64,000 nt of DNA, taken from the NCBI GenBank assembly GCA_005879315.1, contig VBLC01000039.1, positions 1-64,000 of the forward strand, read 5' to 3'. Of the stretch, positions 1 to 64,000 are shown in pieces. The position numbers and the translations under genes are program-made. Source of the stretch: Deltaproteobacteria bacterium (lineage in GTDB: Bacteria; Myxococcota; Myxococcia; Myxococcales; 40CM-4-68-19). Within the stretch, counting starts at the first letter, position 1, and each line of letters begins with the position of its first letter. The notes below the pieces were generated by a model that saw nothing but the letters and a program-made list of their open reading frames with translations, searched no databases and was not told the DNA's origin.

Positions 1-479
1 TTCTCCTGCTCGACCGGCAGGCGCTTCTGCACACCCTCGACGGCGTCGTAGAGCTGGGTGAGGTCGCCGAAACGCTCGCGGCGGTCCGCAGCCAGCGCCA
101 CGAGCACGATGTCGCCGAGCGGGCCCGACAGCTCGGCGGGTGTGACGCGCGCGTTTTCCGCCAGGCGCTTCCCGGTGAGGAGCTCGTAGCCGAGCGCCCC
201 AGCCGCATATACCTGCACGCGCGGTTCGCTCTTCCGCGGCGCGTCGGCGGCGAGCAGCTCGGGCGCGAGATATCCAGGCTCCTCTTCCGGAGCCTCGTCG
301 TCGAAGGGCGCGAGGTGCAGTCCGCCGTTGTCGTCAAGCTCCACCAGACGGCCGCGCACCGTCGCCCCCTGGTTCGCGGCCAGCCGGATCGCGGCAGCAA
401 AGAGCACGGCGGCCTCTTTTTCCGACAGCCGCTGTCCGGAAGCGCGCGCCCTCTCCAGGATCTCGTACACGTTGGTCAT
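1..479 (-). CDS. Kinase-like (probable pseudokinase) protein, C-terminus beyond window
   Basis: Partial gene: 159 codons are visible and it runs off the left edge. The start is an ATG at 479 facing the transaldolase gene 35 bp away. The readable part resembles the C-lobe of a Hanks-type protein kinase: an APE-like segment (GYLAPELL), a helix like the conserved kinase helix F (VQVYAAGALGYELLTGK) and a late ERF-type segment (ADRRERFGDL). The preceding ~60 residues contain no glycine loop, no VAIK lysine and no HRD or DFG motif; the equivalent stretch reads RGRLVELDDNGG. The protein is therefore probably a catalytically dead kinase-like domain fused to something downstream that cannot be seen. 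Family assignment is by motif resemblance only. Confidence 0.6.
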   Translation of the reverse strand, partial: MTNVYEILERARASGQRLSEKEAAVLFAAAIRLAANQGATVRGRLVELDDNGGLHLAPFDDEAPEEEPGYLAPELLAADAPRKSEPRVQVYAAGALGYELLTGKRLAENARVTPAELSGPLGDIVLVALAADRRERFGDLTQLYDAVEGVQKRLPVEQE

Positions 480-514
480 GGGCCGCGGTACTGTACCCCC
501 TCCGGAGATTTACC

Positions 515-1672
515 ATGTCGGCTTCCCTCCTCGAACAGCTGAAGTCCATGACGGTGGTCGTCGCCGACACCGGCGACATCCATTCGATCCGCAAGTTCAC
601 GCCGCGCGACGCGACCACGAACCCTTCGCTGATCACCGCCGCCGCCCAGATGCCCGAGTACCAGGACGTGGTGCGCGCGGCGCTCGACTGGGCGCGGCGC
701 GAGCGCGGCAAGGGAGCCCTGCGCGAGGAGATCGCGCGGCTGGCCGTGGACCGGCTGGCGGTGGAGTTCGGCCTGCGCATCCTGCGCATCGTGCCGGGCC
801 GCGTCTCGACCGAAGTAGACGCGCGCCTCTCACACGACACCGGCAAGACGCTGGAGAAGGCTCGCTTCTTGATCGAGCTCTACCAGGCGGCAGGCGCGAA
901 GCGCGAGCGCATCCTCATCAAGATCGCCTCCACCTGGGAAGGGATCCGCGCCGCCGAGGTGCTGGAGAAGGAGGGCATCCACTGCAACTTGACGCTGCTC
1001 TTCGGCATGCATCAGGCGGTGGCTTGCGCCGAGGCGGGCGCCACGCTCATCTCGCCTTTCGTCGGCCGCATTCTCGACTGGCATCTGAAAGAGACGGGCA
1101 AGACGGAGTTTGTCCCCGAAGAGGATCCCGGCGTCGTCTCGGTCACGCGCATCTACAATTATTACAAGAAGCACGATCATCGAACGGAGGTGATGGGCGC
1201 TTCCTTCCGCAACATCGGCGAGATTCTCGAGCTGGCTGGCTGCGACCTGCTCACCATCGCTCCCAAGCTCCTCTCCGAGTTGGCGACCTACGGCGGCGAG
1301 CTGGAGCGGAAGCTCGATCCCAAGGCGGCGCAGTCGATGGACCTCCCGCAGCTGCCGATGAGCGCGAAGATCTTCCGCGAGATGCACGAGAGCGATCGGA
1401 TGGCCAGGGACAAGCTGGCCGAGGGCATCGAAGGCTTCGCCAAGGCGCAGTCGGCGCTGGAAGGGATGCTGATGGAGCGGATGAAGGACGACTCCGCCAA
1501 CGCCGCGCGCGATCTCTTCCGCGTCTTCGACCTCGACGGCGACGGCTTCATCACCCGCGAGGAATGGAGCGGCACCGACGCCGTCTTCGACGCGCTCGAC
1601 GAGAACGGGGACGGGCGCATCACGGCGGAAGAAATGGGCGCAGGGCTGGGCGCGGCGTTCAGGCTGCAGTGA
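515..1672 (+). CDS. tal: Transaldolase with C-terminal EF-hand pair
   Basis: 385-residue protein. Residues ~1-315 form a TalB-type transaldolase of the non-oxidative pentose phosphate pathway: the early motif DATTNPSLI, the Schiff-base lysine region ILIKIASTWEG and the late SFRNIGEI segment are all present. Residues ~330-380 add two EF-hand loops, DLDGDGFITREE and DENGDGRITAEE, both with full acidic calcium-coordinating patterns. Cytosolic; no signal peptide. Transaldolase/EF-hand fusions are a recognised protein family, so the architecture is rare rather than new. An SD-like GGAG precedes the ATG. It ends directly against the stop of the convergent lipoprotein gene with no spacer. Confidence 0.93.
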   Translation: MSASLLEQLKSMTVVVADTGDIHSIRKFTPRDATTNPSLITAAAQMPEYQDVVRAALDWARRERGKGALREEIARLAVDRLAVEFGLRILRIVPGRVSTEVDARLSHDTGKTLEKARFLIELYQAAGAKRERILIKIASTWEGIRAAEVLEKEGIHCNLTLLFGMHQAVACAEAGATLISPFVGRILDWHLKETGKTEFVPEEDPGVVSVTRIYNYYKKHDHRTEVMGASFRNIGEILELAGCDLLTIAPKLLSELATYGGELERKLDPKAAQSMDLPQLPMSAKIFREMHESDRMARDKLAEGIEGFAKAQSALEGMLMERMKDDSANAARDLFRVFDLDGDGFITREEWSGTDAVFDALDENGDGRITAEEMGAGLGAAFRLQ

Positions 1673-2290
1673 TCATCGACTGGCGGTGCGGCTCCGCTGC
1701 GCAACCGTGCCGAAGCCGGCGAACAATTCCGCCATCAGATGCGGAGTCGCCGCCCGATCTCGCCGCCCCTTGGGACGGAGCGCGGCATTGACGCTCGCGT
1801 CGTGCGGCCGCAGCAGATTCATCGGTTCGCGGACGATGCCGTGGTTGGAGCTGTGGATGATCTGCAGCGTGCCGTCGGCGCCGACCTGCTCGACGATGCC
1901 GACGTGGGTGAGCCGATCGTCGAGCCTTCCGTTGCCGTTCATGTCCCAGGTGTTGTCGAAGTAGACGAGATCACCCTTCTGCGGAACCTTGTAGAAGTGG
2001 ATCTGCCCGTGCCTTTCCACGTAGCGGAAGATGGTGCGCACGCCGTTCCCGTCGTTGGCGCTGCCTTCCGACATCAGATCGATCCCGGCCGCCCAGAACA
2101 TGCCGCGCACGAAGTTGGAGCAGTCGGTTGCGAAAGCGCGGCCGCGGACGCGCACCGCGCTCCTGCCCAGATGCGCGCGCGCCGTGTCGAGGACGGCATC
2201 GATGTCCGGCGCCTCCGTCTCGCGCTCGCGGCGCACCTGCGTCCCCGCGGCGCAGGAGCAACAGAGCAGCAAGAGAACGGCGCCCTTCAT
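1673..2290 (-). CDS. Lipoprotein with cysteine-peptidase (NlpC/P60 or CHAP-like) fold
   Basis: 205 residues. The N-terminus is a lipoprotein signal (MKGAVLLLLCCSCAAG). The body carries a catalytic-type cysteine in ATDCSNFVRG and a later histidine in LTHVGIVEQV, in the order and spacing of NlpC/P60 or CHAP amidases that cut cell-wall peptides. A DxNxNGxxDD segment (DMNGNGRLDD) between them looks like a calcium-binding insert. A likely role is envelope peptidoglycan remodelling, but the exact family is uncertain. The gene is convergent with, and abuts, the transaldolase gene. Confidence 0.6.
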   Translation of the reverse strand: MKGAVLLLLCCSCAAGTQVRRERETEAPDIDAVLDTARAHLGRSAVRVRGRAFATDCSNFVRGMFWAAGIDLMSEGSANDGNGVRTIFRYVERHGQIHFYKVPQKGDLVYFDNTWDMNGNGRLDDRLTHVGIVEQVGADGTLQIIHSSNHGIVREPMNLLRPHDASVNAALRPKGRRDRAATPHLMAELFAGFGTVAQRSRTASR

Positions 2291-2443
2291 GGGTCCTCAA
2301 AGTGTACCCGGTATTGGCGGCGCGCCAGAGTCTCCGTTGCACAGGCCAGATCGGCGGGTTAACTTCGCCTGAGCGTGAGGCATGGTGCCCACGCCTACAG
2401 TCCCCGCCGGGAGCGAATGGGCCCCGGCGAGTCGGAGGAAGAG

Positions 2444-2926
2444 ATGCACCCAGGCATGATGTGGTGGTGGAAGCGCGCGCGCCGGCACGGCTGCGGCCCC
2501 GGAGCACATCCAGGTGAGGGCGGCGAGTCCGGCGATTGGCAAGCTGGTGGGTGGCGCCACGGCGGCGACGACTTCGGCGGAGGCGGCGCTTTCGGCGTGC
2601 GCCGGCCGCTGCGGTTTCTCGCCTACAAGCTGAACCTCAAGGAGGACCAGGTCGAGGAGCTGGCGCGGATTCTCGACGAGCTCAAGACCGAGCGGGCCCA
2701 GGCGGCGGTCGACGATCGCCGCACCGTGGCCGCGTTCGCCGACGCGATCGGCCTCGACAAGTTCGACGAGGCGCGCGCCCGCGAGGGTGGCGACCTGCGC
2801 GTCAAGAGCGCCGAGCGGCTGCGCGACGCGGTCGTCAAGGCGCTGGGGAAGATCCACGCCCTGCTCGACTCTGGCCAGCGGGCTCAGCTGGCTTATCTGA
2901 TCCGCACCGGCGTGCTTTCGATCTGA
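2444..2926 (+). CDS. Spy/CpxP-like small helical protein
   Basis: 160 residues from the ATG at 2444, chosen because GGAGGA lies just upstream; an in-frame ATG at 2375 would add 23 unconvincing residues. The N-terminal half is rich in His, Gly, Trp and Met (HPGMMWWWKRARRHGCG). The C-terminal half is amphipathic helix (LNLKEDQVEELARILDEL), as in the Spy/CpxP and periplasmic heavy-metal sensor group. No clear signal peptide is visible, unlike typical Spy. The function is not established by sequence; metal binding or chaperone activity is only suggested by composition. Confidence 0.5.
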   Translation: MHPGMMWWWKRARRHGCGPGAHPGEGGESGDWQAGGWRHGGDDFGGGGAFGVRRPLRFLAYKLNLKEDQVEELARILDELKTERAQAAVDDRRTVAAFADAIGLDKFDEARAREGGDLRVKSAERLRDAVVKALGKIHALLDSGQRAQLAYLIRTGVLSI

Positions 2927-2983
2927 GAACGGGCCTCGGGCTTCGGACGGCCGGATCCAAACCTGGCCGCCCGATGCCCGGAT

Positions 2984-4729
2984 CTACTTCAAGACGTCGT
3001 TCTCGTACTTGCCGGCGGCGATCACTGCGTCGGCCACGCTCTTGATCTCCTCGTCGTTGTTCCGCCCGGTGCCGGCGCGCAAGTTGGCGCGGATGCGATG
3101 GCGCGCGTCCGAATAGAAGGCGAAGGTCATGTTCAATTCGGTGCTGCACTTCTCCAGGCCGCGGCGGTCGATCAGCCGCGTGGTGCGCGCGATGGCCGTG
3201 CAGAGCGCGAGCAGATCGATCGCCACGTCCGCGATGCGGGTGGTGGCGAACTGCATCTCGGCGATCTCGCGGCCGTGCCGGCGCAGCACCGTCTCGCACA
3301 GCGACGCCAACCCCTGCACCGCATCCTCGACGTAGGCCACCTGCTCGCGCATGCTCTCGTGCGCCTTGGTGATCTGCGTGCGGCCGTAAGGCACCGTCTG
3401 CTTCGCCTTGCGCACGGCGTACTCGCGCAACAGTCCGAAGCCTTTGATCGGGTCGGCCAGCGAATTCGCCAGCTCCTTGCCGAGCCCCTGCAGATACTCG
3501 CCCGGCTTCTGCAGTCCGGTGAAGCCGACGTAGAGGCGGAGGATTTCGTTCGTGCCCTCGAAGATGCGGTTGATGCGCGAATCCCGCACGGCCTGCTCGT
3601 AGGGCTGCTCGCGCATGTATCCCATGCCGCCGGCGATCTGCAGCGCCTCGTCCGCGGCGGTCCAGAGCGCCTCGGAGTTGAAGATCTTGGTGGCCGCGCC
3701 CTCGATCGAATAGTCCACGCCGCCCCGATCGATGGTGGCCGAGACCAGGTAGCAGAGCGACTCGCTCACGTAGAGGTTGGTCGCCATCCGCCCGAGCTTT
3801 TCCTTGATCTTGCCGAAGCTGGCGATGGGCCGGCCGAACTGCTTGCGCTCGCCGGCGTGCTGCACCGCCAGCTGCAACAAGCGCCGCTGGCCACCGACGG
3901 CGCCGGCGCCAAGTCCCGTGCGGCCGTGGTTCAAGATGCTCATCGCCACCTTGAAGCCCTTGCCTTCCTCGCCGAGCACGTTCGCCGCGGGGACCCTGAC
4001 GTTGTCGAAGAAGACCGCGGTCGTGTTCGAGGCGCGGATGCCCATCTTGTCTTCGTGCGGGCCGTGGGTGATGCCGCCGAGATCGCGGGTGACGATGAAG
4101 GCGGTGATCTTTCCCTTCTGGCCGGGCGTGTCCGGCGTCGTCTTGGCGAAGACCGTGTAGAAGTCGGCGATGCCGCCGTTGGTGATCCACAATTTCTGCC
4201 CGTTCAAGAGATAGAAGTCGCCCTCGCGCCGGGCGCTGGTCTTGATGGAGAAGGCGTCGGAGCCGCTGCCGGGCTCGGTCAGGCAGAAGGCGGCGATCAT
4301 CTCGCCGGTGGCGAGCTTCGGCAGATATCTCTTCTGCTGCTCCCTGGTGCCGAAGAGGAGCAGCCCCTTGAATCCGATGCTCGAATGCGCGCCGAGCGTG
4401 ACCGCGATCGAGCCGTCCCACGAGGAGACCTGCTGCATCACCCGCGCATAGCCGCTGTTGGAGAGGCCCAGCCCGCCGTGCTCCTCGGGGACGATGACGC
4501 CGAAGAGACCCATCTCGCGCAGCGACTGGATTAGCTCGGCGGGCATCTCGCCCTCGCGGTCGAGCTTGCGCCGGTCGATCGACGACATGTACCGATCGAT
4601 GGTCTCGACGATGGGCGCGACCAGCTCGGTCTGGTCGCGCGGCATTTCCGGATAGGGAAAGATCTGGTCTTCGAGGATCTCGCCGAAGAAAAGCGACTTG
4701 CCGAAGCTGGCGTTGGGATCGAAGGGCAT
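2984..4729 (-). CDS. Acyl-CoA dehydrogenase, very-long-chain type
   Basis: 581 residues, with a C-terminal extension beyond the usual ~380-residue acyl-CoA dehydrogenase, as in the VLCAD/ACAD9 group. FAD- and substrate-binding segments are clear: FCLTEPGSGSDA (~149-160), WITNGG (~181-186), RKQFGRPIA (~295-303) and the catalytic glutamate E391 in RIFEGTNEILRLY. It would catalyse the first alpha,beta-oxidation step of fatty acyl-CoA beta-oxidation, passing electrons to ETF. It starts 10 bp after the stop of pgm on the same strand and is the last gene of the run that begins with the HEAT-PilT gene. Confidence 0.93.
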   Translation of the reverse strand: MPFDPNASFGKSLFFGEILEDQIFPYPEMPRDQTELVAPIVETIDRYMSSIDRRKLDREGEMPAELIQSLREMGLFGVIVPEEHGGLGLSNSGYARVMQQVSSWDGSIAVTLGAHSSIGFKGLLLFGTREQQKRYLPKLATGEMIAAFCLTEPGSGSDAFSIKTSARREGDFYLLNGQKLWITNGGIADFYTVFAKTTPDTPGQKGKITAFIVTRDLGGITHGPHEDKMGIRASNTTAVFFDNVRVPAANVLGEEGKGFKVAMSILNHGRTGLGAGAVGGQRRLLQLAVQHAGERKQFGRPIASFGKIKEKLGRMATNLYVSESLCYLVSATIDRGGVDYSIEGAATKIFNSEALWTAADEALQIAGGMGYMREQPYEQAVRDSRINRIFEGTNEILRLYVGFTGLQKPGEYLQGLGKELANSLADPIKGFGLLREYAVRKAKQTVPYGRTQITKAHESMREQVAYVEDAVQGLASLCETVLRRHGREIAEMQFATTRIADVAIDLLALCTAIARTTRLIDRRGLEKCSTELNMTFAFYSDARHRIRANLRAGTGRNNDEEIKSVADAVIAAGKYENDVLK

Positions 4730-4739
4730 GCCGCCCAGA

Positions 4740-6353
<1,614 letters not shown>

Positions 6354-6377
6354 GCCGGCAAGATACTGCGGCTGGAT

Positions 6378-7217
6378 TCAAAAGGCGCCGGCGAAGCCGA
6401 CCATCGGAGCGCTCGTTTGCGCGCTCACCGAGAGCGCATTGCCGCGCTTGTGCAAGAGCGGAATCACCACGCCGCAGGCCGCGCCGAGCGCCGCCCCGGT
6501 GGCCACATCGGTGAAGTAGTGCTTCTCCGCCATCATCCGCAGCGTGGCGGTGGTCACCGACATCGCCGCGGCCGCTCCCCACAGCCAGGGCGCGGCCGGC
6601 GACTCCTCCAGCGTGGCGGTCATCGCCACCGAGACCCCCAGCGAGGTGGCGAAGGAGGTGTGACCCGATGGATACCCGGCGTGGCTGTCTCGATCGTTCA
6701 CGTCGTAGGCGCCGCTCTCCTCGCCGTGGCCATAGCGCACGAACGGGCGCTTGCGGGCGGCAGCGAATTTCACCGCCTGCACCAAGACAGACGAGACCGC
6801 TGCCGACTCGGCGACGATGACGACGGCGCGCAATCCGGCGCCGTCGCTCGCGTGCGGGCCGGTGGCGGAGAGCGCGCCCGCGATCGCGCCGGCGGGCAAG
6901 AGCGCGAAAGCCCAGATGCTGCTCACCGTATCGGCCGTCTTGCGCGAGACGAGCCATCCGCTGAGCTGGTCATGGAAGAAGGCGTCCACGCCGTTCAAGG
7001 ACCCGGGCGATCCCGTGCCGGGCAGGCCGCTGTTGTCGTCCCCGTCGCAGAGGTTGCAGCGCGCGGGGGCGAAATGCTGCTTGAGCAATTCGGGCACCAC
7101 CCATCCGGCGATCCCGATTCCGACGATGGCCGCATCGGCGGCAGGCCGGAGAGCGACCTTGTCGTTCGGGCCGGCGTCGCTCCAGGAGGCAGCGGCCAGG
7201 ACGAACGCGACGATCAT
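6378..7217 (-). CDS. PAP2-family membrane phosphatase
   Basis: 279 residues with an N-terminal hydrophobic segment and several further membrane helices. The three PAP2 signature blocks are present: KFAAARKRPFVRYG, then YPSGHTSFATSLG, then KHYFTDVATGAALGA with the catalytic histidine. Members dephosphorylate phosphatidate or undecaprenyl pyrophosphate at the membrane; the substrate cannot be told here. The ATG overlaps the stop of the upstream kinase gene (ATGA), so the two are translationally coupled. Confidence 0.88.
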   Translation of the reverse strand: MIVAFVLAAASWSDAGPNDKVALRPAADAAIVGIGIAGWVVPELLKQHFAPARCNLCDGDDNSGLPGTGSPGSLNGVDAFFHDQLSGWLVSRKTADTVSSIWAFALLPAGAIAGALSATGPHASDGAGLRAVVIVAESAAVSSVLVQAVKFAAARKRPFVRYGHGEESGAYDVNDRDSHAGYPSGHTSFATSLGVSVAMTATLEESPAAPWLWGAAAAMSVTTATLRMMAEKHYFTDVATGAALGAACGVVIPLLHKRGNALSVSAQTSAPMVGFAGAF

Positions 7218-9166
7218 TTCGCCGCGTAGCGCGTGCGGACGGCGCTCAGCTCCGCGCCCAGCTCGCGGCAGCTCTGGTAACGGCGCGCCGGTTCCTTCTC
7301 CAGCAGCTTGAGGATGGCCGAGTCGAGCTCGGCCGGGAGCTGCGGATTGCGCTGCCGCGGCGGCTCGGGCGCGTCGTTGACGTGCATCATCAAGAGCGGC
7401 ACCAGCTCCTCGTGGTTGAAGGGCAAGGAGCCGGTGAACATCTCGTAGGCGCAGACGCCGAGGGCATAGAGATCGGTCAGATGCGACACGGTGCTGAAGT
7501 TGGAGATCTGCTCCGGCGACATGTAGAGCGGTGTACCGGCGATCGACCCTGCCACCGTCACTCCCGGCGCGGCGTACTGCTTGGCGATGCCGAAGTCCAT
7601 CACCTTGAGCACGCCGGAGTCGGCGATGAAGAAATTGTCCGGCTTGACGTCGCGATGCACGACGCCTGCGTCGTGCGCCGCCTGCAGCCCCAGGCAGGCC
7701 TGCATCAGGTAGTCGAGCGCGCTGTCGATGGTGAGCCGCTCCCGGAGGCGTTCCTTGAGGCTCGTGCCGACGAGCAGCTCCATGCTGATGTACCGGTGCC
7801 CCTGGTGCACGCCGATGTCGTAGAGCCGGATGATGTTGGGATGAACCAGCTGGCGCGAGAGCTTCAGCTCCTGCTTGAAGCGGGCGACGAGCACGTCCTT
7901 GCCCTTCTCCGCTCCGAAGACTTTCAGCGCGACGTGCTCTTCCAGCTCGAGATCGAAAGCCTTGAACACCGCCGCCATGCCGCCCTGACCGATCTGCTGC
8001 TCGATCCGGTAGCGGCCGGCGATGGTCGCGCCCGGCGCGAAGTCGGGCTCTGCCGCTTCCGCCTGCGGCGCAGTCGCCTTGCGCAAAAGGTTCGGATCGT
8101 GCCGCATCAGCGTTGCGTCCGGCTCGAGATCGGGCAGGTCGCCGAGGTCGAGCATCGTCTTCTTCTTGCGCAGCTCCGCGTCGCCGAGGAGGCTGCGCGC
8201 CACCGCCGCGGTCGGGCGCAACGCTTCGTCGACCTGCGCCAGCTTCTCGCGCGCGCCCGGGAACTGGGGATCCTTCTCCAGGATCTTCTCCAGCGCCTCC
8301 TTGGCGTTTCCGGGAAAGTCATGCGCGAGATAGAGCTGGGCGAGAAGATCGAAGACCGCCAACTCCTGCGCCTCGCGGGGGCCCGACTTGACGAAGGGCC
8401 CGAGGAAATGCTCGAAGCGAAAATCGAGCGCGCCGAGGTTGCTCGCCAGCCGCACCGCCATCACGGCGGCGGCGCGGTACCGCGGATCGTCGCGCTGTAC
8501 GCGCGCGAGATTCTCCAGCGCCTTGCCGGTGTCGCCCGCCGCGAGATACGCTTCGGCAGACTCATAAGGCATTCCTGCATCGGCGTAGAGCTGCGCCGCC
8601 TGCGCGCTCTGGCCGAGCTGCTGCGCCATGCGGCCCGCATCGCCGAAGCGCTTGAGCTGCAGGTAGGCCTCGAGCGCGAGCTGCAGCTTTCCCTGCTGCT
8701 CCAGCTTCTGCGCGGCGAGAAAGGAGATGGACTGCCCGCCCACGGCCTGGGGCTTGGCGATCATCGGCGCCGACTCGAACTGTCCCGGCTTCATCGACGA
8801 CAGCCGCGCCGCGCCCAGGTGATCTCCCGCGCGCTGCAGCAGCTCGACCGCGCGGGCCTGTTCGCCGAGCGCCATGAAGAGCTGCACGGCCAGATCGTTC
8901 TCGCCCGCCTTGCTGAAGAAGATGGCCGACATCAGCGCGCGCTTCTTGCCCGTGCTGTCGAGCTGCCCCACCTGCGCGGGCTGCACCCGCAGGCTCTCGA
9001 AGAGGAGCTGCCCGGCGTCGCGCGGCCGCTTCGATGCGCCGAGGAGCCGCGCCGCGTCCTCCAACGCGCCTGCTTCGCGAAAGGCCTTGATGGCCGCGTC
9101 GGCCTGGCCTGACTTCTCCAGAGAGCGGGCCCGTTCGAGAAGCTGCTTCTGGCCCTTGGCGTCCAT
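7214..9166 (-). CDS. Ser/Thr protein kinase with N-terminal TPR-like repeats
   Basis: 650 residues. Residues ~1-330 are alanine-rich helical repeats of TPR type (for example DLAVQLFMALGEQARAVELL). Residues ~385-645 are a complete Hanks-type kinase: glycine loop GQGGMAAVF, VALK lysine K415, HRDVKPDN (504-511), DFG (524-526) and GTPLYMSPEQ. No membrane segment is evident, so it is probably soluble. Most bacterial kinases of this type put the kinase first and repeats last; here the order is reversed. It begins in a TGATG overlap with the pilT stop and ends in an ATGA overlap with the PAP2 gene, implying co-translation with the pilus motor. Confidence 0.92.
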   Translation of the reverse strand: MDAKGQKQLLERARSLEKSGQADAAIKAFREAGALEDAARLLGASKRPRDAGQLLFESLRVQPAQVGQLDSTGKKRALMSAIFFSKAGENDLAVQLFMALGEQARAVELLQRAGDHLGAARLSSMKPGQFESAPMIAKPQAVGGQSISFLAAQKLEQQGKLQLALEAYLQLKRFGDAGRMAQQLGQSAQAAQLYADAGMPYESAEAYLAAGDTGKALENLARVQRDDPRYRAAAVMAVRLASNLGALDFRFEHFLGPFVKSGPREAQELAVFDLLAQLYLAHDFPGNAKEALEKILEKDPQFPGAREKLAQVDEALRPTAAVARSLLGDAELRKKKTMLDLGDLPDLEPDATLMRHDPNLLRKATAPQAEAAEPDFAPGATIAGRYRIEQQIGQGGMAAVFKAFDLELEEHVALKVFGAEKGKDVLVARFKQELKLSRQLVHPNIIRLYDIGVHQGHRYISMELLVGTSLKERLRERLTIDSALDYLMQACLGLQAAHDAGVVHRDVKPDNFFIADSGVLKVMDFGIAKQYAAPGVTVAGSIAGTPLYMSPEQISNFSTVSHLTDLYALGVCAYEMFTGSLPFNHEELVPLLMMHVNDAPEPPRQRNPQLPAELDSAILKLLEKEPARRYQSCRELGAELSAVRTRYAAK

Positions 9167-10248
9167 CAGGCGTCTTCGGCCAGCTCCGCGGCCAGCCGCT
9201 TGAGCGATTCGGGCTGGTTGGCGAACTTGAGCGCCTCTTCCAGCGTCACCGTGCCTTCCTTGACCAGGCGGAAGAGGCAGGCGTCGAGGCTCTGCATTCC
9301 CGAGCCATCGTACGAGGCGGTGTCGAGATAGCCGTCGATCTGGAAGACCTTGTTCTCGCGGATGAGGTTGGAGACGGCGTAGCTCTGCAAGAGCACCTCC
9401 ATCACCGCCACGCGCCCTTCGCCGCTGGCATGCTTGGCGAGGTGCTGCGAGAGCACGCCGCGGAGGAGCACGCTGAGGGTGCTGCGCACCTGGTCGCGCG
9501 TCTCCTCGGGGATGACGTCGATGATGCGGTCGATGGCTTTGCTCGCAGAGCTGGCATGGAGCGTTCCGATCACCAGCACGCCGGTCTCGGCGGCGGAGAC
9601 GGCGAGCATGATGGTCTCCAGGTCGCGCATCTCGCCGACCACCAGCACGTCCGGGCTCTCGCGCAAGGCCGAGCGCAACGCGCCCGCGAAGCTCTCGGCA
9701 TGCTTGCCCACCTGCCGCTGGGTGATGGCGCCCTGGATGGGCTGGTGCAAGTACTCGATGGGGTCCTCGATGCTGATCACGTGGCGCGCCGAGCTCTTGT
9801 TGATCTCGTGGACCATCGCCGCGAGCGAGGTCGTCTTGCCCGAGCCGGTCGGGCCGGTCACCAGGACGAGGCCGTTGGCCAGCTGCGTGAGGCGCTTCAC
9901 CGCGCCGGGCAGGTTCAGCTCCTCGATGGTGGGCACCTCGTTGCGGATGACGCGGAAGACCGCGCCGAAGCCATGCGTCTGCACGAAGACGTTGGCGCGG
10001 AAGCGGGCCGCGCCCTCGACCGCATAGACGAAATCGACCTCCTGCGTCTTCTCGAACTCGGCGCGCTGCTCCTCGGTCATGATCTCGAGGAGGAAGCGCG
10101 AGGTCTCCACCTCCGAGAGGATGCGGAAAGGCAGCGGCATCAGCTCGCCTTCGTGTCGGATGATGGGCACGTTGCCGGCGTGGAAATGCAGATCGCTTGC
10201 GCCTTGATCAGCCACCAGCCGCAAGAATGAATCGATGCGCGCCGCCAT
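9166..10248 (-). CDS. pilT: PilT/PilU-type pilus retraction ATPase
   Basis: 360 residues, full length. Motifs in order: N-terminal ASDLHFHAGNVP, Walker A GPTGSGKTT, Asp box SIEDPIEYLH, Walker B VLVVGEMRDLET, His box IGTLHASSASKAIDRIID. It is a hexameric cytoplasmic ATPase that depolymerises type IV pili. The QRQVGKH segment is also typical. The gene starts immediately after the stop of the HEAT-PilT fusion gene, so two different PilT-class motors are made from one transcript. PilT versus PilU cannot be decided from sequence alone. Confidence 0.93.
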   Translation of the reverse strand: MAARIDSFLRLVADQGASDLHFHAGNVPIIRHEGELMPLPFRILSEVETSRFLLEIMTEEQRAEFEKTQEVDFVYAVEGAARFRANVFVQTHGFGAVFRVIRNEVPTIEELNLPGAVKRLTQLANGLVLVTGPTGSGKTTSLAAMVHEINKSSARHVISIEDPIEYLHQPIQGAITQRQVGKHAESFAGALRSALRESPDVLVVGEMRDLETIMLAVSAAETGVLVIGTLHASSASKAIDRIIDVIPEETRDQVRSTLSVLLRGVLSQHLAKHASGEGRVAVMEVLLQSYAVSNLIRENKVFQIDGYLDTASYDGSGMQSLDACLFRLVKEGTVTLEEALKFANQPESLKRLAAELAEDA

Positions 10249-13143
10249 CTAGTTCTTCCTCGCGGGGGCGCCGTTGCCGCCCGCTGCAGGTGGCCGGCTG
10301 GCGGGCGCGGGCTTGGGCGGCGGCGTCTGCGCTGCCGGCGGCGCCTGCGTCTTGATCGGCACGCGCAGCGCCTTCTGCGCCTGCATCCGCTTCTCCTCTT
10401 CGTCGACGAACGGCTCGAACTCCTTCTTGCTCACCGCCTTCACGTAGGCGTCCTCGGCGGTGATCTTTCCCTCCTTGAGCAGCCGCATCAGGTCAATATC
10501 CATCAGCTGCATGCCCTGCTCACGCGAGGTGGAGATGACCGAGGGGAGCTGGAAGGCCTTGCCCTTGCGGATGAGGTTTCCGACGGCCTCGTTGTTGATG
10601 AGCAGCTCCACCGCCAGAACGCGGCCCGCGCCGCTCTTCTCGCGCAACAGATACTGGCAAACGACCGCGCGAAGGCTGTCGGCCAGGGTCGAGCGGACCT
10701 GCTGCTGCTGTCCGGGGGGAAAGGCGGCGACGATGCGGTCGACGGTGGTGGCCGCCGAGACCGTGTGCACCGTGCCGAAAACAAGATGTCCCGTCTCCGC
10801 CGCGACGACGGTGAACTCGATGGTGGGCAGGTCGCGCATCTCGCCGACGAGGATGACGTTGGGATCCTCGCGCAAGGTCGAGCGCAGCGCGGCGGCAAAG
10901 GAGCGGGTGTGCGTGCCCACCTCGCGCTGGTTGACCAGGCTCTCCTTGCGCCTGTGGATCACTTCGATCGGATCCTCGAGCGAGATGATGTGCCGCGAGG
11001 AAGTGCGGTTGATGTAATCGATCAGCGCCGCGAGAGTGGTCGATTTGCCCGACCCGGTCGGGCCGCCCACCAGCACCAGGCCATTCTTCAGATCGCCGAA
11101 CGTGCGCACCAGCGGCGGCAGACCGAGCTTCTCGAACTCGGGCAGCGTTCCGCGGATGCGGCGGAAGACACCCGAGAGCCCGCCCAGCTGCTGGAAGACG
11201 TTGGCGCGGAAGCGCAGCTCTTCGCTCTTCACTTCATGCGAGTAGTCGACGTCCTGCAGCGCCTGCAGCGCCATCACCTGTTCGTTGGTCAGGTGCGGCA
11301 GGAGCAGAGCCTTGACGGCTTCCTCGGAGAGCGGGCCGTCGGTGACGGGGCTGACCTGGCCGACCTTCTTCATGAACACGGGCTTGTTGGAGGCGACGAT
11401 CAGATCATCGCCCTCCTCGATCGCCAGCTTCACCAGCAGCCGATCGAGCAATGGCACCGGCACGGCTCCGCCCTGCGCGGTGATCCGCCAGCGCGCGCCC
11501 AGCTCTCGCGCGGCCGCGCGCACCTTGAGGTGCATGTCGTCGTGCAGCTTGGCGATGGTGGTGGCGTGCTCGCGGCAGTCGAACTTCTCGAGGAACTTGA
11601 TCGCCAGGTAGCGGACATCGGCGTTTTCCGAGCTGCACAGCTGCGCCACCTGCGGGGAGGCGCCCTTGGCGCTCATGTCGATGAGCGCCGGCAAGCAGAT
11701 GGGCTGGAGGTCTGGTTCGGCGGTCATGATGTGCACGATGTACGGCACGGCGCGCGCGTCGTTGATCATCGCCACCGCTTCGATGGCGGTTTCCTTCACC
11801 CACCAGTCGGAATCCTGCGAGGCGGTCTGCACCAGCGAGCGCAGCGCCTTGGGGTCCTTGAGCCGGCCGAGCACGCCGACGGCGAAGCGGCGGATCACGT
11901 CCGACTTGTCGGTGAGCAGCGGGACGATGTGCGGGGTCAGCCGCAGCCCGCCCAGCTCGACCAGCGCATCCATCACCCGCTCGCGCACCCACCAGTCTTC
12001 GTCGCGGAGCATGGCCATCAGCTTGGGCCAGAGCGACGCATCCGGATCGGGCACCCCGCGGATGACTTCGGTGGCCATGCGCCGCACGTTCACGTCGCGG
12101 CTGCGCAAGAGCCAGATGACCGTGCGGGAGATGTCGAGCTTGCCCTCCATCGAGAGCTGCTTGAGCACCTCGGCGGCGCGGTTGCGCACCGGGACCTGCT
12201 TGTGGGCCAGCGCATCGACCAGGGGAGGCAGCACCGCATCGGAGCCGATGGCCTCCAGCGCGTTGAGCACCGCCAGGCGAATGGCGCGAGGTCCCGCGCG
12301 CATCTTGCGCTCGAGCGCGGCGATCACCCGCGCCGAGGAGAAGCGGCGGAGGCCGTCGACTGCGGCTTTGACGAATCCGACCGCGTCGGAGTCGAGGAAA
12401 GGTCCGACGAATTCGAAGTAATCCTCCTCGGCGCAGAGCGCAGAGAAGGAAGTGATCGCCTGCATCGCGATCGTTTCCGGCAGCGATCCGTCGAGGAACG
12501 GCGCGATCACCTTGAGCGCCGAGGCGGGGTCCTTTCCCATCGCCTTGGCGTCGCCCAGGTGCTTCAGTGCGTGGACCTTCTCCGCGGTCGTGCCCACCGC
12601 CAGCGCCGCATGCAGCGCCGGAACCGCCTGGTTCTTGGCGAAGCTGACCAGCACGTCGAGCGCCTCGACGCGGCCGGCGAATCCGCTCTCCCCCGCCGCC
12701 TTGCTGAGCATCTCGAAGACGGTCTTGCCGCCGCCGATCTGCATCAGCGCGCGCGCCACGGTGGCGCGCAGGCCCTGATCGCTCGAACGCAACAGCTCCA
12801 CCAGCGCGGCGTGCTCGGTGGCGCTGTTCACCTTGGGGAGCAGCGAGGCCAGCGTCGTGCGCAGGCTTGCATCGGCCGACTTGAGCGCTTTGACGAACGG
12901 AACGAAGAGCGCCTTGTCGGGATTCTTGTCGATCAGCCGCGCGAAGACGGTCAGCCGCGAGCGATGCACGGCCGCGTCGGAGGTCTTGCCGGTGACCACC
13001 TCCAGGAGCTTGAGCAGGTCGGGTGTCTGCGGCGCCTCGACGGCGACGACGAAGGACTCCACTTCCTCGGGCGCTTTCCATGCGGCCGACTTGAATTGAG
13101 CGAGGAGGTCCTTCCCGGAGAGCATCCGGTTCCAGCTTAGCAT
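10249..13143 (-). CDS. HEAT-repeat domain fused to PilT-class ATPase
   Basis: 964 residues. Residues ~80-555 are a long series of HEAT-like repeats (for example AVLNALEAIGSDAVLPPLVDAL and VRRMATEVIRGV). Residues ~565-915 are a complete PilT/PilU ATPase: Walker A GGPTGSGKST with K700, Asp box SLEDPIEVIH, Walker B ILVGEMRDL and His box FGTVHTVSAA, so it should be catalytically active. A Pro/Ala-rich tail (~930-964) ends the protein. The HEAT solenoid may bind a partner at the pilus base; that is inference. The start could also be the Met six codons further in (13125). It is the first gene of the minus-strand run, and there are only 73 bp to the divergent SGNH gene. Confidence 0.9.
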   Translation of the reverse strand: MLSWNRMLSGKDLLAQFKSAAWKAPEEVESFVVAVEAPQTPDLLKLLEVVTGKTSDAAVHRSRLTVFARLIDKNPDKALFVPFVKALKSADASLRTTLASLLPKVNSATEHAALVELLRSSDQGLRATVARALMQIGGGKTVFEMLSKAAGESGFAGRVEALDVLVSFAKNQAVPALHAALAVGTTAEKVHALKHLGDAKAMGKDPASALKVIAPFLDGSLPETIAMQAITSFSALCAEEDYFEFVGPFLDSDAVGFVKAAVDGLRRFSSARVIAALERKMRAGPRAIRLAVLNALEAIGSDAVLPPLVDALAHKQVPVRNRAAEVLKQLSMEGKLDISRTVIWLLRSRDVNVRRMATEVIRGVPDPDASLWPKLMAMLRDEDWWVRERVMDALVELGGLRLTPHIVPLLTDKSDVIRRFAVGVLGRLKDPKALRSLVQTASQDSDWWVKETAIEAVAMINDARAVPYIVHIMTAEPDLQPICLPALIDMSAKGASPQVAQLCSSENADVRYLAIKFLEKFDCREHATTIAKLHDDMHLKVRAAARELGARWRITAQGGAVPVPLLDRLLVKLAIEEGDDLIVASNKPVFMKKVGQVSPVTDGPLSEEAVKALLLPHLTNEQVMALQALQDVDYSHEVKSEELRFRANVFQQLGGLSGVFRRIRGTLPEFEKLGLPPLVRTFGDLKNGLVLVGGPTGSGKSTTLAALIDYINRTSSRHIISLEDPIEVIHRRKESLVNQREVGTHTRSFAAALRSTLREDPNVILVGEMRDLPTIEFTVVAAETGHLVFGTVHTVSAATTVDRIVAAFPPGQQQQVRSTLADSLRAVVCQYLLREKSGAGRVLAVELLINNEAVGNLIRKGKAFQLPSVISTSREQGMQLMDIDLMRLLKEGKITAEDAYVKAVSKKEFEPFVDEEEKRMQAQKALRVPIKTQAPPAAQTPPPKPAPASRPPAAGGNGAPARKN

Positions 13144-13216
13144 CGAGGTCGCTCTTCGCAGCTTTACGGCTGGCCGCCCGCCTGCCGCGGGTAGACAGCG
13201 TGACTACGTTTCCTCC

Positions 13217-13819
13217 GTGCTCTATCTTGCATTGGGAGATTCGACTGGTCTGGGCGTCGGCGCGCGCGAAGGGGGCGGCTATCCCGACCGGCTGGTGCGC
13301 CTCCTGCGGCCGGCGCATCCGGCGCTGCGGCTGCAGAACCTTTGCCGGAGCGGCGCCATCACTGCCGACGTTCTTTCCGATCAGCTCCCCGCTGCGATGG
13401 GCGCTCGGCCACGATTGATCACTCTCGGCATCGGCATCAACGACGTCGGGCTGCAGTTGCCCGACGATGCCTTCGCGCTCAACCTGGAAGAGCTCGTCGT
13501 GCGGCTGCGCAGGCTCGCGGCGCCCATCGTCATCGCCAACATCCCTGACCTGTCGCTGGCGCCGGCACTGGCGGGCGCCGTGCCCCGCGCGCTCTACGAG
13601 AAGCGCATCGAGATGTTCAACCTGCACGTCACCGCGACCGCCGCGCGGCACGCGCTTGCGCTGATCGATCTGCATGCGCTCAGCCGCGAGATGTTTCCCG
13701 GCCGCGCCGGGATGTTCTCCGCCGATGGCTTTCATCCCAGCGACGCCGGCTACCAGACCTGGGCGGAGCGGATGCTGCCGGTGGTCGAGCCGCTCCTGCG
13801 CCCAGAAGCGAGGCCCTGA
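13217..13819 (+). CDS. SGNH/GDSL-type hydrolase
   Basis: 200 residues from a GTG start. Block I is LALGDSTGLGVG with the nucleophilic serine, block III is GIGINDVG, and block V is DGFHPSDAGY with the Asp-x-x-His pair. This is a cytosolic-looking esterase or lipase of the GDSL family; there is no signal peptide and no substrate can be named. It is divergent from the HEAT-PilT gene and followed 62 bp later by a small membrane-protein gene on the same strand. Confidence 0.88.
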   Translation: MLYLALGDSTGLGVGAREGGGYPDRLVRLLRPAHPALRLQNLCRSGAITADVLSDQLPAAMGARPRLITLGIGINDVGLQLPDDAFALNLEELVVRLRRLAAPIVIANIPDLSLAPALAGAVPRALYEKRIEMFNLHVTATAARHALALIDLHALSREMFPGRAGMFSADGFHPSDAGYQTWAERMLPVVEPLLRPEARP

Positions 13820-13881
13820 AACCAGGGCTGAAATGCCGCCACTTCCAGTGCGTAAGGGAGACGCAGGGCCAGGAGGCGGCC

Positions 13882-14106
13882 ATGAAGACTTTCTTTCCGA
13901 TCGCGCTGATGACGACATGGGCGGTGATGGTGGCCCTGACCCTGGCCGACTTCGCCGGCTTCTACAAGGCGGTACACGCGGCCGAAGCGCCCACGGTCCA
14001 GGCGGTGGAATTGATCAACGCGATGGGCAAACGGCGCAAGACCCGGACCGCGGCCGACTGCACCGCGCTCCCCGACCTTCAAACTGCCCAGGCGGCGCAC
14101 GACTGA
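13882..14106 (+). CDS. Small membrane or exported protein, unknown
   Basis: 74 residues. A hydrophobic N-terminal helix (FPIALMTTWAVMVALTL) could be a signal anchor; the remainder is polar with one Cys. A good Shine-Dalgarno (AGGAGG) sits a few bases before the ATG. It ends 10 bp before the convergent aldo/keto reductase gene. I do not recognise the family. Confidence 0.55.
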   Translation: MKTFFPIALMTTWAVMVALTLADFAGFYKAVHAAEAPTVQAVELINAMGKRRKTRTAADCTALPDLQTAQAAHD

Positions 14107-14116
14107 AACGATCGCG

Positions 14117-15157
14117 TCACTCGAGCGAGGGAATGCGCACCAGCGCCGCGTTCTCCTCGACGTGGGCGGGCGTCTTCATTCCCACCAGCGCGCACGTCAC
14201 CGCCGATCGGGCGAACTGCAACGCGCGCTGCGCATCGGTCTGGAGCGCGCCGGGCTGATCGCGCATCTGCCGCAGCAGCTTCTGCGCCAGCCGTCCTTGC
14301 AGCAGGCTCGCCGAAGCAAACACGGCGACGCCGTTGTCGTGCGCCGCCTCGAGCAACGACCTGCCACCCTGGTTGCGGAAGACTCGCGCCTCGTTCATCT
14401 CGACGTTGAAGGGCAACTGCACGGCGCGGAAATGGTGCGAGGCGCCGCCGGCCTCGCGCGCCGCGGCGAGCATTTCGTCGAGCGAGAGGTACTCTTCCTC
14501 GCCGGCGGCGAGACGAAAACCGCCCCAGGTGGCGACCCCGTAAGCGGCGATGCGCCCCTCCGCGCAAGCGCGCTCGAGCGCCGCGAAGGCCGCGCGCAAG
14601 CGCCGGAGAAACTCGGCCCGCGTCACTTCGCCGAGTTGCGTCTCGGGATTGTGGAGGTAGTAGAGATCGATGCACGCCACGCCGAGGTTGCGCCGGCTGC
14701 GATCGATCTGGTCCTCGAGATAGCGCGGCGCCAGCGAATGGCAGCCCGCGACGATCTCCTCCGGCTCGAGCAAGCCGGGCTTGATGAAGGTCTCCTCGAA
14801 GTAGGCGCGCACGTCGCGCGGGCGCGCGCCGTCGAAAGGCAGGTAGCCGCCCTTGGTGCAGAGCACGAACTGCTCGCGGGGCAGGCCGCTCTCGCGCACC
14901 GCCGCGCCCACGGCGCGCTCGCTGCGCTGGTTGCGATAATTGATCGCGCTGTCGACGACGTTGATGCCCAGCTGCAGCGCGCGCCGCACCGACCGGGCGT
15001 AGAGCGCGTCGGTGGCGTCGTCGTCGCGGTCGAGATACGTGCCGATGCCGAGCGAGGAGAGCCAGAGGCCTGAACCTTCGCGGAAGTGGCCGGGCGCGCC
15101 GCCGCTCGCGTCGCGAAAACGCGCAGTGCCTTCGAGAGTGGCGAGGCCGGGAAGCAT
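14117..15157 (-). CDS. Aldo/keto reductase
   Basis: 346 residues. The AKR barrel is recognisable: SLGIGTYLD at strand 1, a catalytic tyrosine region NVVDSAINYRNQRSE, lysine in FVLCTKGGYLP, histidine in LYYLHNPET, and a C-terminal ALVGMKTPAHVEEN cofactor segment. It probably reduces carbonyls with NADPH in the cytosol; the substrate is unknown. It diverges from the respiratory operon, leaving a 147 bp intergenic region. Confidence 0.88.
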   Translation of the reverse strand: MLPGLATLEGTARFRDASGGAPGHFREGSGLWLSSLGIGTYLDRDDDATDALYARSVRRALQLGINVVDSAINYRNQRSERAVGAAVRESGLPREQFVLCTKGGYLPFDGARPRDVRAYFEETFIKPGLLEPEEIVAGCHSLAPRYLEDQIDRSRRNLGVACIDLYYLHNPETQLGEVTRAEFLRRLRAAFAALERACAEGRIAAYGVATWGGFRLAAGEEEYLSLDEMLAAAREAGGASHHFRAVQLPFNVEMNEARVFRNQGGRSLLEAAHDNGVAVFASASLLQGRLAQKLLRQMRDQPGALQTDAQRALQFARSAVTCALVGMKTPAHVEENAALVRIPSLE

Positions 15158-15304
15158 GGGCGCATCCTAGGCTCGCGCGCGGACCAGCGCGAACGCGAGC
15201 GAGGGTTACGCACCTGCGCGCGAGCCGACACCGACCGGAAGGGCGCTTGCCAAGTCGCCCGATCTTTGCTCTGCATCGCCCCGTCCCGAGAGATCGGAAA
15301 TGGA

Positions 15305-15955
15305 ATGAGCGCACTCTTCAAGCCGGGCGCCAACACTTCATTTCGCGTCACGCTCGTAGTGCTCGCCTTGCTGCTCGGTGGGGGGTTGGTCGCCGGCCCG
15401 ATGATCTACGTGCGCTCGCCGTACTTCACGCAGCAGCAGGATCCGGTCGATCAGCCAGTGCAGTTCGATCACCGTCATCACGTCGGCGACGAAGGGATCG
15501 ACTGTCGCTATTGCCATTCGCTGGTGGAGAAAGCGCCCAATGCCGGAGTACCTCCAACCAGCGTCTGCCTCAATTGCCACGAGCAGATCTGGAACAAGAG
15601 CCCCAAGCTCGCGCCGGTGCGGGAGAGCTATTTCGCCGACCGGCCCATCGTTTGGAACAAGGTCAACAAGCTGCCCCACTTCGTCTACTTCAACCATTCC
15701 ATCCACCTGAAGCAGGGTGTCGGCTGCGTCACCTGCCACGGGCGCATCGACGAGATGGCGTTGGTGGAGAAAGCGCAGCCCCTGACCATGGGCTGGTGCC
15801 TCGAGTGCCATCGCAATCCGGAGCGCTTTCTCCGCCCGCGCGAGGAAATCACCAGCATGACGTTCCGGCCGCGCGATCAGCTCGCGCTCGGCCGCGCGCT
15901 GAAGGACCAGTACCACGTCCACACTCGCGTCTCCTGCACGACCTGCCACCGATGA
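15305..15955 (+). CDS. actA: Alternative complex III subunit A, pentaheme cytochrome c
   Basis: 216 residues from the ATG at 15305; the longer in-frame extension has no coding character. One N-terminal membrane anchor (VTLVVLALLLGGGLVAG) is followed by a periplasmic domain with five CxxCH heme sites: CRYCH, CLNCH, CVTCH, CLECH and CTTCH. This matches ActA, the pentaheme subunit of the quinol:electron acceptor oxidoreductase that replaces the bc1 complex. Its stop overlaps the actB start. Confidence 0.95.
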   Translation: MSALFKPGANTSFRVTLVVLALLLGGGLVAGPMIYVRSPYFTQQQDPVDQPVQFDHRHHVGDEGIDCRYCHSLVEKAPNAGVPPTSVCLNCHEQIWNKSPKLAPVRESYFADRPIVWNKVNKLPHFVYFNHSIHLKQGVGCVTCHGRIDEMALVEKAQPLTMGWCLECHRNPERFLRPREEITSMTFRPRDQLALGRALKDQYHVHTRVSCTTCHR

Positions 15956-18857
15956 AGCTTCCTCTCGCCGGACAGAGCAGGCCCTGGCGCAGCGTGGAGG
16001 AGCTGCAATCTCCGCCGGCGCCGTCGCGCGAGCTGGGGCCTGCGGAGCCTCCCTCGCGGCGCGAAGTGCTGCAGCTCCTCGGCGCGAGCGCGGCGCTGGC
16101 GACGATGGGCGGCTGCCTCAAGCCGCCCGACGAGAAGATTCTTCCCTATACGAAGCAGCCGCCGGAGGTGACGCCGGGCAACCCGCTGCATTACGCGACC
16201 TGCTCGACGCTCGACGGCCGCGCCACGGGTCTGCTCGTCACCGCCAGCGAGGGCCGTCCGACAAAAGTGGAGGGCAGTCCCGAACATCCTTCGAGCAAGG
16301 GCGGGATCGGCGTGCTCGAGCAGGCGCAGCTGCTCAGCCTCTACGATCCGCAGCGCCTCAAGGTCGTGCAGTACAAGAGCGAGCTCCGCTCGTGGCGCGA
16401 TTTTCTCGCCACCATGATCGCCAAGAGCCGCGTGCTCCGTGACCGGCGCGGCGAAGGCTTGCGCTTCCTCATGGAGCCGAGCTCGTCGCCCCTGATCGCG
16501 CATCTGCGGCAGCGATTGCTCGAGGTCTATCCGCGCGCGCGTTTTTCCTCGTGGAGCGCGATTCCGCTGCAGCAGATCCACGACGGCGCGCAGCTCGCTT
16601 TCGGATCCGCCTACGAGACGCGGATCGATCTGTCTCGAGCGCAGGCCGTGGCGTCGCTGGATGCGGATTTCCTTTCCGCGATGCCGGGCAATGCGCGCCC
16701 GATGAAAGACTGGGCAGCGCGCCGCGTGCCGCCGAACATGGCCCGGCTCTATGCGGTCGAGGCGCACCTCTCGGTCACCGGCATGAATGCCGACCATCGG
16801 CTGCGGTTGAAGCCGAGCCAGGTGCATCGCTTCGGGCTGGCTCTGCTGGGGCGGCTCGTCCCCCGCCATGCCGCGCTCGCCAAGCGCTTTTCATTCTCGG
16901 CGGAAGAGCTGCGCTTCGCCGACGTCCTGGCGAGAGATCTGCAGCGCGCCGGCGCGGGCGCTGCAGTGCTGGTCGGCGCCCGGCAACCGCCGGTCTTGCA
17001 CGCGGCAATGCACGCCATCAATGCCGCGTTGGGCAGCAGCGTCGTCTCGCAAGCGAAGCCGGTGCTCCACGAGATGGACGCGGGCCCTCGAGCGCTGCGG
17101 GTGCTCGCCGAGGAGATGCGCCGCGGAGCCGTCGATACCTTGATCATGACCGCTTACAACCCAGTCTATGGCGCGACCTCGGACATCAATTTCGCCATGG
17201 CATTGTCGCAGGTCAATACTTCGGTCTATCGGACGCTCTATGCCGACGAGACCGCGGAGCGCGCCGGCTGGGTCCTTCCCGCCGCGCACCCCTTGGAGAG
17301 CTGGGGCGACGCGCGGGCGCACGACGGGACCATCAGCTTCCAGCAACCGCTCATCGCTCCACTCTATGCGGGCGTGAGCGAGGCGGAAATGCTGGCCGCC
17401 TTGTTCGGGGAAGGCGACCGGACCGCATACACGCAGCTGCGCGAATTCTGGCAAGCGCGAGTGCCCGAGCTGGGGCGCTTCGACCTGACCTGGGAGAAAT
17501 GGATCGCGGACGGCTTCATTCCGGGAACCGCGGTCAAGGCCGAATCGCCCGCGGTCAATCATGACGCCGTTCTTGCCGAGGCGATGAAAGTCCCGCCCGC
17601 GGAAAAGCCCGGCCTGGAGATCAATGTCGTTGCCGATACCAAGGTCCTCGACGGGCGTTTCGGAAACAACGGCTGGCTGCAGGAGCTGCCCGATCCCGTC
17701 ACCAAGCTGACCTGGGAGAACGCCGCGCTGCTGAGCCCGGCGACTGCGGCGGAACTCGGCGTCGAGCAGGGCGACCTGGTCGACCTCACGCTGCGCGGCC
17801 CGCCTGCGCGCGCCCCGGTCGTGATCGCTCCGGGTCACGCAGACGGCGCGGTGACGGTCGCCATCGGCTACGGCCGGCGCAGCGACGCCGAGACGCTCTG
17901 CAAAGGAATTGGCTTCGACACCAGCACGCTGCGCCACAGCGACCTTCCCTGGTTCGCGCCCGGCTTGGCCCTGGTTGCGACCGGCCGCAAGGCGCGGCTG
18001 GCGCAGACGCAACAACATCACTCGATGGAAGGGCGGATCATCGCCGTTTCCGCTGCGCTCCCGAAGCTGCGCGAGACCGAGGAGATGCTCGAGGAGCAGC
18101 GCGGCGCGCCTCTCTCCTTCCACCGTCCCTGGGATTACTCCAAGGGATACCGTTGGGGAATGGCCATCGATCTCTCCCGCTGCACCGGCTGCAGCTCCTG
18201 CGTCGTTGCCTGCCAGGCGGAGAACAATGTCCCCGTGGTCGGGAAGGATCGGGTCTGGCGCAGCAGGGAAATGCACTGGCTGCGGGTCGATCGGTATTTT
18301 CTCGGCGAGGACGCGGCGAACCCGGGAGTGGTCTTCCAGCCGCTCATGTGCGTGCATTGCGAGAGCGCGCCCTGCGAATACGTCTGCCCGGTCAATGCCA
18401 CCGTCCACAGCGACGAGGGGCTCAACGAGATGGTCTACAACCGCTGTGTCGGGACACGATATTGCTCGAACAATTGCCCCTATAAAGTGCGGCGATTCAA
18501 TTTCTTCTCCTATACCTCGGAGTACAGCGACCAGGAGAAGATGGCCTTCAATCCCGACGTGACCGTCCGCTCGCGCGGCGTCATGGAGAAATGCACGTAT
18601 TGCGTCCAGCGCATCGAGCGGGCCCGAATCCATTCGCGGGTCGAGGGACGCGAGATCCGGGACGGCGAGATCCAGACCGCCTGCCAGCAGGCCTGTCCCG
18701 CCGACGCCATCGTCTTCGGCGATCTCAACGATTCCGGCTCGCGCGTCAGCCGGCTGCTCTCCAGCGAGCGCCGCTACGATCTCCTCCACGAGCTGGGCAC
18801 GCGCCCGCGCACCGGATATCTGGCCCGCGTCATGAATCCAAACCCGGAGCTCGCCTG

Positions 18858-18858
<1 letters not shown>
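15952..18858 (+). CDS. actB: Alternative complex III subunit B, molybdopterin-like/iron-sulfur protein
   Basis: 968 residues from the ATG overlapping the actA stop. A twin-arginine-like signal ([20 protein letters not shown]) leads into a molybdopterin-oxidoreductase-like domain (~60-640). The C-terminal part (~690-960) carries ferredoxin-type cysteine clusters: [35 protein letters not shown] and a CTYC...CQQAC set. In characterised ActB the molybdopterin domain has lost its cofactor and the clusters conduct electrons to the heme subunits. Both halves are fused, as usual. Confidence 0.95.
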
Positions 18859-20248
<1,390 letters not shown>

Positions 20249-20252
<4 letters not shown>

Positions 20253-20779
20253 AGCGCTACGTCCTCGGCGAATTCGGCGAGCCGGAGGATTGCGTGGAGG
20301 CATTGCGCAAGCTGCACGAGGCCGGAGTGCAAGGTCTGGATGCCTATTCACCCTATCCATTGCACGGCAGCGACGAGGCGCTGGAATTGCCGCGCAGCAA
20401 GGTTCCGCTCGTGGCGCTGACGGGCGGCGTCTTCGGAGCGCTGGGCGGCTACGTCATGCAAGCGTGGATGAACGGCGTCGATTTCGCGATCAATGTCGGC
20501 AACCGCCCGCCGCACGGATTCTGGACCAACATTCCCATCACCTTTGAATCGGGGGTGCTCCTCTCGGTCTTGAGCATCTTCTTCAGCGCCATCTTCTACT
20601 TCTTCGCCTTGCCGCGCCCCTATCATCCGGTCTTCGAGTCGGAGCAATTCCGCACCGCCTCTCTCGACGCATTCTGGGTGAGCATCGAGACCGAGGAGGA
20701 AGAGCCGGTCGCCGATCTGGAAGAGAAGCTGCGATCGACCGGCGCGCGCCGTGTCCACACGGTGGTGGAGAGCGCATGA
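20249..20779 (+). CDS. actD: Alternative complex III subunit D (DUF3341)
   Basis: 176 residues. A soluble N-terminal domain ([20 protein letters not shown]) is followed by two membrane helices ([19 protein letters not shown] and a second near 95-120) and a soluble C-terminus. This is the pattern of DUF3341/ActD, a structural subunit beside ActC. It overlaps actC and actE by four bases each. Confidence 0.92.
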
Positions 20780-21351
20780 AGACTCTCGTCCTCGCCGTGA
20801 TCTTCGCCGCGGCGTGCGGCGAGACGACTCTCTTCGATCCGATGGAGCGGCAGCCGAAGTTCAAACCCTTTTCCGCGAATGCCTTCTATGACGACGGGCG
20901 CGCCATGCGCGTTCCTCCGGCGGGAACGGTCCCGCGGGAGCGCCTCACCGATCGCCCGGAGATCGCGCAAGGCAAGGATCGCGACGGTCACGACGTCACC
21001 GTCATCCCCATCCCGGTCACCAGCGAGCTGATGAGCCTGGGACGAAAGAAGTTCGACATCCATTGCGCGGCGTGCCATGGCCTGCTCGGCGACGGCGTCA
21101 GCCCCGTGGCTGCGAAGATGTCGCTGCGGCCGCCGCCCTCGCTGCTCCTGCTGCACAATGATTCCGTGGGGCACTTCTTCGAGGTCATCTCGCAGGGCTA
21201 CGGATTGATGCCCTCCTATGCCGCGGAGCTCGACGCGCAGGATCGCTGGGCCGTCGTCCTCTATCTGCGCGCGCTGCGGCGCAGCCAGGCCGTGGCCCTC
21301 GCCGAAGTGCCGGCAGATATCCAGAAGCAACTGCGCGAGGAGCCCCGGTGA
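20776..21351 (+). CDS. actE: Alternative complex III subunit E, monoheme cytochrome c lipoprotein
   Basis: 191 residues. The lipobox in LAVIFAAACGE predicts lipid attachment on the periplasmic side. One heme site, CAACH (in FDIHCAACHGLLGDGVS), and a distal methionine candidate in GYGLMPSYA. It is the monoheme subunit that hands electrons from the complex to downstream carriers or the oxidase. Confidence 0.93.
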   Translation: MKTLVLAVIFAAACGETTLFDPMERQPKFKPFSANAFYDDGRAMRVPPAGTVPRERLTDRPEIAQGKDRDGHDVTVIPIPVTSELMSLGRKKFDIHCAACHGLLGDGVSPVAAKMSLRPPPSLLLLHNDSVGHFFEVISQGYGLMPSYAAELDAQDRWAVVLYLRALRRSQAVALAEVPADIQKQLREEPR

Positions 21352-22559
21352 TGGACGAGCGATCGCTCCCCGACGCGAACCTGCCGCCGTTCGAAGGCGG
21401 CCGCTCGCTCCTGCTCGGCGGCGCGGCAGCGGGCGCCGCGGGCCTTCTCTTGACGCTGATCGGGGGTTTCATTGCGCCCAAGGCCGCGCTTTATTCTTAT
21501 TTGATCGCATTCGATTACTGGCTCGGTCTATCGCTCGGCGCGCTCGCGCTGGTCATGGCGCACAATGTCGCCGGCGCGCGCTGGAACGTGGTCATCCGCC
21601 GTCTGGGCGAAACGATCGCCGCCGCCGTGCCGCTCTTCATCGTCCTCTTCGTTCCGCTCCTGCTCGGCGCGCGGTACGTCTGGATCTGGATCGACCCGCC
21701 GCAAGAGCTGGCGAAGGAGACGCTGCGCCTGCTGCAGTACAAGAAGCCCTATCTCAATTTCAACTTCTTCCTCGCCCGCGCCGTCATCTATTTCGTCGTC
21801 TGGTCGGCCCTCGCCCTTCTCCTCCGCGCCTGGTCGGTGCGGCAGGACGAAAGCGGCGAAGCGCTCCTCACCCGCCGGCAGCGCAAGCTCTCCGCGCCCG
21901 GCCTGGTCCTGCTCATTCTCACCGCGACCTTCGCTTCCTTCGACTGGCTCATGTCGCTGCAGCCGGCGTGGTTTTCCACCATCTTCGGGCTCTACGTTTT
22001 TACCGGTGGATTCGTCGGCTCGCTCGCGCTCCTCTGCCTGATCGTCACCGGCCTCCGCTCCGGTGATTCGGCGCTGGGAAAGATCATCAGCGCCGATCAT
22101 CAGCACAATCTGGGCAAGCTCCTCCTCGCCTTCGTCTGCTTCTGGGCCTACATGGCCTTCTCGCAATACATGCTCATCTGGGCGGGCAATCTCCCGGATG
22201 AAGTGACCTGGATCGTCGCGCGCAGCCGCGGCGTCTGGCGACCGGTCGGCATCCTCATCTTGCTCGGGCATTTCCTCGTGCCTTTCTTCCTGCTTCTTTC
22301 GCGCGACCTGAAGCGGAGCCGTCAGGGCCTGGCGGCGGTCGCCGCGTGGATGCTCGTCATCCATTACATCGACCTCTATTGGATCGTCATGCCCGCTTCC
22401 AGCCTCGATGGACTGGGGCTGCACTGGACGCATCTGACCGCGTTCATCGGCGTCGGCGGCGCCTCGGTGGCTGCCGCCGTCTTCCTCTTGCGCGGCGTGC
22501 GGCCGCTGCCGGTGCGCGATCCTTACCTGGAAGATTCCTTGAGGTACGTGCAGCCGTGA
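21351..22559 (+). CDS. actF: Alternative complex III subunit F, membrane protein
   Basis: 402 residues, about ten transmembrane helices. It is an ActC homologue of the quinol:cytochrome c oxidoreductase group, with hallmark segments such as FASFDWLMSLQPAWFSTIFG and ISADHQHNLGKLL. The start is taken at the ATG that forms a TGATG overlap with actE; a GTG one codon earlier is also possible. Confidence 0.92.
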   Translation: MDERSLPDANLPPFEGGRSLLLGGAAAGAAGLLLTLIGGFIAPKAALYSYLIAFDYWLGLSLGALALVMAHNVAGARWNVVIRRLGETIAAAVPLFIVLFVPLLLGARYVWIWIDPPQELAKETLRLLQYKKPYLNFNFFLARAVIYFVVWSALALLLRAWSVRQDESGEALLTRRQRKLSAPGLVLLILTATFASFDWLMSLQPAWFSTIFGLYVFTGGFVGSLALLCLIVTGLRSGDSALGKIISADHQHNLGKLLLAFVCFWAYMAFSQYMLIWAGNLPDEVTWIVARSRGVWRPVGILILLGHFLVPFFLLLSRDLKRSRQGLAAVAAWMLVIHYIDLYWIVMPASSLDGLGLHWTHLTAFIGVGGASVAAAVFLLRGVRPLPVRDPYLEDSLRYVQP

Positions 22560-22954
22560 CCTATCAGCCCTCCCGCTCGACCGAGACCATCTCTCCGCCC
22601 GCGGCGCAGGCAGAGGAAGCGATCCACTGGGGCAAGGTCATCGCCATCGGTGCCGGCTCGCTGGTCGCTTTTGCCATCGCCATCTGGATCAGCTGGGGCT
22701 ACATGCGCGCCCGCGAAAAGCTCTTGCAGCCACGCGGGCCCGATCCGATCCCCCTCGATGTCGGGAAGATCGACATCGGGATCGTCGAGCAGGTCCCCTT
22801 CGACATCACCCGCTCGTTCGCCGCCTATCGCAGGGACCGGATGGACCGCCTCGAGCACTGGGGATGGGTCGATCGCAAGCAAGGCCTGGTGCACGAGCCC
22901 ATCGCAAAAGCGATGGACGAGGTCGTTTCCGAGCTGTCGGGGAAGAAGAAATGA
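22556..22954 (+). CDS. Small single-helix protein of the act cluster
   Basis: 132 residues from a GTG that overlaps the actF stop (GTGA). One transmembrane helix (VIAIGAGSLVAFAIAIWISW, ~25-45) precedes a polar domain that includes DITRSFAAYRRDRMDRLEHW. Position and topology match small accessory proteins found in act clusters, but I cannot assign it to a named subunit. It overlaps the SCO gene start. Confidence 0.7.
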   Translation: MTYQPSRSTETISPPAAQAEEAIHWGKVIAIGAGSLVAFAIAIWISWGYMRAREKLLQPRGPDPIPLDVGKIDIGIVEQVPFDITRSFAAYRRDRMDRLEHWGWVDRKQGLVHEPIAKAMDEVVSELSGKKK

Positions 22955-23706
22955 CCGCCGCGCTCCTGGCGATCCTCCTCGCGCAGGCCGAGGTCGACGT
23001 GGTCGAAAAGCTGGGCGAGCGCCCGGCTGACGCGGTGTTCATCGACGCACAGGCGAATCGCGTTTCGCTCCGCCAGCTGACAGCGCGCGGCAAGCCGGTC
23101 TTGCTCACCTTGGTCTATTTCGATTGCCCGATGCTCTGCAGCCTGGTGCAGAAGGGCGTGATCAAGGCATTGAATGAATCGGGGTTGCGCCTCGGCGCGG
23201 ACTACCATGGATTGACGGTCTCCTTTTCCCCGCGCGATACCGCCAAAGAAGCCCAGCTTCGGCAAGGCGGATATCTGCAGACACTCGCCAATGCCGAGCG
23301 TGCTGCGCCGACCGATTGGCCTTTCCTGACCGGCGGGGAGACTGCCATTCGCGCTCTGGCCGATTCCGTCGGCTTCCACTACCGCTGGGATGCCGAGTCG
23401 CAACAGTTCGAGCATCCCGCCGTCAGCGTCATCCTCGGACCGGACGGCACGATCTCCCGCTATCTCTATGGAATCGAACTATCGCCCCGCGACCTGCGGC
23501 TCGCCATGGTCGAGGCCTCGCAAGGCAAGGTGGGCACCGCGCTCGACCGGGTCATTCTCCGCTGCTTCAAATATGACCCCGCCTCGCGCAAGTATCATTT
23601 CTACCTGATGGGCGCATTGCGGCTGGGCTCGGGCGCCGCTGCGCTGGCCCTGCTCGTCATGCTCGGCGCGCTCTGGCGGCGCGAACTGCGAAAGGGCTCG
23701 GCATGA
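22951..23706 (+). CDS. SCO1/SenC-type copper chaperone
   Basis: 251 residues. A thioredoxin-like fold with the CxxxC copper site in LVYFDCPMLCSLV. The SCO motif histidine would be expected near the C-terminal half, but the region reads LSPRDLRLAMVEA, so I could not place it with confidence. A C-terminal hydrophobic helix (GAAALALLVMLGALW) may anchor it. Members deliver copper to the CuA centre of oxidase subunit II, which is the very next gene and overlaps it by four bases. Confidence 0.88.
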   Translation: MTAALLAILLAQAEVDVVEKLGERPADAVFIDAQANRVSLRQLTARGKPVLLTLVYFDCPMLCSLVQKGVIKALNESGLRLGADYHGLTVSFSPRDTAKEAQLRQGGYLQTLANAERAAPTDWPFLTGGETAIRALADSVGFHYRWDAESQQFEHPAVSVILGPDGTISRYLYGIELSPRDLRLAMVEASQGKVGTALDRVILRCFKYDPASRKYHFYLMGALRLGSGAAALALLVMLGALWRRELRKGSA

Positions 23707-24732
23707 ACGAGCTCTTGCGCCGGCTGCTCTTCCTGCCCGACCAGGCGTCGACGTTCGCGCGCGACATCGATCAGCTGCACTATTTCGTCATCGTCACCAC
23801 CTTCGTGATGTCGACCGCGGTGGGGCTCACCACTCTCTTCTTCTTCGTCCGCTACCGGCGCCGGTCCGAGACGCAAACGACGCCGCACATCGAGCCGACC
23901 TGGTGGATGGAGCTGGGTTTCATCGGCACGCCGCTCTTCTTCTTCATGCTCTGGTTCTTCCTCGGGTTCCGCGAGTTCGTCCGACAGCAGACGCCGCCCT
24001 CCGACGCCATCGATGTCTACGTGATGGCGAAGAAATGGATGTGGAAGTTCGCCTATCCCGACGGTCCGAACGCCATCAACGTCCTGCGCGTGCCGGCGGG
24101 ACGCAACGTGCGCCTGTTGATGACCTCGCGCGACGTGATCCATTCCTTCTACGTTCCCGAGTTCCGCATCAAGCAGGACGTCTTGCCCGGCCGATACACC
24201 CAGACCTGGTTCAATGCGGTGCAGCCGGGCCGCTATCAGATCCTCTGCGCCGAATATTGCGGAGCGGGACACTCGATCATGCGCGGCGAAGTCATCGCCC
24301 TCAAGCCGCAGGAGTTCGAGGACTGGCTCAGTCAGCAGAGGCGCGGACTGGTCGCCAGGCAGGACAGCTCGCCGACCGGCCTGGATTTCGCTCCGGCCCT
24401 GGGAAACCTGGTCGATCAGGGCCGCCGCATCGCCGCCGAGCAAGGCTGCTTGAAGTGCCATACCACCGACGGCACGCGGCACATCGGGCCTACCTGGCTC
24501 GACCTCTATCATCGCAGGGAGAAATTGCAGGACGGCAGCATCATCGACGCGGACGAGGCCTATCTGACCGAATCGATGATGGAACCCACCGCCAAGATCG
24601 TCGCCGGCTTCCAGCCGGTGATGCCCAGCTTCCAGGGGAAGATCGCTGGTCCCGAGGTGGCCGCGCTGGTCGAGTACATAAAATCACTGCAGAGCGACGT
24701 GGTCCGCACCGGACCGTCGGAAGGACCCGCAT

Positions 24733-24755
<23 letters not shown>
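23703..24755 (+). CDS. coxB: Cytochrome c oxidase subunit II with fused cytochrome c (caa3 type)
   Basis: 350 residues. Two N-terminal transmembrane helices, a cupredoxin domain with the CuA ligands in LCAEYCGAGHSIM, then a C-terminal cytochrome c domain with heme site CLKCH and MPSFQG as the likely axial methionine region. The fused heme domain defines the caa3 type, which takes electrons directly from the upstream complex. Its end overlaps coxA by 23 bp. Confidence 0.95.
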
Positions 24756-26374
<1,619 letters not shown>

Positions 26375-26385
<11 letters not shown>

Positions 26386-27028
26386 GGCGGCGCAAGGGCT
26401 GCCGGAAGGCATCCTCGCCCATCACTTCTCCTCGCTCGAGCGGCAGAACGAGGCGATGCGCCTCGGCATGTGGCTCTTCCTGGCCACCGAGATCCTGCTC
26501 TTCGCCGGCCTTTTCACCGGATACGCCGTCTATCGCTTCCAATTCCCGCTCGCCTTTGCGGAGTGCAGCCGCCATCTGGAGATCGCGCTTGGCACGCTCA
26601 ATACCATCGTCTTGATCACCTCCAGCTTTACCGTCGCGCTGGCCATCCATTTCGCGCGCACCGACCGGCGCCGTGCGGCCGTCATTTGCCTGGTGCTGAC
26701 CATCGGCTTCGCGCTGGCGTTTCTCGGCATCAAGGCCGTCGAATACACGGCGCACTTCCACGAGCGATCGCTGCCGGGAAAGTACTACGCCTTCGAGGGG
26801 GTGAAGATCCTGGGCGCGGCGATGTTCTTCACCATGTATTTCCTCATGACCGGACTGCACGGAGTGCACGTCGTCGCGGGAATGAGCGTGCTCTCCTGGC
26901 TTTTGTGGCGGACTCTGCAGGGGCGCTATTCGTCGAGGTACTACACTGGCCTGGAGATGGGCGGGCTCTACTGGCATCTCGTCGACCTCGTCTGGATCTT
27001 CCTCTATCCGCTGCTTTACTTGATCTAA
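26375..27028 (+). CDS. coxC: Cytochrome c oxidase subunit III
   Basis: 217 residues with five to six membrane helices. Conserved segments include GMWLFLATEILLFAGLFTGY, FGIK-like FLGIKAVEY and GLHGVHVVAGM, and a terminal YWHLVDLVWIFLYPLLYL. This is the short, seven-helix-minus-two form found with caa3 oxidases. It overlaps coxA by 11 bp. Confidence 0.95.
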
Positions 27029-27037
27029 GGAGAAGAA

Positions 27038-27433
27038 GTGGCCGAGAGCGCGACCCAGCATCAGCACGAGACTCACGACCAGCATTCGGCGGTGCCCTAT
27101 GTCGTGGTGTGGATCGCGCTGCTCGTCTTTACGGCGGTCACCTATCTGACCGGCATCCAGCATTTGGGGAAATGGGCCTTGGCCATCGCGCTCGCCATCG
27201 CCTGCACCAAGTCGGCGCTGGTGGCTCTCATCTTCATGCACCTGCGGGAATCGAGCGGCGCCACGCGGCTGGTGTTCGTGACCTCGCTGGTCTTTGTCGC
27301 GCTCCTGCTCTTCTTCACCGTCTCCGACGTCGCCACGAGGTTCACGCTGGCGACGCCGGCGGGGGCGCCTTTCGGCACAGAGCGATCGCAGCCCGAGGGC
27401 CTGCTCGAGCACGAAATGCCGGCGGAAGAATGA
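27038..27433 (+). CDS. coxD: Cytochrome c oxidase subunit IV family protein
   Basis: 131 residues from a GTG start preceded by AAGGAG. A His-rich N-terminus (HQHETHDQH) leads into three membrane helices, including TKSALVALIFMHLR, the typical motif of small prokaryotic subunit IV. Last gene of the respiratory operon; only six bases separate it from the convergent DUF2795-like gene, and no obvious intrinsic terminator is present there. Confidence 0.9.
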   Translation: MAESATQHQHETHDQHSAVPYVVVWIALLVFTAVTYLTGIQHLGKWALAIALAIACTKSALVALIFMHLRESSGATRLVFVTSLVFVALLLFFTVSDVATRFTLATPAGAPFGTERSQPEGLLEHEMPAEE

Positions 27434-27439
27434 GCGCGC

Positions 27440-27727
27440 TCAGGGATGCCGCTTCGGGTCTTCGTCGACGTGATTGATGTTCGGCCGTGCGGGACCCTCC
27501 GCGGTACCTGCGCCGAATCTCCGCTCGGCCTCGGCGAAGTCGCGCAGCACCTCCTCCTGCGACTGATAGCGCTCCTTGGGAAGCGACTTGAGGAAATTGA
27601 TCACTTCTGCCGGAGCCTCACTGTCCTCCGCGGTTTCGATGATTTCATCGCGGGCCGCGGGAAATTCGACCTGTGCAACGTGCCAAGCCGGGCTCCGCGC
27701 GGGGTTCTCGCCGATTCCTCTCGCCAT
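27440..27727 (-). CDS. DUF2795-like small protein
   Basis: 95 residues, no signal or membrane segment. The core (EVINFLKSLPKERYQSQEEV) resembles the small DUF2795 fold found in many soil bacteria; function unknown. The C-terminus is polar and probably disordered. Assignment is from resemblance of the core and the size. Confidence 0.55.
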   Translation of the reverse strand: MARGIGENPARSPAWHVAQVEFPAARDEIIETAEDSEAPAEVINFLKSLPKERYQSQEEVLRDFAEAERRFGAGTAEGPARPNINHVDEDPKRHP

Positions 27728-27781
27728 GCACTCAACCTAGGCTGTTCCTTCCCTGGTGGCTCGCTCCTGCGCCGGGCGGCC

Positions 27782-28726
27782 CTACAGGCAGCCGAAATCG
27801 AGCAACGGGCAGCGGAAGTCGAAGGAGCAGTTCCGCCGGTCGGGCATCTGCACGGCGAGGCTCGCCCAGGCCTCGCCGCCCCGCCCGTCGCGCGCAACGA
27901 GCCAGAGGCGGCTGCTGGCCGCCGCCAGCGCGGTCAACGTGACGAGCCCGCGCTCGGGCACCGGGTCGCCGGGGGCTGGCTCGTCCGCCACGTCGCTGCC
28001 TGCGACCGGACGTCCGAGCGGCCCGTATTGCGCGTGCGGCATGGTGAAGAATGAATAGCTGATGCGCTCGGTCAGCTGGACGGTGCGCCCGGCAAGATCG
28101 GTGACTTGATAGGTCTCCTGCGCGCCGGGGGAAAGAAGAGGGCGGAGCCAGACGGTTTCTGATACCGGAAGCTCGATGAATCCCTCGTCGGCAACCACGC
28201 GATCGCCCCCGGATCCGCTCAGAGCGAATCCGGTCAGGGAAAACGAATGATTGGGAACGACTCCCGGCAATGCGGGGCTGAAGAGCAGCAGCTTCGACGC
28301 GGTGACCGAGACATTTCCTCTTTCCACGAGCACTTCGACCTGCACCCTGACTCCGCCATACCCGGCCAGCGGGTCCGCCTGCAGCGCAGCCCGAATCTTT
28401 TCTGGAAGGACCTGCAACTGCATGTCCGAGCTGCCGTCCGCGGTCACTTCCCAAGGCTGGTCGGGCGGACAGGGACCCTCTGGGTGCGGAACGCAGGCGC
28501 GCAAGTGCACCTGTTGCTCCGAAGGACCACCGGGATAGACCACCAGCGCGCGCAGTGAGACGGGCGGCGCCACGAAGGTGACCGGATCGTAAAGCACCTC
28601 GGGCGGATCGGCCCGCACCGCGAGGATGCGCAGGTCGCTCACCACGCTCGCGGGTGAGAAACAAGGGTCATAGAACGAATTGCACGCCGCCAGCGCAGCG
28701 CATGTCGTCAGCGCGGCCCGCTTCAA
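27782..28726 (-). CDS. Lipoprotein of unknown function, coupled to TonB receptor
   Basis: 314 residues from a TTG start overlapping the receptor stop (TTGA), chosen because it opens a clear lipoprotein signal (LKRAALTTCAALAACNS). The mature protein looks beta-rich, with paired cysteines (RACVPHPEGPCPP) and a Cys-rich C-terminus (RNCSFDFRCPLLDFGCL). No catalytic motif is seen. Coupling to the TonB-dependent receptor suggests it is a surface partner or ligand-binding lipoprotein of that receptor; this is inference from context. Confidence 0.7.
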   Translation of the reverse strand: MKRAALTTCAALAACNSFYDPCFSPASVVSDLRILAVRADPPEVLYDPVTFVAPPVSLRALVVYPGGPSEQQVHLRACVPHPEGPCPPDQPWEVTADGSSDMQLQVLPEKIRAALQADPLAGYGGVRVQVEVLVERGNVSVTASKLLLFSPALPGVVPNHSFSLTGFALSGSGGDRVVADEGFIELPVSETVWLRPLLSPGAQETYQVTDLAGRTVQLTERISYSFFTMPHAQYGPLGRPVAGSDVADEPAPGDPVPERGLVTLTALAAASSRLWLVARDGRGGEAWASLAVQMPDRRNCSFDFRCPLLDFGCL

Positions 28727-31284
28727 AACGAGACCTTCGCCCCGACCGAGGCGAGAAAGGGCAGTCCATGCACGGTATCCGATTCCTGGAAGCGAAAATC
28801 GTAGAGCGTCGCCTCGGGATTGCGCCGCCCCAGCACGTTCTGGAAATCGACATAGAGCTGCAATCGCCCGTAATCGCCGACCCAGATGTTGTTGAGCTCG
28901 AAATCGATCTGCAAGAAGGTCGGCAGCCGCGTAGCCCCGAATGGCAATGTTGCGGTCACGTAGTTGCCGCTGTCGGCATTGAAGGTGACCGGGCCGACCG
29001 GCTCCGCGACCGGATTGCCGCTGGCGATGCGCACGCGGGTGGCGAATTCGACATAAGGCGAAGGCCGCCAGCCGACGAGGAGCGTGAAGATGTGCGGCTG
29101 ATCGAAAGCAGTGGGACGCCACGACTGCCACGGGCCCGGCAGCTCGCGAGAGCGAGAGAGCGTATAGGCAAGCCAGCCATAGAGCCGTTCGGTGAACTCG
29201 CGCCGGATCAACACCTCGAGACCGAGTGAGCGGCCGATGCCTGAATTCAATTGTAATGGATTGTCATAGGTGCCATCACCATTCGCGCGCGGCTGGGCAG
29301 GAAAGACCAGCGAACGGCGCCGGCTCAGATAACCTTCGACCTTGATCGACCACAGATCGCCGAACTTCCTCTCCACGCCCGCGCCCATCTGCTCCGCCGC
29401 CTGTGGCAAGAGCCCGGGATTGCCGATCACTTGATCGACTTGCTCGGCCGTCGGCGCCTGGTGATAGAGGCCGGCATAGGCATAGAGCGCGGTCGGCTCG
29501 TTCAATTCGAAGCGCGCCCAGAGGCGCGGGTCGAGCACCGCGTAGGTATGTCCGAGCCAGTGCATCTCCTCGAGGCGCAGTCCGGACGTGAGCCGCAGCC
29601 GGCCGCGGCGCCATTCCACCTCTGCGTATTCGCCGAGGCTGGAGAAGACCTTCACGCCGTTGAGCCTCGCCTCCTCGGCATTGGGCGCTCCCACGCTGCG
29701 CAGTTGCTGCTCGTAGAGGATGTCGAGGTCATAGGAGACGCGATTCATGAGGAGGTCCAGGCCTGCGCGCAACTCGAGATTGTCCCCCTGCCGCGCGATG
29801 ATCCCGCTGCGGAGCCCGGTCGAGAACGTCCGGTCCCGCTGGCTTTGCGGTCGCGAAAAGGCGCCGGCGCCGATGCCGGAAGAGGAGGAATTGGAGAGAT
29901 CGAATCCAATCATCGGCGCAATGTTGAAGGAGAGCGCGTCGCTCACCCGCCGCTCCCAGGCGAAGCGGGCACGGTGGAAGCCGATGCGTTTTCCCAATTC
30001 GAGCGGCACCGAGCCGCGGCCGCCGCCCACCTGCGCGAAGGAATCGTCGCTGCCGTAGAGTGTCAGGGACAGGCGATCGCGCCGCGTCGGCCGCCAGTCG
30101 GCGCGGCCCTGATAGTCCCAATAGACGGGCAGGGTGATCTCCTTGTTGGGCTCGGTGGTCAGTTCGATGATGGGATTGATGTAGCTGCGGCGCGCGCCCA
30201 GCGCGATCTGCGCGTCGTCGCCGATCGGCCCTCGCAAGAAGGCGGCGCTCTTCTGCAGATCGGCGGCCAGGCTCCCGTGCCAGCGGTCGTCGGTGCCGCG
30301 GCGGCTCTGCACCGCCACGACGCCGGCCAGGCTGCGGCCGAAATAGACGCCCGCACCGCCGGGATAGAAGTCGATCTTCTCGACCATCTCCTCGCCCAGC
30401 ACCGAGGGGCCGTTCAAGAGATGATAGAGAATGGGAATCTGCTGCCCATCGATATATGCGCCGGTATCGACCGCCGGTGCGCCTCGCACGATCAACTGGC
30501 CGCCGGTGTAGGGGATGCGCGCCAGCCCAGGCAGGTTCTCGATCACCCGCAGCGGATCGCCGCTCGATCCGGGCACGTTGCGCAACTCCTCGTGGGAGAT
30601 CGTCTCCTTGGTGGGCGCGAGCCGCGCCTCCTTCTCGCCCGGCACGGTGATGGAGAGGTCGGAGACGGCGCTGCGGCGCAGATAGACGATGTCCGGCTCA
30701 GGCGCGCCTGGGCCGACCTCGATGCGCTCCTGGGCGCGGAAATAGTCTGGCGCGATCACCACCAACACTTGCGAGCCGCGTGGCAGCGACATCGACCAGC
30801 GGCCCCGCGCGTCGGTGCTGGTGGCGATGCCGAGGCCCTGCGCGATGACATCCGCGCCGGCGACGGAGAGCCGCGTCCCTTGCGACAGGACCTGCCCGCG
30901 CACTTCGCCGAAGGGAACGAAAGGCGCATGCGGCCCGGCGCGCTCGCGGTTGACGAGGTATCGATAGATGAAGCGAACGTGCGAGGGCGCGGGCTGGCCG
31001 CGCAGCCGGCCGGGCGCGAAGGTGGCCTGCTCGAGCGCATCGCGCGCGCCGCGGGCGAAGCCGGCCTCGTCGCTGACGTCGCAGTCGGTGCGCTCGACCG
31101 TTCCGGCGGCGCTGATCTGCAAGTCGCAGGGAATGTCGGCTTCGATGCCGCGGAGGAGAGCCGTCATCGGATAGTCGGCGGCCTTCCATTCCAGGAGCGA
31201 GGGCGAGGCGACGTACCCCTGCTGTGCACGCAGCGGCAATGCGCCGAGCACAGCGAGGAGGAGCGGACGCAAGCGGCCGTACAC
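28723..31284 (-). CDS. TonB-dependent outer-membrane receptor with N-terminal TonB-like domain
   Basis: 853 residues. Signal peptide ~1-20; residues ~36-110 resemble a TonB C-terminal domain (DLQISAAGTVERTDCDV, then a helix and the VRFIYRYLV strand). A carboxypeptidase-regulatory-like beta domain follows (~125-205, GEVRGQVLSQGT...TDARGRWSM), then the plug (~225-335; LIVRGAPAVDTGAYIDGQQI, GGAGVYFGRSLAGVV) and the beta-barrel to the C-terminal phenylalanine. It imports an unknown ligand across the outer membrane. The attached TonB-like domain is the unusual part. The lipoprotein gene follows in a 4-base overlap. Confidence 0.9.
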   Translation of the reverse strand: MYGRLRPLLLAVLGALPLRAQQGYVASPSLLEWKAADYPMTALLRGIEADIPCDLQISAAGTVERTDCDVSDEAGFARGARDALEQATFAPGRLRGQPAPSHVRFIYRYLVNRERAGPHAPFVPFGEVRGQVLSQGTRLSVAGADVIAQGLGIATSTDARGRWSMSLPRGSQVLVVIAPDYFRAQERIEVGPGAPEPDIVYLRRSAVSDLSITVPGEKEARLAPTKETISHEELRNVPGSSGDPLRVIENLPGLARIPYTGGQLIVRGAPAVDTGAYIDGQQIPILYHLLNGPSVLGEEMVEKIDFYPGGAGVYFGRSLAGVVAVQSRRGTDDRWHGSLAADLQKSAAFLRGPIGDDAQIALGARRSYINPIIELTTEPNKEITLPVYWDYQGRADWRPTRRDRLSLTLYGSDDSFAQVGGGRGSVPLELGKRIGFHRARFAWERRVSDALSFNIAPMIGFDLSNSSSSGIGAGAFSRPQSQRDRTFSTGLRSGIIARQGDNLELRAGLDLLMNRVSYDLDILYEQQLRSVGAPNAEEARLNGVKVFSSLGEYAEVEWRRGRLRLTSGLRLEEMHWLGHTYAVLDPRLWARFELNEPTALYAYAGLYHQAPTAEQVDQVIGNPGLLPQAAEQMGAGVERKFGDLWSIKVEGYLSRRRSLVFPAQPRANGDGTYDNPLQLNSGIGRSLGLEVLIRREFTERLYGWLAYTLSRSRELPGPWQSWRPTAFDQPHIFTLLVGWRPSPYVEFATRVRIASGNPVAEPVGPVTFNADSGNYVTATLPFGATRLPTFLQIDFELNNIWVGDYGRLQLYVDFQNVLGRRNPEATLYDFRFQESDTVHGLPFLASVGAKVSF

Positions 31285-31384
31285 CAGTGAACCTTGTCTT
31301 CCCCGAGAGAGTCATGTTCTCTCGCGCCTGTGGCGCGGGTGCAATGGAAGATGTGCGACTCGCGCACCTTCGACCCCTTTTTGT

Positions 31385-31398
31385 CTACCCCGGGGTAG
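31385..31398. promoter_or_regulatory. Perfect 14-bp palindrome upstream of the cyclic-di-GMP gene
   Basis: CTACCCCGGGGTAG reads identically on both strands. It lies 31 bp before the ATG at 31430, in the 145 bp region between two divergent genes, which suits a dimeric regulator binding site. It has no T-tract, so it is unlikely to be a terminator. The bound protein is unknown. Confidence 0.45.
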
Positions 31399-31429
31399 TG
31401 ACTATCGTGCCCCGCCAGGAAGGAGTCTC

Positions 31430-33871
31430 ATGCAGCCGCGAGAGCCGGCGCTGCTGAAGTCTGTCCGCGAGGCGGCAGCACGTGCACCTTGCCTCGAGGA
31501 CGCGTTGCGCGCTGCGCTGCAGCGCATCTGCGCCGCCACCGGATGGCAGGCGGGCCGCGTGGAATTTTCCCAGGATGCAGGCGAAGTTTCGCCGCGAATT
31601 CTCTGGCACCTGGATCGGCCCGAGCGCCTCGACGCTTTCCGGCGCATCGCCGAATCGCGCCGCGGCGGGCGGGGAAAGAACCTCGCCTCGGTGGTGCTGC
31701 GCGACGGCGCGCCGCAATGGCGCGCCCAGAAGGACGCCACCGCGGCCTCCGTCTTCGCCTTTCCCGCCATCTCCCACGAGCACACGCTGGCCGTGTTGGA
31801 GTTCTTCTCGCCCGCCGCCGATCCGCCGGAAGAGCCGGTGATGCGCGGCGTGGCCCGCGCCTGCGCCGAGCTGGGCAAGTTCATCGAGCACAAACCGGTC
31901 GAGCGGACGCTGCGCAAGGTGGAGCTCGGCTATCGCGATCTCTTCGAGAGCGTGGGCGAAGCGCTCATCGTCGTCGACCCGCGGACCGGCACGGTCCTCG
32001 AGGCGAACCCGCGCGCCAGCGAGCTGTATGGAATTCCCCGCGGCGAGCTCCTCGGCGGGCCGGTCGAGCGGCTCTGGGCCGATGCCTCCCTGGCGCGGGC
32101 CGCGATCGAGCGCGGCCGCCGCTTCGAGACCGCGCTGCAGCGCCACGACGGCCGTGAGCTGGTGCTGGAGGTGACCGCCAGCGGCGTGCAGTACCACGGC
32201 GAGGCGGCCACGCTGCTCCTGACCCGCGAGGTGACCCAGCGCGTGCGGGTGCTCGATGCGCTGCGCGCCTCCGAGCAGCGCTACCGCGTGCTCTTCGAGA
32301 ACAGCCCGCAGCCGATGTGGGTCGAGGACGCGGAGACGGGAAAGTTCCTCGCCGTCAATCAGGCCGCCATCCGCCATTACGGGTGGCCGCAGGATCGCTT
32401 CCTCTCGATGCGTTCGGCCGATCTGCGGCTCGACCCGGGAGTCGAGACCGACCTGCGCGCGGGGCCGGCCATCGAGCGGCACCGGACCGCCTCGGGAGCA
32501 GCTCACGATCTCGAGCTCTCGGCGCACGAGGTGATGTTCGAGGCGCGGCGCGCTCTTCTCGTCGCAGCGGCCGACGTCACCGCGCGGCGCAAGGCGCAGG
32601 CGCAACTGCTGCAAGCTGCCTTCTACGATCCTCTCACCGGTCTTCCCAACCGCGCGCTCTTGAAAGATCGCCTCGACGTCGCTTTCGCCCGCGCCAAAGG
32701 GCGCGAGGCGGCGCGCTTCGCCGTGCTCTTCCTCGACCTCGATCGTTTCAAGCTCGTCAACGACAGCCTCGGCCACCGCGCCGGCGACGAGCTCTTGATC
32801 CAGATCGCCCGCCGTCTGGAAGGATGCCGTCGCGCCGGCGACACCGTGGCGCGGCTGGGCGGCGACGAATTCACGCTGCTGGTCGAAGGCATCATCGACG
32901 CCGATGAGGCAGTGGCGGTGGCCGAGCGAGTCCACCGCGCGCTGGCGCCGCCCTTCCTGGTCGAGGGGCATGAAGTATTTGCTTCGGCAAGCATCGGCAT
33001 CGCCTTGGGCGGGCCGACCACCGAACGGCCGGAGCACCTCCTCCGCGACGCCGACACCGCCATGTACCGCGCCAAGGTGCGCGGCTGCCGCCACGCGGTC
33101 TTCGACTCCTCGATGCACGAGCGCGCCATGGCGGCTCTGCGGCTGGAGAACGAGCTGCGCCGCGCGCTCGAACGCGGGGAATTGCGCGTCCATTACCAGC
33201 CCATCGTCGATCTGAACGGCGGCCGCGCGCTGGGAGTGGAGGCGCTCGTTCGCTGGGAGCAGCGCGACCGCGGGCTGGTGATGCCGAGCGAGTTCATTCC
33301 GCTCGCCGAGGAGACCGGCCTGATCGTGCCGCTGGGACGGTGGGTGCTGGAAGAGGCCTGTCATGCGCTCTCGGTCCTGCCGGCGCCGCTGACGTTGGCG
33401 GTGAACCTCTCCGGCCGGCAGCTCTTGCAGCCCGACTTTCTCAACGACCTGGCTTCGCTGCTCGCCAAGCGGACGCTGGAACCGCACCGGCTTCGGCTGG
33501 AATTGACCGAGAGCATGCTGATGGGCAACGGTCCCCTGGCGATCGACGCGCTCGACCGCCTCCGCCAGCTGGGCGTGCGCCTTTGCATCGACGACTTCGG
33601 CACCGGCTACTCGTCGCTCAGCTACCTGCACGAGCTGCCCATCGACACCCTCAAGATCGACAAGTCCTTCGTACAGGCGATGGGGGAGGACGAGCGGAAG
33701 ATCAAGATCGTCCAGTCGATCCTGCTGCTCGGGAAGGGGCTCGACATCGAGGTGGTGGCCGAGGGCGTGGAGACGGAGGCGCAGGCCGACCACCTGCGGC
33801 GCCTCGGCTGCGAACGGGCGCAAGGGTATCTCTTTGCCCGGCCGGTGCCGCTCGAGCATTTGTCTCTCTGA
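31430..33871 (+). CDS. GAF-PAS-PAS-GGDEF-EAL cyclic-di-GMP enzyme
   Basis: 813 residues, soluble. A GAF-like N-terminus (~20-160), two PAS domains (~165-290 and ~285-400), a GGDEF domain (~405-570) and an EAL domain (~575-810). The cyclase motif RLGGDEF is intact, and an RxxD inhibitory site (RAGD) lies five residues before it. The phosphodiesterase motifs EALVRW, NLSGRQL, ELTESML, IDDFGTGYSSL and LKIDKSFV are also intact. Both synthesis and breakdown of cyclic-di-GMP are therefore possible, presumably switched by the sensory domains. SD AAGGAG precedes the ATG. Confidence 0.94.
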   Translation: MQPREPALLKSVREAAARAPCLEDALRAALQRICAATGWQAGRVEFSQDAGEVSPRILWHLDRPERLDAFRRIAESRRGGRGKNLASVVLRDGAPQWRAQKDATAASVFAFPAISHEHTLAVLEFFSPAADPPEEPVMRGVARACAELGKFIEHKPVERTLRKVELGYRDLFESVGEALIVVDPRTGTVLEANPRASELYGIPRGELLGGPVERLWADASLARAAIERGRRFETALQRHDGRELVLEVTASGVQYHGEAATLLLTREVTQRVRVLDALRASEQRYRVLFENSPQPMWVEDAETGKFLAVNQAAIRHYGWPQDRFLSMRSADLRLDPGVETDLRAGPAIERHRTASGAAHDLELSAHEVMFEARRALLVAAADVTARRKAQAQLLQAAFYDPLTGLPNRALLKDRLDVAFARAKGREAARFAVLFLDLDRFKLVNDSLGHRAGDELLIQIARRLEGCRRAGDTVARLGGDEFTLLVEGIIDADEAVAVAERVHRALAPPFLVEGHEVFASASIGIALGGPTTERPEHLLRDADTAMYRAKVRGCRHAVFDSSMHERAMAALRLENELRRALERGELRVHYQPIVDLNGGRALGVEALVRWEQRDRGLVMPSEFIPLAEETGLIVPLGRWVLEEACHALSVLPAPLTLAVNLSGRQLLQPDFLNDLASLLAKRTLEPHRLRLELTESMLMGNGPLAIDALDRLRQLGVRLCIDDFGTGYSSLSYLHELPIDTLKIDKSFVQAMGEDERKIKIVQSILLLGKGLDIEVVAEGVETEAQADHLRRLGCERAQGYLFARPVPLEHLSL

Positions 33872-33895
33872 CAAAGAGTTGTACCTTGCGCCGTC

Positions 33896-36073
33896 ATGCT
33901 CGCGATCGCGATTGCGCTCCTGGCGGCGACCGCCGAAAAGGATCTGCAGTTCCTCAAGGACCTGGCCGAGACGCGCAGCTGGCGACTGGGGCGGCCAACC
34001 TCGGTGCGCGTCACTCCCGACGGCAGCCGCGTGCTCTTCCTCCGCACTCCGCCGCGCAGCCCTGAGAGCCGCCTCTACTCCTTCGACGTCGCAACCGGGC
34101 AGCTGCGCGAGCTGATCAAGCCCGAAGAAGTGCTCAAGGGCGGCGAAGAGCAGCTCACGCCTGAGGAGCGCTCGCGCCGCGAGCGCATGCGCGTCACGCT
34201 GCGCGGCTTCACCTCCTTCGATCTCTCCGACGACGGAAGCCTCGTCCTGGTCTCGCTCTCGGGCCGCGCCTACGCCGTCCCTGCAGCGGGCGGTGCGTCG
34301 CGGGAAGTCGTGGGGCCCGACGACAAGGGAAACGCGATCTTCGATCCGCGGCTCTCTCCCGACGGGAAGAGCGTCTCGTTCGTCCGCGCCGGCGAGCTCT
34401 GGGTCGCGCCGGTCGCGGGAGGCCGGGCCCGCCAGCTCACGTCAGGCGCGACGCCGCTGCGGACACACGCGCAGGCCGAGTTCATCGCGCAGGAGGAGCT
34501 GTCGCGCTTCAACGGCTACTGGTGGTCGCCCGACTCGCGCTTTCTCGTCTTCGAGGAGGCGGACCTGAGCGAAGTCGAGAGGCTCGATTTCACCGACCCG
34601 GCCCATCCCGAGCGGCCGGGCGGCGAGACTCCCTATCCGCGGCCGGGACATCGAAATGCCCGCATCTCCTTTGCCATCGTGCCCGCGCAGGGCGGCCGCG
34701 CCGTTCCCATCGATCACGACCGCAAGCAGTGGGAATACGTCTCGCACGTCGACTGGCCCAAGGGCGGTCCGCTCCATCTGGTGGTGCTGGACCGCGAGCA
34801 GAAGAACGAGGCGCTGCTCGCGGTCGACCCCCGGACGGGAAAGACGCGCGAGCTGATCCGCGAGCACGACGACGCCTGGATCAACGCCGAGCACGACCTG
34901 CGCTGGCTGCGCGACGGCTCCGGATTTTTCTGGGCGAGCGAGCGCAACGGGGCCTGGCAACTGCAGTTCCACCAACCCGACGGGGCGCTCGTGCGCGAGC
35001 TGACCAGCCCCGATTTCGGCTTCGCAAAACTGCTTCACGTCGACGAGCGGAAGCGCGAGGTGGTGGTGCAGAGGAGGGCCGAGCCGGTCGACGAACAGAT
35101 CTTCGCCATCGCGATGGAGGGAGGCCAGGTCCGCGCGCTCACGGAGGGGCCGGACAACCACGACGCGATCTATGCGCGCGATGCGAGTGCGCACGTGCTC
35201 ATCACCTCGCCGTCCGGCGCGACGTCCCGGGTGCAGGTGGTGCGTGCCGACGGATCGATCGCCGGCGAGCTGCCCGCGGTCAGCGAGCCCCTGCCCTTCG
35301 ACGTCCGGCTGGAGGTCGCCAAGCGCGCGGATTTCTGGACGGCTCTCATCCGGCCGCACGACTTCGATGCGCGGCGCAAATATCCCGTGCTGCTCAAAGT
35401 CTACGGCGGGCCGCACGTGAACAGCGTGCATCGATCGGCGCCGGGATACATCGCCGAGCAATGGATCGCCGATCACGGCTTCATCGTCGCCCAGGCGGAC
35501 GGCCGCGGCACGCCGGGCCGCGGCCGCGCCTGGGAGCGCGCCATCGCGATGAAGTTCGCCGAGGTGCCTCTCGAAGATCAGGTGTCGGCGCTGCGGGCGA
35601 TGGCCGCGCAGGAGCCCGCCATGGACCTCTCGCGCGTGGGCGTGATGGGCCACAGCTTCGGCGGTTTCATGGCCGCGCTTTCCGTCATGCGCCGGCCCGA
35701 TGTCTTTCGCGCCGGCGTGGCGGGCGCGCCGGTGGTCGATTGGATGAACTATGATACCTGCTATACGGAACGATACTTGGGGATTCCGCCGCCCTCAGGG
35801 CATAGCGATGCCTATGCCGTGAACGGGCTGCTCGCCTTTGCCAGGGATCTGCAGCGGCCGCTGCTCTTGATGCACGGTACCGCCGACGACAACGTGCATT
35901 TCGCCGAGTCGCTGCTCCTGCTCGATGCCGTCTTCAGAGCCGGCCGGAGCGAGAACGTCGATTTCCTTCCCTTCGCCGGACAGACGCACCTCTTCCACGA
36001 GCCGGTGCTGATGCAGCGCTACTGGCAGCGCGTCTTTGATTTCCTCGAGGTGAATCTCATTTCTGCGCGCTGA
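33896..36073 (+). CDS. Dipeptidyl-peptidase IV-like S9 serine peptidase
   Basis: 725 residues: a beta-propeller (~40-480) followed by an alpha/beta hydrolase domain. The triad is Ser587 in MGHSFGGF, Asp664 in HGTADDNVHF and His698 in GQTHLFH. The double-glutamate motif that grips the peptide N-terminus appears as AQEELSRFNGYWWSPD. A short hydrophobic N-terminus may act as a signal peptide. It would remove X-Pro dipeptides from peptides. It overlaps the convergent M48 gene by 17 bp. Confidence 0.92.
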   Translation: MLAIAIALLAATAEKDLQFLKDLAETRSWRLGRPTSVRVTPDGSRVLFLRTPPRSPESRLYSFDVATGQLRELIKPEEVLKGGEEQLTPEERSRRERMRVTLRGFTSFDLSDDGSLVLVSLSGRAYAVPAAGGASREVVGPDDKGNAIFDPRLSPDGKSVSFVRAGELWVAPVAGGRARQLTSGATPLRTHAQAEFIAQEELSRFNGYWWSPDSRFLVFEEADLSEVERLDFTDPAHPERPGGETPYPRPGHRNARISFAIVPAQGGRAVPIDHDRKQWEYVSHVDWPKGGPLHLVVLDREQKNEALLAVDPRTGKTRELIREHDDAWINAEHDLRWLRDGSGFFWASERNGAWQLQFHQPDGALVRELTSPDFGFAKLLHVDERKREVVVQRRAEPVDEQIFAIAMEGGQVRALTEGPDNHDAIYARDASAHVLITSPSGATSRVQVVRADGSIAGELPAVSEPLPFDVRLEVAKRADFWTALIRPHDFDARRKYPVLLKVYGGPHVNSVHRSAPGYIAEQWIADHGFIVAQADGRGTPGRGRAWERAIAMKFAEVPLEDQVSALRAMAAQEPAMDLSRVGVMGHSFGGFMAALSVMRRPDVFRAGVAGAPVVDWMNYDTCYTERYLGIPPPSGHSDAYAVNGLLAFARDLQRPLLLMHGTADDNVHFAESLLLLDAVFRAGRSENVDFLPFAGQTHLFHEPVLMQRYWQRVFDFLEVNLISAR

Positions 36074-37499
36074 CGCCGCCGACGATCTGCTTCGCCGGCC
36101 CGGCCTGCAACGTCCCGTCCTTGTCCACGCCATTGAGCAGCGCCACCACCTCCGGCTTGACCGACGAAGGATAAGCGCCGGTGAACTCCTTCACGCTCAT
36201 CGCGCGGTCGAGGTGAACCACCTTGACGCGGGCAGGCTGCACGTTGAGCGCCGCGGAGTCGCTCAGGGTCGCGAAGCTCCCCATCGAGGCGCGGAAGGTT
36301 TGATCATAGGACTGCTCCTTCCCCGCCGCCGTGTATCCGAAGATCGCGTACGTCGTGCCTTGGTGCGCGAGAAAAGTCGCAAGACCTTCGATGGGCCCCT
36401 GCTGCGTGGTTCCTGCGAAATACGCCGAGACCGCCGAGCTGCCGTGGATGGTGCCCTGCGCCGCCGCGCCCTGCTTCACCCCCTGTTGCGAAAAGAATTT
36501 CTGCGCCGCTTCCTGCGGCGAGAGCTTCCCCGCCGAGGCGAGCTGCATCATCGCGTCCTGCTGCGGGCTCACGGCTACCACCGCCTGCGGCGTGTTCTCG
36601 TGCTGCCAGCCTTTGGGCAGCTCGATCTGGAACTTCAGCTCCGGGTGGAGGAAGGTATCGCCTTTGAAGTATCCCTGGCGCGGATCGTCGCCGAAAGGGA
36701 TGCCGTCGATCATCGAGAGATACTTCTCGCGATCGACCCTGAGCGTGGACGGGTCGCCCTTCAACTCCGTCTTGAGCCGCTCCTGCGTCGCCTCCAGCCG
36801 ATGCTCGGGAATGGGATGCGTCTGCGCCCATTCGGGCAGCTTGCCCGCCGACGCTCCGCCCGCCGACTCGACGCCGAGACCGCCCAGCATCTGGAAGAGC
36901 CCGATCATCTGCCGCGGGTCGTAGCCGGCCTTGGTCATGAAGCGAAAGCCCATCTCGTCGGCTTGCGTCTCGTCGGTGCGGGAGAACTGGAGGAAGAGAA
37001 GTTGCATCCCTGCACCCGCCACTTGCGCCAGCTGCGCCATCGTCGGCGAGACGATGGAAGCGATGCCCAGGCCGACCTGCGCCAGCTGGGCCTTGCTCAG
37101 CATGTTGGCGCTGTGCCGCGCGGAAATGTGGCCTGTCTCGTGGCCCATCACCGCGACGAGCTCCGCCTCGCTGTTCAAATGACCGAGGATTCCGCGGGTG
37201 ATGAAGATGGGCCCGCCCGGCAGCGCGAAGGCGTTGACCGCCGCGTCCTCGACGATCATGTACGAGAAAGGCAAGTTGGGACGGCCGCTGTTGGCGGCGA
37301 GCGGCTTGCCCAGATCGGCGACGTACTGCTCCAGCTTCGGGTCGCGATAGATGCCCATCGTCTGGATCACTTCCTGCTTCGCCTGCTGGCCCATCTCGAT
37401 CTCCTGGGACTCGGGGATGAGATCGAGCTGCAGCTTTCCGGTGGCTGGGTTGCGCACGCAGGCGCAGAGCAGGAAGAGAAACCAGGGGAGATTGCGCAT
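36057..37499 (-). CDS. M48-family metalloprotease lipoprotein
   Basis: 480 residues. Lipoprotein signal (NLPWFLFLLCAC, Cys14). Zinc site HETGH (H120, E121, H124) with the third ligand E177 in RTDETQADE, as in BepA/YfgC-like M48B peptidases involved in outer-membrane quality control. The C-terminal ~45 residues (YPSSVKPEVVALLNGVDKDG) are LysM-like. The Met at 37499 is chosen because it opens the lipoprotein signal. Confidence 0.9.
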   Translation of the reverse strand: MRNLPWFLFLLCACVRNPATGKLQLDLIPESQEIEMGQQAKQEVIQTMGIYRDPKLEQYVADLGKPLAANSGRPNLPFSYMIVEDAAVNAFALPGGPIFITRGILGHLNSEAELVAVMGHETGHISARHSANMLSKAQLAQVGLGIASIVSPTMAQLAQVAGAGMQLLFLQFSRTDETQADEMGFRFMTKAGYDPRQMIGLFQMLGGLGVESAGGASAGKLPEWAQTHPIPEHRLEATQERLKTELKGDPSTLRVDREKYLSMIDGIPFGDDPRQGYFKGDTFLHPELKFQIELPKGWQHENTPQAVVAVSPQQDAMMQLASAGKLSPQEAAQKFFSQQGVKQGAAAQGTIHGSSAVSAYFAGTTQQGPIEGLATFLAHQGTTYAIFGYTAAGKEQSYDQTFRASMGSFATLSDSAALNVQPARVKVVHLDRAMSVKEFTGAYPSSVKPEVVALLNGVDKDGTLQAGPAKQIVGGVSAQK

Positions 37500-37555
37500 G
37501 GCCCGGCACGTTAAGCGCGCTCGAGCAGGGCGCCAGCGCGGGCCGCAGCTCTTTT

Positions 37556-38206
37556 TCACTGCCTGACGTTCACCTTGATCTCTTCGCGGCGCACGCGGCG
37601 CAAGGAGAGCTCGTAGCGACGGACCCAGAGGCTGGCGCGGATCATCGCCACCCGATTCTTCTCGCGAAAGATCGGCCGCGCGGCGATCATCCTCCAGGAG
37701 GTGACTTCCTCGAGCGACCAGTCTTCGCAGCACAAGGTCTCGGCCGGCTTGAGCAGCGACTGCGCCTTGGCCTCCAGCTCGGGGATGTCCGGCACCAGGC
37801 ACTGCGGCGGCGAGGGCGACAGACCGAGCATGCACCAGCTGCGCGAGGCCCCGGTGGCGGAGAACGCGCGCACCAGGATCCAACGGCTGCCGAAGAAGCC
37901 GACGTCCTCGATCGAGGCGGCGGAGGGATCGATCACGTTGGTGAATCCCCAGATGTCTCCGTCCTCGCCGGAGACGACGACGTAGTCGGCGCCCTTCACG
38001 GTCTTGAATCCCGGCGCGGGGCAACGGCGCCAGTCGACGGTCACGTCGCCGAGCGCGGTGCCGGCCGTCTGGTGGCGGACCACTTTGCACGAGGCGGCGG
38101 CCTTCTTCAGGTCGGCAAAGCACGCCGGCTTGCCTTCGCCGCAGGTGGTCTCGAGCGGACGCCAGCTGGCGATGAGCAGGGCGAGAGCCGCGATGGAGAA
38201 GTTCAC
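37556..38206 (-). CDS. Exported Cys-rich protein, unknown
   Basis: 216 residues. The N-terminus (MNFSIAALALLIASW) looks like a signal peptide. Eight cysteines lie in the mature part (for example ETTCGEGKPACF and AETLCCEDWS), consistent with disulfides in the periplasm. The C-terminus is basic (RRYELSLRRVRREEIKV). I recognise no domain. It follows the M48 gene on the same strand by position only: it lies upstream of it, with 56 bp between. Confidence 0.6.
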   Translation of the reverse strand: MNFSIAALALLIASWRPLETTCGEGKPACFADLKKAAASCKVVRHQTAGTALGDVTVDWRRCPAPGFKTVKGADYVVVSGEDGDIWGFTNVIDPSAASIEDVGFFGSRWILVRAFSATGASRSWCMLGLSPSPPQCLVPDIPELEAKAQSLLKPAETLCCEDWSLEEVTSWRMIAARPIFREKNRVAMIRASLWVRRYELSLRRVRREEIKVNVRQ

Positions 38207-38250
38207 GGAGCCGACTTAGTAGCATGGGCCGCCGTTCTTTCGCGTGATAG

Positions 38251-39357
38251 ATGTCGGCCATGCCGCGCATCGCCGACCGCGTCCTGCAGCTCGGCACCGA
38301 GACCGCACTCGACGTGCTGGTCAAGGCGCGCGCGCTCGAGCAGCGCGGCCGGCGCGTCATCCATCTGGAAGTCGGCGAGCCCGACTTCCCCACGCCCCAG
38401 CACATCGTCGAGGCGGGCGTGCGCGCGCTGCGCGATGGACACACCCGCTACGGCGCGCCGGCGGGGCTCCCGGAATTGCGCGAGGCGATCCATCCCGGCG
38501 CTCCCGACCGCGTCGTCGTGGCGCCCGGCGCCAAGCCGCTCATCTTTTTCGGCATCCTCGCGACCCTCGCGCCGGGGGACGAGGCGCTCGTCCCCGACCC
38601 TGGCTTTCCCATCTACGCGAGCATGGTGCGCTTCTGCGGCGGCGTGCCGGTGCCGCTCGACCTCGAGTCGCCCGCCATCACGCCGCGCACGCGGCTCGTC
38701 ATCGTCAATTCACCTTGCAATCCCACCGGCGAGGTCGTCAGCGAAGAGCACCTCCGCGGTCTCGCGGCGCTCGCCGAGAAGAACGACCTCTGGGTCATCT
38801 CCGACGAGATCTACCGGCGCATCATCTACGGTCCCGAGCCGCGCTCGATCGCGGCGCTCATCCCCGACCGCACCATCGTCGTCGACGGTTTCTCGAAGTG
38901 CTACGCGATGACCGGCTGGCGCCTCGGCTACGGCGTCTTCCCGCCGGCGCTCGCGCCCCACGCCGTGCGGCTGGTGATCAACTCCAACACCTGCACGGCG
39001 GCGTTCGTGCAGCGCGCCGGGCTCGCAGCGCTTCGCGGGCCGCAGGACGCCGTCGCCGCGATGGTGGCCGAGTTCCGCCGCCGCCGCGACGCGATCGTCT
39101 CGGCGCTGGAGCGGGTCGAAGGCGTGCGCTGCAAGTCGCCCGACGGCGCCTTCTACGCCTTCCCCGATGTGCGCGCGCTGCCGCTTCCGGCCGGAGCGCT
39201 GGCCGATCGCCTGCTCGAGGAAGAAGGCGTCGCGGTCCTCGACGGCGCCGGGTTCGGTCCGCGCGGCGCCGGCCACCTGCGCTTCTCCTTCGCCGCCTCG
39301 CTCGAAGATCTGCGGGAAGCGGCCGATCGCTTCGCGCGTCTCGTCTCGCGCCTCTGA
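38251..39357 (+). CDS. PLP-dependent class I/II aminotransferase
   Basis: 368 residues. Fold-type I aminotransferase: HLEVGEPDFPTP near the N-terminus, YGAPAGLPELREAI, NSPCNPTGEV, SDEIYRRIIY, and the PLP lysine in VDGFSKCYAMTGWRLGY. The C-terminal arginine is in GHLRFSFA. The substrate is unknown. After LREAI the sequence goes directly to HPGAPDRVVVAPGAKP, about 14 residues shorter than most relatives. An alternative Met lies three codons in. Confidence 0.9.
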   Translation: MSAMPRIADRVLQLGTETALDVLVKARALEQRGRRVIHLEVGEPDFPTPQHIVEAGVRALRDGHTRYGAPAGLPELREAIHPGAPDRVVVAPGAKPLIFFGILATLAPGDEALVPDPGFPIYASMVRFCGGVPVPLDLESPAITPRTRLVIVNSPCNPTGEVVSEEHLRGLAALAEKNDLWVISDEIYRRIIYGPEPRSIAALIPDRTIVVDGFSKCYAMTGWRLGYGVFPPALAPHAVRLVINSNTCTAAFVQRAGLAALRGPQDAVAAMVAEFRRRRDAIVSALERVEGVRCKSPDGAFYAFPDVRALPLPAGALADRLLEEEGVAVLDGAGFGPRGAGHLRFSFAASLEDLREAADRFARLVSRL

Positions 39358-39430
39358 GGGCGGCGCGCCTTGACTGCGGCGTTTTCTCGGACCAAGGTCG
39401 CCGCCTCCACCCACCGCCAGGAGCCGAACG

Positions 39431-40573
39431 ATGATCCGTCTTGCCGCCCTCGCGCTGCTCGCCGTCTCCACCGCGTCCGCCGCGCCGGTGAAGCTGGGAG
39501 TGATCAACTCCATGACCGGCCCCGAGGCGCCCATCGGCGAGGACATCACCAACGGCATCAAGCTCGCCCTCGAAGATCTGAAAAAGAAAGGCATCGAGGT
39601 GCAGGTCGTCTGGGAAGACGACACCGGCAAGCAGCAAGTGGGGATCAGCGCGATGGAGAAGCTCGCCACCCGCGACGAAGTGGCGGGCGTGGTCGGCGCG
39701 TACACCTCGGCCGTGACGGAGGCCGTGGCGAAGACTGCCGAGCGATACAAGACCGCGCTGGTGAATCCGGTCGCCTCGAAGGAGGAGATCACCCGGCACG
39801 GATACAAATGGGTGTTCCGCGTCTCGGCCACGACGCGCGACTACGCCTCGGTCCTGCTCGACATGGCGACGACCCTGGGCACCCCGAAGACGATCGCCAT
39901 CCTCAACGAGAACACCGATTTCGGCACTTCGGGCGCGCGGTCGGCGAAGGAGTATGCGGAGAAGAAAGGCCTCAAGGTGGTCTTCAACGAATCGTATTCC
40001 AAAGGCTCGCCCGACTACCGTTCGACGCTCGCCAACATGAAGAGCAACAACCCTGACCTCGTCTTCATGGTGTCGTACGTCGCCGACGCCATCCTTCTCA
40101 TGCGTCAGGCGCGCGAGCTGGGGCTGACACCGCAGGCCTTTCTCGGCGCCGGCGCCGGCTTCGCCAACGAGCAGTTCGCCAAGGAGTCGAACATCTCGCA
40201 CGGCGTCTTCTCCAGCACGCAGTGGACTCCGGCGGTGAAGTGGCCGGGCGCGAAGGAGTTCGCGCAGGTGTACGCCAAGCGCTACGGCAAGCCGGCGAGC
40301 TATCACGCCGCCACGGCCTACACTGCGATGTCCATCCTCGCCGAGGTCGCGTCCAAGGCGAACGGCGACCGCGAGAAGATCCGCGAGGCCCTCGAGACCG
40401 GCAGCTGGAACACGCTCGACGGCGAGGTGAAGTTCGCCGACTACGAAGGGTACACGCACCAGAACAAGCACCAGATGCTGGTCGACCAGATCCAGAGCGG
40501 GAAGTTCGTCACCGTCTGGCCGAAGGAGCTGGCGACGGGCAAGGCAATCTGGCCGTTCCCTGGATGGAAGTGA
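39431..40573 (+). CDS. Periplasmic branched-chain amino acid/amide-type binding protein
   Basis: 380 residues with a signal peptide (MIRLAALALLAVSTASA). The type I periplasmic-binding fold is clear: VKLGVINSMTGPEAPIGEDI, then ALVNPVASKEEITRHGYKWV and DFGTSGARSAKEYAEKKG. It belongs to the LivK/AmiC/UrtA superfamily, but no permease or ATPase gene accompanies it. It converges on glnK with one base between the stops. The ligand cannot be inferred. Confidence 0.88.
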   Translation: MIRLAALALLAVSTASAAPVKLGVINSMTGPEAPIGEDITNGIKLALEDLKKKGIEVQVVWEDDTGKQQVGISAMEKLATRDEVAGVVGAYTSAVTEAVAKTAERYKTALVNPVASKEEITRHGYKWVFRVSATTRDYASVLLDMATTLGTPKTIAILNENTDFGTSGARSAKEYAEKKGLKVVFNESYSKGSPDYRSTLANMKSNNPDLVFMVSYVADAILLMRQARELGLTPQAFLGAGAGFANEQFAKESNISHGVFSSTQWTPAVKWPGAKEFAQVYAKRYGKPASYHAATAYTAMSILAEVASKANGDREKIREALETGSWNTLDGEVKFADYEGYTHQNKHQMLVDQIQSGKFVTVWPKELATGKAIWPFPGWK

Positions 40574-40574
40574 C

Positions 40575-42281
<1,707 letters not shown>

Positions 42282-42330
42282 TCACGCGGCGCGTCCGTCG
42301 AGGGGAACGCGCGCGGGTTTGATCTCGCCA

Positions 42331-42372
42331 GACAACAATGTATGAAGTCACTCCATCAGCGACATTTTTGTA
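42331..42372. promoter_or_regulatory. Paired activator sites, amt proximal pair
   Basis: Two 12-bp sites, GACAACAATGTA (42331-42342) and GACATTTTTGTA (42361-42372), start-to-start 30 bp. Their centres fall near -87 and -117 of the predicted amt start, the usual range for sigma-54 enhancer sites. The second is also inside a longer dyad (CGACAT...ATGTCG, 42360-42377). The protein that binds is inferred to be the adjacent activator. Confidence 0.6.
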
Positions 42373-42469
42373 TGTCGGCGTCGTCAGCCGTTCTTCCACC
42401 CGGGCGCTGCGGCGGCCGCCTCGGGCAACTGCACTCCGCAAGAGTTACCGGCCGCGCAGACCTTCAGAA

Positions 42470-42511
42470 TACAAAAAGGTAGTATTAGCGTGTTGAGGCG
42501 ACAAAATTGTC
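42470..42511. promoter_or_regulatory. Paired activator sites, distal to amt and before the activator gene
   Basis: TACAAAAAGGTA (42470-42481) and GACAAAATTGTC (42500-42511), again 30 bp start to start. They lie at about -226 and -256 relative to amt and 45-86 bp ahead of the activator's GTG start, so they could serve both directions, including autoregulation. The rest of the 320 bp gap shows no gene. Confidence 0.55.
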
Positions 42512-42555
42512 CCTGAGCTTGCGGCGCGACCTCCGCCCTGCTAGGCAACCTTTTC

Positions 42556-44148
42556 GTGCCCAAGCGCGCCAACGTCGCCCGCGACGATCTGCGAACGCTC
42601 TCCGCGCTGGCGGAGATCGGCGCCGCCCTGGCCAGCGCCCCCGACTTGCGCTCGGCCCTCGAGCGCACCCTGGAGAAGCTCGAGGCTTCGCTCGGCATCG
42701 TCCGCGGCGCGATCTTCCTTGTCCACGAGGAGCCCCGCGAGATCCACGTCGACGCCGCCCTCGGCATCCCCAGCGAGGGCCTGCGCGCGCGATACCAGCC
42801 GGGCGAGGGGATCATCGGCCGCGTGGTGCAGAGCGGCCGGCCGGTCGTCGTGCCGGCCAGCGGCAGCGAGCCGCTCCTGATGAACCGCGCCTTCCAGCGC
42901 CGCCGCTCGGGCGTGCCGGAGGCCAGCTTCATCTGCGTGCCGATCACCGTCGATCGCAAGCCGGCCGGGGCGCTGGCGGTCGATCTGCCCTTCAGCGAAG
43001 GCCGCGATTTCCAGGGCGAGACGCATTTCCTCTCGGTGGTGGCGGCGATGTTGGGGCAGTCGCTGCGCGCCCATCGCGCCATCGAGGACGAGCGCAATCG
43101 CCTGCTGGCGGAGAACAAGAACCTGCGGTCGGAATTGGAGGAGCGCTACGACCTCTCCAACATCGTCGGCACCAGCGGACCGATGCGGCAGGTGTACGAG
43201 CAGATCGCGCAGGTGGCGCAGACCAGCACCACCGTCCTGATCCGCGGCGAGTCGGGCACCGGCAAGGAGCTGATCGCCCACGCCATCCATTACAACTCGC
43301 CGCGCGCGGAGAAGCCTTTCGTCAAGGTGAGCTGCGCGGCGCTGCCCGACACGCTGATCGAGTCGGAGCTGTTCGGCTACGAGAAAGGCGCGTTCACCGG
43401 CGCGGAGGCGCGCAAGCGGGGCCGCTTCGAGCTGGCCCACGGCGGCACTCTTTTTCTCGACGAGGTGGGCGAGCTGAACCTGCCCACCCAGGTGAAGCTT
43501 CTCCGCGTCCTGCAGGAGGGCGAGTTCGAGAAGCTGGGCGGCACCGAGACGCTCAAGGCCGACGTGCGGCTCATCGCGGCCACCAACCGCGACCTGGAAG
43601 CGGCCATGGCGGAGCGGCAGTTCCGCGAGGATCTCTATTACCGGCTCAACGTCTTTTCGATTTTCGTGCCGCCGCTGCGCGACCGGAAGCCGGACGTGAT
43701 GCTGCTCGCCGATCACTTCCTCATCAAGTACACGCGGCAGCACAACAAGCGCATCAAGCGCATCGCCACGCCCGCCATCGACATGCTGATGAGCTATCAC
43801 TGGCCCGGGAACGTCCGCGAGCTGGAGAACACCATCGAGCGCGCCGTTCTGACCTGCGACAGCCAGGTCATTCACGGGCACCACTTGCCGCCCGCGCTGC
43901 AGACGGCGGAGGCGTCGGGGACCGCGGTGCAGTCGTCGCTCTCGGACGCGGTCGGGCAGTACGAGAAGGATTTGATTCTCGATGCCCTGAAGAGCGCGCG
44001 CGGCAACCGCGCCAAGGCGGCGCGGCTCCTGGGGACGACGGAGCGGATCGTCGGGTACAAGGTGCGCAAGTACGGCATCGAGGCCAGCCGGTTCCGCGGA
44101 GCGCCCGCCCCAGCGGCGCCGCGGTGGCCGCGGACGGGGACCCGGTAA
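42556..44148 (+). CDS. NifA/NtrC-type sigma-54 activator (GAF-AAA+-Fis HTH)
   Basis: 530 residues from a GTG. Residues ~15-185 are a GAF-type sensor (NifA-like); ~205-440 the AAA+ domain with Walker A GESGTGKE, the sigma-54-contact loop GAFTGA, Walker B GGTLFLDEVGEL and the R-finger region; ~470-515 a Fis-type helix-turn-helix (GNRAKAARLLGTTERIVGYK). There is no response-regulator receiver domain, so it should be controlled by ligand or by P-II binding to GAF, as known for NifA. It sits divergently beside amt-glnK, which carry a sigma-54 promoter. No nif genes are seen, hence no gene symbol. Confidence 0.93.
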   Translation: MPKRANVARDDLRTLSALAEIGAALASAPDLRSALERTLEKLEASLGIVRGAIFLVHEEPREIHVDAALGIPSEGLRARYQPGEGIIGRVVQSGRPVVVPASGSEPLLMNRAFQRRRSGVPEASFICVPITVDRKPAGALAVDLPFSEGRDFQGETHFLSVVAAMLGQSLRAHRAIEDERNRLLAENKNLRSELEERYDLSNIVGTSGPMRQVYEQIAQVAQTSTTVLIRGESGTGKELIAHAIHYNSPRAEKPFVKVSCAALPDTLIESELFGYEKGAFTGAEARKRGRFELAHGGTLFLDEVGELNLPTQVKLLRVLQEGEFEKLGGTETLKADVRLIAATNRDLEAAMAERQFREDLYYRLNVFSIFVPPLRDRKPDVMLLADHFLIKYTRQHNKRIKRIATPAIDMLMSYHWPGNVRELENTIERAVLTCDSQVIHGHHLPPALQTAEASGTAVQSSLSDAVGQYEKDLILDALKSARGNRAKAARLLGTTERIVGYKVRKYGIEASRFRGAPAPAAPRWPRTGTR

Positions 44149-44194
44149 GGCGTATCCCTGTCGAAATCGCAGCGCGGGGCGGCGACTTGGTTGG

Positions 44195-44523
44195 ATGTCC
44201 GCCCTTTTCAAGTTCATCGGCGGCGGCGTCAGGATGTCCGCCTTTTCAAGTTCGCCAGGGAGCGGAGATGCGCCTTCTCCAGTTGGCGGCACGTGAGTGG
44301 GATGTTTTGCATGTGTGTCCGCGTGTTCGCTGATTGCGGAGAGGATGTCCGCCCGTTCAACAGTTGCTGGACTTGATTGGGCGGACATTGCGCCGGCCGC
44401 GCGCGCTTCGGAACCTGGGCATGGCGAATTCCGCAACTTGATTGGGCGGACATCGCGCGAGCCCCGCGCGCCGCGGCAAGGGTCTGAGAGCTTGGCACAC
44501 CCTCAACATGATTGGGCGGACAT
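44195..44523. repeat. Cluster of seven REP-like short repeats upstream of the RAYT gene
   Basis: Copies of ATGTCCGCCC followed by a TCAAGTT-type tail. Direct: 44195-44215, 44234-44253, 44268-44285 (degenerate), 44345-44366. Inverted: 44371-44388, 44435-44453, 44505-44523, reading AACTTGATTGGGCGGACAT or close. Copies 4 and 5 face each other, with perfect 10-bp arms (44345-44354 and 44379-44388) and further partial pairing inside, so a hairpin is expected. The cluster fills most of the 453 bp between the activator gene and the transposase start. Spacing is irregular, so it is not a CRISPR. Confidence 0.8.
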
Positions 44524-44601
44524 CCAAAATGCCCTCCCGCCGCGCGCGAGGGATCGTGGGATGGCGGTCGAATGTCAGACCCCTTCGGTACCGTCGCGCG
44601 C

Positions 44602-45207
44602 ATGGCACAGCTCGACTTGAACCTGCCGCAATGGGGCGGGCGACGACGGGGCGCTGGACGCAAACGGAAAGAACCGCTCCGGCGAGTCCGGCACCGAAAG
44701 CGGCGGCGCTTCCGATGGAAACCGCTGCACGTCACCATCCGCATGCGCCGCGAAGTCTGGAGCTTGCGCACGCGCAGATGCTTTCGGGCGATGAAGTACG
44801 CCTTCGCCAAAGGCTGCGAGCGCTTCGGATACCGGCTGATCCACTTCTCCGTGCAGCGCAACCACATCCACCTGATCGTCGAGGCGCCCGACGAGGTCCA
44901 GCTCGGCCGCGCCATGAAGGGCCTCGGCGTGCGCATCGCCCGCGTCATGAACAGGGCGATGGCTCGCAAGGGCCAGGTCATTGCCCATCGCTACTACGCG
45001 CGGATCCTCAGAACGCCTCCGGAAGTGAACTTCGCGATTCTCTACGTGCTTCACAACCGGGCGCACCACATCGCGCGCGAAGGCTGGCCGCTGCCGCCCC
45101 GGTACGAGGACCCGCTCACTTCCGAAGGCACGCGGGGTCACGACCCGCCGCTGGTCGCTTCGCCGCGGCTCTGGCTCTTGCGCGTCAGCTGGCCCGGACA
45201 GGCGTAA
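44602..45207 (+). CDS. REP-associated tyrosine transposase (RAYT, Y1 family)
   Basis: 201 residues from the ATG at 44602 (in-frame Mets occur 10 and 30 codons earlier, the latter within repeat 7). The start MAQLDLNLPQWGGRRRGAGR is typical of the group. Catalytic features of Y1 HUH enzymes: KPLHVTIRM near the N-terminus, the HxH metal motif in QRNHIHLIVEAPDE, and the nucleophilic Tyr in LYVLHNRAHH. RAYTs are single-copy, domesticated enzymes that act on short REP palindromes; such repeats lie directly upstream. It appears intact. Confidence 0.88.
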   Translation: MAQLDLNLPQWGGRRRGAGRKRKEPLRRVRHRKRRRFRWKPLHVTIRMRREVWSLRTRRCFRAMKYAFAKGCERFGYRLIHFSVQRNHIHLIVEAPDEVQLGRAMKGLGVRIARVMNRAMARKGQVIAHRYYARILRTPPEVNFAILYVLHNRAHHIAREGWPLPPRYEDPLTSEGTRGHDPPLVASPRLWLLRVSWPGQA

Positions 45208-45223
45208 CCGACGACCAGCTCTT

Positions 45224-45910
45224 CTACCGCGCCTTCGCCTCCAACACCTTCGCGGCGATCTCTTCAACTCCGACGCCGCGCGTGACCTGCGCGAACACCG
45301 TCGGCCCCTCGCCCCTCATGCGCCGCGCGTCGCGATCCATCACCCCCAGGTCCGCCCCTACGTGCGGCGCCAGGTCGGTCTTGTTGATCACCAGCAGATC
45401 CGACTGCGTGATCCCCGGCCCGCCCTTGCGCGGCACCTTGTCGCCACCCGCCACGTCGATGACGTAGATGGTGTAGTCGGCCAGCTCGCGGCTGTACTGC
45501 GCGGCGAGGTTGTCGCCGCCGCTCTCGACGAAGAGGAGCTGCGGAGCGGGGCGGACATCTTCCATGAGCTGCTCGAGGGCGAGCAGGTTGTGGCTGATGT
45601 CCTCGCGGATGGCCGCGTGCGGGCAGCCGCCCGTCTCGACTGCGCGGATCCGTTCGCGCGGCAGGGCTTCGTGGCGCACCAGGAACTCGGCGTCCTCGCG
45701 GGTGAAGATGTCGTTGGTCACGACGCCGAGGCTCAGCCGATCGCGCAGCGCGCGGCAGAGCGCGAGCAGCAGCGCCGTCTTGCCGCTGCCCACCGGGCCG
45801 CCCACGCCGACCGTGAAGGCACGCGCGCGAAGATCGCGCCGCCGCCGCTCCTGCCGCTCGTGATAGTGGCCGGGATGGTCCGCGTGCTCGTGATCGCCTT
45901 CGTGTGCCAT
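45224..45910 (-). CDS. ureG: Urease accessory GTPase UreG
   Basis: 228 residues. Walker [15 protein letters not shown], metal-binding Cys-Pro-His in [13 protein letters not shown], the [12 protein letters not shown] segment and NKTD guanine-specificity motif. It hydrolyses GTP to deliver nickel to urease. The N-terminus holds six histidines in the first 17 residues, a possible nickel store. Last gene of the urt-ure operon, 10 bp after ureF. Confidence 0.96.
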
Positions 45911-45920
45911 GGGGATCTCC

Positions 45921-46550
45921 TCAGGATTGAAAGAGCCGCGAATAGAGGCGGTCGTGAGCGCCTTGCAAGAGGTCGAGCAGCGGCGCCGGCTGCGCCAGCG
46001 ATTCGGGGCCGAGCTCGCTGCAAGCGGCGTAGACTTCATCGAGCACCGGCGCGAGCTCGACGAGCAGCGCTTGTGCCTCGTGCGTGCCGGCGATGCCCAG
46101 CCGGACTCCCGCCGAAACGACTCCGCGCGCCGTGCTCCAAAGGAAGAGCCGCTGTGACTCGGGCAGCGACATGCCCAGCGCGCGGAAGACTGCGCCCCAG
46201 AGCGGCGCGAGATGCATCCGCAACCCGTCGGGAAGCGCCGGCGCCTCCTGGGGAAAGACGCGCGCACAGGTGGAGAAAAATGTCCGCCCCTGGGTGCGGC
46301 TGGCGCGGTTCGCAACGTGATTGGCGAGAAAGAGATCCGCGCGCTCGTCGAGCTGCGGCAGTGCTGTCGCATCCTCGAACGCCGCTCGCACGAGCGGAAG
46401 CGCGCCGCAACCTGCCTGCCAGAGCGCGTCGCGGGCGAAGCGCGGCAGGCTGTACACTTCGCCCGCCTGCGCCGCCGCTTCCAGCCCAAAGGAATGCGCG
46501 AATCCGCCGGTGGGAAACCCCGAATCCGCCAGCTGCAGCAGCCTCCACAT
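45921..46550 (-). CDS. ureF: Urease accessory protein UreF
   Basis: 209 residues, typical size. Conserved start [21 protein letters not shown] and helical body; the [14 protein letters not shown] segment near the C-terminus also fits. UreF joins UreD and UreG in the apo-urease activation complex. It begins three bases after the ureC stop. Confidence 0.94.
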
Positions 46551-46553
46551 AGG

Positions 46554-48263
46554 TCAGAAGAGCGAATACCGCTGCGCCAAGGGCAGCCGGGTGGCCGGCT
46601 CACAGCGGAGGAGCGCGCCATCCGCGCGCACCTCGTAAGTCTCCGGGTCGACTTCGAGCCGCGGGAGCGAGTCGTTCAGCTTCATGTCCTTCTTGCCCAA
46701 CCCGCGGCAGCCGCGCACGGCGCAGAGCCGCTTGCGCAGGCCGAGCTCGTCGAGAGCTCCTTCCGCAAGCGCCCGGCGCGAAACGAGCGCGAGACTGATC
46801 GCGCCTGGCGCGCGCGCGCCGAACATCGGCCGCATCCGCAGCGGCTGCGGCGTGGGGATCGAGGCGCCCGCGTCGCCCATCTGCGCCCAGGCGATGAATC
46901 CGCCTTTGATCACCATCTCCGGGCGAATGCCGAAGAAGCCCGGCTTCCAGAGCACGAGGTCGGCGAGCTTGCCGGCCGCAACCGATCCGGTCTCGTGGGC
47001 AAAGCCATGGGCGATCGCGGGATTGATGGTGTATTTCGCGATATATCGGCGGATGCGATAGTTGTCATTGTCGCCCTTTTCCTCCGGCAGCCGCCCCCGC
47101 TGCTCACGCATCTTGTGGGCGGTCTGCCAGGTCCGGGTGATCACCTCGCCGACCCGCCCCATCGCCTGGCTGTCGCTCGACATCATGCTGATGGCCCCGA
47201 GGTCGTGGAGGATGTCCTCGGCGGCGATGGTCTCGGCGCGGATGCGGCTTTCGGCGAAAGCGACGTCCTCGGGGATCTCCTTGTCGAGATGGTGACAGAC
47301 CATCAACATGTCGAGGTGCTCGTCGAGCGTATTGACGGTGAACGGCCGCGTCGGGTTCGTCGAGGAGGGCAGGACGTGCGGCACGCCGCAGACGCGGAGG
47401 ATGTCCGGCGAGTGGCCGCCTCCGGCCCCTTCCGAATGATAGGTATGAATGGTCCTGCCTTTGAATGCCGCAATGGAATCGTCGACGAATCCTGATTCAT
47501 TCAAGGTGTCGGTATGAATGGTGACCTGGACATCTTCGCCCTCGGCCGCCGCCAGGCAGCAGTCGATGGCCGCCGGTGTCGTGCCCCAGTCCTCGTGCAG
47601 CTTGAGGCCGAGGGCGCCAGCGCGGATCTGATCGAGCAATCCTTCCGGCCGTGAAGAGTTTCCCTTGCCGGTGAAGCCGACGTTCAAAGGCAGGTCGTCC
47701 ACCGCCTGCAGCATGCGGGCGATGTTCCAGGCGCCCGGCGTGCAGGTCGTCGCGTTCGTTCCGGTCGCCGGGCCGGTGCCGCCGCCGATCCAGGAAGTGA
47801 TGCCGCTCGCCAGCGCCTCGTCAGCCTGCTGCGGGCTGATGAAGTGGATGTGGCTGTCGATGCCGCCGGCGGTGAGCAACAGTCCTTCGCCGGCGATTGC
47901 TTCGGTGGTGACGCCGACGGTCATTCCCGGCATCACGCCCGACATCACGTCGGGGTTGCCGGCCTTGCCGATGGCTTTGATGCGGCCGTCCTTGATGCCG
48001 ACGTCGGCCTTGTAGATACCGGTGTAATCGACGATCAATGCATTGGTAATGACGCAATCGAGCGCATCTTTGTCGAGCGCGCCCGCTTTCTGTCCCTGCC
48101 CGTCGCGCAGCACCTTGCCGCCGCCGAATTTGCACTCGTCGCCGTAGGAGGTGAGATCGCGCTCCACCTCGGCGATGAGCGCTGTGTCGCCCAGCCGCAC
48201 GCGGTCGCCGGTGCTCGGTCCATAGAGATCGGAATAATGGCGCCGATCGATGCGCCGGCTCAT
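46554..48263 (-). CDS. ureC: Urease alpha subunit
   Basis: 569 residues. Amidohydrolase active site complete: HxH in [13 protein letters not shown], carbamylated lysine in [37 protein letters not shown] and the flap MVCHHLD. It hydrolyses urea to ammonia and carbamate with two nickel ions. Overlaps ureAB by four bases. Confidence 0.98.
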
Positions 48264-49015
48264 GGCTGCTCCTCATGAGCGAATCCGCGCTCCTTCACGT
48301 TGCCGAGCATCCGCGCGCGGCCCGTCGGGTTGATCTCTCCTTCGCCCAGTGCATTCCCGCCGCGCACGACGCGAGCCCCGGCGAAAGCGACCAGCTGCAC
48401 TGTCTTGCTCTCGCCCGGCTCGAAGCGCACCGCGGTGCCCGCGGGGACGTCGAGCCTCATCCCATAAGCGCGGCCGCGGTCGAAGGACAATGCCCGATTC
48501 GTCTCGGCAAATGGATAGTGACTGCCAACCTGGATGGGCCGATCGCCGCGATTCACCACTCGCAGCGCCACGGTCTCGCGGCCGGCATTCAGCTCGATGT
48601 CGCCGGCGGCCGGCAGCACTTCTCCCGGCAGGGGTTCCGCGGCGACCGGGCCGCTCCGGGCCGGCGCGGGCAAGAAGCTGCCGTACAGCGCCAGCGCCGC
48701 ATCTCCCTGCTCCAGCGCGATGGGATGGTGGACCGTGACGAGCTTCGTTCCGTCGGGGAAGGTCCCTTCCACCTGCACTTCGGCGATCAGCTCCGGCACG
48801 CCGGGCATCACCTGCGCGCGGCCGAGCATGCGGCGGCCGAGGTCCATTAGCTCGGCCACGCTGCGGCCGTCGCGGATGAGCTCGAGCAGCTGCGCGGAGA
48901 TGAGCGCGACGGCCTCGGGGTAATTGAGGCGCACTCCGCGCGCGAGCCTCTTCTGCGCGAGAAAGCCCGCGCCGTGCAGCACCAGCTTGTCGATGTCACG
49001 AGGCGTGAGATGCAT
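48260..49015 (-). CDS. ureAB: Fused urease gamma-beta subunit
   Basis: 251 residues: a gamma domain (~1-100, [17 protein letters not shown]...[17 protein letters not shown]) joined to a beta domain (~128-245, [33 protein letters not shown]). Separate genes are commoner; fusion is known in some other bacteria. No frameshift or stop separates the parts. Confidence 0.95.
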
Positions 49016-49808
49016 CGTGCCTCCAGGGGTCGTCTCCGAGCAGCGAGGGAACGTCAGCCAACAAGGCGCGCAGCCGGCGCAGCAGCGCTTGCACCGACTC
49101 GGCGGCCGCGCGCACGACCAGTGCGCCGTCGCGCAGCGGGCTGGCCGATTCGATCAGCGGCGCGCCCTTTGCGACGGGCTGCGCGTCCACCTCGGAGCGC
49201 ACCCGCTCGGCGATTCCGGCGAAGAGAGGCCCCGCCAGAAGCAGCGTGCCGATGGCGTGGAAGCGGCCCATCCGCGCCTCGAGCGAGCCGTGCGCCGCGT
49301 CGAGCAGCCAGACCTCATCGAGGAACGGCCGGACCACGAGCGCGCTCTTGCAGCGGGCGAATCCCCAGCGCTCGCGGCCGGCGGAGAGGATCTCCCAGAG
49401 CGCGAGCGAAGCGCCGGAAGCCAGCTGGACTTCGGTGCGCTGCTGATAGCGCGCGCCCCCGAAACAAGCGGAGGGTTCTGGCAAGAGCACCAGCGCGCCG
49501 CCCTCCTCCACTCTCGCCACCGTCTCGCTGCTGCAGCCCTGCAGCGAGCGAAAGACCCGCGTCGGCCCCTGCGTGGAGACGAAGGCGCGCGCCGACTTGC
49601 CCACCGCGATCTCGAGCCGCACGCGATCGCCGTCGACCAGCCCGCCGCCCAGCGTGGTGGTGTAGGCCCACGCCGCCCGGCCGTGATTGCGGGGCGTGAG
49701 GAAACGGAGCGGGCTCTCGGCGTAGGCGCCGCAGACTGCGGTCGCCGCGCCGGCGCGCTCGAAGGCGAGACGGCCCAAGGCCATGGATGGTCTTGTACAT
49801 CGGATCAC
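48996..49808 (-). CDS. ureD: Urease accessory protein UreD
   Basis: 270 residues from a GTG that overlaps the urtE stop (GTGA), chosen because nearly every junction in this operon has this form; an ATG at 49784 is the alternative. Recognisable UreD segments: [33 protein letters not shown] and [11 protein letters not shown]. It is the scaffold of the nickel insertion complex. Its end overlaps ureAB by 20 bp. Confidence 0.88.
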
Positions 49809-50494
49809 AGCGCCAGGTGCCGCCGCACCTGCGCGGGATCGAGCTCGGCGATGCGCCCGCGCAGGACGATCTCGCCGCGCGAGATCACCGCGCACTGCTC
49901 GGCCAGTTCCAGCGCGAAGTCGAGATACTGCTCGACCAGCACGATGGTGATGCGCCGCTCGAGCAGCGACTTGAGGACGCGGCCGATCTCCTTGATGGTC
50001 GAAGGCTGGATCCCCTCGGTCGGTTCGTCGAGCAGAAGCAGCCGGGGCCGCGAGATGAGCGCGCGGGCGATGGCCAGCTGCTGCTGCTGGCCGCCGGAGA
50101 GATCGCCGCCGCGCCGGTTGCGCATGGTGCGCAAGATGGGGAAGAGCTGCTCCAGCTCCTCGCGCGGCGCGGCCTCGCCGTTGGCCGCCGACTCGCCGAC
50201 GGCCAGGTTCTCGGCCACCGTCAGGCGCGAGAAGATCTCGCGGCCCTGCGGCACATATCCCATCCCCAGGCGCGCGCGCCGGTAGGAAGGCAGGCGGGTC
50301 ACGTCCTCGCCGTCGAGGACCACGCTCCCCGCCCGGAGCGGCAGCTCTCCCATCAAGCAGCGCAAGAGAGTGGTCTTGCCCACGCCGTTGCGCCCGAGCA
50401 GCGCGGTGCAGGAGCCGGCCGGCACGTCGAGGTCGATCTTCCGCAGCGTCTGGCTTCCGCCGTACGCCTGCTCGAGGCCGCGCACGGAAAGCAT
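49805..50494 (-). CDS. urtE: Urea ABC transporter ATP-binding protein UrtE
   Basis: 229 residues. Walker A GRNGVGKTTLL, signature LSGGQQQQLAIARAL, Walker B LLLLDEPTEGIQPS. The LivF-like UrtE type is shown by SRLTVAENL and EGIQPSTIKEIGRV. It starts in a TGATG overlap with urtD and is followed immediately by ureD. Confidence 0.94.
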   Translation of the reverse strand: MLSVRGLEQAYGGSQTLRKIDLDVPAGSCTALLGRNGVGKTTLLRCLMGELPLRAGSVVLDGEDVTRLPSYRRARLGMGYVPQGREIFSRLTVAENLAVGESAANGEAAPREELEQLFPILRTMRNRRGGDLSGGQQQQLAIARALISRPRLLLLDEPTEGIQPSTIKEIGRVLKSLLERRITIVLVEQYLDFALELAEQCAVISRGEIVLRGRIAELDPAQVRRHLAL

Positions 50495-51249
50495 CAGCGC
50501 CCCAGATAGACGTCGATGACGCGCGGGTCGTTGCGGACAGCGTCCATCGTTCCTTCCGCCAGCACGCGCCCCTCGTGGAGCACGGTGACCTTGCCGGCGA
50601 TGCTCTCGACGAAGTGCATGTCGTGCTCCACCACCACCAGCGAATGCTTGCCGGCGAGCGACTGGAAGAGCTCGCCGGTGCGCTCCGTCTCCTCGTCGCT
50701 CATCCCCGCGACCGGCTCGTCGAGCAAGAGGAGCCGCGGGCCCTGTACGAGGAGCATGCCGATCTCCAGCCATTGCTTCTCGCCATGCGCGAGCAGATCG
50801 GCCTGGGTGGCGGCCTTGGTCCGCAGGCCGATGAAGGCGAGCACCTCCTCGATGCGGGCCTCCTGCTCCGGCGAGAGGCGCGCCCGCAGGGTGGAGAAGA
50901 CCCGCTTGTCCGTCTTCATCGCCAGCTCGAGATTTTCGAAGACGGTGTGGTTGCGAAAGACGGTGGGCTTCTGGAACTTGCGGCCGATGCCGGCGCGGGC
51001 AATCTCCGGCTCGGAGAGCTCGGCGAGATCGTGCGCCTCGCCAAAATGCACTTCTCCTGCGTCGGGTCGCGTGCGGCCGGTGATCACGTCCATCAGGGTG
51101 GTCTTGCCCGCGCCGTTGGGACCGATGATGCAGCGGAGCTCTCCCGGTTCGACGATCAGGCTCAAGGCATCGAGCGCCTTGAAGCCGTCGAAGCTGACCG
51201 TCACTCCGCTCAAGTAGAGGATGGGGCCGCGCGGCGTGTCGAGGTTCAT
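50494..51249 (-). CDS. urtD: Urea ABC transporter ATP-binding protein UrtD
   Basis: 251 residues. Walker A GPNGAGKTTLMDVITG, GRKFQKPTVF, and LLLLDEPVAGMSDEETERT. The ABC signature reads LAHGEKQWLEIG, the usual UrtD form. Provides ATP hydrolysis for urea import with UrtE. Confidence 0.95.
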   Translation of the reverse strand: MNLDTPRGPILYLSGVTVSFDGFKALDALSLIVEPGELRCIIGPNGAGKTTLMDVITGRTRPDAGEVHFGEAHDLAELSEPEIARAGIGRKFQKPTVFRNHTVFENLELAMKTDKRVFSTLRARLSPEQEARIEEVLAFIGLRTKAATQADLLAHGEKQWLEIGMLLVQGPRLLLLDEPVAGMSDEETERTGELFQSLAGKHSLVVVEHDMHFVESIAGKVTVLHEGRVLAEGTMDAVRNDPRVIDVYLGR

Positions 51250-52376
51250 GCGGCCCTCGCCCGCAGGAAAAGCCCGAGCACGCCGCGCGGCAACCAGCGA
51301 GTGACGATGACGAAGGAAAGCCCGAGCGCGAAGAGCCACAGCTCGGGAAAGGCGACGGTGAGGAAGCTCTTGGCGCCGGTGACCAGCGCCGCGCCGAGGA
51401 TGGGTCCGAGCAGCGTGCCGCGGCCTCCCACCGCCACCCAGATGGCGATCTCGATCGAGTTCGCTGGCGACATCTCGCTGGGGTTGATGATCCCGACCTG
51501 CGGTACGTAGAGAGCGCCGGCGACGCCGCAGAGGGCCGCCGACAGGGTCCAGACGAAGAGCTTGAACCCCACCGGATCGTAGCCGCAGAAGCGCAGGCGA
51601 TCCTCGGCGTCGCGGATGGCGGTGAGCACGCGGCCGAGCTTTCCCAGGACGAGCGCGCGGCAGGCGACCAGCGCGCCGAGGAGCAGCGTGGCCGAGAGCA
51701 CGAGCAGGGCAACGCGAGTGCGCGGGCTGGCGAGAGGAAATCCGAGAATGCGCTTGAAGTCGGTGAAGCCGTTGTTGCCGCCGAAGCCGGTCTGGTTGCG
51801 GAAGAAGAGCAGCATGAATGCGTAGGTCAGCGCCTGGGTGATGATGGAGAAGTAGACGCCGCGGATGCGCGAGCGGAAGGCGAACCAGCCGAAGACGAAC
51901 GCGAGCAGCGCGGGCGCTAGCACCACCAGGAGCGCCTGCTGGGAGAAGTGCTCCGAGCCCTGCCAGTACCAAGGCAGCTGCTTCCAGTCGAGGAAGACCA
52001 TGAAGTCGGGGAGGATGGGATCGCCGTACGCGCCATCCGTGCCGATGGCGCGCATCAGGTACATGCCCATCGCGTAGCCGCCGAGCGCGAAGAAGAGCCC
52101 GTGGCCGAGCGAGAGGATGCCGGTGTAGCCCCAGACCAGATCCATCGCGAGCGCGACGGTGGCGTAGCAGAGGATCTTGCCGGTCAAGGCGACCGTATAG
52201 TCGGAGATGTGCAGGGCGGCGCTCGAGGGCAGCACAAGATGCAGAGCCGGCACCAGGATCACCAGCGCGGCATATACGCCGAGGATGAGGATCCACACCC
52301 GGCGGGGAAAGAGCGCGCGGCCGGTCTTCGGCCGTCGAGCGAGCAACGGTGAGAGCGCGACGGCCACGGAGCTCAT
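51246..52376 (-). CDS. urtC: Urea ABC transporter permease UrtC
   Basis: 376 residues with an N-terminal soluble stretch and about nine membrane helices. UrtC features: VWGYTGILSLGHGLFFALGG, WFAFRSRIRGVYFSIITQAL, and TAIRDAEDRLRFCGYD. It pairs with UrtB to form the inner-membrane channel. ATGA overlaps on both sides. Confidence 0.95.
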   Translation of the reverse strand: MSSVAVALSPLLARRPKTGRALFPRRVWILILGVYAALVILVPALHLVLPSSAALHISDYTVALTGKILCYATVALAMDLVWGYTGILSLGHGLFFALGGYAMGMYLMRAIGTDGAYGDPILPDFMVFLDWKQLPWYWQGSEHFSQQALLVVLAPALLAFVFGWFAFRSRIRGVYFSIITQALTYAFMLLFFRNQTGFGGNNGFTDFKRILGFPLASPRTRVALLVLSATLLLGALVACRALVLGKLGRVLTAIRDAEDRLRFCGYDPVGFKLFVWTLSAALCGVAGALYVPQVGIINPSEMSPANSIEIAIWVAVGGRGTLLGPILGAALVTGAKSFLTVAFPELWLFALGLSFVIVTRWLPRGVLGLFLRARAA

Positions 52377-53905
52377 CCCTCGTCCACCGCGCGCCCGCGC
52401 AGCGCGAAGAGGCCCTGCGGCCGGCGCTGGATGAAGAGGATGACGAAGACGAGCACGGCGATCTTGGCCATCACCGCGCCGGCGCTGGGCTCGAGGAACT
52501 TGCTGACGATGCCCAGGCCGGCCGCCGCGATGACGGTCCCCGCCAGCTGGCCCACGCCGCCCAGCACCACCACCATGAAGGAGTCGACGATGAATCCCTG
52601 GCCTAGCTCGGGGCCGACGTTGCCGATCTGCGAGAGGGCGCAGCCGCCGAGGCCGGCGATTCCGCTGCCCAGAGCGAAAGCGAGCAGATCGATGCGCGGC
52701 GTCGCCACTCCGAGTCCCGCGGCGCGCTGGCGATCTTGCGTGACGGCGCGGACGAGAAGGCCGAGGCGCGTCCGGGTGAGGAGCGCCCAGACGAGGAGCA
52801 AGACACTCGCCGCAAAGGCGAAGATGGCGATGCGGTTGAAGGGCAGGACCAATCCGGCCAGGAGCGTGACGCCGCCTGACATCCAGGAGGGATTCGAGAC
52901 CTCGACGTTCTGCGCGCCGAAGGCCGTGCGCACCGCCTGGATGGCGAGAAGGCTCGCGCCCCAGGTCGCGAGCAGTGTCTCCAGCGGACGTCCGTAGAGC
53001 TTGCGGACGACGAAGAGCTCGAGCAGCACGCCGGCCAGCGCCGCAGCGACGAACGAGGCGGGCAGCGCGGCGGCGAGATACCAGTCGAAGAACCGCCCGC
53101 CGCGGAAGGCCGACTGCACCAGCCAGGTGGCGTAGGCGCCGACCATCAAGAGCTCGCCGTGCGCCATGTTGATGACGCCCATCAGGCCGAAGGTGATGGC
53201 CAGTCCGAGTGCGGCGAGCAGAAGGATGCTGGCCAGGCTCAGCCCCGAAAAGACCAGGCCCACCATGTCGGCGCGGCGCTGCGAGGCCTCGACGCTCTCG
53301 ATCGCGCTGCGCAGGGCCGCGAGGATCTGCGGGTCTTGCTCGAGCGCGAGCCGCTGCGTGAGCTGCCGCTGGGCGTGCGCCTTGCGTAGCTCCTCGATCG
53401 CGGCGAAGCGCTTCTGCCGATCGGGGCTGGCCAGCGCCAGCATGGCATGCGTGCCGCGCAGCGCTTCCTTCACCCGGGCGTCGGTCTCGCCCTGCAGCGC
53501 CTTCTGCACCGCGGGCAAGAGGTCGGCATCTCCGCTCTCTTGAAGAGCGCGCGCCGCCGCCAGCCGATCGGCCGCGGCCGCGGAGAAGAGACCCAGCGCG
53601 GCGATCGCCCGCGTGAGCGATCGCCGCAGCCGGTTGTTGATTCCGACCTTCTCCACCTCCTCTCTCGGCACCGCCGCCGGCGCGCCGCTGAGCGCGTCGC
53701 GCAGCGTGCCGCGATCGTCGATCAAGACTGCCCCCGCTTCGCTGAGATAGAGATTTCCTTCCTGCAACGCGCGCAAGACCGGCAGCGCCGCTGCATCACC
53801 CGCGGCGACCAGCGCGGAGATGGCCTCTTCGCGCGAGTCGCCGCGGGCCAGCTTGTCCAGAGTCGTGGCGTTCAACGCCGTAGCTATGGCAAGCGCGGCG
53901 ATCAT
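52373..53905 (-). CDS. urtB: Urea ABC transporter permease UrtB
   Basis: 510 residues. A ~200-residue extracytoplasmic helical domain (from ATTLDKLARGDSREEAISAL) typical of UrtB precedes the membrane part, in which GVINMAHGELLMVGAYATWL and TQDRQRAAGLGVATPRID are conserved. It overlaps the porin-like gene upstream by four bases. Confidence 0.95.
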   Translation of the reverse strand: MIAALAIATALNATTLDKLARGDSREEAISALVAAGDAAALPVLRALQEGNLYLSEAGAVLIDDRGTLRDALSGAPAAVPREEVEKVGINNRLRRSLTRAIAALGLFSAAAADRLAAARALQESGDADLLPAVQKALQGETDARVKEALRGTHAMLALASPDRQKRFAAIEELRKAHAQRQLTQRLALEQDPQILAALRSAIESVEASQRRADMVGLVFSGLSLASILLLAALGLAITFGLMGVINMAHGELLMVGAYATWLVQSAFRGGRFFDWYLAAALPASFVAAALAGVLLELFVVRKLYGRPLETLLATWGASLLAIQAVRTAFGAQNVEVSNPSWMSGGVTLLAGLVLPFNRIAIFAFAASVLLLVWALLTRTRLGLLVRAVTQDRQRAAGLGVATPRIDLLAFALGSGIAGLGGCALSQIGNVGPELGQGFIVDSFMVVVLGGVGQLAGTVIAAAGLGIVSKFLEPSAGAVMAKIAVLVFVILFIQRRPQGLFALRGRAVDEG

Positions 53906-54930
53906 TCCTGGATCTGGATGCCGAGCTGCACGTTGGTCTGGCTCGAGCCAGTCGGGGGCGCGCTGTTCTGCACCACCATGGCGACGCGCGCGTTGTGCCC
54001 GTCGAGGATGTAGTTGAGGCCGCCATCGATGGTCTTGATGGCGTCACCCCCCGCTCCCGGCACGGCGTGCTGGTATCGCACCATCGGCTGCACGCGACCC
54101 GGGCCGAGCTTGGAGGCGAAGAGCCAGCTGGCGAGGCCGTAGAAGCTCCAGCCTTGCTTGCCGGCATCGTTGCCCTGATTGAAGTTGTAATAAGCGCCTT
54201 CGAGCGAGAGCACGTCGGCGGCGACCTTGTGCTCGAAGAGCAGGTCGAGGTTCATCCCGAGCAGCTTCTTGTCGCCGGCGGGATCGGCCGTCTTCTTGTA
54301 TTGCAGCGTGCCGCCCAGCGCGAGCACTTCCTTGGAGCCGTAGTACGTGCTCGAGTTGTAGTAGCCCGGCTCCGGGTCGAGGAAGTTGTAGACCAGCCGC
54401 ACCGCGTAGATCGCCTGCCCGATGGGAGTGGTGGGATCGACGGTGAAGACGCCGGCCTGGTACTTGAACTGTCCCTTGTTGACCTGGCCCCACAGCGCCG
54501 CGCCGTCGGCGCGGCCGGCGTAGACCGATGGATATCCATTGACGGTGGTCGGATAGTTCCAGGCGTTCTGATAGTACGGCCCGCTCAAGTTCGCGCGATC
54601 GGAGGGCGGCAAGAAGCGCCCCATCCAGACGTTGAACAAGTCGGTCGGCTCGAACTGCGCCACCGCGTCGAGCACGTGGATGCGGCCGCCGTCGCCGTTG
54701 TTCAGGTCGAGGTTGCCGGAGAACTTCATCCACGGCGCGATCTGCGCGCCGATGTAGGGCCGGACATCGAGCGTCGGCACGCCCAGGCCAGTGGCGGTCG
54801 TGGCGTCGGTATAGCCGCCGCCCACGCGGATTCCCACGCCATAGGAGAGCGACTTCGGTCCCAACGTCAGCTGATCCGCGCTCGCGGCGAAGGCAGCGAG
54901 CGCTGCTGCAGAAGCGGCTGCGATTCTCAT
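53902..54930 (-). CDS. Outer-membrane porin-like protein in the urea operon
   Basis: 342 residues. Signal peptide (RIAAASAAALAAFAASA), then alternating strands rich in Tyr, Trp and Gly ending in NVQLGIQIQE, as in beta-barrel proteins. An N-terminal GIRVGGGYTDATTA and GRFLPPSDRANLSGPYYQN resemble phosphate-selective porin-type barrels. Four-base overlaps with both urtA and urtB put it firmly inside the urea uptake unit, so a role as an outer-membrane channel for urea or short amides is a fair inference. Confidence 0.8.
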   Translation of the reverse strand: MRIAAASAAALAAFAASADQLTLGPKSLSYGVGIRVGGGYTDATTATGLGVPTLDVRPYIGAQIAPWMKFSGNLDLNNGDGGRIHVLDAVAQFEPTDLFNVWMGRFLPPSDRANLSGPYYQNAWNYPTTVNGYPSVYAGRADGAALWGQVNKGQFKYQAGVFTVDPTTPIGQAIYAVRLVYNFLDPEPGYYNSSTYYGSKEVLALGGTLQYKKTADPAGDKKLLGMNLDLLFEHKVAADVLSLEGAYYNFNQGNDAGKQGWSFYGLASWLFASKLGPGRVQPMVRYQHAVPGAGGDAIKTIDGGLNYILDGHNARVAMVVQNSAPPTGSSQTNVQLGIQIQE

Positions 54931-56168
54931 CTCAGCTCCGCATGCTTTTCATTGCCGGGGATGAAGGGGCTCCAGGGCTGCGCGCGGATCGGTTTGTCCG
55001 TCTTCCACACCACGTCGAACTGCCCGTCGCCCTGCACCTCGCCGATCATCACCGGCTTCCAGAGATGGTGGTTGGTCTCGTCCATCTTGAGGACGAACCC
55101 CGAGGGCGCGGGGAAGGTCTGCCCGCTCATCGCCTTGCGCACCTCATCGACCTTGACGCTGCCGGCCTTCTTCACCGCCTGCGCCCACATGTGCATGCCG
55201 ACGTAGGTGGCTTCCATCGGGTCGTTGGTGACGCGCGAGTCGCCGCCGGGCAGCTTGTTCTTCTTCACGTACGCCTTCCATTTCTTGATGAAGGCGGCGT
55301 TCTCCTTGTTCTTCACCGACATGAAGTAGTTCCAGGCGGCGAGGTGGCCGATCAGCGGCTTGGTGTCGATGCCGCGCAGCTCCTCCTCGCCGACGGAGAA
55401 AGCCACCACCGGGATGTCCGTCGCCTTGAGCCCCTGGTTGCCCAGCTCCTTGTAGAAGGGGACGTTGCTGTCGCCGTTGATGGTGGAGATCACGGCAGTC
55501 CGGCCACCGGCGCCGAACGCTTTGACCTGGGCGACGATGGTCTGGTAGTCGCTGTGCCCGAAAGGCGTGTACGTCTCCTGGATGTCGGTCTCCGGAACGC
55601 CTTTGGAGCGCAAGAAGGCGCGGAGGATCTTGTTGGTGGTGCGCGGATAGACGTAGTCGGTGCCGAGCAGGAAGAAGCGCGTCGCTCCGCCGCCCTCCTT
55701 GCTCATCAAGTATTCCACGGCGGGGATGGCCTGCTGGTTGGGCGCGGCGCCGGTGTAGAAGATGTTTTGCGAGAGCTCCTCGCCCTCGTACTGCACCGGA
55801 TAGAAGAGGAGCCCGTTCAACTCCTCGAAGACGGGCAGGACCGACTTGCGCGAGACCGAGGTCCAGCAGCCGAACACCACCGCCACCTTGTCCTGGGTGA
55901 GCAGCTGCCGCGCCTTCTCGGCGAAGAGCGGCCAGTTCGAGGCGGGATCGACGACGATGGGCTCGATCTTTTTTCCCAGCACGCCGCCCTTGGCGTTGAT
56001 CTCGTCGATGGTCATCAGCGCCACGTCCTTGAGCGACGTCTCGCTGATCGCCATCGTCCCCGAGAGCGAGTGGAGGATGCCGACCTTGATCGTCTCCTCT
56101 GCGCGCGACTGCGTCGCGCAGAGAGCGGATGCCATCACCAGCGTTGCCAGTCTGAAGCTCCTCATCAT
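54927..56168 (-). CDS. urtA: Urea ABC transporter substrate-binding protein
   Basis: 413 residues from the ATG at 56168, preceded by AAAGGAGA. Signal peptide MMRSFRLATLVMASALC; UrtA hallmarks: VGILHSLSGTMAISETSLKD, GCWTSVSRKSVLPVFE, NGLLFYPVQYEGEE and FVLKMDETNHHLWKP. First gene of an eleven-gene operon running to ureG. Transcribed from a sigma-54 promoter candidate. Confidence 0.96.
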   Translation of the reverse strand: MMRSFRLATLVMASALCATQSRAEETIKVGILHSLSGTMAISETSLKDVALMTIDEINAKGGVLGKKIEPIVVDPASNWPLFAEKARQLLTQDKVAVVFGCWTSVSRKSVLPVFEELNGLLFYPVQYEGEELSQNIFYTGAAPNQQAIPAVEYLMSKEGGGATRFFLLGTDYVYPRTTNKILRAFLRSKGVPETDIQETYTPFGHSDYQTIVAQVKAFGAGGRTAVISTINGDSNVPFYKELGNQGLKATDIPVVAFSVGEEELRGIDTKPLIGHLAAWNYFMSVKNKENAAFIKKWKAYVKKNKLPGGDSRVTNDPMEATYVGMHMWAQAVKKAGSVKVDEVRKAMSGQTFPAPSGFVLKMDETNHHLWKPVMIGEVQGDGQFDVVWKTDKPIRAQPWSPFIPGNEKHAELR

Positions 56169-56203
56169 GTCTCCTTTGGTGTGAACTGAACCGTTCCCGC
56201 CTG

Positions 56204-56219
56204 TGCAAGCGCAGGACCA
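56204..56219 (-). promoter_or_regulatory. Sigma-54 (-24/-12) promoter of the urt-ure operon
   Basis: Minus strand reads TGGTCCTGCGCTTGCA: GG-N10-GC with the same TGGTCC -24 and TTGCA -12 boxes as at amt, but a different five-base spacer. The start is predicted near 56193, 25 bases before urtA. Confidence 0.75.
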
Positions 56220-56276
56220 CCCCGCGGCACACGCCGCGCCACTCGCGCGCGGAAAAATTTGCCGGACGGCTGGCAC

Positions 56277-56318
56277 GACGAATTCGTACGATCCGCCTCG
56301 CGACCCGACGAAATCGTC
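56277..56318. promoter_or_regulatory. Paired activator sites, urtA proximal pair
   Basis: GACGAATTCGTA (56277-56288) and GACGAAATCGTC (56307-56318), 30 bp start to start, centred near -90 and -120 from the predicted urtA start. This matches the amt proximal pair in motif, spacing and position. Confidence 0.6.
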
Positions 56319-56336
56319 AGCGTTGCAAAACCAACC

Positions 56337-56360
56337 TTGGCGCGTTCGTTGGCGCGTTCG
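56337..56360. repeat. Perfect 12-bp tandem duplication
   Basis: TTGGCGCGTTCG occurs twice back to back between the two activator-site pairs upstream of urtA. No function is evident; it could be a small slippage duplication or a protein site. Confidence 0.6.
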
Positions 56361-56406
56361 ATCGAGCGGCGCCTTGGCCCCGCTTCGCCCCTCCGGCGTC
56401 ACATCC

Positions 56407-56448
56407 GACGGATTTGTCGTCTGCTCAGATCGAAACGACGAACTTGTT
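56407..56448. promoter_or_regulatory. Paired activator sites, urtA distal pair
   Basis: GACGGATTTGTC (56407-56418) and GACGAACTTGTT (56437-56448), 30 bp start to start, centred near -220 and -250 from urtA. They correspond to the amt distal pair at about -226 and -256. They also lie ~100-140 bp ahead of the ilv promoter candidate. Confidence 0.55.
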
Positions 56449-56457
56449 GCCGCCGCA

Positions 56458-56488
56458 GAGCGCCCGGAGAGTGATCGGCCGGGCGCTC
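56458..56488. other. GC-rich hairpin in the urtA-ilv intergenic region
   Basis: Perfect 10-bp arms GAGCGCCCGG and CCGGGCGCTC around an 11-base loop. There is no good T-tract on either side (only a CCTTTC downstream on plus), so it is not a convincing intrinsic terminator. It lies between the enhancer-like sites and the ilv promoter region and may insulate them. Confidence 0.4.
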
Positions 56489-56544
56489 CGTCGGGCCTTT
56501 CGCCGAGGAAAGGCGCGGAATGCCGGCGTCTTGCTCGAATAAAT

Positions 56545-56574
56545 TTGACAAGAGTTCGCGATCGACGTTACGGA
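56545..56574 (+). promoter_or_regulatory. Candidate sigma-70-type promoter of the ilv-leu operon
   Basis: A perfect TTGACA at 56545-56550 is followed after 17-18 bases by TTACGG/TACGGA, a weak -10. Transcription would start close to 56580, only a few bases before the leader-peptide ATG. The -35 is convincing, the -10 is not. Confidence 0.4.
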
Positions 56575-56583
56575 TCGCAGCCC

Positions 56584-56700
56584 ATGACTTCGCAGCCAAA
56601 GGCCAGCTCGTTCACCACCGCGCCTCGCGCTGCGCTCTCGCTTCTCGTCCTCGTCGGCCTCCTTCCCCTCATTACCGTGGGGTGCGGGCCGCCTGTCTGA
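56584..56700 (+). CDS. Leu/Val-rich leader peptide of the ilv-leu attenuator
   Basis: 38 residues. The control region LSLLVLVGLLPLITV contains seven leucines, three valines and an isoleucine in 15 residues (a fourth valine ends the peptide), the products of the operon below. No other function is apparent. Its stop lies 25 bases before the terminator stem, the spacing expected for ribosome-mediated attenuation. Confidence 0.8.
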   Translation: MTSQPKASSFTTAPRAALSLLVLVGLLPLITVGCGPPV

Positions 56701-56736
56701 CCGAGAAAGTTTCCGGAAGGAACAGGCCCCCGCACC
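56681..56736 (+). promoter_or_regulatory. Antiterminator pairing of the ilv-leu leader
   Basis: GGTGCGGG at 56681-56688, inside the end of the leader peptide, is complementary over eight bases to CCCGCACC at 56729-56736, which is the 5' arm of the terminator. If the ribosome stalls at the Leu/Val codons before 56680, this pairing would prevent the terminator from forming. Confidence 0.7.
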
Positions 56737-56760
56737 GAGAAGGTGCGGGGGCTTTTTTTT
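56726..56760 (+). terminator. Intrinsic terminator (attenuator) before ilvB
   Basis: A perfect 11-bp GC-rich stem, GCCCCCGCACC / GGTGCGGGGGC, with a GAGAA loop, followed directly by eight T residues. It lies between the leader peptide and ilvB, 16 bases before the ilvB ATG. Confidence 0.92.
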
Positions 56761-56775
56761 CGCCCCGAGGTCCGC

Positions 56776-58497
56776 ATGTCGAACGCAGTCGCCATCGAGA
56801 AGGTCGATCCCGCGCAGCGGACGGGCGCGCAGTTCATCTGGGAGGTGCTCGCGCGGGAGGGGGTCGACGTCGTCTTCGGCTATCCGGGCGGCGCGATCAT
56901 GCCGACGTACGACGCCATGCCTGCCTACCCGGTGCGGCACGTGCTGGTGCGGCACGAGCAAGGCGCGGCTCACATGGCCGACGGCTACGCGCGCGCTTCC
57001 GGAAGAGTCGGCGTGGCGCTCGCCACCTCGGGGCCCGGGGCGACGAACCTCGTGACCGGCATCGCCACGGCGATGATGGACTCCTCGCCCATCGTCTGCA
57101 TCACCGGCCAGGTGGGCTCGGCGCTCCTCGGCAGCGACGCCTTCCAGGAGATCGACATCACCGGCATCACCCTGCCGATCACCAAGCACAACTATCTCGT
57201 CACGCGCGCCGCGGACGTCGCGCCGGTGCTGCACGAGGCATTTCACATCGCGCGCTCGGGGCGGCCCGGGCCGGTGCTGGTCGACATCAGCAAGGATGCC
57301 CAGCAGGGATCGGCGCGCCTCGAGGCGATCTCGGCGCCGCCGCGCGATCGTCCGCTGCAGCACGCCTCGGAGCTCGCCATCCGCCGCGCGGCCGCGCTGA
57401 TCGACGCCGCCGAGCGGCCACTCATTCTCGCCGGCCACGGCGTGCTCAAGTCGCAATCGAGCAAGCTGCTGCGCGAGTTCGCCGAGAAGACCGGCATCCC
57501 CGTCGCTTCCACACTGCTCGGCCTGGGCGGATTTCCCGCCTCCCATCCGCTCAGCCTGGGCATGATGGGCATGCACGGCGAGGCCTTCGTCAACACCGCG
57601 CTGCAGGAAGCGGATCTGCTGCTCGCTTTCGGGATGCGCTTCGACGACCGCGTGACCGGCAAGCTGCAGACGTTCGCGGTCCACGCCAGGAAGATCCACG
57701 CCGAGATCGATCCCTCCGAGATCAACAAGAACGTCCGCGTCGACGTGGCGCTGCCGGGCGACCTGCGCGGCACCCTGGAGAAGCTCCTCCCGGCGGTGCT
57801 CGCGCGCAGTCGCACCCCGTGGCTGGAGCGGATCGCGGCGCGGAGGGGGGAGTGCTCGCGGCGCGACGTGCAGTCGCTGCCTGAGGGCGGAAAGCTGCTC
57901 GCGCCCCATGTGCTCCACGATCTCTGGCGGCTGACCGAGGGCAAGGCGCTCGTCGTCACCGACGTCGGCCAGCACCAGATGTGGGAAGCGCAGTACTACA
58001 AGCACGAGCGGCCCCGCTCGCTGATCACTTCCGGCGGCCTCGGCACCATGGGGTTCGCGCTGCCGGCCGCCATCGGCGCGCGCTTCGCCCGGCCCGACGA
58101 CGAGATCTGGGTCGTCGTCGGCGACGGCGGCTTCCAGATGACCTCCTGCGAGCTGACGACCTGCGCGCAGGAAGGGATCAAGGTCAACGTCGCCATCATC
58201 AACAACGGATATCTGGGGATGGTTCGGCAGTGGCAGGAGTTCTTCTACGGCCGCCGCTACGTGGCGACGCCTTTGCGCAGTCCCGACTTCGTCGACCTCG
58301 CCAAGGCGCACGGCCTCTGCGGCCTGCGGGTCACCAAGCGGGCCGAGATTGCCGATGCGGTCGCGCGCGCGCGGACAGAGCCCGGCACGGTGGTGATCGA
58401 CTTCCGCGTCGAGCAGGAGGACGTCGTCTATCCCATGGTCCCGGCCAACGCGGACTTGCGCGACATGATCCGGCGGCCTTTCGAGGAGGAAGAATGA
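56776..58497 (+). CDS. ilvB: Acetolactate synthase large subunit
   Basis: 573 residues from the ATG at 56776; the earlier in-frame ATG at 56743 lies inside the terminator hairpin. TPP-dependent enzyme: VFGYPGGAIMP, catalytic Glu in VRHEQGAAHMADGYAR, FAD-region GMRFDDRVTG, and the TPP motif GDGGFQMTSCEL...NNGYLGMVRQWQ. It makes acetolactate or acetohydroxybutyrate, the first common step of Val, Leu and Ile synthesis. Overlaps ilvN by four bases. Confidence 0.97.
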   Translation: MSNAVAIEKVDPAQRTGAQFIWEVLAREGVDVVFGYPGGAIMPTYDAMPAYPVRHVLVRHEQGAAHMADGYARASGRVGVALATSGPGATNLVTGIATAMMDSSPIVCITGQVGSALLGSDAFQEIDITGITLPITKHNYLVTRAADVAPVLHEAFHIARSGRPGPVLVDISKDAQQGSARLEAISAPPRDRPLQHASELAIRRAAALIDAAERPLILAGHGVLKSQSSKLLREFAEKTGIPVASTLLGLGGFPASHPLSLGMMGMHGEAFVNTALQEADLLLAFGMRFDDRVTGKLQTFAVHARKIHAEIDPSEINKNVRVDVALPGDLRGTLEKLLPAVLARSRTPWLERIAARRGECSRRDVQSLPEGGKLLAPHVLHDLWRLTEGKALVVTDVGQHQMWEAQYYKHERPRSLITSGGLGTMGFALPAAIGARFARPDDEIWVVVGDGGFQMTSCELTTCAQEGIKVNVAIINNGYLGMVRQWQEFFYGRRYVATPLRSPDFVDLAKAHGLCGLRVTKRAEIADAVARARTEPGTVVIDFRVEQEDVVYPMVPANADLRDMIRRPFEEEE

Positions 58498-59048
58498 GCC
58501 ACGACTCGGCCTTCGCCATCCCGCGCGAGCGGCGCGGCTCGCGCACCCTGATCGCGCACCTCGAGGACCGGCCCGGCGCGCTCAACCGCGTCGTCTCGCT
58601 CTTCCGGCGGCGCGGCTTCAACATCGACTCGCTCACCGTCGGCACGACCGAGCGGCCCGGGGTCTCGCGCCTCACGGTGGTCGTGCAGGCGGACGACGAG
58701 ACCGCGCAGAAGCTGGCCGCCAACCTCTACAAGCTGGTCGACGTGCTCGACGTCGAGGACCTGACCCGCGCGCCGGCCGTGGCGCGCGAGCTGGCCTTCG
58801 TCAAGGTCCGCGCCTCGCCGGAGCGGCGCTCGGAAGTGCTGCAGCTCTGCGAGGCCTTCCGCGCCCGCGTCATCGACGTGGCTCCCGCCTCGATCATCGT
58901 CGAGACGACCGGCGCGCAGGACAAGCTCGACGGGCTCATCGAAGTGCTGCGGCCCTTCGGCATCCTCGAGCTGGTGCGCACCGGCGCGGTGGCGATGGCG
59001 CGCGGGACTTCTTCCATTCCTTTCCCTGAAGCGGAGGTTGCGACATGA
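58494..59048 (+). CDS. ilvN: Acetolactate synthase small (regulatory) subunit
   Basis: 184 residues. N-terminal ACT domain (LIAHLEDRPGALNRVVSLFR, RRGFNIDSLTVGTTE) and the C-terminal IlvN domain. It confers valine feedback inhibition on IlvB. ATGA overlaps on both sides. Confidence 0.96.
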   Translation: MSHDSAFAIPRERRGSRTLIAHLEDRPGALNRVVSLFRRRGFNIDSLTVGTTERPGVSRLTVVVQADDETAQKLAANLYKLVDVLDVEDLTRAPAVARELAFVKVRASPERRSEVLQLCEAFRARVIDVAPASIIVETTGAQDKLDGLIEVLRPFGILELVRTGAVAMARGTSSIPFPEAEVAT

Positions 59049-60613
59049 GCGGCGCGGACCGAGTGATCGTCTTCGACACCACCTTGCGCGATGGCGAGCA
59101 AGCGCCCGGCGCGAGCATGAATCTCCAGCAGAAGCTCCAGGTCGCTCGCGCGCTCGCGCAGCTGGGCGTGGACGTGATGGAGGCCGGCTTTCCGGTGGCC
59201 TCGCCGGGCGACTTCCAGTCGGTGGAGGCCATCGCGCGCCAGGTCGAGGGCCCGACCATCTGCGCGCTCGCCCGCGCCGTCCGGCCCGACATCGACGCGG
59301 CCCTCCAGGCGCTCTCCCCTGCGCCGCGCAAGCGGGTGCACGTCTTTCTCGCCACCAGCCCCATCCACCGGCAGCACAAGCTGAAGATGTCGCGCGAGCA
59401 GGTGGTGCGCGCTTCCAGCGAGTCCGTCGCCTACGCGCGCGAGCGCTGCGAGGACGTCGAGTTCTCCCCGGAGGACGCCGCCCGCACGGAGCCCGACTTC
59501 CTCTGCGAAGTCGTCGAGCGCGCCATCGAGGCCGGCGCCGGGACCGTCAACATCCCCGACACCGTCGGGTACGCCGTGCCCGAGCAGTTCGCCGAGCTCT
59601 TCCGGCATCTGCGCGCGAAGGTGCGCGGCATCGAGCGCATCGTCCTCAGCGTCCATTGCCACAACGACCTCGGCCTCGCCGTGGCCAACTCGCTGGCTGC
59701 GCTACGGGCCGGAGCGCGGCAGGTGGAGTGCACCGTCAACGGCATCGGTGAGCGCGCCGGCAACTGCTCGCTGGAAGAGGTGGTGATGGCCATCCGCACG
59801 CGCAGCGACTACCTGGGTCTGCGCACCGGCATCCGCACCGAGAATCTCGCCGCCGCCAGCCGCGTGGTCACCGCCGCCACCGGATTCGTCGTCGCGCGCA
59901 ACAAGGCCGTGGTCGGGCAGAACGCTTTCGCCCACGAGGCCGGAATCCACCAGCACGGCATGCTCTCGCACGCGCAGACCTACGAAGTGATGCGCCCCGA
60001 GGACGTCGGCTGGCGGAGCACCAGCCTGGTCCTGGGCAAGCACAGCGGCCGCCACGCGCTGCACGCGCGGCTCAAGGAGATGGGCCACCAGCTCGAGCCT
60101 GCGCAGATCGAGCAGGTCTTCGAGGAGCTGAAGAAGCTGGCCGACAAGAAGAAGGAGATCTACGACGGAGACCTCGATGCCCTCCTGGTGGGCCTTTTCC
60201 AGAACGGCAGCGGCCGCCGCTGGCAGCTCGTCAGCCTCAACGCCATGAGCGGCACCGGCTCGCCGCCCAGCGCCGCGGTCGCGCTGTTGCGCAAGGACGG
60301 CAAGAAGCTCGAGGAAGCCGCCACCGGCGACGGCCCCGTCGACGCCGTCTTCAAGTGCATCGAGCGCATCACCGGCGTCAGCGCCACGCTCAAGGACTTC
60401 CACGTCAAGAGCGTCACCGCAGGCGAGGATGCGCAGGGCGAAGTCGTCGTGGTGGTCGAGCACGAAGGCCGCAGCTTCCGCGGCCGCGGCCTCTCCACCG
60501 ACATCGTCCTCGCCAGCGCAGAGGCGTACCTCGAAGTGGTCAACCGCATCGCCGCCGGGCGGCTCCTGCGCAAGGCCCCGCCTGAGCCGGAGGTCGTCTG
60601 TGGCGCAGTCTGA
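59045..60613 (+). CDS. leuA: 2-isopropylmalate synthase
   Basis: 522 residues. Catalytic [12 protein letters not shown] at the N-terminus, [12 protein letters not shown] metal site, [10 protein letters not shown], and a C-terminal LeuA dimer/allosteric domain (~390-510) for leucine feedback. Condenses acetyl-CoA with 2-oxoisovalerate. It overlaps leuC by 14 bases. Confidence 0.97.
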
Positions 60614-62018
60614 ACCGCGGACGCTGTTCGAGAAGATCTGGGAGGCGCATCTCGTCTCCGCCGAGACGGAGGAGACGCCGGCCGTCCTCTACGTCGATCT
60701 CCACCTGGTGCACGAGGTGACTTCGCCGCAGGCGTTCGCGGTCTTGCGCGAGCGCGGGCTCAAGGTGCGGCGGCCGGAGCGGACGGTGGCGACGATGGAT
60801 CACTCGACGCCGACCACTCCCGGCCGCTTCGTCGTCGAGGACGCGCAGTGTGCGGCGCAGCTGGCCGAGCTGCAGGCGAACTGCAGCGAGCACGGCATCG
60901 AGCTGCACGCGCTCGGCAGCGAGCAGCAGGGGATCGTCCACGTCATCGGGCCGGAGATGGGCCTCACCCAACCGGGCATGACCATCGTCTGCGGCGACAG
61001 CCACACCTCGACGCACGGGGCGTTCGGCGCCTTCGCCTTCGGCATCGGCACGAGCGAAGTCGCGCACGTGCTCGCCACCCAGTGCCTCCTGCAGCGGCGG
61101 CCGCGCACGCTGGAAGTGCGCGTGGAAGGCAGGCTGCGGCCCGGCGTGTCAGCGAAGGATCTGATCCTCGCCGTCATCGCGCGGCTGGGAATGGCCGGCG
61201 GCGCCGGCCACGTCATCGAGTACTCCGGCCCCGCCATCCGCGCGCTCTCGATGGAAGAGCGGATGACTGTGTGCAACATGTCGATCGAGGCGGGAGCGCG
61301 TGCCGGCCTGATCGGCCCCGACGACGCGACCTTCCAGTACCTCGCAGGCCGGCCGCGGGCGCCGCGCGCCGAGGCTTGGGAAGAGGCCCTCGCGCTCTGG
61401 CGGACGCTGACTTCCGATCCGGGTGCCCGCTACGACCGCAGCCTCACCATCGACGCCGCCGCGCTGGAGCCGACGGTGACGTTTGGAACCAATCCATCCA
61501 TGTCCGCTCCGGTCGTCGGCGCCGTGCCCGATCCGCAGTCGCTGCAGGAGCCGGCCTCACGCGCAGCGCTGGAGCGCGCGCTCGAGTACATGGGTCTGCG
61601 TCCCGGGCAGCGCCTCCTCGGCCATCCCATCGAGGTGGTCTTCATCGGCAGCTGCACCAACTCGCGCCTCGAGGATCTGCGCGCCGCGGCCTCGCTCCTG
61701 CGGGGAAGGAAAGTCGCGCCGCGCGTACGCGTGCTGGTCGTGCCCGGATCGCGGCAGGTCAAGCGCGCCGCGGAGCAAGAGGGGCTCGACCAGGTCTTTC
61801 GCGAGGCCGGCGCCGAGTGGCGCGAGCCGGGCTGCTCGATGTGCATCGCGATGAACGGCGACCAGCTGCGGCCCGGCCAGGCGGCGGTCAGCACCAGCAA
61901 CCGCAACTTCGAGGGCCGCCAGGGACCCGGCGGACGGACCTTTCTCGCCAGCCCGCTGACGGCCGCAGCCGCAGCGATCAAAGGCGCCATCGCCGACCCG
62001 CGCGAGCTGCTGAGGTGA
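60600..62018 (+). CDS. leuC: 3-isopropylmalate dehydratase large subunit
   Basis: 472 residues from a GTG preceded by GGAGG within the leuA end. Aconitase-family: [20 protein letters not shown], iron-sulfur cysteines in [13 protein letters not shown] and [10 protein letters not shown]. With LeuD it isomerises 2- to 3-isopropylmalate. Confidence 0.96.
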
Positions 62019-62020
62019 GG

Positions 62021-62550
62021 ATGGAACCGTTCAAGACGCTCGAGTCGCGCACGGTCGTCGTCGCCCGCCCCGACATCGACACCGACCAGATCATCCCCGC
62101 GCGCTTTCTCAAGGGCACGACGCGCACGGGGCTGGGCAAGCATCTCTTCGCCGGCTGGCCGGACTTTCCTCGCGACGAAGGCGCGCGCGTTCTCGTCGCC
62201 GGGCCGAACTTCGGCTGTGGCTCCTCGCGCGAGCACGCCGCCTGGGCGCTCGTCGATTACGGCTTCCGCGCCGTGGTCAGCTCCTCCATCGCCGACATCT
62301 TCCGCGCCAACGCGCTCAAGAACGGCCTCTTGCCCGTCGCGGTCGACGAAGCCATGCACCGGCGGCTGGTCGCCCGCCCCGGAGCGCGCGTCATCATCGA
62401 TCTGGCGCAGCGCACGCTCGAGTTCGAAGGGGCTCGGGTGACGTTCGCGATCGATCCTTTCGCCCGCCGCTGCCTCTTGGACGGCACCGACGAGCTGGGC
62501 TTCTTGCTCGCCCAACAGAACGCCATCGCCGCGCACGAGAAGGAGCGCGC

Positions 62551-62557
<7 letters not shown>
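62021..62557 (+). CDS. leuD: 3-isopropylmalate dehydratase small subunit
   Basis: 178 residues. [33 protein letters not shown] and [18 protein letters not shown] are all conserved. It starts two bases after leuC and overlaps leuB by seven. Confidence 0.96.

Positions 62558-64000
<1,443 letters not shown>

Follow-up and report, generated by a model that had tools for sequence, protein, structure and literature searches.

A HEAT-repeat PilT-family motor encoded with a second PilT and a Ser/Thr kinase: a candidate kinase-linked retraction module

The closest described systems are the retraction ATPase PilT and its partner PilU. In Vibrio cholerae the two are reported to form separate homohexamers in mutual contact (PMC6821130, available part). 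Within PilT, H229 is described in the accessible text of PMC6858323 as a phosphate-coordinating residue, and the AIRNLIRE motif is predicted to contact the platform protein PilC (PMC12019362, available part). The accessible text of PMC6762196 has the motif pointing to the cytoplasm, notes its absence from PilU and considers a position of PilU below PilT. Since these last two sources, in the portions available, disagree on which way AIRNLIRE faces, either ring may be the one that touches PilC.

In the window, by which we mean the whole 64,000-nucleotide stretch of DNA analysed, an open reading frame of 964 aa without internal stop lies on the minus strand at 10249..13143 (all features of the locus given below are on this strand). 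We refer to its product as HEAT-PilT or PilT-A; its true start may be 13125, as homologues begin at the equivalent of Met7. The first-pass annotation had described about 475 residues of HEAT-like repeats on a complete PilT-class ATPase. The full motor stands, while the solenoid is longer than that, spanning residues 10-556 (11476..13116; Pfam HEAT_2, E = 1.8e-39) and consisting of tandem helical hairpins, the hallmark of a HEAT repeat protein, with 34 helices predicted by AlphaFold2. It includes an arginine- and tryptophan-pair pattern that we term RR-WW-RR-WW (R354R355, W384W385, R418R419 and W447W448; residues 354-448, 11800..12084). The ATPase domain (residues 566-908, 10420..11448) scores 402.9 bits with the PilT/PilU family model TIGR01420 (cut-off 319.1), and its catalytic motifs are complete: Walker A (GGPTGSGKST, residues 693-702, 11038..11067), Asp box, Walker B and a His box with both histidines, H786 and H793 (residues 783-795, 10759..10797). 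At the AIRNLIRE equivalent, EAVGNLIRKGKA (residues 852-863, 10555..10590), K860 takes the place of the acid. The AlphaFold2 model, built with 19 homologues, runs from HEAT helices through the PilT domain to a Pro/Ala-rich tail (residues 927-964, 10252..10365) that is predicted to be disordered (pLDDT <50). Most 10-residue blocks of the HEAT part have a pLDDT of 80-95, so that the earlier concern that this region might fold poorly is allayed by prediction; the pTM is 0.45, and the orientation of arm versus motor is not fixed by the model. When the model was compared with known structures by VIA-align, the motor superposed on PilT4 (6ojx_A) with Z 31.0 and rmsd 4.0 over 331 residues, and HEAT residues ~337-558 matched alphaRep and designed repeat chains with Z 17-20.

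PilT-B (360 aa, 9166..10248; TIGR01420, 418.3 bits) begins at the base directly after the HEAT-PilT stop codon. It has valine in place of the first His-box histidine and retains the AIRNLIRE acid. The next gene, overlapping PilT-B by 1 nt, encodes a TPR-Ser/Thr kinase of 650 aa (7214..9166; Pkinase 8.7e-49, TPR_14 3.6e-9) in which the glycine loop, HRDxKPxN (HRDVKPDN), DFG and an APE-like motif (GTPLYMSPE) are all present. The three genes thus form a single tightly packed unit, an apparent operon. This agrees with the earlier proposal of co-transcription with a normal-length PilT; that proposal named the PilT partner only and overlooked the co-encoded kinase. HEAT-PilT and PilT-B lie together on a single stretch in 24 pairs, of which 23 show a kinase gene next (partial in L008, L016 and L143, where the stretch ends); the lone pair without one, L015, has just 108 bp of downstream sequence. 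The kinase is also found in a locus with a frameshifted fusion (L018) and in the window locus itself, and HRD and DFG motifs occur in all 22 HEAT-PilT-locus kinases checked. At L137 the order is changed, PilT-B and the kinase being encoded upstream of the fusion; one genome, G183, carries two complete modules (L139 and L140); and at L013:9782-10866 PilT-B is split into two overlapping ORFs by a frameshift or sequencing error. A PAP2-family gene (6378..7217; PF01569, 2.7e-16) overlaps the kinase gene by 4 nt and was considered as a further part of the module, but by tblastn it is present in just 3 of 24 fusion loci (L001-L003) and is therefore non-core. Elsewhere in the window, positions 15086-20779 hold what looks by eye like an alternative complex III-like cluster (a CxxCH haem-binding protein, an Fe-S protein, a membrane subunit and a small membrane protein).

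To describe the distribution of the fusion we used a scan of named genomes, which gave 80 loci. The fusion was found in L001-L017, L019, L029 and L055, some of them truncated at a contig end, with L018 being the frameshifted case. The record titles are those of Deltaproteobacteria, Myxococcales, Acidobacteria, Vicinamibacteria, one Phycisphaeraceae (L015) and unplaced Proteobacteria, bearing in mind that names of metagenome-assembled genomes (MAGs) can err. Full-length HEAT-PilT, taken as a match running from model position 99 or lower to 881 or higher, is present in 17 of 195 Myxococcota genomes, confined to families f1, f4, f6, f24 and f25. Within f6 only G109 and G152 carry it, and the two large-genome loci examined there (L133 and L134) encode a tandem pair without HEAT. 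The domain order that the first-pass annotation proposed to look for in myxobacteria is therefore found, yet patchily. In a plasmid search, no place among the best 5000 records covers 80% of the HEAT-PilT query. Could the fusion be an assembly or annotation artefact? The window genome is in 125 contigs and its relatives are mostly MAGs, but the same fusion and gene order recur in many separate assemblies: all seven genomes of the window's genus carry it, as do independently assembled MAGs. The conserved fusion refutes an artefact, whose probability we regard as practically negligible, and confirms that HEAT-PilT is real and not an assembly error.

To compare the two motors residue by residue we took 25 HEAT-PilT pairs and 15 gammaproteobacterial-type pairs, 80 proteins in all, omitting L013 (frameshifted PilT-B) and L018 (frameshifted fusion). 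None of them has lost the Walker A lysine, the Asp-box glutamate or the Walker B glutamate (80/80, including 25/25 HEAT-PilT A and 25/25 B proteins). The first His-box histidine, H786, which aligns with PilT H222, is present in 40/40 A and 0/40 B proteins, and the second (H793, equivalent to PilT H229) in 39/40 A and 40/40 B. The acid at position 860 shows the reverse pattern, 0/40 in A and 40/40 in B; the window protein reads NLIRKGK here, and the acid is missing from all 25 HEAT-PilT A proteins. It is kept in the A motors of a second HEAT-PilT type described below, HP2 (5/5), and of other tandem pairs (19/19, one of the two L049 pairs being omitted from a set of 20 that includes Aeromonas PilT/PilU), so that its loss from A goes with the HEAT/kinase systems. 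With B having lost the first His-box histidine and A the AIRNLIRE acid, the division of labour suggested in the first-pass annotation gains support, and the reciprocal loss provides a natural experiment for studying how the two members of a retraction ATPase pair divide their work. The mixed complex suggested alongside it does not fare as well: the nearest studied pair, PilT and PilU, is described as separate interacting homohexamers (PMC6821130, available part), and two stacked homohexamers of A and B appear more likely than a mixed ring.

For phylogenetic analysis, PilT rows were thinned to 100, or 88 motors were picked by hand for a more careful tree. In the 88-motor tree the tandem-pair motors form a single clade (100/96) that leaves out Aeromonas PilT, Aeromonas PilU and a separate PilT of the window genome that adjoins a PilB-like gene; the clade contains one extra single-copy motor type. 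HEAT-PilT A and HEAT-PilT B each form one clade (100/100). Support for a grouping of all B proteins is moderate (85/90); for the A proteins the tree resolves no such grouping, and it speaks neither for nor against a common origin of all A subunits. A PilT-family ORF with an extra PilT-like N-domain, found singly in the window genome (L093:8671-10674, contig C58), lies inside the tandem-pair clade. One of the records met, L127 (NZ_AP026896.1), is described as a 4.94 Mb plasmid of Aeromonas caviae and carries pilT with an adjacent second pilT-family gene; it is probably a mislabelled chromosome.

These data bear on the alternative that HEAT-PilT is no more than a PilU-like accessory motor of the main type IVa pilus, with an arm that merely stabilises the ring stack and regulates nothing. 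A lacks the AIRNLIRE acid, as does Aeromonas PilU, and PilU works through PilT in the portions of the literature available. However, A precedes B in gene order, the tree does not join A with Aeromonas PilU (represented by a single row on a very long branch of 2.06), the gammaproteobacterial-type genomes hold further adjacent PilT-family pairs (for example at G196:C144), and a constant kinase is left unexplained. We consider this explanation quite improbable. In the reading that we prefer, PilT-B, retaining AIRNLIRE, would most likely engage PilC, while HEAT-PilT would serve as an ATPase-competent, PilU-like second ring that assists it; a stacked ring pair is the simplest arrangement.

What the HEAT arm might do is suggested by a related HEAT block found elsewhere. 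In 15/15 gammaproteobacterial-type loci, two PilT genes come immediately after a gene for a HEAT-kinase fusion (784-861 aa). Fourteen of the records bear the name Gammaproteobacteria, Chromatiales or Ectothiorhodospiraceae in their titles, and L052 is titled uncultured bacterium; the called ORFs of L052 overlap, probably through start choice. Whole-protein HEAT scores of these kinases (157-177 bits; L052, 84) exceed those of HEAT proteins from the same genomes (26-62), but unrelated long HEAT proteins reach 156 bits, and we therefore rejected such scores as a test of kinship, replacing them with a domain model made from PilT fusions only and with the RR-WW-RR-WW pattern. The PilT-fusion-only model scores 97-108 bits on 14 of the 15 HEAT-kinases and 59 on L052. 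The controls stay lower: none of the eight top non-PilT HEAT matches of the phylum search exceeds 55, and HEAT proteins of the kinases' own genomes reach 21 at most. RR-WW-RR-WW occurs in 33 PilT ORFs (some of which may duplicate one gene with different ends), in 14 kinase ORFs and in the frameshifted L018 fusion, with the WW pairs spaced 63 residues apart in the PilT fusions versus 62 in the HEAT-kinases; it was found in 0/12 other HEAT ORFs and 0/4792 further ORFs, nor was it found in nine HEAT-scoring PilT ORFs (HP2, cut pieces and L140) or in kinase L052, the one partial case among the 15. Across 193 Myxococcota genomes, all 24 HEAT-block matches above 150 bits (22 loci of the phylum set and two more) are fused to PilT, and the next match scores 92 bits. 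Since the A2 model contains kinases, high kinase scores are built into it and only this Myxococcota gap was counted as evidence.

Among the 11 gammaproteobacterial-type loci that were clustered, a DUF6812-like gene precedes the HEAT-kinase (the L052 copy lies downstream), and an FHA-domain gene follows PilT-B in 9/11 (Pfam was run on the L020 copy). FHA domains bind phosphothreonine, and an FHA gene next to PilT-B thus fits phospho-signalling. Furthermore, a HEAT block that sits on either the motor or the kinase plausibly links the two. We tentatively propose a mobile HEAT block, fused to the motor in Myxococcota and in Acidobacteria-labelled MAGs and to the kinase in Gammaproteobacteria, as one part of a joint reading to which we return below and which we hold to be possible though somewhat short of probable. 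Because HEAT repeats bind many partners, the shared fusion partners may instead reflect a common ligand, not contact between kinase and motor.

Not every HEAT-bearing motor pair follows this plan. HP2 (L128-L132) also has a HEAT arm on PilT-A with PilT-B adjacent, but its arm carries a single DWW and no RR-WW-RR-WW tetrad, and its score on the PilT-fusion HEAT model (39-61 bits, versus controls of at most 55) does not tie it to the tetrad family. In addition to the retained AIRNLIRE acid, the Walker B glutamate of HP2 A is aspartate in 4/5. Kinase genes were seen near 0/5 HP2 pairs and near 2/20 other tandem pairs (L144 and L145, which are without the RR-WW-RR-WW HEAT block), both counts being lower bounds since flank lengths vary. 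N-terminal extensions vary among the other tandem pairs: the one-DWW HEAT arm of HP2, short regions with no assignment, or an additional PilT-like N-domain. The long A motors at L133:6206-8122 and L134:7848-9854 consist of a PilT-like N-domain, a long Ala/Pro linker and then the motor, in which asparagine replaces the second His-box histidine. PilT-A of L044, L045, L047, L050 and L053 shares a conserved ~60-residue N-terminal domain that, by eye, we take to resemble MshEN/GspE-N; the L044 domain gave no Pfam match.

An alternative is that the HEAT arm serves as a scaffold for localisation or assembly, binding a structural protein and so bringing both motors to the pole or to the base of the pilus, while the co-transcribed kinase acts elsewhere. 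HEAT solenoids are generic binding scaffolds, consistent with the fold matches to repeat chains, and 5/5 HP2 fusions are without a nearby kinase. Against this, a kinase adjoins the motor pair in 38/38 HEAT-linked pairs with enough sequence to show it (23 HEAT-PilT and 15 gammaproteobacterial-type), and in the gammaproteobacterial-type loci the kinase and the related HEAT block are parts of one polypeptide. We rate a pure scaffold as unlikely, if the most serious of the competing explanations, and favour an arm that takes part in signalling: the HEAT solenoid of A could dock either the co-encoded kinase or a target that this kinase has phosphorylated, and retraction would in this way be gated or tuned by phosphorylation, with the kinase signal reaching the motor via the HEAT arms of A.

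As to the machine that is driven, the clustered loci show no recurrent pilin or platform gene next to the module. This, together with PilM scores below cut-off in 4/32 module-bearing genomes, would suit a pair that drives, in place of twitching pili, another type IV filament-like machine (for secretion, DNA uptake or gliding). Yet the motors lie well above the type IVa PilT/PilU cut-off and PilM is above its cut-off in 28/32 of these genomes, which fits type IVa pilus use and makes a different filament machine very unlikely in our estimate. The module is probably dispensable for basic retraction, given the separate PilB-adjacent PilT of the window genome.

Altogether, we judge it marginally more likely than not that HEAT-PilT belongs, as subunit A, to a two-motor module for pilus retraction that is linked to a kinase, with A and B stacked, the HEAT arm in contact with the kinase or its target, phosphorylation controlling retraction, and the type IVa pilus as the place of use. 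The fusion and its conservation, the three-gene unit, the related HEAT block on motor or kinase, the reciprocal motif loss and the intact catalytic residues are direct observations; from them we infer the stacking, the HEAT-kinase contact, the phospho-control and the pilus type. The joint reading mentioned above goes further and is more tentative: a class of phosphorylation-gated motors in which two specialised PilT rings would be coupled to a kinase via one mobile HEAT block. With a kinase that accompanies the motor pair and is elsewhere fused to a relative of the putative docking block, the module suggests a direct, testable link between phosphorylation and pilus mechanics, which bears on how bacteria time pilus retraction. 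An open-access literature search (titles and the starts of abstracts) turned up neither a HEAT-PilT fusion nor a PilT pair with a kinase linked to it, and Myxococcus locus names gave no match; as the search was restricted to open-access PMC, this is weak evidence for novelty. In the available part of a report on Geobacter PilT paralogues (PMC5065972), HEAT gave one irrelevant match and kinase none.

Compared with the known systems, HEAT-PilT shares with PilT (6ojx, 3jvv and 2gsz) the fold, ~40-45% identity in Foldseek rows, and Walker A, Asp box, Walker B and both His-box histidines. It differs in adding a HEAT arm of ~547 residues and a kinase-linked tandem partner, and it is not a PilT in the strict sense: the AIRNLIRE acid is absent, and its clade is separate from Aeromonas PilT and from the PilB-adjacent PilT of the window genome. 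It resembles PilU (9n32) as the second ATPase of a pair, without the AIRNLIRE acid and with the first His-box histidine retained, but it is encoded upstream of its partner, whereas PilU lies directly downstream of pilT, and it comes with a HEAT arm and a kinase. Finally, the gammaproteobacterial clusters of HEAT-kinase and two PilT genes (L020-L042) are alike in having a related RR-WW-RR-WW HEAT block, the kinase and the reciprocal motif loss of PilT-A and PilT-B, and differ in carrying HEAT on the kinase instead of the motor and in the FHA gene that follows.

Follow-up and report, generated by a model that had tools for sequence, protein, structure and literature searches.

We analysed a stretch of 64,000 nt (the window) in which the intergenic regions upstream of urtA, for urea uptake, and amt, for ammonium uptake, each contain four short dyad sites arranged as two pairs. 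Judging from the sequence, the eight sites are very probably enhancer operators of the protein encoded at 42556, which would join amt-glnK and urt-ure in one sigma-54 regulon with autoregulation. Ammonium uptake and urea use thus look co-regulated in this soil myxobacterium via common activator sites, and the same activator and paired sites are found beside nitrogen-assimilation genes in many Acidobacteriota, in what is apparently an undescribed nitrogen-control system. How nitrogen assimilation is controlled has been little described for many myxobacteria and for Acidobacteriota, which rank among the most common bacteria of soil. With the regulator named, its operator defined and its target promoters listed, this can be put to a direct test in cultured species that carry the system, e.g. 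Archangium violaceum and Pyrinomonas methylaliphatogenes.

Two control regions with four sites each

The first region separates urtA (- strand, start at 56168) from the ilv leader (+ strand, 56584) and contains four 14-bp dyads, at 56276, 56306, 56406 and 56436. The second separates amt (- strand, start at 42235) from the activator gene (+ strand, start at 42556), with dyads at 42330, 42360, 42469 and 42499. The features are listed below; ranks are among all 14-mers of the window, scored with a matrix built without window sequence.

40575..40913, - strand: glnK, P-II protein, abutting amt (P-II family models NF008111/NF007946, E 4e-46)
40910..42235, - strand: amt, ammonium transporter (PF00909, 453.7 bits)
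42261..42276, - strand: predicted sigma-54 element of amt, TGGTCCCGGCCTTGCA (by consensus score)
42330..42343, no strand: amt near pair, inner site, AGACAACAATGTAT (rank 3)
42360..42373, no strand: amt near pair, outer site, CGACATTTTTGTAT (rank 1)
42469..42482, no strand: site of the amt far pair, or activator-proximal pair, ATACAAAAAGGTAG (rank 8; strict TAC-N6-GTA)
42499..42512, no strand: site of the same pair, CGACAAAATTGTCC (rank 2; 44 bp from the activator start, where 30-bp pairs are kept upstream of orthologues)
42556..44148, + strand: GAF-AAA+-HTH enhancer-binding activator, likely binder of the eight sites (Pfam GAF, Sigma54_activat and HTH_8; GAFTGA motif; co-occurrence with the pairs)
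45224..56168, - strand: putative urt-ure operon of abutting ORFs on one strand (urtA, porin-like ORF, urtB-C-D-E, ureD, ureA-B fusion, ureC, ureF, ureG)
54942..56168, - strand: urtA, urea ABC transporter substrate-binding protein (TIGR03407, 601 bits, cut-off 492.75)
56204..56219, - strand: predicted sigma-54 -24/-12 element of urtA, TGGTCCTGCGCTTGCA (match to the GG-N10-GC consensus; same place in G005, G003, G131 and G132)
56276..56289, no strand: urt near pair, inner site, CGACGAATTCGTAC (rank 7)
56306..56319, no strand: urt near pair, outer site, CGACGAAATCGTCA (rank 4; 30 bp from the inner site)
56406..56419, no strand: urt far pair, inner site, CGACGGATTTGTCG (rank 6)
56436..56449, no strand: urt far pair, outer site, CGACGAACTTGTTG (rank 5; 30 bp from the inner far site)

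The form AC-N6-GT fits all eight sites, the spacing is exactly 30 bp within each of the four pairs, and at both genes the sigma-54 element is positioned between the near pair and the gene. Relative to the predicted transcript start, the site centres are at -89/-119/-219/-249 for urtA and at -86/-116/-225/-255 for amt. The sequence-only reading had placed the urt sites at 56277, 56307, 56407 and 56437 (the second base of each 14-mer), in two pairs with members exactly 30 bp apart, at about -90/-120 and -220/-250 against about -87/-117 and -226/-256 at amt, and all these values agree with the computed ones. Its description of the two regions as superimposable holds for the near pair, which is 3 bp off, but less so for the far pair, which is 6 bp off in the opposite direction.

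We also checked the identities of the gene products (UrtA, UrtB, ABC permease and ATPases, urease subunits and accessory proteins, Amt, P-II and acetolactate synthase). Given their layout, the urt-ure genes would form a single transcript.

Chance, duplication and geometry

The position weight matrix started from sites of Archangium and G001 alone, followed by refinement with pairs of Acidobacteriota; no sequence of the window was included, which removed a possible circularity. With this matrix, ranks 1 to 8 of the 64-kb window all went to the eight sites. Among 300 simulated windows of the same length the best pair with a spacing of 29-31 bp scored at most 19.6, versus 25.4-35.4 for the four pairs of the window, and the whole-genome pair model, run on the window's genome, matched these four pairs only. 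A loose degenerate pair pattern, allowing up to 3 mismatches, gave about 2000 matches in the genome and is uninformative; it would be the one argument for considering the similarity of the urt and amt regions as chance, or as arising from codon-like periodicity at high GC content. We give this explanation practically no weight: the four pairs stand out with the weighted matrix as well as with the pair model, relatives keep them, and the whole-genome pair model together with the simulated windows already refutes it. As for the base-by-base comparison that the sequence-only reading had proposed, the global alignment of the two intergenic regions scored 4.0, versus 2.9 ± 1.5 for shuffles, i.e. 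no better than shuffled sequence, which rules out a recent duplication, and in a promoter-anchored comparison the sigma-54 block alone stood out. Beyond the dyad sites and the sigma-54 elements, nothing is common to the two regions.

The sigma-54 elements of urtA and amt belong to the top-scoring 16-mers of the window on a simple consensus, but they are not unique, since equally good 16-mers occur elsewhere. This home-made consensus would not by itself have picked out the two promoters, and the support for them comes from position and conservation rather than from the score.

Four sites precede urtA in five genomes (G000, G005, G003, G131 and G132) and amt in five genomes (G000, G005, G008, G010 and G001). 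The far pair is not universal, because urtA of G008 has a single pair. The four-site design was also found at the promoter of a NirB-type nitrite reductase in G131 and G132 and, in G132, at that of a gene with a uroporphyrinogen-III synthase domain; these further sigma-54 promoters are those of loci L177 (G132:C391) and L178 (G131:C45). Over 14 promoters, the start of the inner site is 69 ± 4 bp from the sigma-54 element for the near pair and 196 ± 12 bp for the far pair, with a pair spacing of 29-31 bp; hence the geometry is tight within a pair and between near pair and promoter, and loose for the far pair. The selection on geometry that had been suggested for the window is thus strongly backed for the 30-bp spacing and the near-pair distance, and more weakly for the far pair. 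The rigid near pair and the looser far pair also provide a natural data set for the study of how enhancers are laid out.

Counting against the proposed regulon, no pairs were found at the second amt genes of several carriers, nor at either of the two glutamine synthetase genes in the genome that contains the window. This genome and near relatives, 13 in all, lack glutamine synthetase III. Weak matches of the genome scan in G008 C155, G001 C95 and G006 C420 had no clear sigma-54 element and were left out of the counts. Many of the loci are contigs of metagenome-assembled genomes (MAGs) and are possibly mis-binned.

The activator at 42556 and the role of the far pair

The protein encoded at 42556 has an AAA+ sigma-54 interaction domain, the GAFTGA motif and an HTH; an rpoN gene is found in the window's genome, and the targets have predicted -24/-12 elements downstream of the dyad sites. 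Relatives of the activator (58-86% identity) were collected from 80 genome contigs, mostly of Acidobacteriota together with Archangium and Myxococcaceae MAGs. Around 74 orthologue loci the spacing of 30 is enriched, with 44 pairs versus a mean of 1.3 per spacing, and the two controls, reversed DNA and loci that have comparable activators but no orthologue, gave no pairs. The pair model, run over 16 whole genomes, found pairs in 9 of 9 genomes with the activator orthologue and in 0 of 7 without it, and at urtA genes of genomes lacking the orthologue the dyad sites were not found. In 51 of the 74 loci, from two phyla, the pairs adjoin the activator gene. In Acidobacteriota, 30-bp pairs flank the orthologues beside glutamine synthetase, glnK-amt and other genes; the gene following the activator in the orthologue loci codes for glutamine synthetase III or I, a molybdopterin oxidoreductase or an MFS transporter, or belongs to glnK-amt, and across loci the neighbours include glutamine synthetase I, II-type and III and glnK-amt. 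In Archangium, a divergent glutamine synthetase gene lies beside the activator, and each divergent gene has its own pair. The activator at 42556 is therefore the likely binder of all eight dyads. The shared regulon of ammonium uptake with urea uptake and hydrolysis, put forward in the sequence-only reading, gains support both from the four-site design, kept at urtA and at amt in five genomes each, and from this perfect co-occurrence of paired sites and activator.

According to the mechanism that we propose, one activator dimer would bind each AC-N6-GT dyad, and the two dimers of a 30-bp pair would sit side by side, at a distance of about three helical turns. At amt and urtA the near pair, ~70-100 bp upstream of the -24 element, would deliver the AAA+ ring by looping to the sigma-54 RNA polymerase, and the far pair may provide extra binding capacity or cooperativity. 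The amt far pair, from which no sigma-54 element leads towards the activator gene, would also control that gene, most likely by repressing a sigma-70 promoter (negative autoregulation). In this way a single regulon would cover amt-glnK, for ammonium uptake and P-II, as well as urt-ure, for the uptake and hydrolysis of urea, and nitrogen limitation would presumably turn it on.

The double role of the amt far pair is suggested by its position, 44-87 bp before the activator gene, and by what is seen in relatives. Pairs immediately 3' of the activator are followed in 19 of 29 cases by a strong sigma-54 element 80-150 bp on, towards the next gene, whereas for pairs immediately 5' of it a sigma-54 element was found in neither direction (0 of 27); in G001 and G003 the 5' pair is present although amt is not the divergent neighbour. 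Since relatives keep the 5' pair without a sigma-54 element, we infer that it is an autoregulatory operator acting on a sigma-70 promoter, and the amt far pair of the window may serve both amt and the activator. The autoregulatory pair is not universal either, because G132 has no pair before its activator.

Two other readings of the sites have to be weighed against this one. The genome encodes dozens of enhancer-binding proteins and binding by the 42556 protein is predicted from sequence, so the dyads could belong to another regulator (a different enhancer-binding protein or an unrelated repressor) merely travelling with the activator. We consider this highly improbable: the pairs stand beside the activator gene itself in two phyla, they follow it into a second Myxococcota family, and genomes lacking it have no pairs despite many other enhancer-binding proteins. 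It is less improbable, yet still unlikely, that the far pairs are unrelated to amt and urtA, the one at amt being only the activator's own operator and the one at urt either a relic or part of the divergent ilv operon. The amt far pair does lie at the usual position of pairs before the orthologues, the distance to the promoter varies more for the far than for the near pair, and the separate pairs of the divergent genes in Archangium fit this explanation too. However, the amt far pair persists in G001, with the activator several kilobases distant, and in G010, with the activator on another contig; a far pair is also found at nirB, and two pairs precede glnK-amt in L091 and L094. That the urt far pair belongs to the ilv operon is ruled out by G005 and G131, which keep this pair before urtA with a co-directional upstream gene.

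Anaeromyxobacter-like relatives without the activator (L038-L043) have a sigma-54-like element of the TGGCACG-N4-TCGCT type before urtA and none of the dyads, so another activator must serve there. In G008, locus L046 (G008:C171) has at ~1600-2430 a second activator copy near the first, 67% identical to it over the aligned part.

Known regulators, origin and neighbouring genes

The best full-length family match of the activator is the NifA model, with 525.4 bits, narrowly under the curated cut-off of 528.85, and the GAF-AAA+-HTH architecture is common to both. The tests run rejected an identity with NifA, given this score, the absence of NifA-type TGT-N10-ACA sites from the urt and amt regions and the absence of any nifH-family protein (nitrogenase iron protein) over the nifH cut-off from nine carrier genomes. 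NtrC binds paired sites spaced about three helical turns, and the system resembles it both in such paired upstream sites and in its targets (amt-glnK, glnA, urea and nitrite genes). The 42556 activator differs from NtrC in having a GAF domain in place of the N-terminal receiver domain. The missing receiver domain, together with the absence of NtrC-type (GCAC-type) dyads, searched with a loose pattern in the urt and amt regions, led us to reject an identity with NtrC; no protein over the NtrC cut-off was found in five carriers.

The operator of AnfA is a TAC-N6-GTA dyad with two sites per promoter (PMC7294313), and that of VnfA1 is GT(T/A)C-N6-GTAC, mostly with two motifs per promoter (PMC9542535). 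These activators share with ours the GAF-AAA+-HTH architecture and usually have two dyads per sigma-54 promoter, and the operator of the 42556 system appears closest to their sites: strict TAC-N6-GTA fits one of the eight window sites and the relaxed AC-N6-GT all of them, strict forms being common in Archangium and in some Acidobacteriota. They differ in having several cysteines in the GAF region, where the 42556 activator has one cysteine within its first 180 residues, and in having nitrogenase targets instead of ammonium, urea, nitrite and glutamine synthetase genes. The nifH search of the nine carriers likewise gave no sign of an alternative nitrogenase as target of the 42556 system. By analogy, the 42556 system would work like NtrC as to targets and like AnfA as to operator and architecture. 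DVU1949 of Desulfovibrio is, by its published description, likewise a one-component sigma-54 activator, predicted to control genes of nitrogen metabolism and transport (PMC4641369). We did not find this paired-operator regulon described in the open-access library that was searched, an absence that is weak evidence.

A maximum-likelihood tree, for which two distant outgroups provide the root, places the Myxococcota activators in a single clade (100/99) nested among the Acidobacteriota sequences, and this nesting suggests a single transfer into Myxococcota. On balance, we favour the view that this is an undescribed nitrogen-control system: a GAF-type, AnfA/NifA-like sigma-54 activator would stand in for NtrC in many Acidobacteriota, and a single transfer would have brought it into Myxococcota. 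Its 30-bp paired AC-N6-GT operators would be enhancers at the genes for ammonium, urea and nitrite use and for glutamine synthetase and, where no sigma-54 promoter follows, the activator's own feedback operator. The contigs L084, L088 and L128, titled Bifidobacterium breve or Acidimicrobiia, carry Acidobacteriota-like activators (L084 and L128 group there in the tree) and are probably mislabelled or mis-binned.

As for the neighbouring genes, a search of the urt-ilv region against Rfam gave nothing over the gathering score. The ilv leader (56584-56760, + strand) has a 38-residue ORF ending LLVLVGLLPLITVGCGPPV, followed by a GC-rich hairpin and a T run before ilvB (56743), a layout as in attenuation by branched-chain amino acids. 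The gamma and beta subunits of urease are encoded by one fused ORF (48260-49015, - strand). An outer-membrane-porin-like ORF (53902-54930, - strand), with a weak ExtI match under the cut-off, lies between urtA and urtB in the urt operon, and the DNA after urtA in G005 and G008 is similar to this region. Between the activator and the urease genes (44190-45207) there is an IS200-like Y1 transposase ORF (PF01797). Short GGGCGGACAT motifs, repeated in both orientations, come before it, and with these repeats it looks like a REP-associated transposase.
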